Below, in pieces: positions 1 through 64,000 of a stretch of DNA of 64,000 nt (positions are counted from its first letter, which is position 1; every line of letters begins with the position of its first letter). The notes below the pieces were generated by a model, which did no database searches, was not told the origin of the DNA, and saw nothing but the letters and a program-made list of their open reading frames with translations. Location: NCBI GenBank assembly GCA_002077065.1, contig NAJO01000028.1, positions 558,001-622,000 of the forward strand. The letters run 5' to 3'. The position numbers and the translations under genes are program-made. This DNA comes from Cryoendolithus antarcticus. Its lineage: Eukaryota; Ascomycota; Dothideomycetes; Cladosporiales; Cladosporiaceae.

Positions 1-2869
1 CGAGCGGCTGTCGCAAACCTCGTGGCTGCAGTCGAGACTTGGAGTCATCGCTGGCTTCGCTGCCAGTACTGCGCTTGCGCACGTTCAGTGGCGCCACAGT
101 ACCAGGTGAAGAAGGCTGTACAATGCGCACCGTTCTGTCTTCGACATGTATATTGTGCCGTCTCTCGGGGATCGTGGGCGAAGTGACAGATCGCCAGTTG
201 CCCAATCCTTCACGACTGCTGCGTGCATCGCTCTCTTCTGTGATCATCGGCAAGAACCCACCAATATGATCTAGCAGGTGTGGCTCCGGCGCACAGGTTG
301 TCCGCTTTTCTGGGGTAGCAGTGCCGATGTTGTCCAGCATTCTCATAACCTCGTCGAATTTGGCGGTGTTGCTATCGCCACCAACCTTGTATGCAGCTAG
401 CTTGTCGCGGGCCTCTTCGAGAGTGCGGTGCAGGTACGTGTTAGGCGTGTCCTTCGGCAGCTCTGGAAGTGGGCGGACGACTTGCTTTGGTAGCACACGA
501 TCGACAACTGGCGACTTGCGCGATACAGAGGAAGGCGGCGTTTGGTATGGACTACCTTTACTGGTAGGCGAAGTGCGGCCCGTCAGCCCTGAGCCCACTG
601 AATCGCGGAAGAAGGCCTCTTGACAAGCCTTTTCAAGTTCCACACTGTGTTTCCGGATCTCGCTGCGCATATGGTGGCTAGGCGTCTCGGTGGGATTGCG
701 CGCCTTGATGCGTGGCGTTTGGAACAGCACAGCCTTCGCCTTGCGTGAGGGATTGACTTGCTCGACCTTCGACGTCGGACTGACGGTAGGCATTTGCAGA
801 GATCGACCTTGCTTGCTGGGTCGGAGGTCTCTCATCGATTCAGGCATCTGAGGAGTAGCCGGTGTACCCTGTGATGTCAAAGCACTGGTCGTGGAAGTGC
901 GCCTGATATGACCGAAGCTGACATTCCGCTTATGTATCTCAGATGGCTTCATACTAGCAATCAGAGGCGGGCTGCTAGGCCATACTGAGCTGGTCAATGA
1001 GTGCTTAGATGCCGATGCGCGCCGCATAGAGTCTCTGCTCACGCCCGAGCGCGCCAGACTCGAGCTTGAATGTACCGAATGATACCGTGGGCCAGATTTC
1101 AGCATCTCTACACGCAGCGAGTTGGCATGCCGCGAGCTGCGTCCGACACTGACTTTGCGAGTGCTCGCACTGCCATTGCGATGAACGATGACGTTGACGT
1201 AGTCTCCACGGTCGAGGATCGGATCTCGCGACGCCCTATATGGGTCGTAGCTGCTGACTGAGGGTGGAGGCTCAACAAAACTGTGGCTCTGCTTAAGGTG
1301 CTCGTCGTTCATGATGGAGTACTGGGATTGCGATCGCTTCTGCAGACTGATCGGCAAGGGCGGTGCGTCAGAGTTGATTGGCGCATGACTATGATGATAG
1401 TCGCTTGTAGAATAGCCCATGCCTTCGGGATCACCAATGTATTTCTCAAGGTGCTCGTCGCGGTGCTTCGTCAGCGCTGCGTAGAAAATCTTCTCCTGGT
1501 TGATGTCCTTGCTGAGTAGCTTCTTGATCAAGCTCTGCTCAGGCTCGCTGTGCCAGAGTGTCCGCATATTACGCAAGATATCGCGGTCGACATCTTGTGC
1601 TCGCTTTAAGGTCCAGTCCTCCAGCTTGGGGACTGGTCCGATTGCAGCCTCTTTGCTGCCGTCAGGTCCATCAAGTTCGAACTCTTTGTCGAATTTGTGG
1701 ATCAGTGGATGTTCCCAAACACCGTCCATCGTGATGCGCCTGGCAGGATCTGCTACGAAGATGCGACGAATGAGATCCTTCGCTTGCATACTGAGATCTG
1801 GCGGCATGTAGTACTTCGCTCGGGCGATGTCGCGAAACAGTACGCGGATGTCGCCGTCCTGCGAGTAGTTATATGGAGTAGTGCCAGTCAGCATAACATA
1901 GAGGATTACGCCACAACTCCACACATCTGCCTGCTTGCCATCGTAAGGTCTTGCGCTGACAACCTCCGGGGCGGCGTAGTGAGGGCTACCGCAAGGTGTG
2001 CTGAGCTGGCGACCTTCCGGCTGTAGTGCAGCCATACCAAAGTCGATCAATTTGACAGTTAGGCTCGCATGATTCAGCAAGATGTTCTCGGGCTTGAGGT
2101 CACGGTGGCAGATGTGCAGCCGATGACAGTAGAGCAGCGCGGAGATGATCTGGCGAAAGATGATGATCGCTTCATCCTCTGGCAATCCTCGCCTTTGCTC
2201 GACGTAGTGGAAGAGTTCGCCACCATCAACATACTCCATGATGAGGTACAGCTCGTTTCTGTTCTCCCAGACATCGAAGAGACGAACAATATTCTCGTGC
2301 TCAAGCAACTTCATGACAGCAATCTCGCGCTCAAGGCCGTATGGTATGGGCCTGAAGCCGCTGCCGTTGAGAGATGCGCTGCTTTTTGAGGTCTCAATGA
2401 GATTCGCCAGACTCTGCGCACGAGTACTCTCTGCAGTGGCCCGGGCGATAATTTTGACAGCACCATACTGGCGGGTGTAGCGATGCCGTACCGCACGTAC
2501 ACGCGAACATCCTCCCTTCCCAATGGTCTTTCCCAATTGCCAATCACCGATGTGAGTCTTGCGCTTCTGACCAGACGCATTGGTGGACGTCGTCGATATG
2601 GCCGAGTTGCGCTTGTTGTCACGATCGACGGCATTGGCCATGTCGGCAATGCGCTTGTGCCCAGGTGAGCTGAGATGATTGTGGCGCACCGTGAGACTGC
2701 GGTTGGGGACGAGAGACTCGTTGTGAGGGAGACTGCTGGAAGGCTCTTCACTTGTCTTCGCGTTCTTTGGCGTAGCGCGGCTGGCGGGTGGCGTGTTTGC
2801 TCTGTTGCCAATGTCGCTCAGAGGTTGTCTTCTCCCAGTGGCATGGACTGCCCGGTATCTCCCCGCCAT
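1..2869 (-). CDS. Gin4/Hsl1 (Nim1-related) septin/morphogenesis-checkpoint Ser/Thr kinase, C-terminus cut by window edge
   Basis: One frame stays open from the ATG at 2869 to base 1 (about 956 codons). A TAG at 2884-2882 lies just upstream in frame, so this is the first Met. The kinase domain starts near residue 108: glycine loop GKGGCSRV about 117-124, ATP-binding Lys139 in GAVKII, catalytic HRDLKPEN with Asp257, DFG Asp276 and an APE motif near 299. A glycine-serine insertion sits between Lys139 and the alpha-C region. A long Ser/Pro/Arg-rich tail follows the catalytic domain. This layout fits the AMPK-related Nim1 group (Hsl1, Gin4, Kcc4), which binds septins at the division site and down-regulates Swe1/Wee1. 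The choice between Gin4 and Hsl1 is uncertain, because the membrane-binding C-terminus lies outside the window. No intron is needed in the visible part. Confidence 0.85.
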   Translation of the reverse strand, partial: MAGRYRAVHATGRRQPLSDIGNRANTPPASRATPKNAKTSEEPSSSLPHNESLVPNRSLTVRHNHLSSPGHKRIADMANAVDRDNKRNSAISTTSTNASGQKRKTHIGDWQLGKTIGKGGCSRVRAVRHRYTRQYGAVKIIARATAESTRAQSLANLIETSKSSASLNGSGFRPIPYGLEREIAVMKLLEHENIVRLFDVWENRNELYLIMEYVDGGELFHYVEQRRGLPEDEAIIIFRQIISALLYCHRLHICHRDLKPENILLNHASLTVKLIDFGMAALQPEGRQLSTPCGSPHYAAPEVVSARPYDGKQADVWSCGVILYVMLTGTTPYNYSQDGDIRVLFRDIARAKYYMPPDLSMQAKDLIRRIFVADPARRITMDGVWEHPLIHKFDKEFELDGPDGSKEAAIGPVPKLEDWTLKRAQDVDRDILRNMRTLWHSEPEQSLIKKLLSKDINQEKIFYAALTKHRDEHLEKYIGDPEGMGYSTSDYHHSHAPINSDAPPLPISLQKRSQSQYSIMNDEHLKQSHSFVEPPPSVSSYDPYRASRDPILDRGDYVNVIVHRNGSASTRKVSVGRSSRHANSLRVEMLKSGPRYHSVHSSSSLARSGVSRDSMRRASASKHSLTSSVWPSSPPLIASMKPSEIHKRNVSFGHIRRTSTTSALTSQGTPATPQMPESMRDLRPSKQGRSLQMPTVSPTSKVEQVNPSRKAKAVLFQTPRIKARNPTETPSHHMRSEIRKHSVELEKACQEAFFRDSVGSGLTGRTSPTSKGSPYQTPPSSVSRKSPVVDRVLPKQVVRPLPELPKDTPNTYLHRTLEEARDKLAAYKVGGDSNTAKFDEVMRMLDNIGTATPEKRTTCAPEPHLLDHIGGFLPMITEESDARSSREGLGNWRSVTSPTIPERRHNIHVEDRTVRIVQPSSPGTVAPLNVRKRSTGSEASDDSKSRLQPRGLRQPL

Positions 2870-4521
2870 ATGATCGATGAGCTATATCGTGTATGTTCAT
2901 GCGGCGGAACAATATGGCGTGATAGTCGCGTGCGCCGAACGTGAGTTTGATAACCGACTGTGATGACTGCCACTGAAGTCTGCGTTGTAGAACTGATCGC
3001 TCTCATGTGACCAAGGCCGAATATCGAAGAGCATGCGGCGGTAGACGTGTACCCTGCCACATGAGCAGCAATCTTCGGTGAGCCCACAAGGCCAAAGTCG
3101 ATGCAGCTGACAGCAGAATGAGTGGACGGTTCGCACGAGGGCGTGACCAAGAGGCAATGTTTGATGATCTCCTCGGAGTGGATACAATCAAGACTGTCCT
3201 GTTAGCAAGTGTACTCTGCGACAATGTGCGATGGAAGTTGCAGGTGAAGAGATTGGGAGCAATAACAACAAGCGGGATCGAGACTTGGCCAGCGGGTGTG
3301 TCCAGAGGAAGGAGCACCCTCTACATGCCCTCGCGATTGCACCCCGACTGACCGCACCTCTATCGTAATCTCATTGACGGCAGTGCGCCAATACAGAGTC
3401 CACAGTCGAGGAATGGGCTGCCCCAGTAACTGAACTGTTGTGTCTTGCTCTTGTTATGCGGGAGAAGTGCTGAGGAATGTTCGATTGCCAAGAAGATAGA
3501 GATATGAGATGAACGCCACCATAGTCACTCCTGGCTCCAACATGTTCGAGATGAAAAGACGTGTGCTTCAAAATGGACCAGTAAACAAGACGAGCAGAAG
3601 GCGAACGCAGAGGAAGATACGCGTGCCTGAGCTGGCAACATGTTCACCTGATGCACCACCAAACGGGCAAGCGCACACTGACTCCTCTCTTGGACCTGGA
3701 AGTCAACGTCGTCATGAACTGGGACTCGACACCACAAAATCCAGTATTGCTTCTCCATAACGCATTGACACCGCCTTCTTGGACCACTTGATCAGCGAGA
3801 CCGAGCCGCATCGTGTCATCTGGAACGCGAGTCATCGTGGAGAGGTATTATATTTCGCAAGTAACAATGCACAGACAGAGCTTCTGTCGAAGTCGCCACA
3901 GAACGGTTTGATGATGATGGAAGGAGATGAAGAAGAAGAAGAAGGCGAAGAGAAAACCGTATGGTCCAAAAGCGCGACGAGCACGTTGAGACAGACTCGC
4001 CAAGCTCACCCTGCGTCTCGACTTGCCTTGCTGGCCGAATCAACACGGGGCTTTAGCTGCGCGATAGACTGCGACGACGATGTGGTCATGTGGTCAGCGA
4101 CAACAACAGCAATACTGTCACGGGAGGCAAGACGGCCATCACGTTGGTACATGGCACGCTGTGCACTGCTACAGATGCACTGAGGCATTTACACTTCTGT
4201 CGATGGACTCTCTACCCCTGCAGCTCCACATCTTCCCACGACCATGGCAGCGGACCTGGGGCAGCGCCACTCTGCAAGCCACGTGCGCCGTACCCGGTCA
4301 ATCCTTCCATTACCATGGTATTGTGCAAACCCGGCCGCAACCTCAGGCGGTCTTTGGCACTCAAAGCCCAAATCGCATTCCGTCGTTCATAATCAGGCGT
4401 ATCCATTTCCGCGCCTCCCAGCGCAACCTCCGACTCTAGTAAGACATGCCGCGAAGAAAGGGTATGGTATCATGAACATATAAGCAAATAAGCAATCGCA
4501 GTTCTTGCGGGAGAGGTGAGA
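2870..4521. other. Intergenic, kinase upstream region and C2H2-factor downstream region
   Basis: No recognisable gene. Only short frames without family signal are present. A GAA-rich run lies near 3927-3950. The part next to 2870 is probably 5' UTR and promoter of the kinase. Confidence 0.5.
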
Positions 4522-6032
4522 TCATGACGATGCCATCATGACAGGGCTGATGCTCTTTTCGCTCTTGGGCTCGGGAGAATCCGAGCCATCGAGCTCCTTG
4601 ATCTCAGCAGTCGCTGAGGCTTTGCCACAGCCTTTGACGAGGACGTGCCGCTGCGATGGATGTCAATAATGATGCGCAAAAGGAGTATCTTTTTTTCCAA
4701 GCTCACCTTCAATGCGTCTTTCCTCGAAAAGCTCTTGTCGCAATGGCCGCAAGGGAACGGCTTGACAGCCAAGTGTATCCGCTTATGCCGCTTCAGGTCG
4801 TGATTGCGATTGAAGCTCTGAGGGCATTGATCGCATCTGAATGGTCGATCGTTCTGTTGCGACATTGGTGCGGCATGATGATACATCTGTTGCATTGCTG
4901 CGTGTCCGCTGTTGTATGCATTGTTTGGCATGCCATTGACGAGCGCAAGTTGACCATGAGGGTTCCCGACGTTCGTCAATACTGGTCCCATCGACTGGTA
5001 TGGAGGTGGATAGGATCTCGATGTTGCGTATGCGGGCGACTGTGATTGCATCGACGGCATCGAGGCATTTACTGGTGATATCCTGGGCATGGGTCCGTTC
5101 GAACTCAATGGGCTTTGCAGCACTGGAGATGGTCCACCGGAATAAGGAAAGGTCGACTGCTGAGGTGTTGCCGACGGTTGTGATCCATGGTAGTAGGTAG
5201 GCGTAGGTGGTGGTCGTGCGAATGCATCTTGAGGGTGGACGGGAGATGGCTGGGTGACAGCAGACTGAGGAGCAGATGCACTCATACTGCCATTCGACAT
5301 CATGTGGTGATGTTGCTGCTGCTGTTGTTGCATTGGAAGCATCGCAGGCAAGTTCGGCGCAGACATAGACATCGAGCTGTTGTAGTGGTGGGGAAGCTCA
5401 TAGGGTGGTGGTGGTAAGCTTTCGCTTGTGTTGGGTGATGTGTTGGCGCGGACCAGCGTATTCAGGGACGGCGAGAAGATGTTACTGCTTCGCGAGTAGG
5501 TCGAAGCAGCTGGCTGGTACCCGTATCCGCCTGCGGTGCCAAATGTGGTCAAGGGTGGCGCGCTCCACGTCGTAGTGCTTGGAGTGAAAGAGTGCGTCTG
5601 CATTGGTTCGTTATGAGTCCCAGCAGATGGACTTATGCCATCCGCTGATCCGTTGCTTGGAGGCGTCAGGAGATTGCCCACGCTAGTGAGTGTCGTAGCA
5701 GGTGTCGGTTGCGTTGTTTGCACGTTCGTGTACAGCGGTGCTGAAAACTTAGTGTGGAGACTCGAGAGTGGTGGAGGAGGTAGGTGGAAATCGGGAAGGT
5801 TCGAGGTGTTTGGTCGACGGGATGCAAAGCTTGCTGGGTCGGACATCGAGTTCATCGAGCCGTGGTATGCAATGGTGGACGCCACGTTTGCGGTATGGCT
5901 GGAGTGAGGACTCAGAGGCTGATACACGTCTGCCGGAGGAGTAGGCAACGGCTGAACGTAGCTGTTGTGGGAAGGAGCGAACGACTTTCCGTCAGGCCAG
6001 TAGTGCCCCGGCGGCGATTGGAAGGAAGCCAC
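4522..6032 (-). CDS. C2H2 zinc-finger transcription factor, Swi5/Ace2-like finger pair
   Basis: Two exons, 6032-4707 and 4650-4522, give 484 aa. The 56-nt GT-AG intron (4706-4651) interrupts the second finger: the sequence runs SRKDALK, then after splicing RHVLVKGCGK, which restores the zinc-binding His and Cys. Reading through the intron instead destroys the finger. The first 380 residues are low-complexity and rich in Ser, Pro, Gln and His, with a Gln6-His3 run near 240. The finger pair (FRCDQC...FNRNHDLKRHKRIH, then FPCGHC) resembles fingers 2-3 of yeast Swi5/Ace2, a type often labelled 'metallothionein expression activator' in filamentous fungi. A nuclear DNA-binding role is secure; targets are unknown. 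The tail is Ser/Glu-rich and ends in MMASS. Confidence 0.85.
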
Positions 6033-9000
6033 GAAGGGCGATAGTCAGGGGTGCAGACGCCGTGAGGACTTTTGAGATCGATCTAATGGGTAGCCGCAGT
6101 GATGGATCGACTGTGGCAATGCTGTGAATGTACTCAAACCCAGGAACCTGGATATCGTTGGACTTTGTACTCGAAGTGACTCCGACAGACTGGATCGCGG
6201 CACCAATATTGTCGTAGGTGGACGTATGATCGACAGGAGATGAGCTTGCCTGTTCGGCGTCGAGTGACGCGAAGATATGCAGGCGAATCCCAAAGGTGTC
6301 AAAGGAGCCTTGGTGGTGCGAAGGAGGCGGTAGGCGTTACCACGTCCGTGTAGCTGGGAAGTGAGGCGTGGAAGCAGCTTGTGTGATCGGAGCGGCGCAG
6401 AAGCCTAGAGAGATCGTGGGATACCCAAAGTGTTGTCGTGCAGCATCTGTGTTACACCCAGATTGTACGATCTGGTATTGTTAGGTCCTTTGTCCGGTCG
6501 ACGGCCGAGCATGCGCGAGCGAGCGAGAGCGGTGACTGCAACGCAAAGTCTGGGATCGCGCAGATAGTGAACGAGTTAGGTCTTGACGCGACGGTCACCG
6601 GAGACTCCTGAACAGCAGTCACAACACCACCTAAAGTCGTCGTGCGCGTAAAGGGTAAGGTGCAGGACTTTTGACGTGGGAGGTCGATCCTATGTTAAGC
6701 TTACGTGCTGGCGTCCGGGATGGCTTTCGAGGGCTGGACACGGACCTGGCACACCACCATGCGGACGGTTCATCATATGTACTGGACCGTGCTAATGCTG
6801 CAAGCAAAAGGCTAGCGCGCGACCTGGCCAACACGGAGTCTCAGCGTCAGAATCGAGCCTACCAGGGTAGCGCGAAATGGGACACGGGAACGATTCAATG
6901 AAGGACCGCGCTCACGCCAGATCTGTCGAAACAAGCGAGAGACGTGATAACGACAAGCGCCGGTACCGTCGCTACCTACAATTGCGTCGCTCGCTTCAGC
7001 TTGATGGCGTTCCAGAGAGCAGCTGGAGACGGACTCTATTTCGCAAGCTGTTTCCAGCCCTGGGCCGAACGAGCAGCACTTTGCTCGTCGCTATTGGGAA
7101 GGCTTTCCTGGTCAACGATCTGGGCCTGTTGACGCCCCTACCGCCTGGCCGCATGCGCCTCTAGCATGCCTGGCTTGATTGAGACACATGTGCATTGTTA
7201 ATACAAAGAAAGCAATTATTGTCACCCTTTCTCATGAGTTCATCAGCGGGAATGTCTCGATTTGACCATGCTCTCGCCTATTGCCCAGCTGCACTCCCCG
7301 CATGGGAGACACCATGTCCGCACCCTGGTGAGGCTGTCGCCTGCTATTGGCGGGCGTCTCCCCTCGAGCTGGCATGCGCCGCACCCTGGCATGACATATT
7401 TGGATTTGACGAACCATGAACTCGGGTTTGCCTGGTGATTGTTGCGATCACCGTTTCCAACCTCGATGCGTTACCGAGGTGTTTCGGCATGCCCAATTCG
7501 CCCACGGTTCAGCGATAGCGCTCTAGTGTTTCATCATATCTACGGTTGTCTGCGCCGTTGAGTCCAAAGCATATATTCTTCTCTTGTCGGAGAAAAAAGT
7601 GCGGGTCCACGTTCAAAGGCCCGGGCTCCCGCCGATCCATGTGGCTGCGTCGGGTGGCCCAGTCTTCATCAGGGACCGACCGTGCCGGATGGTAGATTGC
7701 GTTGTTTCGGGATGGTCATCATCATGCGAGTTCACAAGACTTGAACGGCCTCACCTACGCCCTGATCGCTTGCGCCATACGACACAGCACCTACGGAGGT
7801 TCGCATCGCCTGATGCATCGATGATGGGCACGCTGCCAAGACGTCTGGACCACAATTAGATGCAGCATCTTGCGTTTGGCAATGACAAGGTGATATGTCC
7901 TATCTGCCTTTGGGAAAGGCTCGGTCACGTACCGGAGCTGCAGATTCTTGCAGTCTCGGACAAGGATGTGCGCTGAGAGTTTGACCGTGCAGCGCGCCAC
8001 AAGTATGCCACGTGCCAGCCAGCCAACCGTTATATTCGTGGACTTTGCCGTCGCACTGCTGATATTCTACACGTTGCGCGACCTGAACTTACCATATGCC
8101 AGGGGGCTACGCATCACCCACGATACCGTCAGTCTGCCACATATAGCAGATCACGGCGACTGCTGACGGGCAGACTGCGGCCTAGATCAGCGATTTGAAA
8201 GAAGGCAATAGCCACTTGTTGTCCTACCCCAGACTAGCTAGCGTTAGTGGAGAGATCAAAGCTACATCCGTGAGCTAAGCACCACGCGCCTGGAAAAAGT
8301 GGGGGATCGCACGGATGGCGCTCTTTGTGGACGCGGGAGTGACCTTCGCTGGGACGTGTCAAAGCACTGTCCCTTCACGGCGACGCCACACCATTCAAGG
8401 ACGCCATAATCGCAGATCACGGCGCAAATGAGCGGCAAGACGACCATCAAGTGACAGGGTGGAAGCTAGCACACACCGATCATGTTCCTTTGTATTCCGG
8501 TGCGCAGCGACGGGCAAACGCGAACACAAGGCTCTGCTCCGAGGCTTACCAGTGTTGGATCCCATCAAACGCCAGCCAATAGCCATCGCAGATAAGCGAG
8601 AGTACCTCGTGCTCCAGACTCGGACCGTGCTGCACGATGCTAAATCAAGCTTTGTGCGTCCCCGAGGCTCACGGACCAGCTTACCGACCCTTGGACGCCC
8701 TTTCCGCCAGCGTGGTCGCCTTCCCACTGCCTCGGGCGCACGAGTCGCGATCTCATCTATCATCATGCTTATTCCTCCTCCCTACGCCTGCAGAGCGCCT
8801 CAAGCGAAGCTACGCGCATTTGTACCTGGTCGGTCAGATCTGGCGGCGTGATGAACTCTGCAAGACAGTGACCCGGTCCTTTCTGCTGTGCCTGAACGAG
8901 CTCATGTTCGGCGACGCCGAAGAATAGATTGATTAAGCTCTCATTCTCCCTGCCGCATGCGGCTGACAGATCAGTTCGTGATGCCGTTTTGGCTTGTATG

Positions 9001-10280
9001 CGGCATGCTGTCAACTACGTATCTATCTATCCTGACATCTGGCGGTGACGATCAGGGGACGGAATTCGCATGATCAGCATCGCTCGACTTCGACCGAGGC
9101 TGTTGCAGCTTTCTCTACTGCGAATTTGCCTGCCCATGGCTTCTCCCTCCGATCAAAACACCTCGATGAAAGCCATGTGGGAAGAAAGTTTCATCATACG
9201 GCAGTGAGATCTCGAACCTTCAAGCCGCATAAGCCCCGCATCCCAGCTGTCACGCGAGGAGATGAATCATATGAAGCTGCTCAGATAGCACGGAAGACAG
9301 GCTTTTGCATCTTCGTGCATGGACAGGCAAACAGCTGTCAAGTCTTTCGTGCTGGCACGTCAGACAAGACATTCCGGGGTCTGCGAACACCTCGTCTACG
9401 CAACAGCACGTGACACATATGATGGCAACAGACTCTCTCTGACAGTCTCAAAACTGCTGCATATACAATCAAAGCACAGAACCTAGAAGCCGACGATCGC
9501 CTACACATGCCTTCGCTACACCTGCGCTTCCCCTTTCTGTTGCAGAAAAGTAATAGACTTTCAACCGGTCGCCATGCGTTGTAGCTGCCGATTTTCTCCT
9601 ATTCGAGATTAAGCGTTGGCGAAGCGCAATTTCAACGTCGAACAGCAAAGAGAACGTGTGAGCTTGTGGCTTGCGTGCCTTATCGGCAGCCGGAAATGCA
9701 CTTGTGCTGCAGGGCTTCACCGGCATACGCCGTGATGCGTGGTACGCTACTTAAGCGGACTTTGCCCAGGCCATAGGCTCGGGAGAAGGTGCTTCTGATT
9801 GGCAGTTCGTCATGCGATGCTCATGTCTAACACGTGACCGGGCTTTGGCTCTTCAGAGCCAAACACGATGCATTACTGCGCTGAGGAGGTGCAACGCCGT
9901 ATTAAGATCCAGCAGCAAGGTCTGTCGCTGTCACACTGGCATAGCATGCGCGGCCCCGTAGATGCCGAATACCGAGACTACCCAGCACTTCGTTCATCTG
10001 GAGGCATCGGCGATGTCGATATTTCCAGTAGCACACACGACGATCCCCGGGCTCTTCCGATGCGCAACAGCAACATCTTGCAGTGCAGAAGCGTAGGAAC
10101 AGTCTTGGCCTCCGAGTTTTGAGGCGATGATCTATTGTTACAGGCATAATCATACAGAGCAGGGAGATGTTCAGTCAGCGCTTCCTTCATCAGCCAGTCT
10201 GGGCCCTGGGCCCCGGCAGGCGCCCTGCCCTTGACCTCCGCGAGATACATGTCGTTACGCCAGAGGTAAGATACATCCCC
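6033..10280. other. Gene-poor 4.2-kb stretch
   Basis: Only short frames of 60-130 codons occur here, on both strands, without recognisable domains or convincing splice structure. The first 270 bases hold an 85-codon frame (6302-6045) upstream of the C2H2 factor and in its frame, which could be an upstream ORF if transcribed. I see no transposon, tRNA or long repeat. Confidence 0.4.
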
Positions 10281-10889
10281 TCAAAGCAGCAACCCGCTCC
10301 CCTTGTTATCCCCTTTCTCCAACAGATCCGCCTGCGTTCTCAGCGCATCAGCCTGGAACCTCCTGAACGCAGTTCGTATCCTCTCGCGACTCTCCCTGTC
10401 CGCGCCAATCTGTGACTTCGCCCGGAAAGTCCCTGTCAACACTCCCGTCTCACCGCCGAAGAACAACCCTCCAGCACCGAGAACGAAGTACGTAGCCACA
10501 TCCCCCAGCGTACTCGGTCTCAGCACAGTCTTCAGATCCGGCAGCGGCTGTTCGCGCCCACTAGCGAAACGCAGCGCGGTCGGTTGTTCGGAGGTCTTGA
10601 AGGTGTTGAAGACTGCTTTTCGGGCGGTACGGAGGCGGAAGGCAAGGTAGACGCCTAGACCTAGGCCGATGAGGGAGCCGACGCTCGCGTGAGTCGTTAC
10701 TGTTTTGGCAGCAGACTGCAGAGCGTCGCGGTCGGATTGTTGGAGGCTGTAAATCGTGAGATCCTGTCCCTTCACTCGTAATGACTAGGGCGATTGGATG
10801 TCGTACTCGTGCTTCATGTGCTCTTCGGCAAGCTTGCCCAGCTCAGGGCCCATGTTCTTGCGGAACATGGCGAGGGAGTCGGAGCTCAT
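10281..10889 (-). CDS. Small predicted membrane protein of unknown function
   Basis: The main frame encodes two probable membrane segments (SLIGLGLGVYLAF and a Gly-rich stretch ATYFVLGAGGLFFGG), then a basic and Gln-rich tail ending GDNKGSGLLL. The only good ATG is at 10889, in the same frame, but a TAG lies between at 10787-10785. A 60-nt candidate intron (donor GTACGA at 10806, acceptor TTTACAG ending 10747, length divisible by three) removes the stop and keeps frame, giving exons 10889-10807 and 10746-10281 and 182 aa. The alternatives are a non-functional allele or stop-codon readthrough. I do not recognise the family. A mitochondrial or endomembrane location is possible but only inferred from the segments. 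Confidence 0.6.
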
Positions 10890-11479
10890 GTTGTTGGCTG
10901 TGTTGTCGGTCTACTGGCGTAAAGCCTGTTGGTTGTGCTGTCGGAGTAGCTGCTCGATAGCTGACTGGTGAATGAAAGGTTAATGAATAACTTGAGCAAC
11001 GTTACCTGGTCAGCAAACAAACGTAGCGACCGCGATGCCTGACACTTGATGGCCCTGCCCTACCTGCCACCGTTCGCATCCGGGAATGACGTTTACCCAG
11101 CAAGCGAACCCTCTCACATGCCAACTCCGCATCTCTCCACACTTTCCCCGATGACTCCGCGGCGCCTACCGGAAGGGAGAACGCCTCAGAGCATCACATA
11201 CTGTGGTCTCTTGGCCCTCATGGCCCATCGCTTCTCGCTAACGGTAGTATCTGGAGGATACCGAGAAGCAGACGGTGCAGCTGTAAGAACACAGAGCAAT
11301 CATGTACGGGCTGCACATTGCCTTCTGCTGCACGACCACAGGCTCATGCTCTTGAATGCATCCATGGTTCTGCTCTACCATATATACCTCATAACCCAAT
11401 GAACCCGCTTTTCAACCTCATCCCCACGATCATCACTCATCGCCTTCCCCTCCACCGCAGTCCCCTCACACCGCTGGCT
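10890..11479. other. Intergenic, promoter of membrane protein and 3' flank of GPH1
   Basis: No gene recognised. The two plus-strand frames here have no recognisable domain and run antisense into the GPH1 last exon. Confidence 0.4.
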
Positions 11480-14353
11480 TCAAGCTCCATTAGTCTCCGG
11501 CTTCAAAGGCTCAATATTCCAAATCATCTCTGCATACTCATCAATACAGCGATCACTGCTAAAGAAGCCCATCCTTGCCACACTGAGAATAGTCTTCGTG
11601 ACCCACTCCTCCTGCTTCGCATAGCTCTGATCGATCAAATTCTGCGTGTCAATGTACGACTTGAAGTCGTCGGACACGAGGTAGTAGTCGCCATGGTCGA
11701 CGATGGAGTCCACGAGTGCGGAGAACTGGCCTGCATCGCCGAATGTGCCGCTGCGGATGGTTTCGAAGACGCGTTTCAGGAGCGGGTCGAGCTCGAAGCC
11801 TTGCTTATGGTGCGCTTCGCGGAGGTCTTCGACGTCTTCGGCGAGGTTGCCGAAGAGGAAAATGTTCTCTTCGCCGACTTCGCGGGTGATCTGAATTGAT
11901 TTGTCAGTACGGGGCCGAATTAGTGCGGGAGCAGAGAGTAGTGCTCACCTCGATATTGGCGCCGTCGCAGGTGCCAATAACAAGACCACCGTTGAGCACG
12001 AACTTCATGTTCCTGTCTCTCTGTCAGTATCAATTCCGCGCAAGCCGAAATAATCTACTCACGAAGTACCACTCGCCTCCGTACCCGCAGTGGAGATGTG
12101 CTCGCTGATGTCGCTGCCAGGTACAATGATCTCCGCCTTGCTCACATTATAATCCTCCAAGAAGACCACCTTCAGCAGGTCTCCAACCTCCTTATCAGCG
12201 TTGATCACCTTACCAACCTGGTTGACAAGATGTATAACAGTCTTCGCCATCCAGTAGCCCGGAGCCGCTTTGCCTCCAAAGATGCTGACGCGTGGCTGCA
12301 CCTTCTTCTTCTGCTCGGCCGACATAGCCTTGATCTCAAGGTATCGGTGGATGACGCCAAAGATGTTGAGTTGCTGGCGCTTGTACTCGTGGATGCGTTT
12401 GACTTGCACGTCGAACAAGGCGGCGGGATTGACCTTAACACCGTTGTGCTCGAGGATGTACTGCGCGAGGCGGACCTTGTTAGCGTACTTGATGGCTTGG
12501 AAGTCCTTGCGGAAGTCCTTATCGTCGACGAACGCCTCTAGCTTGTGCAGCAGCGTGAGATCACGGAGGTACTCGTAGCCGCCTAGCTTGCTGGCGATGA
12601 GCTCGGACAGTTTGGGGTTGGCCTGGTGCAGCCAGCGACGCGGCGTGATGCCGTTGGTGACGTTGGTGAACTTGTCAGGGCCGTAGATCTTGACGAAGTC
12701 TTTGAAGATGGTAGTCTTGATTAGATCAGAGTGCAGCTCGGCAACGCCGTTGACCTTATGACTACCGATGACGGCGAGGTACGCCATGCGCACCATCTTT
12801 GGCTGACTTTCTTCGATAATCGAGACGCGGCCGAGAATGTCCTTCTCCTTGGGGAAACTCTTCTCGACGTATTGCAGGAATTGGGAGTTGATCTCGTAGA
12901 TGATCTGAAGGTGGCGAGGGAGGAGGTGCTGGATCAGTGGAACGGACCACTTTTCGAGAGCTTCTGGCAGGACGGTGTGGTTGGTGTAGCCGAAAGTGGC
13001 TTGCACGATGGTCCAGGCTTCGTCCCAGCCCAGGCCCTCGAGATCGACGAGGATGCGCTGGAGCTCGGGGATCGCGAGTGTTGGGTGAGTGTCGTTGAGC
13101 TGGATGGCGACTTGGTTGGCGAAGTCCTTCCAGGGCTTCTTTGACTTCTTGAATCGTCGGACGATGTCGAACAGCGATGCGGCGCACCAGAAGTATTGCT
13201 GCTTCAACCGAAGCTCCTTTCCTCGCTCTAGGCTGTCATTGGGGTACAGCACAGCCGAGATGGTCTCAGCGCGCTGCTGATCAGCCACAGACTGCTCATA
13301 CTCTCCACTGTTGAACTTGGTGAAGTCGAACTCTCCGTGCGATGCCTTGCTTGACCACAGGCGGAGGTTGTTTGTAGTCGTTGTGCCATAACCAGGAATG
13401 GGTGCATCGTATGCGACAGCAGTCACAATCTCGCCATTGTCCCACACAGTGCGCTGCTTGCCATCATCGTCCACGTACTGGCTAACACTGCCGTAGAAGT
13501 TGATGTCGACTGTCACGTCGTGTCGAGGGAATTCCCACGGATTGAAGTCGAGCCAGTAGTCTGGCACCTCAACCTGGTATCCATCCACAATCTCTTGCTT
13601 GAAGATGCCGTATCTGTACCTCAGAGCGTAGCCCCAAGCAGGGTAGTTCAGCGAGGCGAGCGAATCGAGGAAGCAGGCGGCTAGACGCCCCAGACCACCA
13701 TTACCGAGGGCAGCATCTCGTTCCTGGGAGATGATGTCCTCCATGCGGAAGCCGAGATCAGCCAGACCCTCCTTTGCCACATCCTTGAGGCCGACGTTCA
13801 GCATAGCATTGTCGAGCGCGCGTCCCATCAGAAACTCGAGGGAGAGGTCTGGCCCTGGTCAGCTCTCTTCTTCTGCCACCTTGCACGCTCTTACGGGCCT
13901 ACTTACAGTATACCCTCTTCTGGTCCGCAAAGGTCTGTCTCTGCTGTGTCTTGTTCCACTCGATGACCAGTCTGTCCCTGAATGCCAGAGCGGTGCCTGC
14001 ATACGCTGCAGCTTCATCGCAGTTGAAAAGAGATCTTGCGAGGGTCGTCTCAATGTGTCTTACAGCCTCATTCTCAAACTCCTCTTTCGTCTTAAACTCA
14101 CGGGCAGAGTGCTTCTTCCACCTGTTCCAGCTTCGTCAGAGGCCTGGCTTGGTAATCTAGGATTCAACAGGACCTACGCTGCTCGCTGTCCCTCGGGCAC
14201 GCTGGCCTCGACAGCTTTGATCTCACCTGGACCGAATCCCGTAGCAGTACGCTTGTGCTTCGGCCTGCTCATACCAGGCGGCCCAACAGCTGTCTTGAAG
14301 TCGGTGACGGGCGCCGATGAACTCGGCTTGCGTTCTCTAGTCTGCGTAGCCAT
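11480..14353 (-). CDS. GPH1: Glycogen phosphorylase
   Basis: Cytosolic enzyme that releases glucose-1-phosphate from glycogen using pyridoxal phosphate. Five exons (14353-14178, 14121-13907, 13848-12063, 12012-11949, 11890-11480) give 883 aa, the usual family length. All four introns (56, 58, 50 and 58 nt) are GT-AG and the phases agree. Visible landmarks are YYLSLEFLMGRALDNA at the second splice junction, the GNGGLGRLAACF substrate loop, the VDFNP-like glucose-site segment, and the PLP-lysine motif EASGTSNMKF, which is split by intron 3. The N-terminus (first about 60 residues) is Ser/Lys-rich and divergent, as expected for a phospho-regulated tail. It shares a 525-bp upstream region with the divergent SH3 gene. 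Confidence 0.96.
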
Positions 14354-14878
14354 GATTGCTGATCCTATCTGTCTCTACCTGTGAAGTCGAGGAGACAATT
14401 TAACCAAAAGGTAGCAACGATGTTGGGGAAGATCGACAAGAAAAGTGGCTAGCTAGTCGCCGCCACAGCAAACAGCATGAGAGGATTCAGGAACAGCATG
14501 CATGGCGAAGCCAATGGCAGAATGGCTGTTGAGCGGGCACTGGTGGGAGCTACGAGCGGTGGGGCAAGCCCGTGGAGGGGCATGCATCGTGCTTGCTCAG
14601 CCCGCGCGGCTCCGCCATCAGCTCCCCGCGATTGCTGTGGAGAGAAAGAAAGGCCCGACTTTTGGCTGTGAATCTGTGATGAATAAGATGTCAGGCGAGC
14701 GGCACGGGACTGCACGTTGCCGCACCTGTGCCGTCGCTGCCTCAGCCACGGTGACTACGTGTAAGTGAAGTGAATGCGAGATATGAGTATGATTGCATGG
14801 GAATAGCTACATACATCAGATCCCGTCTCATATACTCGGAATCGTCTCAGCACCCTTCAATCAATCCACACAGCCAAT
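14354..14878. promoter_or_regulatory. Shared upstream region of GPH1 and the SH3 gene
   Basis: A 525-bp interval between two divergent start codons, with no coding signal. It has a GC-rich middle (about 14550-14640) containing an AGGGG pentamer in GGAGGGGC, compatible with a stress-response element. That match is short and may be chance. Confidence 0.35.
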
Positions 14879-15904
14879 ATGGCGCCTGCTGAAGAAATGC
14901 AAGCGGCCATGGTCAACCGGTCCATCCGCACCATCAAAGCTGTATGTATGCGCTGAGCACAAGATACACGAGTGCGACATCCAGTTAATCTCAAACACCA
15001 GGAACTCGAGTTTCTCACAGACGCCTCTGTCATCACTCCCCAAACACTCTCCGATCTCCTCTCCCGGATACCCGCCCAGAATGCCCTCCATGCTCCGATA
15101 TCAGTCGGTGCAGTACCCACAGCCGCTGCGCAAGCAGGCCAGCTCCAACCTTCTCCTGCAGCACCTACAGCAGCTCTGAACAATCTCAACGTGAACGGGC
15201 GACAGAATGGCGATAGCGAGAAGAGCGACAGCAGCTACTACCAACCTCCGGCGCAACCACAACCTCCTCCTCCAGCATATGTACCGCCTCCGCAGGCAAA
15301 CTTCCCGCCACTTGCGCAGGCTACAGCGTTATATGCGTATAGCTCGGGAGATGTCGGAGATCTGGTCTTGCAGCCGAATGATCACATCAAGGTCACCGAG
15401 GTGGGTCTTGGCATCAACATCGACGTGAAGTGCTTGATGGAGGGAAGTACTGACAGTGAACTATAGTACATGAACGCAGAATGGTGGAAAGGCATCTCGA
15501 CACGGACAGGCGAGGAGGGCATCTTCCCGCGGTCGTATGTCAAGGTCATTGAGGAGAAGGCGCCTGGCAACAACTACGGCAACGAGCCCTTGGCTGTGTC
15601 GGGAATGGCGAGTCGACCACTCTCTTGAAGGCGCTCTCGTACCGCTTGCTAACGGTGACTTAGGGCAACGGCGATGGCAAAGCACCAAGCAAAGTTGAAG
15701 AGGGTGGCAAAAAGTTCGGGAAGAAGTACGCTCTATTCCCTCTGCTACCGCTTCATTCATGATGCTGACCTTCCACAGACTTGGCAACGCAGCCATCTTT
15801 GGTGTACGCCTTCTCATTTCCCTTGTTTCTAGTTCTAAAGCAATTCTGACAACTCTCAGACTGGCGCGACGATTGGCAGCAACATTGTCAATAGCATATT
15901 CTAA
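14879..15904 (+). CDS. SH3-domain protein of the Lsb1/Pin3 type
   Basis: Six exons (14879-14941, 15002-15400, 15467-15607, 15664-15725, 15779-15803, 15860-15904) give 244 aa. The SH3 domain spans about 113-170: ALYAYSSGDVGDLVLQ, then after the second intron EWWKGIS and GIFPRSYVKV. A Pro/Gln-rich linker precedes it. The C-terminus KKFGKKLGNAAIFGTGATIG is the conserved tail of fungal Lsb1/Pin3 proteins, which bind Las17/WASP and modulate actin patches. Intron 3 (15608-15663) begins with GC rather than GT. The GC-AG choice is the only one that joins to the conserved tail without a stop. Other introns are GT-AG of 52-66 nt. Confidence 0.88.
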
Positions 15905-16203
15905 TCTTCCTTGTAACTCAGCTTACGGCATTTATCGGCGTTGCGGTCCCTTGGAAAGCATGGCTGGCGGAACGAACTGCCTCAGCAACAGGGTTGTATA
16001 CGGCTACATATATTCTAGTACCTTGATCTCATTGACGGACAGCGACGGCATTGTCTGTCCATCTCATTATCTTCACATTTACTTGATTGACTACATACTA
16101 AGGCGACATTGACGAAGGTCACCCGGCAAGGCTGTCACTGCGATCATAGTATCCGAGCCCAGAGCCTTGCATCTAATTACCTGACTGATCAATACTCATC
16201 GAC

Positions 16204-18261
16204 ATGATCCCGAACAGAGTATTAAGCTGGTGCAATCGCGTACCATCCGTCTGCGAGCCAGTGCCTCGCGCATCAACTTATATCGCGAATACATTGGCTG
16301 CTCCTCCTGGCCTAACAACGATGGCATCACATGGCGATGGAAATTCTAAGAAAAACGATCAAGCTCCACCGAATCGAAGACAGCAAGACCAAAGAGAAGT
16401 AACCGTCCCTGGCACAAGACCAAGACGGACTTCAACTGCCGAATGGACTGGAACGTGGCGACAGGATGGCCCACAGCCTGCTCAGCTGCCCGAGATTGAT
16501 CTCCAGCCACCCTTCACAGCACCCATTTTCGACCGGGAGCTGCCACCAAGACCGCCACCCCGCGGTCGAAGAGCACGCGAAAGCGTTATCTTCGAGGACA
16601 TACCGTTGGAGGATGTCCGCACAGGGCAGGTACCCCAACCGAGATTGCCACAGCGGGTACTTCGATCTTCGACGTACCGCAAATCGCATCGGCTCTCCCT
16701 TACACCAAGTGAGATGTCCTACCCGCCCGCGCTGTTCTCCAGCCGTCATCATGAAGGCAAAGCGGAGACGCTTCTAGGTCTGCGACCATCACGTGCGCCG
16801 CCAGTACCGCCGAAGGATGCTAAGCCTACTTCGCTACGCTATGGCAACTCGTCGGAATGCTACTCCACAAGTTCTACAAACACCTCTCTACCATTACCGC
16901 AAGGCGTCGCACAAGCCGTTCTCCCACCACAAGACGGCCGCATGGCCTGGCTCCACGCCCTCGCTGCAATCCTCGTAGTAGGCAATTGCTGGGGCCTTGC
17001 GCAAGCATTCGGATTGTTTCAGACATATTACGGACGCTATTACATCCCTGATTCCAGTCCAAGCACCATAGCCTGGATAGGCTCCACCCAGCTCGCCTTG
17101 GTTTTCGGCTTAGGCGTCCCAGTCGGCAGACTAGTAGACAAAGGCTACTTCCGGCTCATGTTCCACGGCGGTAGCGCGATCATGTGTCTCGGCATCTTGT
17201 GCACGAGCTGGTGCAGCGCTTTCTGGAGTTTATGGCTGGTGCAAGGTCTGCTGACAGGGACTGGTATGGGTATGGTGTTCTGCGCCGGCACCATCGCGCT
17301 TATGAGCTGGTTCGATGAGACGATTATGGGCAAAGCGATGGGTCTCGGCGCTGCTGGGTCCTGTATTGGCGGGATACTGTACGTGCTTCTCGCGCGCACG
17401 CTACTACCTGATCATGGCTTCGGAACGACGATGCGGATCATTGCTGCCGTGGCGACGGCGACGATGATACCGCCTAACATGCTGTTCCGTATGCGAACAA
17501 TGTCTCACAAGATCGCCCCACGGACAGCGGTGGCTGTTCCCTGGATCAGCACATTGCAAAGCTTTGCCTCATCAGCATATCTTCTGGCAGCGGCGGGCAT
17601 GTTCTGCGCCTTCCTCGGCATCTACTTTGGCTTCGTGTACATCGTCTCCTTCGCGACCACGGAACTGCATCTAAGCGATACCCACGCCTCGAATCTGCTG
17701 ATCTACATGCTCATCGCCAATCTGCCTGGCCGCTTCATCCCGGCGCTGATCTCTGATCGATGTATCGGCCCGCTGAATACCATCATCCCCTCAGCAGTGC
17801 TAAGCAGCGGCGTCATCTTCCTCTGGCTCGCGAGCAGCACTGGCGTCACATTCGAGATGGGCGCAGGCGTCGGCCGAGGCGAAGGCTTCCTGATTGTTGT
17901 GGCTTGTTTCTACGGCTTCGTTTCCGCTGGTGTGCAAGTACTGTACGCTACGACGGTGTACACTTTCTGCCTTGAACCCGTCCCGCATACTGCCTCGGTT
18001 GATGTAATGTCGCGGCAGACACAGCAGCAAGCTATGGATCGTATGGGTCTCAAGGCCGGGGGGATTTTCAGCTGTATCGGGCTCGCATGCCTCATCGGCA
18101 CACCAATCGGAGGAGCATTGGTAGATTACCGAGTCAAGAGGGGCTTGGGGAGTCCGTACCTGGGTGCGCAGGTCTTTGCTGGGGTTGCTCTGTTGCTAGG
18201 TGGAGGGTTGTTGTTGGGTAGTCGGGTGGCGAAGGTTGGGTGGGGAGCGAAGAGGGCGTAG
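16204..18261 (+). CDS. Major facilitator superfamily transporter, monocarboxylate-porter-like
   Basis: Single exon of 685 aa; a second Met at 16321 (MASHGDGN) would give 646 aa. The first 240 residues are hydrophilic and Pro/Arg-rich, predicted cytosolic. About twelve membrane segments follow, starting at AWLHALAAILVVGNCWGL, with the loop-2/3 motif GRLVDKGYFR. The pattern matches fungal MCT-like (SLC16-type) permeases, which move monocarboxylates or related acids at the plasma membrane; the substrate cannot be read from sequence. There is no neighbouring enzyme that would identify it. The short C-terminal tail is basic. Confidence 0.85.
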   Translation: MIPNRVLSWCNRVPSVCEPVPRASTYIANTLAAPPGLTTMASHGDGNSKKNDQAPPNRRQQDQREVTVPGTRPRRTSTAEWTGTWRQDGPQPAQLPEIDLQPPFTAPIFDRELPPRPPPRGRRARESVIFEDIPLEDVRTGQVPQPRLPQRVLRSSTYRKSHRLSLTPSEMSYPPALFSSRHHEGKAETLLGLRPSRAPPVPPKDAKPTSLRYGNSSECYSTSSTNTSLPLPQGVAQAVLPPQDGRMAWLHALAAILVVGNCWGLAQAFGLFQTYYGRYYIPDSSPSTIAWIGSTQLALVFGLGVPVGRLVDKGYFRLMFHGGSAIMCLGILCTSWCSAFWSLWLVQGLLTGTGMGMVFCAGTIALMSWFDETIMGKAMGLGAAGSCIGGILYVLLARTLLPDHGFGTTMRIIAAVATATMIPPNMLFRMRTMSHKIAPRTAVAVPWISTLQSFASSAYLLAAAGMFCAFLGIYFGFVYIVSFATTELHLSDTHASNLLIYMLIANLPGRFIPALISDRCIGPLNTIIPSAVLSSGVIFLWLASSTGVTFEMGAGVGRGEGFLIVVACFYGFVSAGVQVLYATTVYTFCLEPVPHTASVDVMSRQTQQQAMDRMGLKAGGIFSCIGLACLIGTPIGGALVDYRVKRGLGSPYLGAQVFAGVALLLGGGLLLGSRVAKVGWGAKRA

Positions 18262-18614
18262 ATATGATACCGGAACTGAATTGAGAGCCAAGTTATGCAC
18301 ATCGCCAGGCGATGTTGTGTCTTGTTAATGTGCGAGACCGAGATCGTACAAATGTATCCCAGTTGTGCTGTCACCCTGGTGTATGTCAAAGTAGAGCAGG
18401 CTGCAGCAGCCACATGCACCACGAGTCTCACCATGACGAGGCGATGTACGAAAAGCACTTTCCTCTACGGATGTTGGCCGTAATCTCATTTCATTCGGAT
18501 TCTGTCTCTACCCACAAGGATATCATCATAACGCAGCACAGCCGTTCCGGGCCCCCCGTAGTCCTCACACGCACACGCCCACGTCCCTCTGCCCAGCTGT
18601 CACAATATGCTTGT
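18262..18614. other. Convergent 3' flank between MFS and BAR genes
   Basis: No gene seen. The two flanking genes end toward each other here, so this should hold both terminators. Confidence 0.4.
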
Positions 18615-19595
18615 TCACTGCGCCCTAGCACTCCGATAACTGCTCTCCTGCTCCATCTGCACCTCCCCAATACTCCTACTGACCTCCTCCAAAATCTCCC
18701 CCGCCTTTGCATGAAACTCCGCTTGCGCCCTCACAAGCTCGGCGATATTCCTCAGCGGCTCCGGCGTATCGAGCACATTCCTCATCACACTCGTAGCCTC
18801 ATCCACGCGCTCCACGAACGCATCCTCAGCCTGCTCTATAGCGCGGCGCTGTGGCTCGGTGTAGGATTCCTCGTGGCGGCCGCCAGCTGCGGCGCGGCCT
18901 TTGGCGGCGTCGAGTTGGAGGCGGGCGTTTGTGACGGCTGTGCGGGCTTTGTCTGCTGACTTCAATGACTGGTTCAGCGTGGTGGTCCAGCCGGCTAGGA
19001 AGCGCTGTTGGATTTTCTCGTCTTGGTCTAGGCGCGCTTCGCCGACTTTCTCCTCTGCTAGAGCTAGCTTCTCGAGACCCTGGGAGAGCGGATCTGGGGT
19101 TGTGGAACCCTGTGGCGTGGCGGAGGCGAGGTTCTGGGAGCCGTACAGAGCGGCACGGGCGATTGCGTGGGCGAAGGTTTTGGGCTGGGGTTTGGTGGAG
19201 GGAGGGGCCGTTAGGGCTGCTTGGGCTTCGGTTGCTGAGGAAGCTTTGCTGAGGAGGTTGACCTAACAGCCGTAGTGTCAGTGGACTATCAGTCACGATT
19301 TGCGTGCGTACTGCGATACCTTATCGCCGATACTCTTTCCCAAGTCCTGGAAGCTCTCGCGAATATTGGGAGGGTAGTCGTAGGCTTCGTTCGAGAACTG
19401 CGATGTGGCTGCTAGGAGCTTCTGGTGGGTAGCCTTCAGCGCTTCGACGCGGGTCTCGAGCTCAACGTAGTCGTGAGGCAGTTCAGTCTTCTCTGAGGCA
19501 TTGCCTGTCTTCTCCTTGATCCACTGCTGCGTCTGGGATGCAAATGGCGTGACGGAGCTGGAGACTTGGCTCGTGAAGGCGCGGAACTTGTCCAT
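18615..19595 (-). CDS. BAR-domain protein, Gvp36-like
   Basis: Two exons (19595-19320 and 19262-18615) separated by a 57-nt GT-AG intron give 307 aa. The start MDKFRAFTSQ is chosen because it matches the family N-terminus; an upstream in-frame Met (19637) would add 14 residues. The body is almost entirely amphipathic helix with heptad spacing, rich in Ala, Glu, Lys and Gln, as in BAR_2 proteins. Yeast Gvp36 binds curved Golgi and late-secretory membranes and affects endocytosis and vacuole shape. The C-terminal helix (LRNIAELVRAQAEFHAKAGE) is typical of the dimer's last arm. Confidence 0.85.
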
Positions 19596-20248
19596 GATCG
19601 CGGATTGGAAGAGGGCGAGGGTTGGGAAATGTATCACAGTGCCTTGTGTTGCGAATGTGTTGTATATGCGACAGTCATGGTAGAGGTGTTTCCAAGCAAG
19701 GGCACTTCAGACGTCGCGCTAGGGCTGTGCCAGGCAGCCCACCAACCAACAATTCATTCACAGTGAACGTCTAGGTGAATATCTCTCAGTAGCACTGTAT
19801 CTTTCGATTGACGCTCACAGATGAGTCGATAGGCGCGCAAGTATGCCCGCAGACGCGATCACTTGATGTCACAGCCTCTCGTCCATTGATCTTCTTATCT
19901 ACCTGGGATATCTCCATTCGCTCCGAACGAGGCCTCCTTGGAAACGGAAGACCCCAGCATCCTCCAGACCAACATAAACCTCCGTCTAAAGCAGATTGCC
20001 CCATCATATCTAGCTGTCTTCATCTGGAAGCCTGGGATACCCTATGCCACCATTGTCTCGCCCAAATCAAAGCATGCATCAGCTGTAGCGCCATCGAGAG
20101 GTCGCCACTGTTGGTCAACAAAGCAAAATAGACATCCGATCTCTCGCCAGTATAGCAGCGCGAATCCACCGTCCCAGCCACCGTCATAGCAGCCCTGCAG
20201 AAGATCCAAAAAGCCGGAGAAGGTAGTTCGATACCACCGTCTCTGTAT
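19596..20248. other. Intergenic, upstream of BAR gene and downstream of Zn2Cys6 factor
   Basis: No gene or repeat recognised. Confidence 0.4.
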
Positions 20249-23152
20249 TTATACCAAGTCGGCTCCCCCAACAGCAGGCATAGCCCCATTATTCAACACA
20301 GCATCAAACTCGACCGTATCCAACCATTGCAAAAAGTCTGCATCATTCCCCGTAGGCATAAAGAAACTCATCTCATCAAACCCCTTTGCGCCGTCACCAG
20401 CCTGCTGCTGTTGCGCGGCAGGTATTGGCGCAGGTGGACTTAGCACCATGTCTAGTACGCGTTTCAACGCTCGTCGCCCTTGATTGCAAATTCCGTAATT
20501 GCCTTCACCTGGGCCCACGGCGGCGAGAGCTGAGATGAAGACGCTGATATCCTGAATGATCTCGCTTCGAGGCAGGATGTCTTGGGCGTATTGTCTTGAT
20601 TGCTCTTGTTTCAGTAACTCGACTGCGAGCACGCCGGCTGAGGGCAGGCCGTGCGTTGTCAGCAGATAGACCAGGTCGCCTTGGAAGTCGCGGAAGAAGT
20701 CTCGCTTTGCTTGTGCGAGGAGAATGAGCTTCAGTAGCCTTCGGGAGATCGGGATGAGCTGCTTTGTGTCTGTCTTCATGCGGCTTACTAGTGCCCGTTG
20801 CAGTAGAAAGTCGGTGTGCATGATTCCAGCGTGGATGCATACAAGGAATAGGGCATTCAACTGGCGCATGGCTTTCTCCCGCCGGCCGGAGTGGGCCTCC
20901 ATGCCCATGGTGCCTTCGCTAACATTCAACACCTCCTCTGGGGAGATCTTCATGAAACCTGGAAATGAGGCGTGCAATCGTTCTTGCGCGCGACGAATGC
21001 CATTGCTGCGGAGCTCGAAGTCTTCCTGTTGAGGACCAAGGGCGAGTTCGAGGATCTCTTCTCGCAGTTGGCACTCGAGAAACCAGACCCGAATCCAGGT
21101 ATTGCGGTTCAGATTGCCGCATGTGTTCCAGCCATCTGCGTCGATTGTTTTCAAGGTCGCCTCAAGCTCGGCGCCGGTCTCGAATAGTTGCTCGTCGTTG
21201 AGATCAAGCGGCATGTCCATCTTGCAATAGCGGTACGACAATCGCGGTGGCCTGCCCAAGAACGATGCAACGACTTTGTCTCGCGCGTAGACACTGATAA
21301 AGATCTTCTTCCGCAACTGGGCAAGGAAGAAAGGTGTATCTACGTCCGTTTGATTGCCTTGGTGTAGACCCATTGCAACGACGGCATCGCATAGCTCTCC
21401 AGTCCGTTGCCAAGAAGAGTAGTCTACGCGATCGATCGATTAGCAAGTCGGTAGAATAAGTTCTTTGTGTTACAACCTTTGTACTTACGGGCATCGCCCT
21501 TCAGGCACTCCAACAAGACCAGATCCTCGTACATAAAACAGATGTATAAGTCGTTCAACGTCTCGCATTCGTAACAGTAGCAAAGACACTGGTCCGATGC
21601 CTTACGCATGCGTTCCGCGAAAGTGGCACGATCGACGATGGCTTCTCGTATATCGTCGAATATCGTGTCCCAGTTGCTCAAGTTGACAGCAACAAGACCG
21701 ATCAGGGACAAAAGGATCCCGACAACTTCCCATCGAAGACCACGTCCTGACGCGGCTTTCGCCCATTCGTGTGCAGTCATCTGTCCGTGAGTCTTCATGG
21801 GTCGTCGAGTATTACGCCAAATCAATTCGGACAGCGCATATAGTTGATCAGGTCTGCCTTCGGACAGCAGAGATCCAAATTCGCGCCACATCTCGTCGAT
21901 CCTGTCTATGTATCAGCTTTGTGTCTATTAACTCACCGATGTCGATTGATGAAATCCTCACCATACGCGGAAGACCGGCTGCATCACAACGATTCCATCA
22001 CAAGAGTCGAACCATCGTTGAACGAATCGTTGATATCGAGGCATGTCCTGTAACAATGCGAGGACATCTGCACCCATCTGTATCTTCTCAGGCGATATGG
22101 GTGGCAGATTCGAGACATCTTCAGCTTCTTCGGGCTCCTATGAGACACTTCAGTCAGCTCGGCTTCTCCACAGCACTGTATCATTCGAGCAGTGCATCAC
22201 TTCGGCACTGCACCACTCGAGTTCTGCATGTTCGAGTTCTGCATCACTCGAGTACTGCATCACTTCAATACTGCAGCGTATGAATACCGCACCCCTCAGG
22301 CACTGCGTCTTTCGGCAATTGTATCTCTCAAGCAGTAGACTTCACAGTAGCGCTTTCCTCCCTCACTACATCACTCAATCGTACACATCACTTCGGTCGC
22401 ATTGCAAGTGTTCACTCGCTCGAGAATTGCGTAACGATGCTACGAAAGGTGCAGCGCATAGCAATGGCTCAACATACCAGTATACTCAGGCTCCCAGGAT
22501 TCTCTGTGTAGACCGCAGAGTACGCTGTTGGCCCAAGGAATCCAGTCTTGTTGTCTCGGAATGACATGGCACTCTCTGGCGTTGCACTGAGCACCGAGGA
22601 CGCGGATCGTTGATGGCCGTCGAGTGCAGGCTGTTGCATCGGCAACACAGGCGACTGAACAAGGGACGATTGTCCAGTAGTCGTACCGTTCAATCGATAG
22701 CCAGAGTACTCTGCGCCTTGAGCAATTTCCGGTGGACTCATGAGACCGTTTCGCCGGCGATCCAAGGATGCAGTAGCTGGTGGTGCAGGATACGGTGAGA
22801 ACCGGTAAGATCCAGACGAGGCCGGCGAAGCTGGACCTCGAGTCGCGCCGGGCGGTGGTGAAGTGCGCGTCTTTGTGAGCGGCGCGGGATGGTAGACACA
22901 TAGACCTGGTTTGTTGCGCTTGATACAACGACCACACGTAGGCGTGACATGGTCGCAACGCAGCTTGCCTTTTCGGCACTATAGGCAGATCGCTTAGTAT
23001 GACTGAAACCCAATCTAGACGCGTTTCGTCGATGTACATACAGGCTCGCAGCTGAACAATTTGCCGTTGCGTCGATAGCTTACTTGCAGATCTTGCGCAT
23101 CTTGCGCGGTAGCCTCGACCGCATCTTGTCGTTCGACGCCATTGGGATCCAT
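20249..23152 (-). CDS. Zn2Cys6 transcription factor with fungal-specific middle-homology domain
   Basis: Five exons (23152-23042, 22978-22478, 22137-21962, 21901-21489, 21423-20249) give 791 aa. The zinc cluster uses Cys35, 38, 45, 52, 55 and 64 (spacing 2-6-6-2-8). Intron 1 splits it between Pro37 and Cys38. A Ser/Pro-rich linker follows, then a middle-homology region (from about residue 230) with RWFDSCDGIVVMQPVFRVWIDEMWREF and the HQGNQTDVDTPFFLAQLRKKIFISVY-type segments, of the fungal_trans family. Intron 2 is 340 nt, far longer than the others (60-65 nt), and holds a 16-bp tandem repeat. Expected role is nuclear gene regulation; the target pathway is unknown. Confidence 0.88.
22138..22477 (-). 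other. 340-nt intron of the Zn2Cys6 factor
   Basis: Donor GTATGT and acceptor CTCATAG, phase 0. It joins the linker ending PGSLSIL to EPEEAEDV. No other intron in this gene exceeds 65 nt. Nearly half of its length is the 16-bp repeat array described separately. Confidence 0.75.
22174..22332. repeat. Degenerate tandem repeat, ten units of 15-16 bp
   Basis: On the plus strand the units read approximately YACTGCATCACTCGAG: 22174-22189, 22190-22205, 22206-22221, 22222-22236 (one base short), 22237-22252, 22253-22268, 22269-22284, 22285-22300, 22301-22316 and 22317-22332. The middle units are the best conserved and the edges decay. More distant copies may continue to about 22430. On the transcribed minus strand each good unit contains TGATGCAG, a branch-like TGAT followed by a CAG. 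The unit is not a multiple of three and carries a TGA in the transcribed sense, so it is not coding. Confidence 0.85.
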
Positions 23153-24793
23153 AGTGGAAGTGACTCACGCCTGATCGCGTGTGTACGTGCCTGAAGTATC
23201 GCAGCATGGTGAGGCAACAGGCTCACAATGATAGCTGAAGGAGGATGCAGTTCGCTCTGCTTGCTGTAGAGTCGCCCTATCTGTCGCCTGATAGTCAGAT
23301 TGTTGCCTACAGACTTACAGCCTCAGTACCGCCCTACTATGGCACCCATATGTCGTGATGTTGATCGCTGATCGTGAGGAGTCTCGGGCTCTCGAGGTAC
23401 GGAATTGGAAGACGTTGAAGCTCAGACCACTTTCTGGAAATGTGGACGCCACGACAACGGCAGTCGCGTTCACCAAACCGCATCACCCGGGAACCTATCG
23501 TCCACGACCACGTCAAGTTCCCCCCAAGTGGTGCTGACGACAGTCTCGTCCCGTGCGTGGTTTGCACATGTGGTCTCATACGTCTAGCTGTGTAGATCAA
23601 AACAGTATCGAGGGTGTCATTGAGAGAACATCACGCTTGGCAAGGTCCGCATGGCGCTAAGAGTAAGTACACTTCACCACATTCATTTTTGACGGCAATG
23701 AAATCGAGGCTACATATCGCTGTCATGTCAGCTCTCTGGACAGCTACCAGTGAACACGCGAGCTGATCTCGCCGTGCGCCTTGAAACAGGATTACTATAT
23801 GAGGACGAGTGTCAAAGTTCCCAAAGTCACAGCGCGACAGCCCGACAACAGATGCACAGGGCCGGAGTTCATGTTGGTCTTCAACCCCGATGGTGATGCC
23901 ATCCTGACTAATGGCTTAGTACCGCAACGCGCCGTTCTTACGCTTGTCGAGGAAGACTCTGCGCAATACGCAACTACTCCACATGGCCGTGGCAATGCGG
24001 AGGCTATGTCGTTCTCAACGCAGCATGGTGTTCACCCAACATTGCTAAGCCGGTGAGATGCGAAGTCATTTGTCGCGCAGGTTCTATTGAAGAAGTGGCA
24101 GTGCTAGTGCGATGAGAGGAGTCAGCGCGAATTGAATGAGTCAGAAATGATGCTGTATGAGACGTCCCGAATATTGTGCATCCACAAGGACTAGCTCGGA
24201 GCTCTTCGTCAGCAGAATGCCACAATGAGGATGGTCGTCCCAGTCCTTGTCCGAGCGCCGCCCTCTGCGAACCGGCAGACAACGGCAGGAGCTCTGTCCG
24301 CCGTGGGGCCAAGCTTGCCGCAGGATTCGGGTTCGAGTCTGAGCTGCCCCAGACACGTGGGTGGGCCTGCATCGGGCTGCTTAGCCCCATGCACGGAGTT
24401 CGCGTCTCTCTCACTACGAGTGCGACTCATAATCCAGCCTTACACCCTACCAAGGCAGCAAGGAGACTGCCCAATCGCGAGTGCTTAGCAACGCGGCGTT
24501 GGATTGACTTTCACGCCATTGTTCCACTGCTTGCGAGTGCTGCGGCATGCTCGGAGTACGCCATGATCATTATTGCTCACAATATGCATTAATACAGCCC
24601 AGGGTGGCCTAACCACGTACGCGGTGTCTGTATAAGTATTACCGTCTCACCACGCAGTTGAGTATTTCGTTCTTCATCAACACATAAAAGCAAATACAAG
24701 ACTACCAAGATCGAGATCACTCTACACTCAACGCCAATAGCAATCATCTTTTCGACCAGTACCCTCAACATCAAGATCGACGAACCTGCAACC
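23153..24793. other. Upstream region between two divergent genes
   Basis: No recognisable gene. A 91-codon frame near 23781-24056 lacks an ATG start and family signal. The last 200 bases look like a promoter and leader (see next entry). Confidence 0.4.
24630..24793 (+). promoter_or_regulatory. Promoter and leader of the small repeated-motif gene
   Basis: A TATA-like GTATAAGT lies at about 24630-24637. It is followed by a CA-rich leader containing several CATCAA and ATCATC tracts down to the ACCATG start context. Such leaders are common on strongly or conditionally expressed fungal genes. Confidence 0.45.
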
Positions 24794-25323
24794 ATGCATC
24801 CATCATCAATGATCTCTTCTACTGCCTCTCCGATTCACGCCTCTCGACAATACCCAGCCCGTCAACAGTCCACTTCTACCTCGTCCACATCACCTCGATC
24901 ATCAACAATGTCAAATCGCACCGAGGACTACCTTCCAACCTACTCAGCTGCCACGGACGGCCAGCGGCTACCAGCCTACACAGACTCCAAGTCTCAGTCA
25001 GCACAGGCTCCACGGTCCAAATTCGCGACGATCAAGCACATTCTGAGCGGCGATGCGCACAAGAATCACCACGCTGTTCTCGAGGCTGCTGCAACTGCCC
25101 AACCTGCGACAAGGAAGCAATACAGTCAATCGACATTCAAGCACATCTTGAGTGGTGACGCTCATAAGCACCACTTCGCTGTCCTCGACGCTGCTGCAGC
25201 TCACTCCTCTCAATCGTCAAGTCAAGATCAGCAGAGGACGACCATGAGTACGTTTTCCTGAGAGGCTTGATCTAATGGCCACTTAGCTAATGCTCAACAG
25301 AGAACACAATTCGCTTCAATTAA
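24794..25323 (+). CDS. Small protein with duplicated KHILSGDAHK motif, function unknown
   Basis: Two exons (24794-25247 and 25301-25323) with a 53-nt GTACGT...CAACAG intron give 158 aa; without splicing the frame stops after TMSTFS. The N-terminal half is rich in Ser, Thr, Pro and Gln. The C-terminal half holds two copies of a motif of about 22 residues: TIKHILSGDAHKNHHAVLEA near 76-95 and TFKHILSGDAHKHHFAVLDA near 115-134. There is no signal peptide or membrane segment. I do not recognise the family. The repeat, small size and strong-looking promoter suggest a regulated cytosolic or nuclear small protein, but this is inference. Confidence 0.7.
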
Positions 25324-25996
25324 AGGTCGCTATCGTCTGCGCGGGCAAGATGTTGTATTTGATAACAATTGATCTCGGGATGGGTCATCAGATTGCAATG
25401 TAGCTCCCAAGCGCTGGGAGCTACTCGTCGGATCGTCACGATGGCATGCAAAAAGGAGCCGGGGTCGGCGGCGTTTGGGGTGTTTCATGGTCTTGGGAGA
25501 ATGTTGTAATGCGCTATTCGAATTAAGATTGAGGGAGGTATACTAGGTGTAGCGTCAAATAAACTGGCAAAAACGACAAATTGAGCACGTTCACTTCGTC
25601 CACTTCACAAATGCTTCTATACAAGGCTAAAGGCTTCGCTGATCTGGATTTTGGACTGAGCATCTGCCCACTGAGCATCGCAAATTGCAGGTACTTTAGA
25701 AAAGGGGAGTGTGTCGTAGCCCACCTGTCAAGAATGAGGACCTTTCCACAATCGTAGCGACGATGGGACGACACTGACGACGTTTTGAAAGTAGCATGAG
25801 ATCACGAAGAATAAAGGGTTGCCAAAGCAACCCTCTCATTGGTGGACGAAGCTTCCCCATTGGGAACGTTGCTTGATTCGCCATTACTCAGCGGTATCAC
25901 TTCGCTGTAAACGCATGGGTCGTGGGAACGAGTCCACAATGATCGTAAAACGCCCATCGCCGGACGAGATGGCTTCACTCGTTCACACGCGTAACG
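25324..25996. other. Intergenic, upstream of second Zn2Cys6 factor
   Basis: No gene recognised. Confidence 0.4.
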
Positions 25997-27508
25997 ATGG
26001 TACAACGACGAACTCTGTCATGGTGCTTGTCCTCCACCGCTGACCGTGCAACCCTGCAAATGCTGACCAGGCCATCAGTCCCGAATGCCATACTCGGCAC
26101 ATCAAATGCCGTGGCGGCACGCCTTGCGAGCCTTGTCAGAGATTCGGCAGGAAATGTAGCAAAGATAGTGGGCCGATCTTCGTAGAGGCTATGACCGTGG
26201 CCCTCTCGAACGATCCCCGTCCGGCCTTCAAGAGCTCACCTGCCAGTCATCACCGAAACGATCCCACCACCAAGCTGCCAGAGGTAGAGCGCGCTGTGTA
26301 CTCGAGGTTGCATGTCCGGGACCAACTACGCCAGTACTATCTGACAAGTGTGGCTCCCGGGCTAGACACGCCAGATCCGCTTCGACACTTCGGCACCACT
26401 ATCCCTGCTCTCGCACAGTCATGTCATGCACTGTCATTGGCAGTGCTAGCCCTCGCAGCAGCACATGCAGAAGGGGCTGATGATGTGGAAACTCGGGATT
26501 TCGTGATCGTCGGGCAAGGCTTCCAACGAGCGTGTTCGTGGGCGCTTGAGCCCCATCTCCTTGGTGAAGAGAGTCTTGCGCTAGAGATCTTAGCCGCTGT
26601 CGTGCTACTGAGGTTGGCTGTTCAATTGAGCGGCTCTCCAGCGGTGACCGCAGACTCTCTGCCATCTCTTCAAACCTTCGCCGATGCGTGGAAGGCCTCC
26701 CCATCATCTGCGCTGCATGGCGCCTTGTTCCTCACAGCGCTGCAGTCCGACATCCGGCTCGCGTGGCTAAATCGCCAGCCAGTACCACGCTTGAACATAG
26801 GCGTCTGTCTCATGAAGTACGTTTGCTCTCACATCGAAGACCCGCGAATATGGCACGCTCGGGCGATCATGCTTGTGGCTCAAGCGTTGAGGCACTGTCA
26901 TGGAGGTCCTGAGGAGAAGACGCTAGACAACTGGCTACAGATCAATGTGTCTTCTGAGTCGTGGTTTGATGTGCTGCCGCGGAACTTCGATGCGGTGGCA
27001 TTCGAGGAGGGTCGTGGGACCAAACCCTTTGGCAAGCTGGTCTACCAAGAGGGCGTCCATGGTGAAGTTCCCTTGCGTCTATGGTTACGCCAGTGAGCTT
27101 GGTGGAGCTGACAGACTCCGACAGCTTTGGCGCAAATCTACTACATGCTCGCTCGGCTGCTCATGATTAATCAAGCTCCGCAAGGAATACGGAAGTGGGC
27201 CTCTGAGACTAGCCGAAAGGTAAGCAGCCCTCTCCTGATAGTGATACAGTCTCTGACATGTCGTCGTTTGTGTAGCTTGAGACAAGCCGCCTCGTGAGGC
27301 AGATCTACGCCACGGCTGAAGGTCACCGCAATGATCCCAGTATCGTGCTAGTGTGCGCGTTGCTGAGTTCGCAGCGTATGGCCCTATCTTCCTTCCCAGC
27401 TAGTGACCGTCATGGTGCTGATTGAACATAGTTGGCTATACAGTCACAGATCTTCCACAAGATTGGGCCGGGCATAGTTACCTACCAGTGACCGCTGTCG
27501 ATGAATGA
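25997..27508 (+). CDS. Zn2Cys6 transcription factor
   Basis: Five exons (25997-26022, 26079-27061, 27125-27219, 27276-27375, 27432-27508) give 426 aa. The first exon encodes only eight residues plus two bases of the first zinc Cys. After the 56-nt intron the cluster reads Cys9, 12, 19, 25, 28 and 35 (spacing 2-6-5-2-6), a perfect Zn2Cys6 motif that appears only when spliced. The rest fits the fungal-specific transcription-factor domain, with QIYYMLARLLMINQAPQGIR near 340 and a C-terminal SYLPVTAVDE. Introns are 56, 63, 56 and 56 nt; unspliced reading gives early stops. It lies 0.7 kb upstream of a dehydrogenase on the same strand, which might be a target. Confidence 0.82.
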
Positions 27509-28224
27509 TGCTATGCTGTATGGTTGTGAGCTCTCCGGGAAGCCGAAGAACTGGTGACATGGGCTTATACAGCTGGTGATGGGGACAGGTGTTGCCGTCG
27601 CAGCAGAGTCTTCTGATGGGACGAGTCCGTATCCTCGTGTGTGTACCATGTGAAAGGACCTGCTCGAACAACAGGAGCCTGTCCATTGAGAGTTATGGTC
27701 GTAGGGTTGGAACCGTTCGGTTCGCGGAGACGTCGGCATATTTACTCGAATCTGGAATGGTTATGACTGCCTTATGATCGGTGCTGGGATAGCACTCGAA
27801 TGGCCTAGACAGCATCGAGCAGCTTCGTCCGCCAGGTGCACGTACATATGCAGGCTGAATAATTGGGATTTAGTTCTTGGAAATAATCTGGCTAGTAAGC
27901 TTGCCTATTGCTTCAGACTGCACTTGCAGGCTAAGGCAAATTACCATTGTTGCCAACCGCAATGGGAAGCTTCGTCCGACTTGGCGACTTGTCCTATGCC
28001 AGAAGCTTTGACGATTGACATTCAGCTGAGCATCATGGATCACAGGCTTAACAATCAAGGCCTGTATGGGAGCTCCACACGGCCTTCAAAGCGATGGATA
28101 AGTATCCACGAGGCGTCTCTAACTTGGCCATGCGCTCCTCACAACATAGCACGACCATCCGACAGTTCAACCTCGCGATACTGCCATCGAACTCACCGAC
28201 GGACACACCAATCTTACCTTCAAC
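27509..28224. other. Intergenic, upstream of dehydrogenase
   Basis: No gene recognised. The only long plus-strand frame overlaps the dehydrogenase start out of frame. Confidence 0.4.
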
Positions 28225-29303
28225 ATGCCGTCGTATCTCGTTGTCGGTGCCGCCCGTGGCATAGGTGTACGTCGTCTCTGAGCTGTAGAGAAGAGGTCCT
28301 GCTGACAACGCTCGCCCAGTTCGAGTTCGTTAATCAGCTCGTAAGCTCGCATCCCGGCGTCTGCCTAGTGATCACCTACTAACATCCTTTGAGTCGGCCG
28401 TTCCAGGCAACCAGGTCACTGGCCTCATCCGCAGCCAGGCGACAGCCTCCGCACTCAACGACCTAGCAGCAGAGCGATCAAATATTCACGTGATCGAAGC
28501 CGACATCTTCAGCCCAGACAGCCTCCGCGAAGCGGTGGCCAAGGTGGAGAAAGTCAGCAACGGCGCGCTCGACGTCTTGATCCACAATGCGTACTCCGCG
28601 GGCACAGAGGTGATGTTTCTGTCGGCGAGCCAGTTGTACGTCCACAGTCCCACGAAAGTGAACGGTATCGAAGCTAATCACGCAGTAGTACCGGAAAAGA
28701 AACGGAGCTGCATCAGGAACTCACTGAGACGGTAGAGACCACCTACCTGACTTGACCATATGGTGATGCCGCTGACACCGCTTCCAGATCAAAGCCAACG
28801 TCATTGGTCCCATGCTTACCATCAATGCCTTCCTGCCCTTGATCCGAAAAGGCGCCGAGAAGAAGCTCATCTACATTACTACCGGAGCAGCGGACGTCGA
28901 CATGACGAGGGTCTCCAGGCTGACCGGACAAATCGGCTACTCCGCCAGCAAAGCGGCTGGCAATATGGTCATGGCGAAGTACGCCGGCGATCTGGCGGAA
29001 TCCGGTATCAAGACCCTGTCGATTGCGCCCGGGTGGGTGGAGACGCCTGCCAGTGAGTTTTCCTGTCAGTTCGTAAACTGCGCATCGTGGCTAACGGTTT
29101 CGTGCGCAGCCGAGGGCCTGACCCAGAACCCCGAGGTATTTGAGTACTTGGTCAACGCTTTCAAACGCATCGACCCGAACGTCAAGGGCATGATCACGGC
29201 TGAGCAGTCGATCAAGGCGATGTTGGAGGTCATTGACAAGCTCGACGCGGAGGGCTCGGGAGCGTTCGTGAGCCATCATGGGAACAAGAAGTGGGTTGAC
29301 TAG
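28225..29303 (+). CDS. Short-chain dehydrogenase/reductase (NAD(P)-dependent)
   Basis: Six exons (28225-28266, 28320-28356, 28407-28635, 28686-28731, 28788-29052, 29110-29303) give 270 aa. The Rossmann start is YLVVGAARGIG. The NAG-type motif is HNAYSAG. The active-site pair is Tyr and Lys in GYSASKAAGN. The usual catalytic Ser position reads YITTGAADVD, so Thr stands where Ser is common. Intron 2 is best read as GC-AG (28357-28406, with a TACTAAC branch point), which leaves the PGNQVTGLIR segment expected in the family. A GT-AG alternative (28359-28414) would lose two residues. This is a cytosolic oxidoreductase of unknown substrate. Confidence 0.85.
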
Positions 29304-29815
29304 GCAATTATTGAAGGCCTGTGAGCATGTATTTCGGACAATGGGTGTACAGTCCGAGGGTCCAGTTTGGAAACTCGGTCGAGCTTCACGTTGTCTATCG
29401 CCTACCTCGCGTTACTGGTACGGGTGATGGGCTCGTCAACTTCAAGTTTCATGAGTGTTCTTCTCTCATCTGAGCTAGTGTCGCACAACACAACCAATAG
29501 ATAGGCTTGAAGATCGTATAATCACATCGATTTGGCCAACATTCTTGATGGAGGTGAGGTGGTGAGTGTCGTAAGTTTGCCACTGGTTTCGAAGCGCAAC
29601 GTCAACCCTGCTGAGCACAGCCCTGTTCTGTAGTCAGCACGCCAAGTGAAACCGCGACAACCACTTCCTCCCCCTTCACGTTCCCATCACCACCGCCATC
29701 TAACTTCAAAGCACATCAATCACCTCACGAGTATCAAGCTATCATCTCCGCGACACCGACAGTATCTGGAAGGTCGAGCGCGAGCGCACCTAAACCCGCC
29801 CAAACACCCCCCAAC
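29304..29815. other. Intergenic, upstream of synaptobrevin
   Basis: No gene recognised. The last 150 bases are C-rich and A/C-rich, consistent with a leader. Confidence 0.4.
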
Positions 29816-30353
29816 ATGTCTAACCGCGACGACCTCTACGACCCTCCGCCACAATGGCAGAACGAAAACCACGGCAACAGCAGCACAAGCGGCACGCGCC
29901 CGGAGGAAATCCAGAAGGTATGGCCCCCAAAGCCCCTCGACCGCCTCTCCGTGAGTCCCCGGCTGGCAGGCAACTACATACTAACCACCCCTGCCCTTTT
30001 CAGGAAGTCGCCAAAGCCGTCGACCAGATGCGCTCCAACCTCGTCAAGGCCTCAGATCGCGGCGAGAACATCAACAGATTGCAGGATAAGACCGACAACT
30101 TGGCGACCTCGGCGCAGGGCTTCAGACGGGGCGCGAACAGGGTGCGCAAGCAGATGTGGTGGAAGGACATGAAGATGAGGATGTGCATCATTGTGGGGAT
30201 TATCGTGTTGTTGATTGTTATCATTGTGCCTAGTGGTGAGTACTTGCCCTCAAATTTGGACTGGAAAGAGGCAGCAGCATAGGAACTGCGCCTCTGATCG
30301 ATCAGAAGCACAGAGACTGACTTGAGATTGTAGTCATCGCATCGAAGCACTAG
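29816..30353 (+). CDS. SNC1: Synaptobrevin/Snc-type v-SNARE
   Basis: Exocytic vesicle R-SNARE that pairs with plasma-membrane Sso/Sec9. Three exons (29816-29917, 30004-30235, 30334-30353) give 117 aa. The SNARE helix holds the ionic-layer Arg in [20 protein letters not shown], followed by [18 protein letters not shown] and a C-terminal membrane anchor [18 protein letters not shown]. The last seven residues (VIASKH region) come from exon 3. Intron 1 has two in-frame donors, GTATGG at 29918 and GTGAGT at 29951. The first aligns with other Snc proteins, while the second would insert eleven residues before the helix. Confidence 0.92.
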
Positions 30354-31006
30354 AGGCGAAGTGGAGGCGAAGTGGAGGCAACGGGGAGGCACACACGAGG
30401 CGCTGATAATGCTGAGGAGCGGTGCAGATGTGGAGATGAAGCGGAGGAGCTGTACAGAGGACGGGGACGGGGAGGGAGGACACGACATACCCGAACACCT
30501 ATACCTGCGCGCGAGTGGAGTGGGTATCACTTTCATGATGGAGTAATGGGATAAGCGATTGCATTCACCTGGCTCCTGTTTTACTACACATTAGCACTGC
30601 TTTCTCGAGCATGTTCGTCTGCCCAGTTCGTCGAGACATGCTTTGACAACTGCTCAATCACGAAGCAGCTTCCTTTGCGCGGCTCGGCGGTGGTGTTGAG
30701 GCTGCCCTGGCCTCGCAGCCAGGCCGGCAGCGTGATGCGTAGCTGTGTTCGATTGCCATGGAAAAGAGATGAACACGATCACGTATATCCTGCGTTCGTC
30801 TCCACTGACAAGCCAATGACATCTAATACTACGCACTCGGCAATGCGGTCCATCACGTTTGGAATTTGTACCGTAGTCGTACTGAACGAAAGAGCGTTCA
30901 TCGTCACTTCCATCAAAAGTTGAAGTCATGACCTCACTTCCCTACGAGTGGCTCTTATACCTAGACTGAAGCACATCTACTGCAACAAATTGACGTACCC
31001 ACACAA
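30354..31006. other. Intergenic, 3' flank of synaptobrevin and Nudix promoter
   Basis: Directly after the synaptobrevin stop, 30354-30382 holds three near-copies of GTGGAGGCGA. No gene recognised beyond that. Confidence 0.4.
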
Positions 31007-32157
31007 ATGCGAGCGTTTAGTGCATCCCAGCGACTTATTCAACTGAGTCAGTCAATCACTCCTCGCGTGTGGTCAAGCACCCTCACAATGCCTCAAGCAC
31101 CATCAATTGATCGCATCAGCCCGCTCTCGGCCGACGAGGCGAAGTGGACGGAGTTGAGGAAGATAGAGGTACCTCCAATCTCATTGCCGGTCACTCGCAA
31201 ATAGATGCTAATTCGCAATATAGTGGACCGATCAGGTATGATGCTCTCGAAGTCATCTCGCCACTTACATAACCTGACCTCGACCTCAGGATGGCAAACA
31301 ACGCGTCTGGGAAGCCGCAGCACGCAAGACCCGCAAGTCGACTGGCATTGACGCAGTAGCTATCGCACCGATCCTTCACCATCCGTCGAAGCCTGTCAGC
31401 ACGATGATCATCCTGCAGTACCGCCCTCCCGTTGAGGCCTTCTGCGTTGAGTTCCCGGCTGGCTTGATCGACGAAGGCGAGACGCCGGAGGAGGCTGCAG
31501 TCAGGGAGCTGAAGGAGGAGACTGGGTACGAGGGCAAGGTATGTGATCATGCTGATTCATAGAGGTTATGGTCACATGATGCTGACATCGATCTAGGTAA
31601 GTGGGATCAGTCCAGTGCTGAGCTCTCAGCCAGGCATGGCGGCAACGAACATGAAGGTACGTGATATCTGACACGAATTTGCTCGCAGGTCGTCGATTGC
31701 AGTCCGACGATCGTCAGTGACCCGGGATTGACGACGGCGAACATGCAGGTAAGTCCAGATTGTCACTTTCACTATGCAACTACTTGATATTGACAACATC
31801 CAGATGGTCACAGTCGAAGTACATCTCGGCGAGAATGATGAGCAGCCGGAGCAGCATCTTGAAGCTGGCGAGCACATTGAACGAATCATTGTGCCGTTGA
31901 GCGAGCTGTACGACAAGCTACAAGGTACGTGATCCCCTGTCCTCCAGCTTCTGCTCCAAGGTCAATCGGAGCCCGACGGGAGTCCAACCACCTAACCAAT
32001 TGCCAGCTCTCTCGAAGGAGAAGGGCAAGATCCTGGATGCCCGGTAAGTCAAGATCCTCACTTCTTGGTGGCGATCGATTGTACTGATATGTGCAGGCTG
32101 TACCACTGGGCATTGGGGCTTCACTGGAGCCAGCGTTTGATCGACAGTAAGGAGTGA
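31007..32157 (+). CDS. YSA1: ADP-ribose pyrophosphatase, Nudix hydrolase with alternative exons
   Basis: Hydrolyses ADP-ribose to AMP and ribose-5-phosphate. Exons are 31007-31168, 31224-31235 (12-nt microexon WTDQ), 31290-31538, then either 31597-31656 or 31689-31748, then 31804-31924, 32007-32043 and 32097-32157. With one alternative exon the protein is 233 aa. The Nudix box covers residues 116-138 (GLIDEGET...REL-EE-GY), preceded by VEFPAG. The first 27 residues are basic and hydroxylated, so a mitochondrial presequence is possible; Met28 (31088) would give a cytosolic form. Residues 142-161 come from the alternative exon and correspond to the NUDT5 segment CSP...DPGL. All splice phases agree. 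It is convergent with the thioesterase gene. Confidence 0.9.
31597..31656 (+). other. Alternative exon 4a of the Nudix gene
   Basis: Sixty nt, phase 0 at both ends, encoding VSGISPVLSSQPGMAATNMK. The preceding acceptor is ATCTAG with a GCTGAC branch point; the donor is GTACGT. The exon itself begins GTAAGT, a perfect donor-like hexamer directly after the acceptor AG. The peptide shares 8 of 20 residues with exon 4b and keeps SP, PG and NM. Confidence 0.8.
31689..31748 (+). other. Alternative exon 4b of the Nudix gene
   Basis: Sixty nt, phase 0 at both ends, encoding VVDCSPTIVSDPGLTTANMQ. The acceptor is CTCGCAG with a CTGAC 14 nt from the exon 4a donor; the donor is GTAAGT. This version fits the NUDT5-like consensus (CSP...DPGL) better than 4a. 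Only 32 nt separate it from exon 4a. Confidence 0.85.
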
Positions 32158-32196
32158 GACGTTCGCTGATTGTATGCATGAAGAGTACGCTGCGCA

Positions 32197-32286
32197 GGGC
32201 TACACCAACGACATATATGTTGCGTTCGTGGCCTGGGGTTACAAGTTCGGTGGCGACGCATTGCGCGCCCAAAAGGCAAAGTAGAC
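32197..32286 (+). other. Possible 3' coding exon after the Nudix stop
   Basis: After the TGA at 32155-32157, an open frame with good codon use reads EEYAAQGYTNDIYVAFVAWG, continues with Gly/Ala/Lys-rich residues, and ends at TAG. A donor GTAAGG inside the last exon (32148) and an AAG acceptor would join it in phase, but the intron would be only 37 nt with a weak acceptor. It may be a C-terminal extension, a remnant of a neighbouring gene, or chance. Confidence 0.25.
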
Positions 32287-32356
32287 AAAGGCTAGGAATT
32301 CCATCCCAAGGATCCCAACATCCGGGCACACACGATGCGGTATTTTGCATCGGGCG

Positions 32357-33424
32357 TCAAGTCATAGCCTGTTGCCTACTAGGCCACATCCACTGCTTAA
32401 AAGCCTCATAGCTACCTGCCACAGCGTTTTCCACCCGCCCCTCAGCCTGATGTATTCTTGAGCTAGCCTTGAACTTCGCTTTAGCCGTTACACTAGTCTT
32501 CGAGTCAAGACTCTCAAGTGTTGCCTCAAACTCATGACGGCCATCTGCTGGCTCTGGTGGTATGACATGCGATGGGTCCTGATCGAGTGGCACGGATCTC
32601 CCGACCCGTATAACATAGAAAGCATTCGCGTACGTAGGCTTCACATAGCTCAGACTCAGCTGCGCTGGCTCCTCTACCGCCTCGTCAGGGCGCAGCATCT
32701 TCGCGTGGTCCCCGAAGCCCGGCAGTCGTTGTGGTATCGCAGCATCAGCTACGTCTGCCACAGCTCCATGTGCTAACGCAGCAGCCAGAGCGAGCTTCTC
32801 AGAAAGCATCGTGGCGATCAGCCCGCCGTGCGTGACTGACGGCCATCCCGACAGCGCGCCGCCGAACCACACGATAGCCACCAGACGCTGCTCGCCGCGA
32901 TCCCAGAACACCCTCTCCACGCCCAGCCCCTTCGATCCTTGCAGCGTCTTGATCAATGACCCACGCTCCCCCTTGCCCTCCCCTACCTTTTCATCGCCCA
33001 CTTGCGGAGCCACAACTTCCACCCATCCTCCCCTCTCGCCTTTCAGCTGCTTCGCCACGCCCAGACACTTCCCCCGCAGCACCTTGACCTTGAATTCCTG
33101 ATCTATCCTCTTGTTCAAGTCCGCCACGAGCTGCCTGTCTTCTTGGGACCCGAGTTCGGCTAGAGGTGGTGGGACGAGGTAGCCGACTGCTAGGCCGGCG
33201 CCTGCGAGTCCGGAGCCGAAGGCGAGAAAGAGCCATGTTAGGCGGGTGTTGCTGTATTTGGAGGGTTTCTTCGGTGTTGCGAGGGGTGTAGAAGCAGTAG
33301 ATGTGGTGGTAGTCGGGAGGGGACTCATCGGGGAGTGGGTGGAGTCGTGGCGGCGGAGGCATTGGTAGCGGAGGGAGAGCTGCGGTCGCAAGACTCGCGG
33401 CCGCAGTACCTTGGATGCATTCAT
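32357..33424 (-). CDS. Hotdog-fold thioesterase-like mitochondrial protein
   Basis: Single exon of 355 aa. The N-terminus (MNASKVLRPRVLRPQLSLRY) is basic and lacks acids, as in a mitochondrial presequence. A membrane segment LTWLFLAFGSGLAGAGLAVG follows near 63-82. The C-terminal half holds a 4HBT-type hotdog domain, with HGGLIATMLSEKLA as the central helix and a strand-rich end (YVKPTYANAFYVIRV). This architecture matches the fungal UPF0644-type thioesterase-like proteins. A role in acyl-CoA or acyl-ester hydrolysis is inferred from the fold, and the substrate is unknown. The 3' end converges on the Nudix gene with about 200 bp between stops. Confidence 0.82.
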   Translation of the reverse strand: MNASKVLRPRVLRPQLSLRYQCLRRHDSTHSPMSPLPTTTTSTASTPLATPKKPSKYSNTRLTWLFLAFGSGLAGAGLAVGYLVPPPLAELGSQEDRQLVADLNKRIDQEFKVKVLRGKCLGVAKQLKGERGGWVEVVAPQVGDEKVGEGKGERGSLIKTLQGSKGLGVERVFWDRGEQRLVAIVWFGGALSGWPSVTHGGLIATMLSEKLALAAALAHGAVADVADAAIPQRLPGFGDHAKMLRPDEAVEEPAQLSLSYVKPTYANAFYVIRVGRSVPLDQDPSHVIPPEPADGRHEFEATLESLDSKTSVTAKAKFKASSRIHQAEGRVENAVAGSYEAFKQWMWPSRQQAMT

Positions 33425-34216
33425 GATTCACTACACGCACGAGATGATCAGAGTCACCTGTCTGGACGAAGGGCATCTCCAATGGTCAAGTCCGCAAAAT
33501 TACTCCGAGGTCCACACGCGGCTCCCTTCCGCGTCTTCACATCACACAACTTTTCCTCCAACTCCTTCCTCTCTTCTCTATATATTGCGTCCGCCCATTG
33601 CACGGAGGGACTACACATCTCACTGAACCTGCGAGTCCGGCAACAGCCTTCTTCACTGATGGTCTGACATCAAGGCGCAACAGAGTAAAGTACCACGTCC
33701 TGTATCTCCTGCTTATGAACTTCCCTGAGCAAGCGGGTCGAATGTGATGTGACAACCTGATCGAGTGTGAAGACTTCGAATTGACGAGCGATTACGGTCA
33801 ATGCTATCGAGTGTGGCCAGGTCTTACGGTAGGCTTGGCTTCGATGTGCAACACTGAGGCGTTCGGTTTACCGGCAAGAATTTGACGCAGCGCTGTGTTT
33901 CGGTGGCCTTTCCTACAGCGTTGTACTGGATCCAGTCAGTCAAAGCCTTCACCGTTCGTGTCCATGCGTGGCGGGTCACTGTCGTGGATCAGGCGGCGTC
34001 AGCACCAAGGATCGACCATGGGAGCTGCTTTGAAATGACACGCATCAATTGTCAAGATGGGCCTGAGTTGCAGGGTCTGATGGGGAGTGCATTACCGATA
34101 TCGTGTAAGGAAGGTCAAGGAGAGCTATGTGCATACATCCATAGCCATTACCAAAATGCTTTCTCCGGGGTATCGCTAATGCCTGCTACCAAATATACAC
34201 CACCTCTACCTCCGCC
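33425..34216. other. Intergenic, thioesterase upstream and Sgf11 downstream
   Basis: No gene recognised. A 112-codon plus-strand frame lacks an ATG start and any family signal. Confidence 0.4.
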
Positions 34217-35296
34217 TTAATCCTCCCCATCACTCCCTTCCTCCACAAAACTCCCCTCGAAGCTCTCCGTCCTCTCCATTTCCGCCCCAAAGAGACTACT
34301 ACTAGTTACGCTAGCCACACTCCCCACCCTTTGCAACTTCTGCCGCTTCTTGACATGCACCTCATCCCCCTCATCCTCTTCACCCTCTTCTCGTTCTCTC
34401 TTCCCCTCCCCAACACTCGAAGGCGCCGGACTCGGCCTGGCACCCTTCTTCCCACCTCCCTTCCCAACCTTTCCCACCCCATTCTCAGCCTTCTGCTTCC
34501 TCATCTTCCCCTCAATCCCCTTCTTCAACAACTTCTTCCTCACGCCCCCTTTCTCCTTTCCCCTCCCCTCGACCTCCGCCTCCTCTTCCCCGTCCTCTTC
34601 CCCGCCCGGATTCGGCGTCCCTCCCCTGCTTCCACCAGGCACCGGCGTCCCCCCACCCATCTTCACCATCGCATTCCGACTAGCCTGCCTGCCCGACAAT
34701 CCCATACACTGCTCCAAATGCTTCGCAAATCTCGTAATCAACAAACTCCTCTTACAGCTCGGACACGTATGCCAAGGCACATACTCCCCCTTCTTCAACT
34801 TCTCATCAATCTTACTAGCCTTCTTCTCGCCCTTCTCAAGCAGCTTGGCAGTCGTCTCAGGCTCCGCTGAAGGACTCGGCGGCGCGGAGCCGCCATTCTG
34901 GGTAGCATTCTCGCTGTCGGGGTTCTTGCCGTTGCTCTTAGCGTTGTCCTTTTTGCCTACTGGCCGGCCTGTGGCGTCGCTGCGGGGGAAGGGGTTATCG
35001 TAGATGTCGTGGCCTGGGCGCCGGCTCCAGGGGCGGCGCTCGCAGTATTGGGTGTCTGAGGGTGGTTCTGCCAAGGAGCCGCGGACTTTTCGGGCTAGAG
35101 GGGGGTCGAGGATTCGGGGAAGGGTGCAGGAGGCGCAGTGGGGGAGTTTGGTGGTGGGGTCAAGATCTGCAAGGAGCATCTTGTGAGCGCGGTGTTGGTG
35201 GAGGACTAGGTCGTGGAGTATATTGTGCAGGGCGTCATCGAAGATCGTTTGGGCGATTTGAGCGAGGTTTGGAGGGGGATCTGAGGAAAGGGCCAT
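34217..35296 (-). CDS. SGF11: SAGA deubiquitinating-module subunit Sgf11
   Basis: Single exon of 359 aa from MALSSDPPPN; the frame continues upstream without an ATG, so this start is favoured. The N-terminal helix (IAQTIFDDALHNILHDLVLH) is the Sgf11 segment that contacts Sus1 and Sgf73/Ubp8. The zinc finger reads HTCPSCKRSLLITRFAKHLE followed by QCMG and GRQASRNA, the defining Sgf11 motif (C-x2-C...H-x3-C type). The tail is long, basic and acidic by turns, with several Lys/Arg-rich runs, and far exceeds yeast Sgf11 (99 aa); such extension is usual in filamentous fungi. Function: part of the module that removes ubiquitin from histone H2B. Confidence 0.9.
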   Translation of the reverse strand: MALSSDPPPNLAQIAQTIFDDALHNILHDLVLHQHRAHKMLLADLDPTTKLPHCASCTLPRILDPPLARKVRGSLAEPPSDTQYCERRPWSRRPGHDIYDNPFPRSDATGRPVGKKDNAKSNGKNPDSENATQNGGSAPPSPSAEPETTAKLLEKGEKKASKIDEKLKKGEYVPWHTCPSCKRSLLITRFAKHLEQCMGLSGRQASRNAMVKMGGGTPVPGGSRGGTPNPGGEEDGEEEAEVEGRGKEKGGVRKKLLKKGIEGKMRKQKAENGVGKVGKGGGKKGARPSPAPSSVGEGKREREEGEEDEGDEVHVKKRQKLQRVGSVASVTSSSLFGAEMERTESFEGSFVEEGSDGED

Positions 35297-36055
35297 GGCT
35301 GCAACAGGCCGTAAGGATGGCGGAGGGCGTGGGAAAAGCAACGTCTTCTACGTGCGCCTGTGGAGGAGAGCTGCAGTTTGGAATGGGTCAACGCGCCTGT
35401 AAGTCCCCCAACTCCGAATGCTCTTTTTCTCACTTCATCCAGTCAACGTCTAGGTGTCGGCTCGCTTGTGGTGTCTGCTTGGTGGATGCGACGTTCGCGC
35501 TGCCAGTCGCTCTCAATCCCCGGTGACCTTTGCTTCAGACAGTAGCCGTGGTCTATATAGCAGCACTATACACTATACGATTGTACAGAGAGGGTTTCAC
35601 TGTACACACGGACGATCAGGTCCCACACCCCAGCCGACAGCTCACAATGGCGTAGTTTCATGCACATCACCTTAGCGCAGCCCTGAATAGTCGCCTGCCG
35701 CAGCGCCGTGGAAGCTTAAACAACCCGGAGTTCGGTCCACCAGAAGGTATGAATAAGTCGGAATGTCAAATGTGTTGCAATGGAGCTCAAAGCGTCTGCA
35801 AAGGCGTACTGTTCTACCTTCTAGCATCTAAGCGCAGCCGACTAAGCCGCACAATCATCCCATATCCGTTTAACACCATCGAATGCTGTTCCGTCATAAG
35901 AGTCGTACCTCCAGACCATCCTCTAGCACAATCATCACGTTCCTTCCCGATGCAATGTCGTATATCTAGCTCTTCTTTGCGGCCGTCCTTCCCTTCGAAG
36001 GCATCTTCGTCGTCGAATGCAATAAACGCCATCTCAAACTCACCCTTCATACTTC
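35297..36055. other. Intergenic, Sgf11 upstream and TRP gene downstream
   Basis: No gene recognised. A TATA-like CTATATAG lies near 35552-35559, in a plausible direction for either strand. Confidence 0.35.
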
Positions 36056-39000
36056 TCATCGTTTCTGATCCCCCGAACCTGACACCCGTGGCACCCACTC
36101 CTCCATCTCCTGTGCCGGCGTGAGCATAGGCGCTCTCGTGTGTCGTCGAGTTTGACCGGCGCTCTGAGCGCCACCCTCAGTGAAGCTAGGGCCCTCAGAT
36201 GGGTCCATGAAACTCGAGTCGCCGAAATCTCTACTCCAGCTGGCGCCGCTTTCGCGCACACTGTTCCTAGATCCAGCGCGAGGACGGACAGCTGGCATGG
36301 GCACGTTGCCGATGGTGTCTCTCGTGCTCGTTTCTCCACCGATGCGAAGGGAGTCGTTGGAAGGCTCCGCGCGAAGCTTCGAGTTCTGAAGCGCACTGCC
36401 TCGAGATGGAGTGCGACTGTGCTTCCCAGCCGGCGACTCTGCAGTCACATCATCCTCGAGTAGCTGCCTTGACATATCAACAGGTGAGAAGGCAGCCTCA
36501 GCCCCAGCATCCCGATTCCAGCTCTGTGAAAAGTCTTTCTGGCTCCAGCTCACGCGGTGCTGTCTCGCACCAAAGGGCAGACTGCTCTGTCGCATGCTCG
36601 CTGAGGAAGCAGCCCTACTGCGACCAGTGGGAGTATTCGTGCCGCTGCCTGATCGCACTCGAGGACCTATGGGCGGAGGAGTTGGCATGTCGTCGCCCAG
36701 GCTAACGTAGGACATTGTCGGATCGCGGAGTCCGGACTGCTCGGTCGTGAAGCCTGGATCATCGTCCTCGATCTTGCGTTCGCGGCGCATGTTCTTCATT
36801 TCGAAGTAAGGCGATTTAGGCTCTTCTAGTGCAGGCGCAGCAATAGCCGGTACACTCTGCTCGTGCGATAAATCGTTGACAGCCAGATCGAGGTGATTGA
36901 AGTAGCGGTCGCGCCAGCCAGCCCATTTGCGAGGTCGGAAGTCTTCCTTATTGCGGGAGATTGACATGTAGCTTGAGATGCAGCCGACGACGATGGCGAT
37001 CAGGGTGATGATGGTAAGTATGCCCTGGATGACTACGATGACAATGCCGATAGCTGTTGTCGTGATGCGAGCCAGATTGAAGCGCACGTCAAATGCAGCG
37101 CTGAGGGCGACACTCGTCACCTTGCTGAAGCCGAGGCAGTAGACGACGAGGACATTCAGGCGCCTCCCCTCGAATGGCCGAGCCCAGACCACGAAGGCGA
37201 AAGCAAGAATCTCCACAACAAGTAGACCGAAGACCTGCGTGAGAGCGTGTCCGGATGCACCACCGTACAAGCAGGCCCGAACAAACTCATACACCAGCCA
37301 GAAAGAGAAAAACCACCAGCGAGTGCGCCTGAATCGAGCAGCGAGCCAGCCAAAGCGCATGGTGTAGTCCACGTCGTCATGAATGTTCCTTGAGTTGACG
37401 CTGTCCGCCATGCTTTCGTTCCTGATGTGCTTCCAAAACGACTTCTTACTCTTGCCATCACCCTGCAACTGCTGCCGTTGTTCCTCACCGCGCTGTCTCT
37501 CGGACTTCTTTGCACCGAACCACGGGATCTTACCCAGCAGCTTGCGATCCTCGGAATTGCCCTCGCTGTTCACACGTCGGTCCAAGTGCCTCTGGTACCA
37601 GATAGCGTACGCGGCAAGTCCGAACATTCCGACAAAGAAGACGCCGAACACGAGAGCAGCTACGGCCTTGACGCCGCCGGAGGAGTCGTAGGTGAATTGG
37701 AAGATCGTAAGAAACATGATCATGAACCACCCAAGGTAGCAGATCCGGAGAGCTACTGCAGCGCTGTAGCGGACCCAGTGCTGGCGGAAGAACGCCAGAC
37801 GATCTTCGCGGATCGCTTTGAAGCGAGCGAGTGCCTCAAGGGACCACTTGAACAGCACAACAGCGCCAGTCATGATCACAAGTAGGATCAGGAACCACAG
37901 AAATCCCGTCATGAAGGCATTACTTGATCGGATGTCCTCCTCGGCGAGTGTACCAGCAAAGCCAGAGTAGTTGCCGGGTAGTGGGATACCAGCACCGACA
38001 GGCTTGCCGTACCATATGAAGCCGGTTGAGGCATTGGCGACGACATCACGGCTTTGCAGGGCATGCTCGAAGTTCCTCTGCACCACATCCCGCTTCAGCA
38101 CAAGGCTGTTATCGCGCTTGTAGATCTCCGATCCAATGTCACGCATAAGTGGGTGGTTCACTGCCCGCTTGGCTACGTGCTTGACACTCTCGAGAGTACC
38201 GCGCTTGTAAATCTGACTGATATCATAGCCACCTCCGAGTGACTCCTGGGTCGAGCCTGCCGGCGCTGCGCCAACGGAAGTGATGTTGCCGACGTTGTTG
38301 CCGATCAGGCGGTTGATGCTGGACTGCATGCTCCTGGAGTAGATCATCCCGCCAGTCCATGCAAAGTTGCTCCACCAGGCGACAAGCACCGAAGGCCAGT
38401 TGACTGAGAGTGCGCCAGTGAAGTAAATGTGTTGAAAGACCGAGAAGACGACTCCGACTGATAGCGAGTGGGCGTAGTGCAGTCTCATAGTGGGTACAGC
38501 TTCACCGTATATTGCTGTGGCGCACGAAGCAAGTACTGCCACTAGCGTGAATATGCCCAGTATCGTTCCGACAGACTGCGGTTGTGAGAACGTGTTGCCG
38601 TTGGTGACTACAGCGCTATAGCATCCGATCTCGCTCTCGGTGCTATTGGCGAAGATGCGCAATATAGCCTCGCCTTCGAAGTCCGGAATGACCAATGCGA
38701 TTGGAATGATGTTGGCGACGTCTGAGGGCGCAATTGGAATGATGCCGTTGGCTGTGATTGGTATGCTGCTGTTCATCGGACACAGGCTGTGGAAGTTAGC
38801 TTGCATACATAAAAAACACATTCATCGAATCACTCACCTGTTGATGTTCGCATTGCAAGGGTTGAATGTCAGGTCAAATCGACTCTCACCATACGCATAG
38901 ACGCCGATATATATCATGATGCTCTCATTCGCCAATGCCGAATTTCCCTGCAAATGAAACATCACCGTCATGTTGTCCTTGTAGTACGCCGCATCGAAGC

Positions 39001-39217
39001 GAGTGACGTTGATCAGACTATTCCCTAAGCAATCACCAAAGTTGCCTGTGTACAACGCCGGCCGCCGATTGTCTTCCAGGTATTCCGTGGTACCTTCCGC
39101 GGTCTGATAGGTGACATATCTGACGCCATTCTCATCAGTCGTCTGTGCCGATGCCGTTCGTATGCAGGCAAGAAGGCAGAAGACGGCCAGAAGGGCGGTC
39201 CATAACCGGGTGATCAT
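36056..39217 (-). CDS. TRP-like membrane protein of the Flc/Pkd2 family
   Basis: Two exons (39217-38838, 38786-36056) with a 51-nt intron give 1036 aa. The start MITRLWTALL begins a signal peptide that ends near AQTTDE. A lumenal ML-like domain with paired cysteines (FGDCLGNS, FNPCNANI, LCPMN, IGCYSA) follows, then a TRP-type membrane region of about nine segments from GTILGIFTLVAVLASCATAI to YCLGFSKVTSVALSAAF. The last 270 residues are a Ser-rich cytosolic tail. Yeast Flc1-3 carry FAD and haem-related cargo into the ER and affect wall maintenance and calcium; S. pombe Pkd2 acts in cytokinesis. Which function applies cannot be read from sequence. Joining at the intron restores INSLCPMNSS. Confidence 0.9.
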
Positions 39218-40776
39218 GCTGTGCGGTGATTGTGCGCTCACGGCAGCGCAGCGACTGTAAGGTAAGCGATCGGTGGAAGTGGCCTGCGGTGACTGGGCAA
39301 TGCAGTGTTTGTCGATCGTTACTGCCGTGAATGAGAGATGGTGTTGTGTCTACCAGCAGCCCGTGCTTCTGTAGCACAATGATGCTGCAGTGGTCCGCGG
39401 TGGTCGAGAGTGAGATCCGGTCGATTAGTTCCGTATGCCAGTCTTATCAAGCAAATGCAGCCAAGCTTTCTGGCGGAACACGACGGCAATGCTGTCTCGC
39501 TCTCGGAGCGCCTCCCAAGCTCTTGACCTGAAGCACGGTACCTAGAATTCTCCGGTCGTCAATGTCCGGATGAGCGCCAAAGTGAATGTAAGATTTCCAG
39601 GTTGTTGCCAGAAAGGTAGGCGGTCGGCGGAATGTATGAGACCCGTGCTTCGTCCCACGCTAGCCAGCCAATTGGCTTGGGAGCTTCGGTGAACGCGGCT
39701 TCTTTGCAGCCGCTCGCCAAACACTTCGATCGAACCTGCCCTGTCAGGCTGTCATATGGGTAGTGAGCAGGCGATGTATGAGCTTCACTTGATACATGAT
39801 CTACATCTATTCCTTCATGCCTTCCACATCATCCCTGAAAGCTGTCTCCCAAAGTGAGAGATCGCCGCTAGAGTTTCCAGCCCGCGGAAGTTGGTGCCAT
39901 GCACTTTTCCGCATCATGACTCTCGGCACCAGCGCTCAAGCTGCCCAATGCGAGCTACGATCGCGATCAATAACGCCAGTGCTCCGAATACTGTCTCATG
40001 CCGCGCCGTTGGTGCTCATCTCATCCCATCTCACATGCGATATCCTTTGTTCGTGGTCTCTCACACCCCAGCCACTCGCGCACAGAAAAATCCCAGCCAG
40101 CACGAATCAGCCACTCTGACTGTCATGTCATGCAAGCACCCGCATGTCAAGGCACCCCGCCTCTTGATGCAACCTGCAAAGCTCCACGGCCTTGGGCACA
40201 CGGCAGGGCGGCACGTTTAACTTGATTTCATGCATGACCTTGGTGCGATTTCTCGCGTGCGCTGTGCGCCGAGGCCTGATGAGAGCTGCAGGAACCGGAC
40301 TGCTGTGCGTCGCGTAAAGTGCTCGCATGACGACGGCTCGCACTGCATGCGGGTAGGAAGCTTGATCTCGACTGCATAGATGCGAGCGCGGCACTTCGAT
40401 TCACGAGGTCTGCTTGGCTGGTCGTGTCGGCATGGTGGTGAAGTCGTATCATTGCGGTGTAGCCGGTCAAATGACCTGCCCGAGCTTGCGACCTCGAAGA
40501 TGCCGCGCTCCTCTGCACTCATACTCCGAGGAAATCAGCAGCGTCCAGCGATTGAAGTGGGATGAAGATGACTGTACCGTTGACGCTTCGTTGTAGACGA
40601 ACACGCACCATGGTAGGACTCGAGCCTCATTCTCAACTCAAGCTTATGATGCAGGAGTCCTTCTATCGAACACGATGAGCGAATCTATGTAGAGCACTGA
40701 GCCCAATCTTCTCCAAACGCCAAACACCATCGCCAGAAACCATATCCATCTAATCGTGGTTCTCGCCCAGCTAGGC
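39218..40776. other. Intergenic, 1.56 kb
   Basis: No gene, repeat or tRNA recognised. Overlapping short frames on both strands near 40000-40560 show no family signal. Confidence 0.4.
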
Positions 40777-42611
40777 TCACGATTCGTAGTCGTTGAAGTT
40801 GTGCAGCGAGACATCCTGACTATCACCTCTCCGAGCCTCGGGCTTTACGTCCTCCCTAAGCTTTCGACCCACAGGTCCTGATCCATTCACGCCGTTGCCA
40901 TGCACAAGGTCCATCGCCTCCATCTTTGCTACCACATCGTCTTCTTCATCCATAGCGACCACTTCACCGTTGTGCTTGACAGTGGCGCCATTCGTCGCCA
41001 TCTTCAAATCCTCTTCTTGCGCGAAGCCACCGTTCACCGCTTCCCTCGCCGCCTCAATCGCCTTCGGCTTCTTGACTTCTCCTCTCAACTCCTCCAAATG
41101 CCGGAAGTAGTCATCACTCACAGGCGTAACATACTTCCCACAAAACACCCCAACCTCGAACTTCTGCTTCTCCCCCGTCCTGGGACTATCCTGCGCACAC
41201 GCACTTTCCAGATCCTCCAAACTCTGATAGATCACCGCATCAGCACCAATATGCTTCGCAATAGCCTCCCTGTCACGATGATACGCGACCAGCTCATGCG
41301 GCGACGCGAGATCTATCCCGTATATATGCGCGTTCGCGATGGGAGGCGCACAGCTACTAAAATATACCTTCTTCGCGCCGGCTTCTCGGACCATGTTGAC
41401 GATCTCTCGGCTCGTGGTGCCGCGGACTATGCTGTCATCGACGAGCAAAACGTTCTTATCCTTGAACTCAACGGGCACGACGTTCAGCTTCGCGCGAACG
41501 CCGCGTTGTCGTGCAGTCTGCGAGGGCATGATGAAGGTGCGGAAGATGTAGCGGTTCTTGACGAAGCCCTGGCAATAGGGTTTCTTAAGATGTTTGCTGA
41601 CTGCGTAGGCGGACACGAAGCCTGTTTCGGGGATGGGAACGATGGCGTCGATTTCTGCGAACTCTTGGGCGGTGAGCTGCTTCTTGATAGTCTCTGCTAG
41701 ACGGTAGCCCATCAGTTGGCGTGCGCGATAGACGGAGATGCCGTCTATGATGCTCTCAGGACGGGCAAAGTAGACGTATTCAAATATATCGGGAGCGTAG
41801 TTTTCTTGGCGAGAGACTTGCTTGAACACTGGTTTCTTGCCTTTCTCGATGATCACTGCTTGGCCGGGAAGGATGTCGCGGACGTTGCTGTAGCCGTTTT
41901 GACCGAGGGCGACTGATTCGGAGGCCATCATGTAGTCCATCGCGCCTTCCACTTCCGTTGAGGGTCGGTCGCCAAGGACCATGGGTCGGATGCCGTGGCT
42001 GTCTCTGAAGCCAATTAGACCGAAGCCCGCGAGCATCAAGGTACATGCCCATGCGCCTTGACACTTCTTGTACATCCGTTCGAGGGCCATGAAGCAGTCT
42101 GTGGCGTTCACTCGCGCTTTGCCAGTCTCGTTGAGCTCATCGGCGAAGATGTTCAGCATAAGCTCGCTGTCACTTTCGGTGTTGATGTGGCGATGCGCTT
42201 CCTTGTCGAGATACTCCTTAAGCTCTGGTGCATTGATCAAGTTGCCATTGTGAGTCAAGCAGATACCGTAGGGCGAGTTGACGTAGAATGGCTGGGCTTC
42301 TGAGTTGGCGCTGCTGCCAGCTGTCGGGTACCGTAGGTGACCCAGTCCCATGTAGCCTGGCAGGTTGCTCACTCTGGCGCCATCATGAAAGACCTTCGAT
42401 GCCAGACCGTTGCCTTTGCACTGCAAGATCTTGCCTCCACGCGAGCAAGTTGCGATGCCGCATGCATCTTGGCCGCGGTGTTGAAGATAGTATAGCGCTG
42501 AAGCTTGTCAGTCGCTGCTGGTTCACAGCAATTGATCCACATACCTTGATGTATCTCGGGAGCTGCATCCTGACCGGGAGCAGCGAGGATGACTGCTATG
42601 ATGCCACACAT
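40777..42611 (-). CDS. ADE4: Amidophosphoribosyltransferase
   Basis: First committed step of purine synthesis: PRPP plus glutamine to phosphoribosylamine. Two exons (42611-42545, 42497-40777) with a 47-nt intron give 595 aa. The N-terminus MCGIIAVI exposes Cys2, the glutaminase nucleophile, once Met is removed. The intron joins EIHQ to [18 protein letters not shown]. The PRPP-binding loop is [18 protein letters not shown]. The class-II glutaminase landmarks [11 protein letters not shown] and THNGNL are present. The C-terminus has an extra acidic, Asn-rich tail of about 80 residues beyond the catalytic domain, as in other filamentous fungi. Cytosolic enzyme, usually feedback-inhibited by purine nucleotides. 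Confidence 0.96.
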
Positions 42612-43846
42612 ATTGACGATCGATCTTTGAGATCGCTAATAGGCACAACACCTGCGGTGTAACTTTGCGATTCTCCGTAGCCTCCACAAGTAGGTCGACA
42701 GTAAAGAGCGTCGCACGAAGATATAAGCCACTGTAGGTAGTGCTGATAGGACTGAGATAGAGTCTACCCGGTAATGTCAGTCAATCAGGGTAATTGAGGG
42801 TCACCTTTAGATTCGCGGGCTTCAAATCAAATCGATCCGTCTGCAGGGGTCATGGAGCATTTCGACGCCTACCCAAGCCGTTGCACATCGCAAGAAATAT
42901 GCGCTGCTGCTTAGTGAGCACTGCTCTATAGTCACGGTGTCCATCACTTTCGCTGTGCATGTCAACCACGTTCTTCGGCATTCATCAAACTTTTTGCAAG
43001 GAAGAATGCCGTTCGGCCCGGAAGATCCGGAGTTGCGATTCCAGCAGCATCGCTGACTTCATTCTTTCCTTCTGTCGTCTCCACAATATTCCATGACATG
43101 AACCTGGGTAATGAGATACTCTCACGACACACAAGCGAGGAGCTGCTCCCTACGTATCTCACAAGCTTGTAACGCTGCTCTAATGATGCCGGATTGGCTT
43201 TCACGGATGACGAGAACGTGGGACATCGGTGCAGGCACTTCGATCAGGGGCAAGACGATCAATGGGAGATGCTTCACGATTCCGTGCGACGAGGCTTGGT
43301 CAGATGATGATGATCAGAAGATGATGAGTGCTACGACCTGCACTCTAAGGTTACTTCTCTCATTGTTTCCTAAGTCTTTACGTGGTACTATATGCTTGGC
43401 CTTGACATCGAAGTGATCTGATCGAGAGTATCTGTCTAACATGCTATACTGACATACGACTGACCTTTCATATTATGGGGGAATGACATCGGCGATCTGG
43501 TGCTCCAATGTCTTCCTTCCTTTACTCAATAGTGAGGTTCAGCAGCACGGACCCCAATGATAAACCGCCTCACTTGAGCGGCGTGTGCCAGGATTCACTT
43601 ATCACCTAGATCGTGCATCTTAGTACATACTGCCTGTCGAACAGACTCTCGCTACTCTCTTCGTATAGCCTCTGCAGATTAGCGCCTGGGCACATGCATC
43701 TACCCTATGTTACGATACAAGGATCGATCTGTTCGAGACTAGCACATCAGGTTCGGCTTTGTCTTGAACGACTTCGCACTTCCAGATCTTTCGGCGCTAT
43801 ACACCTGCTACTCACTACCGCCACCTTCCACTAGGAGAACGTCAAG
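42612..43846. other. Divergent upstream region of ADE4 and the methyltransferase
   Basis: A 1.2-kb interval without a recognised gene, bounded by two divergent start codons. It must contain both promoters. I saw no clear regulatory element. Confidence 0.4.
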
Positions 43847-45733
43847 ATGAGCACTTCGGAAGACATCACACGAATGGTCGAGCTCATCGATCTGTGTGAC
43901 GATGGCCAGCTCCCTGACCTCCGCGAATACGTCGAAATCGATGAAGATGACGATGACGACGTGCAATATCTAGGTGAAGCATGTCTGGACGATGGAACGG
44001 ACGCGTCGGACAACACAAGCAGATTTGAGATCGATTCAGTGGTCATTCAAGGAAAAGAGCTGCGTCGTAACGGGACTGCTGAACTGGTCGACGGCGACTT
44101 CATGAGGGTCGAAAGCATGCACGTCGATGTCCACGGTCGCACCCAGCTTCAGGGTAGCCTTCTCCGTCGGACAAAGCACCTTGACGGTATGCTGGACCAG
44201 AAAGTCAATGAACTCTGCCTAATTTCGCAGAGCAAGATTCGCCAGACAGACGCTGTACCGACAACTTACGTCACTATACGCCCTATTGAAGAAGCAGTTG
44301 ACATCCGGGAATGCGTATTCACCAATCAGCCCTTCCCCGCGCACACGTGGCGTCAGCATCTTCCGCATGAGCTGCGTCGCGAAGATTGGCGTGACATCAA
44401 GCGGCTTGCGAGCGAGCAAATGCAGCTCACTTGCCGATGGCGATTCACTCAAGAGATAGATGGGAACAAGGTCATCAGTCAAAGCTTCACGCGCCTCAGC
44501 GAACGGGAAGCAGATGCACAGAAAGGCTGTTCGGATGTTCTACTGTGGCGCAAGTACCGCGGGAAGGACGGTAACGTTGGGACGTCGTCGCCTAGCAAGA
44601 GGAAGCATGGTCCAGCAGATGCAGCACCATTTGCCCAAAAGCGCACGTCGTTACCTCGCTCAGACGCAACGATGATCACGATTGAGGATGACGTCGACGA
44701 GTCAGAGCCAGAGATAGTCCTCGTCAGGCGCAAGTCGACACCAAACAGCACCACAGTCGCCCGTGCTAGGAATAGCGCACCTCCAAAGTCGGCCTATACA
44801 TATGGCGACATCTGTACAGGCGCAGGTGGAATGGCGAGCGGAGCTGTGCAGGCGGGGCTTCGGATGCAGTTCGCACTCGACCATGACCACGATGCGTGTG
44901 AGACTTTAAGGCTCAATTTCAACACCCGCGTACTAGAAGAGGACGTTCACACTTTCTGCACAAAGCTGAAAGTTCGCGGATATCTGCGTGTGGATGTGCT
45001 GCATATCAGCTTTCCGTGCAAGTTCTACTCGCCTGCTCACACCGTCGCGGGGAAAGACGATGAGCACAACGTCGCAACTGGCTACGCCGTCAAGCCGATC
45101 TTTGAGCGCTGCAGACCGAGAGTGGTCACCTTCGAGCAGACATTCGGCATGCTCCGTTCTGCTAATTTACCACACTTCCACGCCTTAGTAAAACAAGCAA
45201 CCGACGCAGGCTACAATGTTCGCTGGAAGCTGATCAATCTCGCCGACTTCGGAAATCCGCATGCTCGAAAACGCCTCATCATAATCGCTTCTTGTCCAGG
45301 CGAGCCCCTGCCTCGCTTCCCTGAGCCAACTCACGGCAGCGGCCCGGGCAAGAAGCCGTACACCACAATTAATCAGGTCCTCTCACGCATTGACTACACG
45401 ACCGTTCCGGCGCACATGCAGCAGTATCTGGAGAAGCGTGGCGCAGAATACGACCCTCACCAGCCCTTAAAGCAAGCGATCACTTGCAGCGGTGGGCTAG
45501 GCAACCTTCACCCAAGTGGGAGACGCAGTTTCATGCCGATTGAACTGGCCGCTTTGCAAACCTTTCGCCTAAGTCATCGTTTCCATGGGACTTACACGAG
45601 CATCAAGATACAGATCGGCAACGCTGTACCATGCGTATTCGGCAAGACCTTCTTCGGGGAGATCGTGGAAGACATGAAAGAGCATGACAAGACTGTAGCA
45701 GAGTACATGCCGCCCGTAGTCGAGCTGGATTGA
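43847..45733 (+). CDS. RID/Masc1-type DNA cytosine-5 methyltransferase homologue
   Basis: Single exon of 628 aa. The N-terminal 270 residues are acidic, then hold a BAH-like region, then a Lys/Arg-rich linker. The catalytic domain starts near 317: motif I YGDICTGAGGMASGA, and motif IV ISFPCKFYSPAHTVAGKDDE with Cys391 as the likely nucleophile. Motif VI reads FEQTFGM in place of the usual ENV, a RID-family trait. Motif VIII is NLADFGNPHARKRLIIIA, and motifs IX-X are QIGNAVP. RID (Neurospora) is required for repeat-induced point mutation; Masc1 (Ascobolus) for premeiotic methylation. The SFPCK in place of PPCQ/PPCR may be a divergent but active form. It is the only DNA-modification gene in the window. 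Confidence 0.88.
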   Translation: MSTSEDITRMVELIDLCDDGQLPDLREYVEIDEDDDDDVQYLGEACLDDGTDASDNTSRFEIDSVVIQGKELRRNGTAELVDGDFMRVESMHVDVHGRTQLQGSLLRRTKHLDGMLDQKVNELCLISQSKIRQTDAVPTTYVTIRPIEEAVDIRECVFTNQPFPAHTWRQHLPHELRREDWRDIKRLASEQMQLTCRWRFTQEIDGNKVISQSFTRLSEREADAQKGCSDVLLWRKYRGKDGNVGTSSPSKRKHGPADAAPFAQKRTSLPRSDATMITIEDDVDESEPEIVLVRRKSTPNSTTVARARNSAPPKSAYTYGDICTGAGGMASGAVQAGLRMQFALDHDHDACETLRLNFNTRVLEEDVHTFCTKLKVRGYLRVDVLHISFPCKFYSPAHTVAGKDDEHNVATGYAVKPIFERCRPRVVTFEQTFGMLRSANLPHFHALVKQATDAGYNVRWKLINLADFGNPHARKRLIIIASCPGEPLPRFPEPTHGSGPGKKPYTTINQVLSRIDYTTVPAHMQQYLEKRGAEYDPHQPLKQAITCSGGLGNLHPSGRRSFMPIELAALQTFRLSHRFHGTYTSIKIQIGNAVPCVFGKTFFGEIVEDMKEHDKTVAEYMPPVVELD

Positions 45734-45882
45734 TACAGAAGAGCGACTCAAGCGTGGGACGAAAGAGGAACGGATCCAAAGGAGAAGGAAAAGAGGAACA
45801 CTCGAGGCTGCGGGAGGTACATTAGTGCAGGTCCATGCAGTGGACACATTTCGCAGTGCAAGAGGAGAGCTCGCTATATAGG

Positions 45883-47024
45883 TTTGTCGGTCCTCCAGTA
45901 TAGCGATAACACAAGCCTGTGTACAGAGCATTAACTTCTTCACGAATATACGCATCCCTTTTTCCCCATCAGAGCACACCGTGAACGCAGATCTCGCCAA
46001 AACACAAATCGCGCGCGCCGTCATCTCGTCAGAACATACATGGCAAGCCCTCAAATCACCAGAGCACCTACCGCGGAGGCTCACCTCACAAGGAACGCAC
46101 CGGGAGCTCTCGCCGCTGCAGAACACGCTCTGCCAGCCTAGGCCGCACCAGAACACGCACCGCGAGCTCTCGCCGCTGCACAACACGATCTGCTAGCCTT
46201 CGATATACCAGAAAACGCAGCGCGAGCCTTCGCCTCTTCACGATACGCTCTGGTAAACCACGCCTCACCAGCTCGAGCTCTCGCCTCACCAGAGCGCGCT
46301 CCACCAACTAACGCCTTATACGAGCACTTTACGCATCGTAAAGCCGTACTTGCAGAGTGAGAGGGAGTCGGGAACGAGGGATAGGAAAAGCACGAAGGGC
46401 GATAGTGAGGAGGGTAATCGTATAGAACACGACGGCGGGGTTTGCGACGGGGAAGACTACGACAGCATAGACTGCGACGAGGAAGATCTTGATGAGCGCA
46501 ACCTCAAGGACCAATATCGCGATGACCAGTACCGTAACGACGAAATTCCCGACGACGAATATTGCGATAACGACGAGTACGGCAACGGCGGAAGCTCTGA
46601 GAGCGCCGATGACGAACCTAGCGGCGAGAAAGGCAGCGACGACGACGAGTACAACGATATTGATCTTCCAGCTGCGACAAGGAAACGAAAGCGAGTGCCG
46701 GCGCAGCAGGCGAAGCGGGGACGAAGCAAGAATCACAAAGGAAGGCAGAAGGCGGCTAGCGGTGATATCAACGGAGAAGGCGCTGAAGCTGACGAAGCTT
46801 TGGATCTTGCAACACTCGGACTTCAATGCGATGACGGCGAGGCGATCGAATTGATTGATCATGACGAAGGCTCGACTAAAGCACCACGACCATACGAAAC
46901 GCTCTCCGTCGCTCGAAAGTTTCATCGCGATTTCCTCGTCTTTCTAAAGTTGCCAGGCGGAAAGGGCGCTGAGAAGATTCTACCTATGCCGAAATTGAAA
47001 CGTGGAAACATGTTTGTAGCTTGA
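45883..47024 (+). pseudogene. Degenerate frame with 60-bp repeats and acidic C-terminus
   Basis: One frame runs from about 45883 to 47024, interrupted only by TAG at 46194-46196 and TAA at 46254-46256, and has no usable ATG. The front part repeats a 20-residue unit resembling NTHRELSPLHNTLC. The back part is very acidic (Asp/Glu) with a basic KRKRVPAQQAKRGR nuclear-type signal and a KFHRDFLVFLKLPGG end. At the repeat position where the first copy has CAG, the second has TAG, consistent with C-to-T decay. No splice pair removing both stops was found. The antisense frame is hydrophobic only because acidic codons read as Val/Ile/Phe in reverse. It may be a pseudogene, an unrecognised spliced gene, or chance. 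Confidence 0.35.
46111..46281. repeat. Imperfect 60-bp tandem repeat, nearly three copies
   Basis: Copies at 46111-46170, 46171-46230 and a shortened 46231-46281, each beginning CGCCGCTGCA or CGCCTCTTCA and ending GAGCTCT or GAGCCTT. Copies 1 and 2 align without gaps. Fainter half-copies flank both sides (about 46050-46110 and 46282-46325), and each unit looks like two related 30-bp halves. Confidence 0.75.
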
Positions 47025-47778
47025 CGGAGAGCGTCGCGGAGATGAGGCATCCTCCCGTATTTCGTCTCCCACCTTTTACCCACGTGAAGCAATTGACACA
47101 GATCATTCCACCAGCCCATGCAATCACCTCGGGTAGCAACGAGGGTTGCGTATCCCCACTGTCGTCGCCACAAGTGCTGCAGTCCCACCCGTACTCATCC
47201 GCTACACGCCTGCATCTTGTGACCTCCACACCCGATTCTGTTCTTTCTTCGGCCAGTAGAAATGGGACCGTACTGTTGAGACCCTTCGCGTTGACTTGGC
47301 GACCTTGCGGGATCACCGCCTCGATCAGGCTATATGCATGAGAGGTCTCGAAATTAAGCTCGAGCATAGGGATCAAGCAGGTCTTCTTTTCATCCGTTAC
47401 GGTCCTCATGAACCTATTGAACGAAGACTTGTAGAAGTGAAGTTCTTGTGACAGGAGATGCGTACCCTTCGCGTCTCCTGCGTGCTCGAAGATCATCAAT
47501 GGCCGCACGTGAACAGACGCGTTCTCCTTTGCTACCATTTTCGCAAGGCAGCGCGCAAAGCCATGCGCTCCGAGACCCCAGCTCCATCTTCCGGGTTTCG
47601 CGTAGGTCAGCGGTCGGTCGTATGCGTCGATCACTTTTTGCTTGACTCTAGCAGCTGCGAAAGAGCTTCCGACGTACGCGTGTACCGTGCCATCTGGTAG
47701 AACTGCGACCCCGAGGTACAGATCAGGCTTCCTGAGAGTCTCCAGCGTATAGCGTGGCATCATCGAGACGAGGGACAT
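46984..47778 (-). CDS. Unknown protein with GIY-YIG-like start and CxxC pairs
   Basis: Single exon of 264 aa from MSLVSMMPRY. A TAG lies upstream in frame (47808-47806) and this is the first ATG after it. Residues about 19-50 (DLYLGVAVLPDG...AYVGSS) resemble the opening strands of a GIY-YIG nuclease, but the catalytic Arg and Glu are not certain. A CSTC...CVNC pair near 200-235 (WDCSTCGDD and GMICVNCFTW) could bind zinc. Identification is weak and no function should be assigned. Its 3' end overlaps the 3' end of the degenerate plus-strand frame by about 40 bp. It may be lineage-specific. Confidence 0.55.
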   Translation of the reverse strand: MSLVSMMPRYTLETLRKPDLYLGVAVLPDGTVHAYVGSSFAAARVKQKVIDAYDRPLTYAKPGRWSWGLGAHGFARCLAKMVAKENASVHVRPLMIFEHAGDAKGTHLLSQELHFYKSSFNRFMRTVTDEKKTCLIPMLELNFETSHAYSLIEAVIPQGRQVNAKGLNSTVPFLLAEERTESGVEVTRCRRVADEYGWDCSTCGDDSGDTQPSLLPEVIAWAGGMICVNCFTWVKGGRRNTGGCLISATLSVKLQTCFHVSISA

Positions 47779-48587
47779 ATCGAACACAGCATGGCCGAGA
47801 GCATGCTATGTCGCCTGTGGGATAAAATCCTGGACGACGTTGAGGCACTCCTGAAAGTCTGTCATGCATATCCGACCCCAGAACGAGTTGCTCTGCATCT
47901 ATGGAACTTGGCCTGCCTGCAGCTCTCTCTGCAGGTTGGAAAGCATGTCTGTGTAGAGCGCAGCGAATTTCTCCGGCAGTATGCTGAGCGTGAGGTCAGG
48001 CGCTGTGGCAGTGGACTTGACCCCGATGTGGCATTCTGTCATCTCGTGTGTCGTGAGTTCAGTCCTCGGTGCTCGCGCCTTGTATCTGCAATGATTCATC
48101 AGAGCGCGGAGCTGTCAGTCGTTGCTACCTCAAGTCTTCCGATACAGTGTCGTGTCTTGTGCTGCCATTGTGCACAACACATATGTTGATCTGCGCATTC
48201 ACAGCCCACGAGAGGCCGCCCTGTCGAGAGTGGTAGTACGCAGTGATCTGTAGCTCTTACTGAAACAGCGATCACTACTTAGCACATGCAGTGTATAGAT
48301 GCTGTAGCAACAAACTCGGTCCACGGAGAGTATCTCTCGGTTCCCAATGTCTTTTCAGTAGCATATTTAGACTCCACAACATCACTTACCTTGATGTCAC
48401 TAATACACAACACCACGGAACACATACAGAGCAAAGCGATACTCTCAGCACACAGCTTTCATACAGAATAATATTGCCACCGGTGACGCCAACGACACGA
48501 TGCAAGGCCACCTTGGCTGCACCGTATCCCCCACCGTTCCTTTTCCAATGCCACTATACACACTTCGTGACCACAACCGAGCGGCCG
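47779..48587. other. Intergenic, 0.8 kb
   Basis: A 66-codon minus-strand frame at 48099-47899 (LSILPEKFAALYTDMLSNLQ) has coding-like codon use and might be a small gene or an upstream exon, but I could not connect it. Nothing else is recognised. Confidence 0.3.
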
Positions 48588-50124
48588 CTATGCGATCATC
48601 CACCTGTGGAGAGGAGTCAGTGTTCGCCTCCCATACTATGCTGAAAGGCATAAGGACGTACCAAGCACCGCCTAGGATTGTAATGAGTACGAGCGTCGTC
48701 AGTATGCCAGCTCCGGCTTTATCTTTCTGCAAAAGTTATTAGCAACACGTCGTCCACATTGCCTTACCCAGGGGGGTAACAAACGGTCGTGATTGCCGAC
48801 TGAGGCACCCGAACTGAGCTAGGACCCGTTCCTGCACTGGGATTGCCTTGAGATGAACCACCGGTGCTGTTTGAAAGCGGAGGCCCGACCTGGTCAACCA
48901 AGAGCGCCTGGAAGGCCTCCATGGCGTTCATCTGCTGCCCCACACCATACGTGCCGTCCCAATTACCTTCATACCACTTAGTACCGCACGTAACGCCATC
49001 AGAGCCACCGACACATGATTTGGCCGCCGCTGTGGCAGTGGTCTGAATGAGCGGCAGCAGGATGTCGTGCGTCCACGGCGCCAGCTTGATTGTGAGTGTC
49101 ATCCAGCGCAGTAGGTAGGCTTTAAAGGACTGCTGGTCAGTGTTGCAATTGTTGTTAGGCTCGCAGGCGACCTCGTACATGATCCCCTGGCCCTGGTAGA
49201 AGAATGCGTTTGCGCCAGTGATCAGGCCTTGCACGCGGGTCTTCCACTTGGCCTGCTCGGCGCCAGTGGTCACGTTATACATCACAGCTGCGCCGGAGAG
49301 GAAAATGCCGGTATTGTAGGACCATTGGATGTGGTTCAGCTCAGTGCAATTGAGCGTGTCGTCGGAGCCGTCAAAGACTTGATACGAGTCGCTGATCAGC
49401 CCGATCGCATTTGTCCAGTCCCACATCTGATTTGCCCAGTCGAAGTACGTCCCGTTCTTGGTATACAAGCCTAGACGAGCAGCGATATTGAAGAAGCCTC
49501 CCTGCGAAATCGAATTCTTGTAGTTGTAGCCATTGTTGAAGGAGTAGATTTGCCAGCGCAGACCTCCGCCGCAAGTGGAATTGTCCCAACGCACCGCTTG
49601 CGTATTGAAGACAGCTTGTGCCAGGGCAAGCCATTGTGGCTGGTTGCTGGGCGGGTTCGGGAAGCCGGCTTCTGCGGCGGTCATTGCAGCCATACCCCAG
49701 AAGGCTTGATCGTCGTTTCCGAGAGACTTGGTCTGATTCGGCGGCATGAAGTCGTCATCTGGTCCGACCTGGAAGAGTAGCGACTCTGAGACTATGTCGT
49801 TGTAGGTCGTGTCTCCGGTGTAGGACCAGTAGTCGATCAGACTGCCCCACATGGCACCTCCTTCCCACCAGTAGTACGGCTGAGGCAGCAGACCTGGTGT
49901 GCCGCCGGTAATGTTGCCTTTGTAGTAGCTCATCATGCCATGAGCGGCTGTGCTCGCTGCCGTCTTGATCGAGTCTGGCGCGGATCGTCAGTATTCGCAC
50001 TGACACTTCACCTGCTTTCAATCAACATACTCGCATCGGTGATCGTCAACTGTATTGCGCTCGTGCAGTGCGCCGCCAGCAGCGCGCCGCATATTGCGTT
50101 CGATGTCCCTGATCGGATCTTCAT
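48588..50124 (-). CDS. Dfg5/Dcw1-type GH76 wall mannosidase, GPI-anchored
   Basis: Cell-wall enzyme of the GH76 alpha-1,6-mannanase family, thought to cross-link GPI proteins to wall glucan. Four exons (50124-50031, 49974-48785, 48726-48662, 48603-48588) give 454 aa; all introns are 56-58 nt. The N-terminus MKIRSGTSNAICGALLAAHC is a signal peptide. Landmarks are QPYYWWEGGAMWG, the catalytic Asp pair in GNDDQAFWGMAAMTAAEAG, and WSYNTGIFLSGAAVM. The Ser/Gly-rich tail ends with a hydrophobic GPI segment (ILTTLVLITILGGAWWMIA) that appears only after the last two introns are removed. Several Cys and N-glycosylation sequons fit secretion. Confidence 0.93.
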
Positions 50125-50674
50125 GATGTTTATGGTCCGCCTACGCGCGTGGTATGATCCAGGATCCCTTCACTTTTACTTGATTGCTCTACTGTTCGAG
50201 CGAATGCACCTGTCCAAGCTTGTAGAAATGTATATTGAAGAATGGCAGAGCGACTGCAGTGTATGCGCTCTCCCAAGGAGTGTAAGCGTGAGATCGTCGT
50301 ACCCCTTCTTGGCAGGGTGGCGGAAGTGCGCGGACGCCGTCAATGTGGTCGCCTTGAAACCAGTGTCGCCAATATGTTGATCTTTGTGAGCGAGTGTCGT
50401 AGTACGAAAGAGCCGAAGATCTTGTAGAAACGGGAAGTACACTGATGCTGACGACAATGTTTGGTGCATGTTCCTGCGTCGAGCGCGCGGCAACGGCCGC
50501 GTCAGCGGCGAAGCCGATCACTGCAAGGAAAACTGGGTACTCGCATAATGCAGCCCTACGAGAATAGCTCAGGGTCATCAGACAATACGAGCAGAGCACG
50601 TGACCCTGTCGCCTGCAGAACGAGATCATGATGATGAGTGGATGTCGTTACAATTGCTGTCTAGGTCATGATGT
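50125..50674. other. Intergenic, upstream of GH76 and downstream of MRS6
   Basis: No gene recognised. Confidence 0.4.
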
Positions 50675-52380
50675 TCAGTCCTCCATGCCTTCCCTGACTT
50701 CGAAGCGCAGGAAGCTGGCATCCTCCTCGCCCGTGATCTGCCGCCACGCTTGCTTCACATCCTCAAGTACACTGTCTGCGAGGGCATTGTCAAGTGACAG
50801 CGGAGGCAGCACAATGCAGTGTGGTGGTGATGCTTTGGCCGACTCTTTCAGGTCGTGCTGATGATACCGCATCGTCCACAGCGGCGCGGGTACAATCTCA
50901 CTGTCAACACTTGCGAGCAACGCGGCTACGGCAGCGCTTAGACGCGCTTGGCCTTCCTCGAACGGCAGAGCAACGCTGGCATAGAGAACACCTGTATTCT
51001 CATCAGCAAGCAATCCCAGTATGTCGTGCTAGCAGATATGCGATGAAGGTAGATCGTCAGTTTGTCAGAGATTTTGTGCATCAATGTTGATCAGGCAATG
51101 TAGATAAGTATTCATAAGGTTTGATCATCATGTAATAGTGGAACGGGGAGGAGGAAGCTTACATTGAGTCGAAGGACACTCTCCTGCATCTGTAGAGTGC
51201 GCAATGATATACACAGGAGGTTCGCCCGGAGTTATTGCAGGTACTGCTATCACAGCGCCGGCCGGTGTGACGCCGCCTTCTGCGGTTACGGGAAATAGCT
51301 TGGGCAGAGGTGCGGCGATGATCGATATACTCTTCGTGAGTCCTGTTGCATCTGTCGCCGGCGGCGCTTTCGACAAGATGTCGTTAGCAGACCCGACGAG
51401 CCAATGGACTCGCACGCTCTCCCCGCCGGAGAAATGTAGCTGGAAGTCTTCGTCGCCAGTGGGTTCAATACGGTCAAGCCCCTTGTTCAGCACATACACC
51501 GCCCCGCCAACAGCGCCTGCTCGGCACGCGACTTGTGCTATCTCTGCCAGTCCACCCCACTTCGGTATCACAGCGCCGAAGCCGGGACCGAAAAGCCCGA
51601 TGCTGCGTAGGTGTCGAGCGGTACGAGGTAACGCATACGCTGTCGTTGTCGTTGCCGACGTCGTCGGAGCAAGTGTCAGAGATAGCAGAGCAGCGTGTAG
51701 CGACTGTTGTAGACCAAACTTCTGTTGCAAGAACTCCGGGAAAGGTTGCTCGGCTGCATCCTGCCAGATCTCAGGCTGTTCTTCGTAGTTGCCCACAAAA
51801 CGTAGAAACTTCATCAGTGATCGCTTAGCTCGAAGGTCGAAGGACTGGTCTTGGAAGATGTCTTCGCGACCACTTGGCACCCGCACCAGGTTCGATGTGC
51901 TGTCTCCAGGCTGCAGCACGAACCACGAGCCCACGGCCTGGAACTCGAGCTGTCCATGTGTTCGCGATGAGACCAGTGCAGGTAGTAGCTTCGACTGCGT
52001 GTATATGAGTTGCGGCGCAAGGGCTAGCGAATATGCGCGAGACTGCGAGAGCTTGACATCGCCTGCAGCCGCTGTCGTCTCCACTTTAGCATTGCTGAAC
52101 GTTGTGCTTCCATCTGCGCTGCCTGCATGCCGTGTTGCCCATGCCTCTGCCTCTGACAAGCTCAATGCAGCTTCGTTGCCGCCATAGTACTCGTTTCGGT
52201 CGATGTGAAGCACTGTCTTGCCAGAACGAGATAGGGACCTTTCATGGAGGACTTTCGTCAGTCAGCCAGAGATTTCGATGTCATGCAGGAGGGATGAGAG
52301 GCTTACAGGGCGAGCAGTGACTGCGGCAGATCAGTGCCAACTATCACCACATCCCACTCGGTCCCGTCGAGAGTCTCCAT
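50675..52380 (-). CDS. MRS6: Rab escort protein (Rab geranylgeranyltransferase component A)
   Basis: Presents newly made Rab GTPases to the prenyl transferase. Three exons (52380-52307, 52238-51163, 50991-50675) give 488 aa. The FAD/GDI-type fold starts with EWDVVIVGTDLPQSLLAL, continues after intron 1 with SLSRSGKTVLHIDRNEYYGG, and holds the RabGDI/REP motif FGPGFGAVIPKWGGLAEIAQ and a GGAVYVLNKGL strand. Intron 2 (171 nt, 51162-50992) is longer than most here and joins CPSTQ to CVLYASVALP. The start METLDGTEWD is favoured over an upstream Met at 52488. A small exon within the 171-nt intron cannot be excluded. Confidence 0.9.
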
Positions 52381-52884
52381 GCCGACTAGAGGTAGTGTTG
52401 ATGCATGTGTCAACTGGACTGTCTGGCGAGAAAGTGTGAATGGGTTCGGCGAAAGGCGAGTCCGAAGGTCTTGGCATGTCCGCACCACTTGCTTCGCCGG
52501 CTCTTAAATGTTCTTCTTTGACGATGTAATCGTGCAGTCTCGACTGCCGACAGTCGGGTCTCTTCGAATGATATCCAAGGCTGTGTATTCGCGATCCTGC
52601 GAGGGCGATGACCCTGAATCCGACGGCGGGTGATCTAATCACGCCTTGAAGAGTAGCAAAAGTGATCACATTCACGACGTTCAAACCACGCAGTAACTTT
52701 GTCACGTCCAATCGCTCTCTCAATAGCGGCCTCGGACCCTCTAACCACGCTGCTAGAGCGATCCTGTACGAGCTCGCTGTCTGACTTCCCTTCTTTGTCC
52801 GAAGTAGATGGAAGAAGTCCTTAAGTGAAGCTTACAATTCGCGAGTGTCATTGCACACTGGTTACTCTTGGTGTATACTCTTCA
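52381..52884. other. Intergenic, upstream of MRS6
   Basis: No gene recognised. Confidence 0.4.
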
Positions 52885-54514
52885 CTACTGGTGCAAGAAC
52901 GTAATATGCTTCGCAGCATCATGAGATAGCCCACAAACCTCGGCGAAGTTCCCCACTTGCTCCCCTCGCCTCTGCACATGGCTCAGGAAGTCCTCCATCA
53001 GGCAGCTCCCACCCGGTCCTCCTGCGCACGCAGGCAGACCGACGATCCCATCGTTGATATTGATCCGCACGAACTTCTCCTTCCTGTCCGGCTCGCAGTA
53101 CTTGTGATTGGGGTAGAAAGGCCCGTTGTCCCAGCACTCGGGCTCGATTTCACAGATAAGCCGCTCGAAGATCACGCGTCCGCCCATGGGCACGACGTCC
53201 GAGGTGCGCCAGGTCCTGTTATGATCAACGTGTGTAGTTGGCAGGTTGGGCTGTTGCGGGAACAGATTCAGCGCTGCAAGCATCGGCACTATATCGCCAT
53301 CATGGACGAAGCTGAAGAAGAGGTGACCCGCTGCTTCACCGTCTTCTTGGAAGAGGTCGGCAGTTGCGTTCAGCCAGAGATGTCCCATCGCGCCGGCGTA
53401 TGGGTTGCCTGGGCCGGCGCGATAGTAGTGAAGTAAGTCGCGGGCATATGCGAAGGACTCCATTTCTGCGTGGGTGAAGACCGAGCACCACAGGCTGTGA
53501 CCAAGCGCGATCGTCTCGAAGCCGCACAGCTCCTGCATGGTCCAGACTTCCGCGTCTGATATCGGAAAGGCTGGATTCTCACGTGACAGACGTGCGCGGA
53601 CCGCGGGTAGATACGTTGACTGAAATTCGGACAGCTTTGCATAGCCATAGTCGTGACCTTTTGCATCCACATTGTCGGCGTACTTCAAGCACGTCTTGCC
53701 CGATGTCAAAGTGTTGCCGCCTAGATCAGCAGTCTCGGGAATGATGTGAAGATAAGCATCTTCCCGCCAGTCGTGTCGGAAGAAGCCAGCTGCGAAATAG
53801 TGCGCCGTGTCTACTACGCGTTTAGAGCCGCTGGCCCAGAAAGAGACTTTGCCACGTGCAAGGGCTTGATCGAGGAGCGACTTGTACCTCGTCCGTAACT
53901 TCACACCTGTGGAGAAAGCTTGCAGAGTCCCAGCGTGGCGACCCGTTGACACGAGATTCTCCAGATAAGTGGATGGATCGTCGGTGAACATATCCCAACT
54001 CTTAGCAAACGCGAGAGATCCGTTCAATGGTGAAGAAAAGGCTTGTAACTTGTCGAAGAGCTCGAGCATACCTGCATCGATCCATCAGTCCGTCGTCACA
54101 TTCAGTGAACATAACTTAACATACGAAGACCAGGCTTGAGTGTGGGAAACCGCTCAGCATGACGAGAGAGCTGTAAGAAGGAAAGAAGACGGGTCAGAAT
54201 AGAGACTCGACCTACCTTGAGCGACGACCTTGACCTACCATATGCACTTGATCTACATGACACCGCGCTGGTGGAGCAATGGTCTCGTTGAGTACCCCGT
54301 CCTTCTTGAGAATCCATGGGCCATTACCACCGAGATGGTCGTGGGGGTCCCAAGTCGATTCAGTTGTGGCTAGAAACGGTGTCTGGCTGGAAGACTGCAG
54401 CGCAGACAGCGCGTTGTGTGGTCTAGCGTCGGCCCATGGTAGCGATTGTCTAACGTAGAGTAGCACTCCAGCCACTGCAGCAAAGGCAGCTATGAGTGTG
54501 GACCACAGTGGCAT
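52885..54514 (-). CDS. Histidine acid phosphatase, membrane-anchored
   Basis: Three exons (54514-54239, 54170-54125, 54071-52885) with 68- and 53-nt introns give 502 aa. An N-terminal signal anchor (LWSTLIAAFAAVAGVLLYV) suggests a secretory-pathway or cell-surface enzyme. The catalytic motif is QVHMLSRHAERFPT, formed across intron 1; Ala replaces the common Gly of RHGxRxP, a variant also seen in related fungal acid phosphatases. The proton-donor motif is FVHDGDIVPM. Cysteines (CGFE, CEIEPEC, CEPD, CAGG, CL, C) match the disulphide pattern of fungal acid phosphatases and phytases. Likely role is phosphate release from organic phosphates. Confidence 0.92.
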
Positions 54515-54719
54515 GCCAGCCGCGATAGGATCTTGGAGGTCGCTGCACTTCTGGGCTACCGGTGGGCCATGACGTAGCACCGCATGGAGAATTGCTGTGC
54601 GTGAAGTTATCTTCGACAAGGTAAGGTCAGTGCAGTGTTCACTGTCCGCTGCGGGAACCTCACTTCTACTGTACGAAGACTAGCGGCGATCATCGCTCAG
54701 CCAATGCAAGCGCTCCCTG

Positions 54720-54879
54720 CCAGAGACCCCACGTTAACTTTAAATGATTCACGAACTGCGATATAAATTACCATCGCGCACAGCACACTCGTATCGCCAC
54801 ACCACTACATCCTCATACACACCAGCGAAGACGCGCCACTTCTCACACACACATCACGCCACCAACTCGACCACCCACC
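54720..54879 (+). promoter_or_regulatory. TATA element and leader of the eIF2-alpha gene
   Basis: TATAAAT at about 54762-54768 (in CGATATAAATTACC) lies 112-118 bp before the start codon and is followed by a C/A-rich leader. An upstream ATG at 54744, out of frame and overlapping the CDS, precedes the TATA element and so should not be in the mRNA. Confidence 0.55.
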
Positions 54880-55818
54880 ATGTCTCTCACCAACTGCCGC
54901 TTCTACGAAGAAAAGTACCCCGAAATCGACTCCTTCGTAATGGTAAACGTCAAACAAATCGCCGAAATGGGCGCCTACGTCAAACTCCTCGAATACGACA
55001 ACATAGACGGCATGATCCTGCTCTCCGAGCTCTCCCGGCGCCGTATCCGCTCAATCCAGAAACTCATCCGCGTTGGGCGGAATGAAGTCGTCGTCGTGCT
55101 GCGTGTGGATAAAGAGAAAGGCTACATAGATCTGAGCAAGCGACGAGTCAGCCCGGAGGATATCATCAAGTGCGAAGAGCGGTATAACAAGAGCAAGATG
55201 GTGCATTCCATCATGCGGCACGTGGCTGAGAAGACGAGCACGCCGATTGAGGAGTTGTATGCGGATATTGGCTGGCCGTTGAATAAGAAGTATGGGCATG
55301 CGGTGGATGCTTTTAAGCTTAGTATTACGAACCAGGAGGTGTGGAATGAGGCTGTGTTCAAGAGCGATGTCATCAAGGAGGAGCTGCAGAGTTATATTGG
55401 GAAGAGGTTGACGCCGCAGCCGACGAAGGTCAGGGCTGATGTTGAGGTTACGTGTTTTGGGTACGAGGGCATTGATGCTGTCAAGACTGCGTTGAGGACT
55501 GCGGAGGCGAAAAATACGGCTGAGACGCAGGTCAAGGTCAAGCTGGTCTCCCCACCTCTATACGTCCTGACGAGTCAGACGCTGGATAAGAACATTGGGA
55601 TCCAGGTGCTGGAGGAGGCTATCAAGGAGATTGATGTGAGTATTCGGGGGGCGGGGGGAATGTGCTCGGTCAAGATGGCGCCCAAGGCTGTGACGGAGAA
55701 TGATGATGCGGAGTTGCAAGCGCTGATGGACAAGAGAGCGAAGGAGAACGAGGAGGTCAGTGGAGATGAGGATGAGAGTGAGAGTGATGAGGGTGTTGTG
55801 GCGGCTGCAGAGGCATGA
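54880..55818 (+). CDS. SUI2: Translation initiation factor eIF2 alpha subunit
   Basis: Single exon of 312 aa. The N-terminal S1-type OB fold (residues about 13-90) carries the regulatory Ser52 in ELSRRRIRS (Ser51 by mature numbering), the target of Gcn2. A helical domain and an alpha-beta domain (about 185-275) follow, with VTCFGYEGIDAVKTALR and GAGGMCSVKM. The acidic tail DEDESESDEG is a typical CK2-target end. Length equals the family norm (about 300). Part of the ternary complex that brings initiator tRNA to the ribosome. Confidence 0.97.
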   Translation: MSLTNCRFYEEKYPEIDSFVMVNVKQIAEMGAYVKLLEYDNIDGMILLSELSRRRIRSIQKLIRVGRNEVVVVLRVDKEKGYIDLSKRRVSPEDIIKCEERYNKSKMVHSIMRHVAEKTSTPIEELYADIGWPLNKKYGHAVDAFKLSITNQEVWNEAVFKSDVIKEELQSYIGKRLTPQPTKVRADVEVTCFGYEGIDAVKTALRTAEAKNTAETQVKVKLVSPPLYVLTSQTLDKNIGIQVLEEAIKEIDVSIRGAGGMCSVKMAPKAVTENDDAELQALMDKRAKENEEVSGDEDESESDEGVVAAAEA

Positions 55819-56122
55819 ATGAGTTGATTTGAGATGGAGAAGTATGTTGCAAAGGACTTCACGCACGAGCGAGCCTGTTCAGGTACCAGGTATGAACCCG
55901 ATGTGGGCATGTGAGATGATTACAGGACAAGAGGCATCTGATCGGATGGCATCCATGCCTGAGACTGTTCTGCTGGACGAGGCGTGACATAAGCGCGGTG
56001 GGCGCGAGGCGAGCACTTCGCATCAACGCACCCTGCCCGCAGCTAGATCGTCCACTATCGTATATACAGCGCGCGGCAGTATAGAACACAGAGAAGTTCT
56101 TCATCGATATCGATCATGCTCG

Positions 56123-57028
56123 TCACTTCCCTCTTCCCCTCCCTCTCCCTCGGCCTCCACCTCGTGCCCCTCTGCCTCTCCCTCGCCCTCTCTGCCCAGT
56201 CCTCGGCGCAGGCGTACTCTCCGCACTAGCCTCCTCGCCCTCACTACTCTCCTCCTCTTCCTCGGCATTCGTACTCCCCTCCACTTCCTCTTCATCCTCT
56301 GCAGCCTCACTACTAGCCTGCCTCTTGCTCCTCCGTGTCGTTCCTGGAGCCGCAGACGCCGCAGCTCCTCTCCCTCGTCCTCTCGGTCGCCCTCTACCTC
56401 GTCCCGACACAGTCTTCGCAGGCGTCGCGGCAGGCTCACTAGCCTCGACACTGAAACTCGGTATGAACGGGACAGGCGCCCTCTCCATGAAGTTCAACTC
56501 TGGCAAGATTGCAGGACTTTCGCTTTCCTCCCTCGAAGCCTTGGCGTCAGGTAATCGGCGCTTCCACATCGCCTCCCCATAGTCATCGTCCGGCAGCACA
56601 AACGTCTCGTTGTGTATCTTATTCTCCGCCAGCGAATACACATCCGCCTCCGCTTCACTCTCACTTCCCTCCTCCCCCGTCGCATCCACATCGCTCAACT
56701 GTCTCGCATCCTCCCGTTCATCCAACGCAGCGAGATCATACAGCCCTCCCAACTTCTCCCAGATCCCTGTGGGCTTTGTATGCGCGGCGCGAGGGTGAAT
56801 GTAGCCGTTATCGAGAAGATGTTTCCGCAGCTGAAGCATGCGGAAGTGTTTGTGCAGGCCGGTGGGTTTATACTTGATTAGGGCCCTGAAGAGGCCGATT
56901 TCTTCGGTGTCGGTCCAGGGGTCTGAGAGGGGATCTGGTGGGGGGCCTTTGCTCGGGGTTTGAGAAGGGGGGCTGCTTTGGGCGGGGGTGGGAGACGGGG
57001 AGAGGCGCTGCTTCTTGCGGGGAGGCAT
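56123..57028 (-). CDS. EAF7: NuA4 histone acetyltransferase subunit Eaf7
   Basis: Single exon of 301 aa. The start MPPRKKQRLSPS at 57028 is chosen because upstream Met codons precede non-conserved sequence. The Eaf7/MRGBP (CT20) domain lies at about 38-110: WTDTEEIGLFRALIKYKPTG, then GLHKHFRMLQLRKHL and GIWEKLGGLYDL. The rest is low-complexity, acidic, then Arg/Gly-rich, ending in RG/GR repeats (about 270-301) that may bind RNA or be methylated. The long RG tail is an elaboration beyond yeast Eaf7. Works with Eaf3 and Eaf5 in the NuA4 module. Confidence 0.9.
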   Translation of the reverse strand: MPPRKKQRLSPSPTPAQSSPPSQTPSKGPPPDPLSDPWTDTEEIGLFRALIKYKPTGLHKHFRMLQLRKHLLDNGYIHPRAAHTKPTGIWEKLGGLYDLAALDEREDARQLSDVDATGEEGSESEAEADVYSLAENKIHNETFVLPDDDYGEAMWKRRLPDAKASREESESPAILPELNFMERAPVPFIPSFSVEASEPAATPAKTVSGRGRGRPRGRGRGAAASAAPGTTRRSKRQASSEAAEDEEEVEGSTNAEEEEESSEGEEASAESTPAPRTGQRGRGRGRGARGGGRGRGRGRGK

Positions 57029-57317
57029 TGTGGGATTGTAGGTCCGGGAGAGATGGCGTGGTGTTAAGACAGATTGGAAGATGGCGCAGAAGGTACTTGG
57101 TGACATGTGACAGCCGCGTCGCATGGCACTTTCACGTGGCAATGTCAGCTTGGACCTTCTTCCAACTTTCGCATGTCCTGGTCCCGAGGAACAGTCTCTG
57201 CCGTCCTGCCATGTCCTGAGTCTCTGCGAAGACTATATCGCAGCCCTGGAGCATCCCTAAGCATCGCGTTGCTGTATCCCTGGTCTGCATACTGGCAGCG
57301 AAGCCTGCATCGGCAAC

Positions 57318-59290
57318 ATGGTTCGCTGGGCGAAGTATGCGCATGAGATCCAATGCTACACTTCCGACCACTGACAAGAAGTCAGACTCTTTGGCTGGAA
57401 CGACCGAGATCGTCAACACTTCCGCGACGAGATCCAAGCCTTGCTGCCCTCCCACAACGAGGACCGCGCCGTCTCCGCAGTCCCTTCGAGAGATGTCACC
57501 TTGATCGCACTTCGTCTCAAGTATCAACTGGAAGTGGTGGTACCCTGCGAGCTGCCCGAAGAGCGCGTGACCGCAGCGCATAGCAATGTCATCACGGATG
57601 AGGTGGTCAAGACGGCTCTCGCTGCTGGCAAGCTGGGCGACAAGGACCACAGTGCCTGCGTGGTATACTGCCTTCTCATCGTCAAGAGCTGGTTCAAGAA
57701 ACAGGCTAAGCTCGAGTTGTGGGATGCGGATCTTCATGAGGTGCGCGCTGAGGCGTGCGAGGTGATTGCTAAGCGTATCATCGAGGATGAAGAGGACTTG
57801 AACACGCTTATGGTGGAAATGCTGCTCACGCGGTACAGCATCATTGTCGATGGCGAGGACACTAAACCTGCCAATGCTGTCGAGAAGGCTGTCGATCTGC
57901 ATGCTGTGCGCGTCATTGGCAGTTCTGGCTACCAGAAATGCGTAGCGTTCCTCTGGCGTGGCTGGCTAGTACAAGACGACGACGATCCTAGTCGGTTCGT
58001 CGACTACAAGGGCAAGACCAACACGGACTACTGGTCGCACGTCGATCCTGACCGCATGCGCGTACCTCAATACCAGAACGTTGTGCAAATCGCCGTCAGC
58101 ATCATCTTCCTAGGTCTGTACACCGGTGTTATCAATACCGTTAACAGCACCGGTGACCTGGACATCGTCGAAGTCATCCTCTACATCTTCACGCTCAGCT
58201 TTGTATGCGACGAAGCGGTCAAGCTCTGGAAAGTAGGTAGGTACTATATTGGCTTCTGGAACGTCTTCAACAGCACACTCTACGGTCTTTTGAGTATCAG
58301 CTTCATCACGCGAATGATCGCTCTTACATACCCGCTCGACACGGAGCTACGCCATCAATACAATGAGCTCAGCTACAATTTCCTCGCTTTCTCTGCGCCG
58401 ATGTTCTGGATCCGCATCTTGCTGTACTTGGACAGCTTCCGCTTCTTCGGCGCCATGCTCGTCGTGTTTAAGGTACGTTGACCGCATCCCCCAAACCCAA
58501 CCGCACACTCACTAACACCACGCAGGTCATGATGAAAGAATCCCTCATATTCTTCGCCCTCCTGATCTTCGTCCTGATCGGCTTCCTGCAAGCGTTCATC
58601 GGCATGGACCAAGTCGACCAAGACCTCTCCTCGACGGGTTTTATCGTGACCCAAATGATCAACGCTATCATGGGCTCCCCCGAATTCGACGGCTGGGACC
58701 GCTTCGCGCCGCCCTTCGGCCTGATCCTCTACTACATCTACAACTTCATCATCATAGTCATCTTACTGAACGTGCTTATTGCGCTGTATAACTCAGCATA
58801 CGAGGACGTGACAGACAACGCTATTGATGAGTACCTCGCGCTGTTCAGCCAGAAGACGCTGCAATTCGTCCGTGCGCCGGATGAAAACGTCTTCATCGCG
58901 CCCTTCAATCTTATCGAAATCGTCTGCCTCTCCCTGCCATTCGAATGGTGGATGAGCAAAAAGCAATACGAAAAGCTGAATGATCTTGTTATGGGCACGA
59001 TCTACTCACCACTCCTGCTCGTCACTGCATTCTTCGAGACAAGAACTGCCAGAAGAGTGCGCTTCAATAGGAAGAGGCATGAGGCTGATGATGATGAGAT
59101 TGAGGAGTGGGAGCAGATGGCTGGCGAGCTGGATGTGGAGGGCAGTGGGTGGGGAAAGAGGGTGCAGGAGACGGCGCCGAATGTTGTTACGGATGCGGCG
59201 TTGGTTGAGTTGAAGAGTTTGAGAGAGGAGTTGAAGGAGGTGAGGGAGATGCTTAAGGCGTTGAAGGAGGGGGCCGCAGGGGGAGACTGA
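57318..59290 (+). CDS. YVC1: Vacuolar TRP cation channel Yvc1
   Basis: Three exons (57318-57334, 57386-58472, 58526-59290) with 51- and 53-nt introns give 622 aa. Exon 1 encodes only MVRWA plus two bases. A cytosolic N-terminal half of helices is followed by six membrane segments (from QIAVSIIFLGLYTGVI) and a pore loop TQMINAIMGSPEFDGWDRFA before the final segment IIIVILLNVLIALYNSAYED. The C-terminus is acidic with a coiled coil (ELKSLREELKEVREMLKALK). Yvc1/TrpY1 releases vacuolar calcium on stretch or osmotic shock. The divergent Eaf7 start lies 290 bp away. Confidence 0.92.
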
Positions 59291-59602
59291 CACTGGTGAA
59301 GGTCGGTCGGGGAAGGGATGACATTGTATGAGATACCTTCGGACAACCTGTGTATATGTATGTAGCATCAGAGACTGTACAGAGTCCTTCACTACGCTGC
59401 CTATTCACTGGTCGGCAGGTGAAATTGCTGTTGCTTCGGTGATGTTTATCGCGCACACATGGACGTCACAACAAAACGCGGCCGTGCGCCACAAGCCCTC
59501 GAACTCTCTCCCCGTGCGCGAACACCACACGACATTAGGTACCTACACATACTGACAATAGTACCTTCATTTCCTCCGCCCATAGGGCTCACATACCCTA
59601 CG

Positions 59603-62600
59603 ATGCCAGGCACCACGTCCAGCATGGACGAGAAAGCCTCGCAACTCCTCGCTGCCCTCAAACGACCAGCGCTGAAGTCGGATACCAAGCTGAACCTCCT
59701 AAACTCTCTCAAGGCGGATATCAAGCACTGCAATGTCCCCGACTCAGCGACTGCACCGGTGTTCGAGTGCGTGAAGCAAGCGATCGCGCAACAAGCCTCT
59801 TCGCAACTGTCACAGAGCGCGTTCTCGACCTTAGCGCATCTGATCAAACGGCTACGGATCCAGGACCCAGAGGCCAAGGCTGTGGCAGCCCACGCGCCTG
59901 CACTCTACCCAGTGCTACGGGAGAAGCTGGGAGACGCGCGGGAAGGCAACCGCGCGAGCGCTAGTCAGGCGTTCAGTGAGCTGTGGCCTATACTAACCGC
60001 AGAAGTGGAGCGTATCATTCGGGAAGAGGTCATTGGCGGCACGAACGCGAGGGCAAAGGAAGCGGGTATGGGATGGGTCGTGCGAATGCACAGGGACGAC
60101 AACATGCCTTTCAAGAGCTTTGTAGCGCCTATCGTCGCGTGCCTCGAGGACAGCGATGGGCAGGTGCGGGAGGCGGGGAAGAACGCGTTAGTCGAGCTCT
60201 TCTCCAGCGCGCCGGAGGGTGCAAAGGCGGATCTGAGGAAGCAGTTGAAGATGCATGCTGTGCGGCAAGGGATCCAGACTGCGGTGTTGTCACAGCTTGG
60301 CGGGGAGAAAGGCATGGACAACGACCTCGCAGCTTCAACCAGGAGTCTGCCTGCGCTGGAGCATGTCACAAAATTTGCGGACGTGCTAAACAGTGAGGAG
60401 GCGATCCCGCCGCCCCAAGAGAGCGTCCAGCTGGATCCGATATATGTACACTCGGAGCGGGAGCTGAGTGATACGTTCCGGGATATGCTGCCGCATTTCG
60501 AGGGCAAGGAGACGGAGCAGAATTGGATGCCGAGAGATAAGGCAGTGTTGAAGATCCGGAGACTCCTTAAGGGTAATGCGCCGAATGAGTACCATCTCGC
60601 GTTCATGGCCGGAATCAAGAGTAGCATAGAAGGCATCTTGAAAGTGGCCAATTCTTTGCGAACGACCATGTCGACGAATGGGTGTCAGCTGGTGAATGAG
60701 TTGACGCGGATTCTTGGGCCTGCTCTGGATCCTCATACTGAGATTTTGCTGCAGAGCTTTGTCAAGATGAGCTCGGCGACTAAGCACATTGCTTCCGAGA
60801 ACGGCAAGCATACTGCAGATGCGATCTTCCAGCATTGCTCGTACAATCGGACACTGATGCAGCACATCTGGGCTGCGGCACAGGATAAGAATGCCTCGAC
60901 GAGGCAGTGCGCGCCGATATGGCTCAAGACGATCCTGAAGCGGCAGACGGGGTATAAGTCGCATTTCGAGTCGTCGGGTGGACTTGATCTGGCTGAGAAG
61001 AGTATACGAAAAGGGCTGGACGATGCTAACCCGAAGGTTAAGGAGGCTATGAGGGCTACTTACTGGACTTTCGCGAAGGGCTGGCCGGAGAAGGCGGAGG
61101 CCATTGCTGGAAAGTTGGACGCGAAGTCCAGGGCGCTGCTTGAGAAAGATTCGAACAATCCGAATGCATCTCTGCAGGTGTCGCATAGCAGCTCGACGAC
61201 GTCACGGCCAGCTGCAGTGACTAGCCGATCAACACTCAAGGAGTTGATGGCTGAGCAAAGACGAGCGAAGAGCGCAGCTCAGGACCTGCCCGAGCGCCCG
61301 GGATCAGCCATGGCTGCTCTCTCGCCTGCGAAGCCGCGACCCGAGTTGAGTAGTGCTCAACGCGGTCCCTCACGACTACGACAAGAGAGCCACAGAGTCG
61401 CTTCAACGGCTTCCACAGCCTCTACGGTAGCTTCCACGACATCCACCACGCGACCGGGTAATTCCCTCATGTCTGGACTCGTGCGCAGACCGCGGAGACC
61501 CGAGATCCAGCGACCGCAAACTGCGGATCCTTATGCATCGAGGCAGCTGATGCGGCCGGAGACACCCTCTAACGGCACTCCCGGAACCAGTATGCCGAAG
61601 GGCACAGCGCAATCGAAGTCATCCATACCGTCCAACAGCGCGAGTAGGAATCGTGCGAAGACTGCTGGGACGGTGCCACCGAGGAGTCGAGAGGGAAGTC
61701 CGAACTTGAAGCGCAGTCCTGTACATGCATCGAGAGCAGCGCCGGACTCAAGACCGAGCAGCAAGGACAGTAGTGCGCCACGGACCGAGGACTTAGACGA
61801 TCTGACAATGGTCATGCCCACGGGTCGAAATGGTGTGGGCAAGCGTACTGCAGCACTCATGGGCGCACAGCGACCGGCACTGGATAAGACCATGTCGGTC
61901 GATAGTGGCCTACCTGCGATGGTAGAAGAAGACGGGGGCTTCACGATGGTCCTACCGAATCTCACCCAGTCGATGCGAGCTAGACCACCTCTGTCGACTA
62001 GAAGTCCACTGAGGAACCAATTCGAGCAGGCGCACGGTCTCGCGGATCGAGCGAGTCTGTCAGCAAGTCACTCCCAGCAACGAAGCGATCCTTTCATCGA
62101 AGTTGCGCACAACGGCTCGTTGACACATCGACGAGGCAGCCCGGTAAACTCCGTCTCGCCGCATCCCGCACCGGTGCAGGTTTACGAAGACCCCGAGGCT
62201 TCGCTCGAGCGAGAGACGGCACCGGGCGCCGAGCGACAAGTCCTCAGTGAGCTGCCTGTGAATGAGAATATACAGCTTCACAGTCCAGCACACTCCGCTG
62301 GCTCCAGCACAAGCCCAGCAGGCAGTCCTCGGCACATCTCCGAGTCCCGGTCCCCGCTCCTAGCAGTAGCAACACCCCAAGACCGCGCAGAAGTCCAGCG
62401 AAACCGCCGGATGCTGGCATCCGGCATCGAAAAGCTGCGGACCCGCACACTGGACGCCCACGGCCTGCGCAAAGTGCAAGACCTAGCCCGCTCGCCACAG
62501 CCAGACCTCTGGGACTCCGGCGCACGCTTCGACGAGCTCATGACAGCACTGCTGGACTTCCTCTCAGCCCTAGACTTAGACCCGAAACTCACCTCCCTGC

Positions 62601-63193
62601 ACCCAACAAAGCTCACAGGTCTGATACAGCAATCCCTGTCCCTCCTCCGAACCCTCCTCTCCACCCACCGAAAGTACGCCACGCAATGGTACGCGCCCTC
62701 GCTCACAGCCGTGCTCAGCCTCCGAGGGAACCTGGACCAGTCCTCCTCGCACATCCTCGCAGACCTCGAACGCACAGTCTCCGAGCTCGTCAGACTCACG
62801 CCCTCCCCCGAGCCCAGCTTGAACGCCATCATCGCCCTCCTCCCCCTCTCCTCCACCGCCTCGCCGCGAGCCACCGTCCTCGCGCTCTCCACCCTGCGCT
62901 CCCTCCTAACGCTCCCACGGCCCAAACCCCTCACTCTCGAGCCCTCACTCCGAACGCGGCTAGCAGGCACAGCAGCGCAACATATCGGCGACGCGGACGC
63001 GGAGGTTCGCAAAGCGGGCGTGGAGCTGGCTTGTGAGGTGTTCGTTAGGCTGTATAAGGGTGGTGGGAAGGAGGGGGGAGAGGTCGTGGGGAAGGAGGGG
63101 TTTTGGGGCGAGTTCAGGGGCGTGGATGAGGGGCGGATGGGGCTGTTGAGTTATTATATTGCGAGACGGGAGGGCGCTGTAGGGGTTGCGTAG
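59603..63193 (+). CDS. STU1: Microtubule-stabilising CLASP-family protein Stu1
   Basis: Single exon, 1196 aa from MPGTTSSMDEKAS; an in-frame Met at 59459 would give 1244 aa but precedes non-conserved sequence. HEAT/TOG-type repeats occupy about 1-220 and 250-520 (CLASP_N type, with AKEAGMGWVVRMHRDDNMPF). A long Ser/Pro/Arg-rich basic linker (about 530-870), likely microtubule-binding, contains ATASTASTV-type repeats. Further helices (about 930-1190) fit the kinetochore-binding end. Stu1 is needed for spindle formation and kinetochore capture. No introns were seen. Confidence 0.92.
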   Translation: MPGTTSSMDEKASQLLAALKRPALKSDTKLNLLNSLKADIKHCNVPDSATAPVFECVKQAIAQQASSQLSQSAFSTLAHLIKRLRIQDPEAKAVAAHAPALYPVLREKLGDAREGNRASASQAFSELWPILTAEVERIIREEVIGGTNARAKEAGMGWVVRMHRDDNMPFKSFVAPIVACLEDSDGQVREAGKNALVELFSSAPEGAKADLRKQLKMHAVRQGIQTAVLSQLGGEKGMDNDLAASTRSLPALEHVTKFADVLNSEEAIPPPQESVQLDPIYVHSERELSDTFRDMLPHFEGKETEQNWMPRDKAVLKIRRLLKGNAPNEYHLAFMAGIKSSIEGILKVANSLRTTMSTNGCQLVNELTRILGPALDPHTEILLQSFVKMSSATKHIASENGKHTADAIFQHCSYNRTLMQHIWAAAQDKNASTRQCAPIWLKTILKRQTGYKSHFESSGGLDLAEKSIRKGLDDANPKVKEAMRATYWTFAKGWPEKAEAIAGKLDAKSRALLEKDSNNPNASLQVSHSSSTTSRPAAVTSRSTLKELMAEQRRAKSAAQDLPERPGSAMAALSPAKPRPELSSAQRGPSRLRQESHRVASTASTASTVASTTSTTRPGNSLMSGLVRRPRRPEIQRPQTADPYASRQLMRPETPSNGTPGTSMPKGTAQSKSSIPSNSASRNRAKTAGTVPPRSREGSPNLKRSPVHASRAAPDSRPSSKDSSAPRTEDLDDLTMVMPTGRNGVGKRTAALMGAQRPALDKTMSVDSGLPAMVEEDGGFTMVLPNLTQSMRARPPLSTRSPLRNQFEQAHGLADRASLSASHSQQRSDPFIEVAHNGSLTHRRGSPVNSVSPHPAPVQVYEDPEASLERETAPGAERQVLSELPVNENIQLHSPAHSAGSSTSPAGSPRHISESRSPLLAVATPQDRAEVQRNRRMLASGIEKLRTRTLDAHGLRKVQDLARSPQPDLWDSGARFDELMTALLDFLSALDLDPKLTSLHPTKLTGLIQQSLSLLRTLLSTHRKYATQWYAPSLTAVLSLRGNLDQSSSHILADLERTVSELVRLTPSPEPSLNAIIALLPLSSTASPRATVLALSTLRSLLTLPRPKPLTLEPSLRTRLAGTAAQHIGDADAEVRKAGVELACEVFVRLYKGGGKEGGEVVGKEGFWGEFRGVDEGRMGLLSYYIARREGAVGVA

Positions 63194-63697
63194 GGCGAGG
63201 AGATGGAAGGGAGTTAACAGTTGGATGGAAGCAGGTAGAGGGTGAGCCTCGCGGCAAGGATTGGGCGTTCACGATTGGCGTTCGGAGCTGGACTTTGTAC
63301 GATGAGGTTCGGAAAAGCGTAGTACGCTTAGGCAGCAATGCGGTCTTCGTAGTCCGGAATGACAGTCATGAGACAAATCGCATGTCTGTCACTTGCCTGA
63401 CACTTCCGTACGTCTAAACGATTGTGATCAGCCACACGAATGACAGAAAGAAGCGGACGACTCGCGCATTCGACAACGCTAGTACAGACTGCGCTGCGTC
63501 GACGGATCCATGAGGATGCTGCCTACGAGAGATGCTGGAGGAGACGACAGCCTGGGTAAATGCATACACTTCCGGCGCGGCAAAACGCCAGCATCGTCGT
63601 TCACGGCGGATTGCTGAGCGGTCCGCTTGATGTTGTCACTCGCGTGCCAATGACTATAAGCTTGTTTGAACATTGCATGCGTCTTCTTACGTTCTGA
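63194..63697. other. Convergent 3' flank between STU1 and the last gene
   Basis: No gene recognised. Confidence 0.4.
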
Positions 63698-63997
63698 CTA
63701 CAGAGCATAAGACTTCACAGCAGGCTCAGCACTCAATCTCGGCGCACCGGCTCCGAGTCTATTCACACTGTCAGCTGCCACCCATAGACATAGCACGATG
63801 AAGAATACTCACATAATTCCATCAACCAGCGAATTAATGTCGCCCTCCAGCTGATTCGTAATACTAACCTGCATCCCCTTTGCCTCAACTCTAAAGCACG
63901 CCGTAAGCGCTGAAGGTAGCGTGCGTGTGAGACTCGCAGTGCCGCCATGGTTGAGGGCATCTAGGGCGAAAGCGAAGGCCGCGGCGTCGATGGTCAT
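63698..63997 (-). CDS. Short unknown protein at the right edge
   Basis: Two exons (63997-63813 and 63767-63698) joined by a 45-nt GTGAGT...GACAG intron encode 84 aa from MTIDAAAFAFALDAL to PAVKSYAL. Splicing gives DINSLVDGIIVNRLGAGAP; without it the frame stops at once. The ATG is three bases from the window edge, so it may be internal to a longer gene. I do not recognise the family; there is no signal peptide or obvious metal motif. Confidence 0.55.
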
Positions 63998-64000
63998 GAA

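Follow-up and report, generated by a model that had tools for sequence, protein, structure and literature searches.

We analysed a 64,000-nucleotide stretch of the genome of Cryoendolithus antarcticus (contig NAJO01000028.1; hereafter the window), a fungus that belongs to the Cladosporiales. On its plus strand, from 31007 to about 32157, lies a gene for a Nudix hydrolase of the NUDT5/Ysa1 type, made up of seven exons plus one, with exons 4a and 4b sharing one place (Table 1). The public protein P0001 (C. antarcticus B0A48_11888) equals the translation of the window with both 4a and 4b included, except that it starts at the second ATG and has a 37-nt intron close to its C-terminus (32147-32183). 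The presence of both exons in this annotation is a gene-caller's choice.

Table 1. Features of the Nudix hydrolase gene, in coordinates of the window
Feature	Position	Strand	Remarks
Exon 1	31007..31168	+	first start codon; MPQAP... begins at another in-frame ATG, the start chosen in P0001
Exon 2	31224..31235	+	12-nt micro-exon coding WTDQ; WTDQ also in P0001
Exon 3	31290..31538	+	Nudix box GLIDEGETPEEAAVRELKEETGY; last codons GGC AAG
Intron 3-4a	31539..31596	+	58 nt (C57: 51 nt)
Branch point of intron 3-4a	31582-31586	+	CTGAC
Donor of intron 3-4a		+	GTATGT in the window, GCGAGT in C57
GTAAGT at first base of 4a	31597..31602	+	right after the acceptor (TAG/GTAAGT); recursive-splice-like; identical in C57
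Exon 4a	31597..31656	+	derived X-loop, QPG type
Gap 4a-4b	31657..31688	+	32 nt; 4a donor GTACGT, 4b acceptor GCAG; TGA in frame
Branch point of the gap	31668-31672	+	CTGAC
Exon 4b	31689..31748	+	X-loop of the common type (DPG)
Intron 4b-5	31749..31803	+	55 nt; branch-like TTGAC 31790-31794; acceptor would serve both isoforms
Exon 5	31804..31924	+	
Exon 6	32007..32043	+	
Exon 7	32097..32157	+	direct reading terminates IDSKE, stop TGA 32155-32157; P0001 leaves the exon at 32146

The micro-exon (31224-31235, WTDQ) has introns of 55 and 54 nt on either side. Past the stop of exon 7, a segment at 32147-32285, (MHEE)YAAQGYTNDIYVAFVAWGYKFGGDALRAQKAK, is kept in a second copy of the gene (described below) with 6 changes in 100 nt and one amino acid change. 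This tail is reached in P0001 via the 37-nt intron, and the related protein P0076 puts a similar tail onto exon 5; the segment may be an alternative last exon or a small separate ORF. Farther along the plus strand, an ORF at 43847-45733 resembles a DNA cytosine methyltransferase, as judged by reading only.

As a first-pass annotation of this DNA had reported, exons 4a and 4b are both exactly 60 nt long and in phase 0, and their peptides, VSGISPVLSSQPGMAATNMK and VVDCSPTIVSDPGLTTANMQ, are identical at 8 of 20 residues. At the nucleotide level, 33 of 60 positions agree. It had also claimed that each exon alone keeps the frame with complete splice sites, and either one does give an open frame with exons 1-3 and 5-7. 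The gap between them, GTACGTGATATCTGACACGAATTTGCTCGCAG, was correctly described as 32 nt long, with a branch point that should be too close to the donor: the A of its CTGAC lies 14 nt past the first base of the donor and 17 nt ahead of the last base of the acceptor. Retention of the gap leads, as announced, to an in-frame stop (GTA CGT GAT ATC TGA). As in a cluster of mutually exclusive exons, the two are adjacent and homologous, of equal length class and phase and each with its own splice sites, and both are maintained as coding in two genome copies and in relatives.

The second copy is a diverged one, found on the minus strand of another contig of the same assembly (C57:225540-226733). Its region is colinear with that of the window (C71), with 34 chained blocks and about 101 kb aligned at 85% identity; the colinear stretches are C71 508001-632000 and C57 178001-318000. 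Such a pair of colinear, diverged copies is that of a diverged duplicated or hybrid genome, and it is useful for exon finding. In the alignment exons are conserved and introns have drifted, with identities of 31/60 in intron 3-4a and 28/55 in intron 4b-5. The gap measures 32 nt in both copies and retains donor, CTGAC and acceptor, 20 of its 32 bases being identical. The frame of the C57 copy is open across exons 1-6, apart from a GC donor after exon 3. This donor (AAG/GCGAGT) outscores only 7% of 38 training donors, and given that its counterpart in the window is GT-type, isoforms could be made in different ratios by the two copies.

Between the two copies, exon 4b shows 4 nt changes of 60 and no change of protein. 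Exon 4a has changed at 11 of 60 nt but at only 1 of 20 residues (I to V), and one of its Ser codons has been switched between AGC and TCG. The dN/dS of 4a is about 0.09. In a neutral simulation (200,000 runs at each of kappa 1, 2, 4 and 8), 11 random changes brought a mean of about 7 amino acid changes, 15-16% of runs would meet a stop, and the probability of one amino acid change at most was 0 to 1.5e-5; in the other two frames of 4a, 9 of 19 residues change. Exon 4a is under purifying selection at the protein level. A decayed 4a is ruled out by the same 11 nucleotide changes with one residue change. Because C57 keeps 19 of 20 residues of 4a over these changes and 4a recurs in relatives, the pair is more than a chance resemblance; it is a real, conserved pair of alternative exons.

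Two other candidates were rejected. A paralogous gene in place of an alternative exon disagrees with searches of the genome at protein and DNA level, which scored best candidates only and gave two loci, C71 and C57, each carrying both exons. A retained intron with no coding role could account, through intron signals, for the conservation of 4a at positions 1, 2, 14-15 and 20, but leaves that of S5, Q11-P12-G13 and N16-A17 unexplained.

That the joining of 4a to 4b is sterically blocked had earlier only been assumed; measured in the genome's own introns, the block holds. Conserved introns were drawn from the colinear C71 and C57 by donor, CTRAY and YAG in both copies and by coding-like flanks. 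A strict donor/branch filter was passed by 24 of 213 rows, two of which belong to the Nudix gene (the 32-nt gap itself and a misplaced boundary at 31526-31610) and were left out. All the 22 conserved introns outside the Nudix gene are at least 45 nt long in both copies, and their donor-to-branch distance is at least 33 nt in 43 of 44 cases and 24 nt in one. Moreover, we counted, on both strands of 264 kb, how often GTRNGT is paired with CTRAC and a subsequent YAG. Enrichment of such pairs lies at 36-51 nt (45 found vs 9.3 expected; 10, 21, 9 and 5 in successive 4-nt bins vs 2.3 expected), and there is none at 8-35 nt (10 found vs 16.3 expected). Three pairs fall at 12-15 nt: two are the gap in its two copies and the third, GTACGT/CTAAC, lies at another place in C57. 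The gap thus lies below the spliceable donor-to-branch distance of this genome (14 vs 36-51 nt). The available passages of a study on Aspergillus nidulans state a 42-nt minimum intron and a donor-to-branch distance greater than that from branch to acceptor (PMC6616335), and the gap violates both rules, with 32 nt and with 14 against 17.

Two 37-nt intron candidates count against the size limit, neither of them secure. One lies at C71:550844-550880, where a GTAGGC 16 nt upstream would extend it to 53 nt; the other is the intron 32147-32183, required by the C-terminus of P0001, while direct reading stops in both copies. The strict filter removed the other candidates shorter than 45 nt (among 61 candidates scoring at least 9). 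Since donor and branch point of the gap are 14 nt apart, against introns of at least 45 nt and an enrichment at 36-51 nt, joining of 4a to 4b should be blocked, and the mutual exclusivity of the two exons is strongly implied by this geometry.

The measured limits bear directly on the idea that the gap is a true, very short intron and that the enzyme constitutively carries a 20-residue insert, as in P0001. Both exons stand together in 8 of the 14 4a-bearing records among the matches listed (P0001 and seven others), and the 37-nt intron in the P0001 annotation tells that gene callers accept such lengths. Against this, the gap is shorter than both the introns and the donor-to-branch distances of the genome and than the minimum given for A. 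nidulans in the passages available (PMC6616335); human NUDT5 has a single segment, P0018 and P0002 have 4b alone, and the AF2 model of P0001 shows the duplicate as disordered. We regard constitutive inclusion as very improbable.

The product is a member of the NUDT5/Ysa1 type by its Nudix domain and box, the latter being GLIDEGETPEEAAVRELKEETGY where the motif is GX5EX7REUXEEXGU. Both isoforms match PF00293 (63.5 and 61.1 bits, cut-off 21.1) and, by sequence, human NUDT5 provides the closest solved structures (E about 1e-46), which agrees with the Nudix ADP-ribose pyrophosphatase named in the first-pass annotation. Its guess of a substrate loop can be narrowed to the X-loop, equivalent to Met132-Ile141 of human NUDT5. 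In the passages available of one study, a Pro downstream of the Nudix box is described as common to ADP-ribose diphosphatases, selection of the X moiety of Nudix substrates is proposed as the role of the X-loop, and in the E. coli ADP-ribose diphosphatase this loop touches the terminal ribose from each of the two monomers (PMC5389931). This Pro is present at position 12 in 4a and in 4b. A NUDT5 docking study lists, in the part available, contacts with Met132, Cys139 and Ile141 and, from the other chain, Pro134 and Leu136 (PMC12081488), which align to segment positions 10, 17, 19, 12 and 14. Exon 4a retains the Pro and the Gly, and the Asp between Met132 and Pro134 becomes Gln. This Asp, numbered 133 by counting from its two neighbours, found no mention in the available passages of PMC5772648 and PMC11089510, and those of PMC10891917 merely list it among fluctuating residues.

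A confident model of the 4a-only relative P0023 has a pLDDT of 86.3, with strands at 115-119 and 133-142, and its best PDB match is human NUDT5 (TM 0.79). The AF2 model of P0001, which has both exons, reaches 76.4, and residues 114-130, mostly the 4a copy, fall below 50, as does the C-terminal tail; the low values may partly reflect that just 4 of 42 aligned rows have both copies. The 4a loop would likely confer a changed substrate preference (X-moiety, terminal sugar) or changed kinetics.

Relatives were drawn from 158 listed proteins (the best 120 of 1257 matches plus full lists of 48 and 27), in 147 of which the end of the Nudix box is present; these were used for counts. Sorted by pattern, these 147 among the matches listed divide into 6 with 4a only, 8 with both, 128 of 4b-type and 5 with neither, although one of the last, P0126, is really 4b-type with Cys. 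Without any selection on Pro, position 12 of the first segment is Pro in 142 of the 147 listed rows; of the remaining five, four are skip records and one is P0152, in which DPG is shifted by one. The residue before Pro in these 142 listed rows is Gln in 14, Asp in 126 and Asn in 2, a count that avoids the condition of an earlier sort by this very residue, whose 16/16 vs 137/137 came about by construction. All eight double records listed have the Gln copy ahead of the Asp copy. Position 2 is Ser, Cys or Arg in 14 of 14 Gln rows and in 3 of 128 others among the matches listed (P0019, P0103 and P0108). The rows are related and therefore such counts are not independent. Among the nine rows with both exons (the window being identical to P0001), the 4b segments are on average 93% alike and the 4a segments 63%; by this comparison 4a is the faster, derived copy.

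In a tree of 48 rows built with the segment left out, all 14 4a proteins fall within one block of 33 rows, whose support (82/85) is under the tool's star level. The block contains Cladosporiales, Mycosphaerellales, Coniosporium uncinatum, a Gomphillus MAG, and 4b-only rows from Xylariaceae and Whalleya. Exon 4a recurs in two orders and its label is scattered within the block, with 9 label changes along the tree, of which starred branches force at least 6; annotation choice and lineage loss would both produce this. The Gomphillus MAG (P0030), Lecanoromycetes by name, stands among Dothideomycete rows and is therefore probably a contaminant, and it was left out as evidence of deep spread. The Xylariaceae and Whalleya rows (P0021 and P0028), which from the classification of their names we take to be Xylariales, have a 4b-type enzyme and are likewise placed among Dothideomycete rows; horizontal transfer or contamination is possible.

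Two of the records from short contigs in which every exon is joined have 4b only: P0018 (1216-bp contig), placed in the tree with Hortaea, and P0002 (longest 1124 bp), which is Cladosporium-like by its place in the tree. What is seemingly one gene of Hortaea has three annotations, with both exons (P0024), with 4a only (P0036) and with 4b only (P0018). The transcript-like P0035 (905-bp contig) has neither. A mutually exclusive pair, as first proposed, is the best reading, but P0035 omits both, so that exactly one exon per mRNA may not always hold. Of the six 4a-only records, five are products of gene callers (P0003, P0023, P0030, P0036 and P0076) and one is an ORF through an intron (P0128). No transcript-like record with 4a alone was present among the matches listed (best 120 of 1257; all 48; all 27), and one could be hidden by the clustering at 90% identity because the two isoforms of one species share a cluster. 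Transcript-like records with 4b or neither, and none with 4a alone among the matches listed, together with the faster evolution of 4a (11 against 4 changes of 60), are what one would expect if 4a were a conserved regulatory or decoy exon, seldom included, and 4b the sole functional form of the protein. Selection on 4a acts on amino acids, however, and QPG is kept across genera, so we consider a decoy quite unlikely.

The exon arrangement in relatives was inferred from proteins, not DNA. In a search for DNA of fungal relatives, the best 80 of 297 genome-contig matches were distant relatives named as bacterial or archaeal, and the viral contigs searched gave 11 loci, likewise distant relatives. 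P0122, P0072 and P0128 look like ORFs through later introns and should therefore report the order of the DNA. In P0122 and P0072, from ORF-called contigs, exons 3, 4a and 4b run uninterrupted while later introns are unspliced; the copies are flush and in frame, and therefore both could be translated together there. Exon 4a recurs in relatives, but the architecture is not common to all of them, the two exons being unseparated in these two records. In P0128, exon 3 and 4a are followed by 40 residues unlike the family and then by exon 5. Back-translated, this stretch is compatible at 20 of 20 codons with VLDCSPTIVSDPGLTTANMQ in frame +1, from 4 nt after 4a; 20,000 shuffles reached at most 13 codons and three control tails 9, 12 and 9. 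In P0128, 4b thus seems to lie in a different frame from 4a, with 4 nt between them. These 4 nt must read GTNG, and therefore the donor of 4a would overlap with the acceptor of 4b. The separations between 4a and 4b inferred from these records and the window, 0, 4 and 32 nt, would all be shorter than the introns seen in the C. antarcticus genome.

Uninterrupted reading through exons 3, 4a and 4b in P0122 and P0072, and the donor-compatible codon pair that opens 4a in 14 of 14 database rows among the matches listed, are also what would be seen if 4a were an exitron, a coding intron of retained-intron type, with isoforms of 4b alone and of 4a plus 4b. In the window and in C57, by contrast, 4a is flanked by an acceptor and a donor of its own, retention of the gap leads to a stop, and the 4-nt spacer of P0128 would shift the frame. 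For C. antarcticus we hold an exitron to be improbable; for Teratosphaeriaceae this reading may still be right.

Exon 4a begins with a perfect donor consensus, GTAAGT, in the window and in C57, and among the matches listed codons 1-2 (GTN, then Ser, Cys or Arg) are donor-compatible with +5 G in 14 of 14 4a rows and 3 of 128 others. The exon 3/4a junction left by removal of the intron reads AAG/GTAAGT and outscores all 38 donors in the genome's matrix; the donors of exon 3 and 4b likewise exceed all 38, and that of 4a exceeds 94%. A recursive or stwintron-like site is present and strong at 31597; its use is a candidate one. Removal of intron 3-4a would create the AAG/GTAAGT donor, which could take the 4b acceptor and give the 4b isoform in two steps, whereas the 4a isoform would come from splicing of the 4a donor to exon 5; exon 3 could just as well be spliced directly to 4b. 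In genes with exon 3 and 4a flush, the GTN-Ser/Cys/Arg start would be a donor removing 4a.

Because 14 of 14 starts are donor-compatible and P0128 appears to have a 4-nt spacing, the pair may go back to a tandem duplication that doubled as an intron. A 60-nt duplication of the X-loop exon (GT...CTNAC...CAG) would have left an upstream copy removable by splicing, whose second codon was then fixed as part of a donor. Exclusivity would have been gained separately, in P0128 through a 4-nt spacer with overlapping 4a donor and 4b acceptor, and in Cryoendolithus through the 32-nt gap and an upstream intron, the choice between AAG/GTAAGT and the 4a donor setting the loop. We offer this history, of a 4a that was coding exon and spliceable intron at once and became, through exclusivity, part of a splice-switched substrate loop, as a tentative one, somewhat short of even odds.

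Based on our data, the gene encodes an ADP-sugar pyrophosphatase of the NUDT5/Ysa1 type whose X-loop comes from one of two alternative exons that are never joined, likely with altered preference or kinetics, a reading to which we assign a probability of roughly 0.8. Exon 3 to 4b to 5 would give the common DPG loop and exon 3 to 4a to 5 the derived QPG loop; 4a and 4b would be unjoinable, since the intron to be removed is 32 nt long, with 14 nt from donor to branch point, and a retained gap would bring a stop. We infer that both isoforms are made in C. antarcticus and that specificity changes.

In the passages available, mutually exclusive exons are reported as almost absent in several fungi, and in Schizophyllum commune they occur in 171 genes, primarily in untranslated regions (PMC5034255). 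The first-pass annotation knew of no description for the Nudix family, and likewise no fungal Nudix gene with mutually exclusive exons was found described among the literature matches listed, as far as their available text goes. The one listed match on both subjects deals with an oomycete effector and plant splicing, and the available main text of a Cladosporium fulvum splicing study makes no mention of Nudix (PMC11694984). The present case is a coding one, kept in both genome copies and in two orders, and it swaps a loop proposed for substrate choice in Nudix enzymes. It raises two testable questions: whether splicing retunes an ADP-ribose-cleaving enzyme in fungi, and whether a tandem exon duplication can go from removable intron to alternative exon while coding. 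Additionally, 4a and 4b are a natural experiment on the X-loop, with Asp exchanged for Gln next to a conserved Pro.

Several known systems share part of these features. Like human NUDT5 and yeast Ysa1 (row P0155), the enzyme has the Nudix box, the fold and an X-loop with DPG; unlike them, with a single X-loop in the sequences compared, it has in 4a a Gln for the Asp before the conserved Pro. According to the available passages, exons 4a and 4b of vertebrate OGDH are kept mutually exclusive by branch points near the 5' splice site, as tested on RNA (PMC7969005). Both pairs are homologous alternative exons with a branch point too near the upstream donor (25-41 nt in OGDH, 14 in C. antarcticus), but OGDH has distant branch points in a longer intron, whereas C. 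antarcticus has a 32-nt gap and an upstream exon that opens with a donor-like sequence. In Pezizomycotina stwintrons with exon skipping, as presented in the part available, removal of an intron makes a junction donor that takes the next acceptor (PMC6616335), as might happen here; the new donor would differ in being the exon 3/4a junction (AAG/GTAAGT), and the skipped exon in having a homologous substitute. Finally, intron gain by tandem genomic duplication likewise links a tandem duplication to a new intron, in the passages available (PMC4974935), whereas the C. antarcticus duplicate remains coding and under selection.
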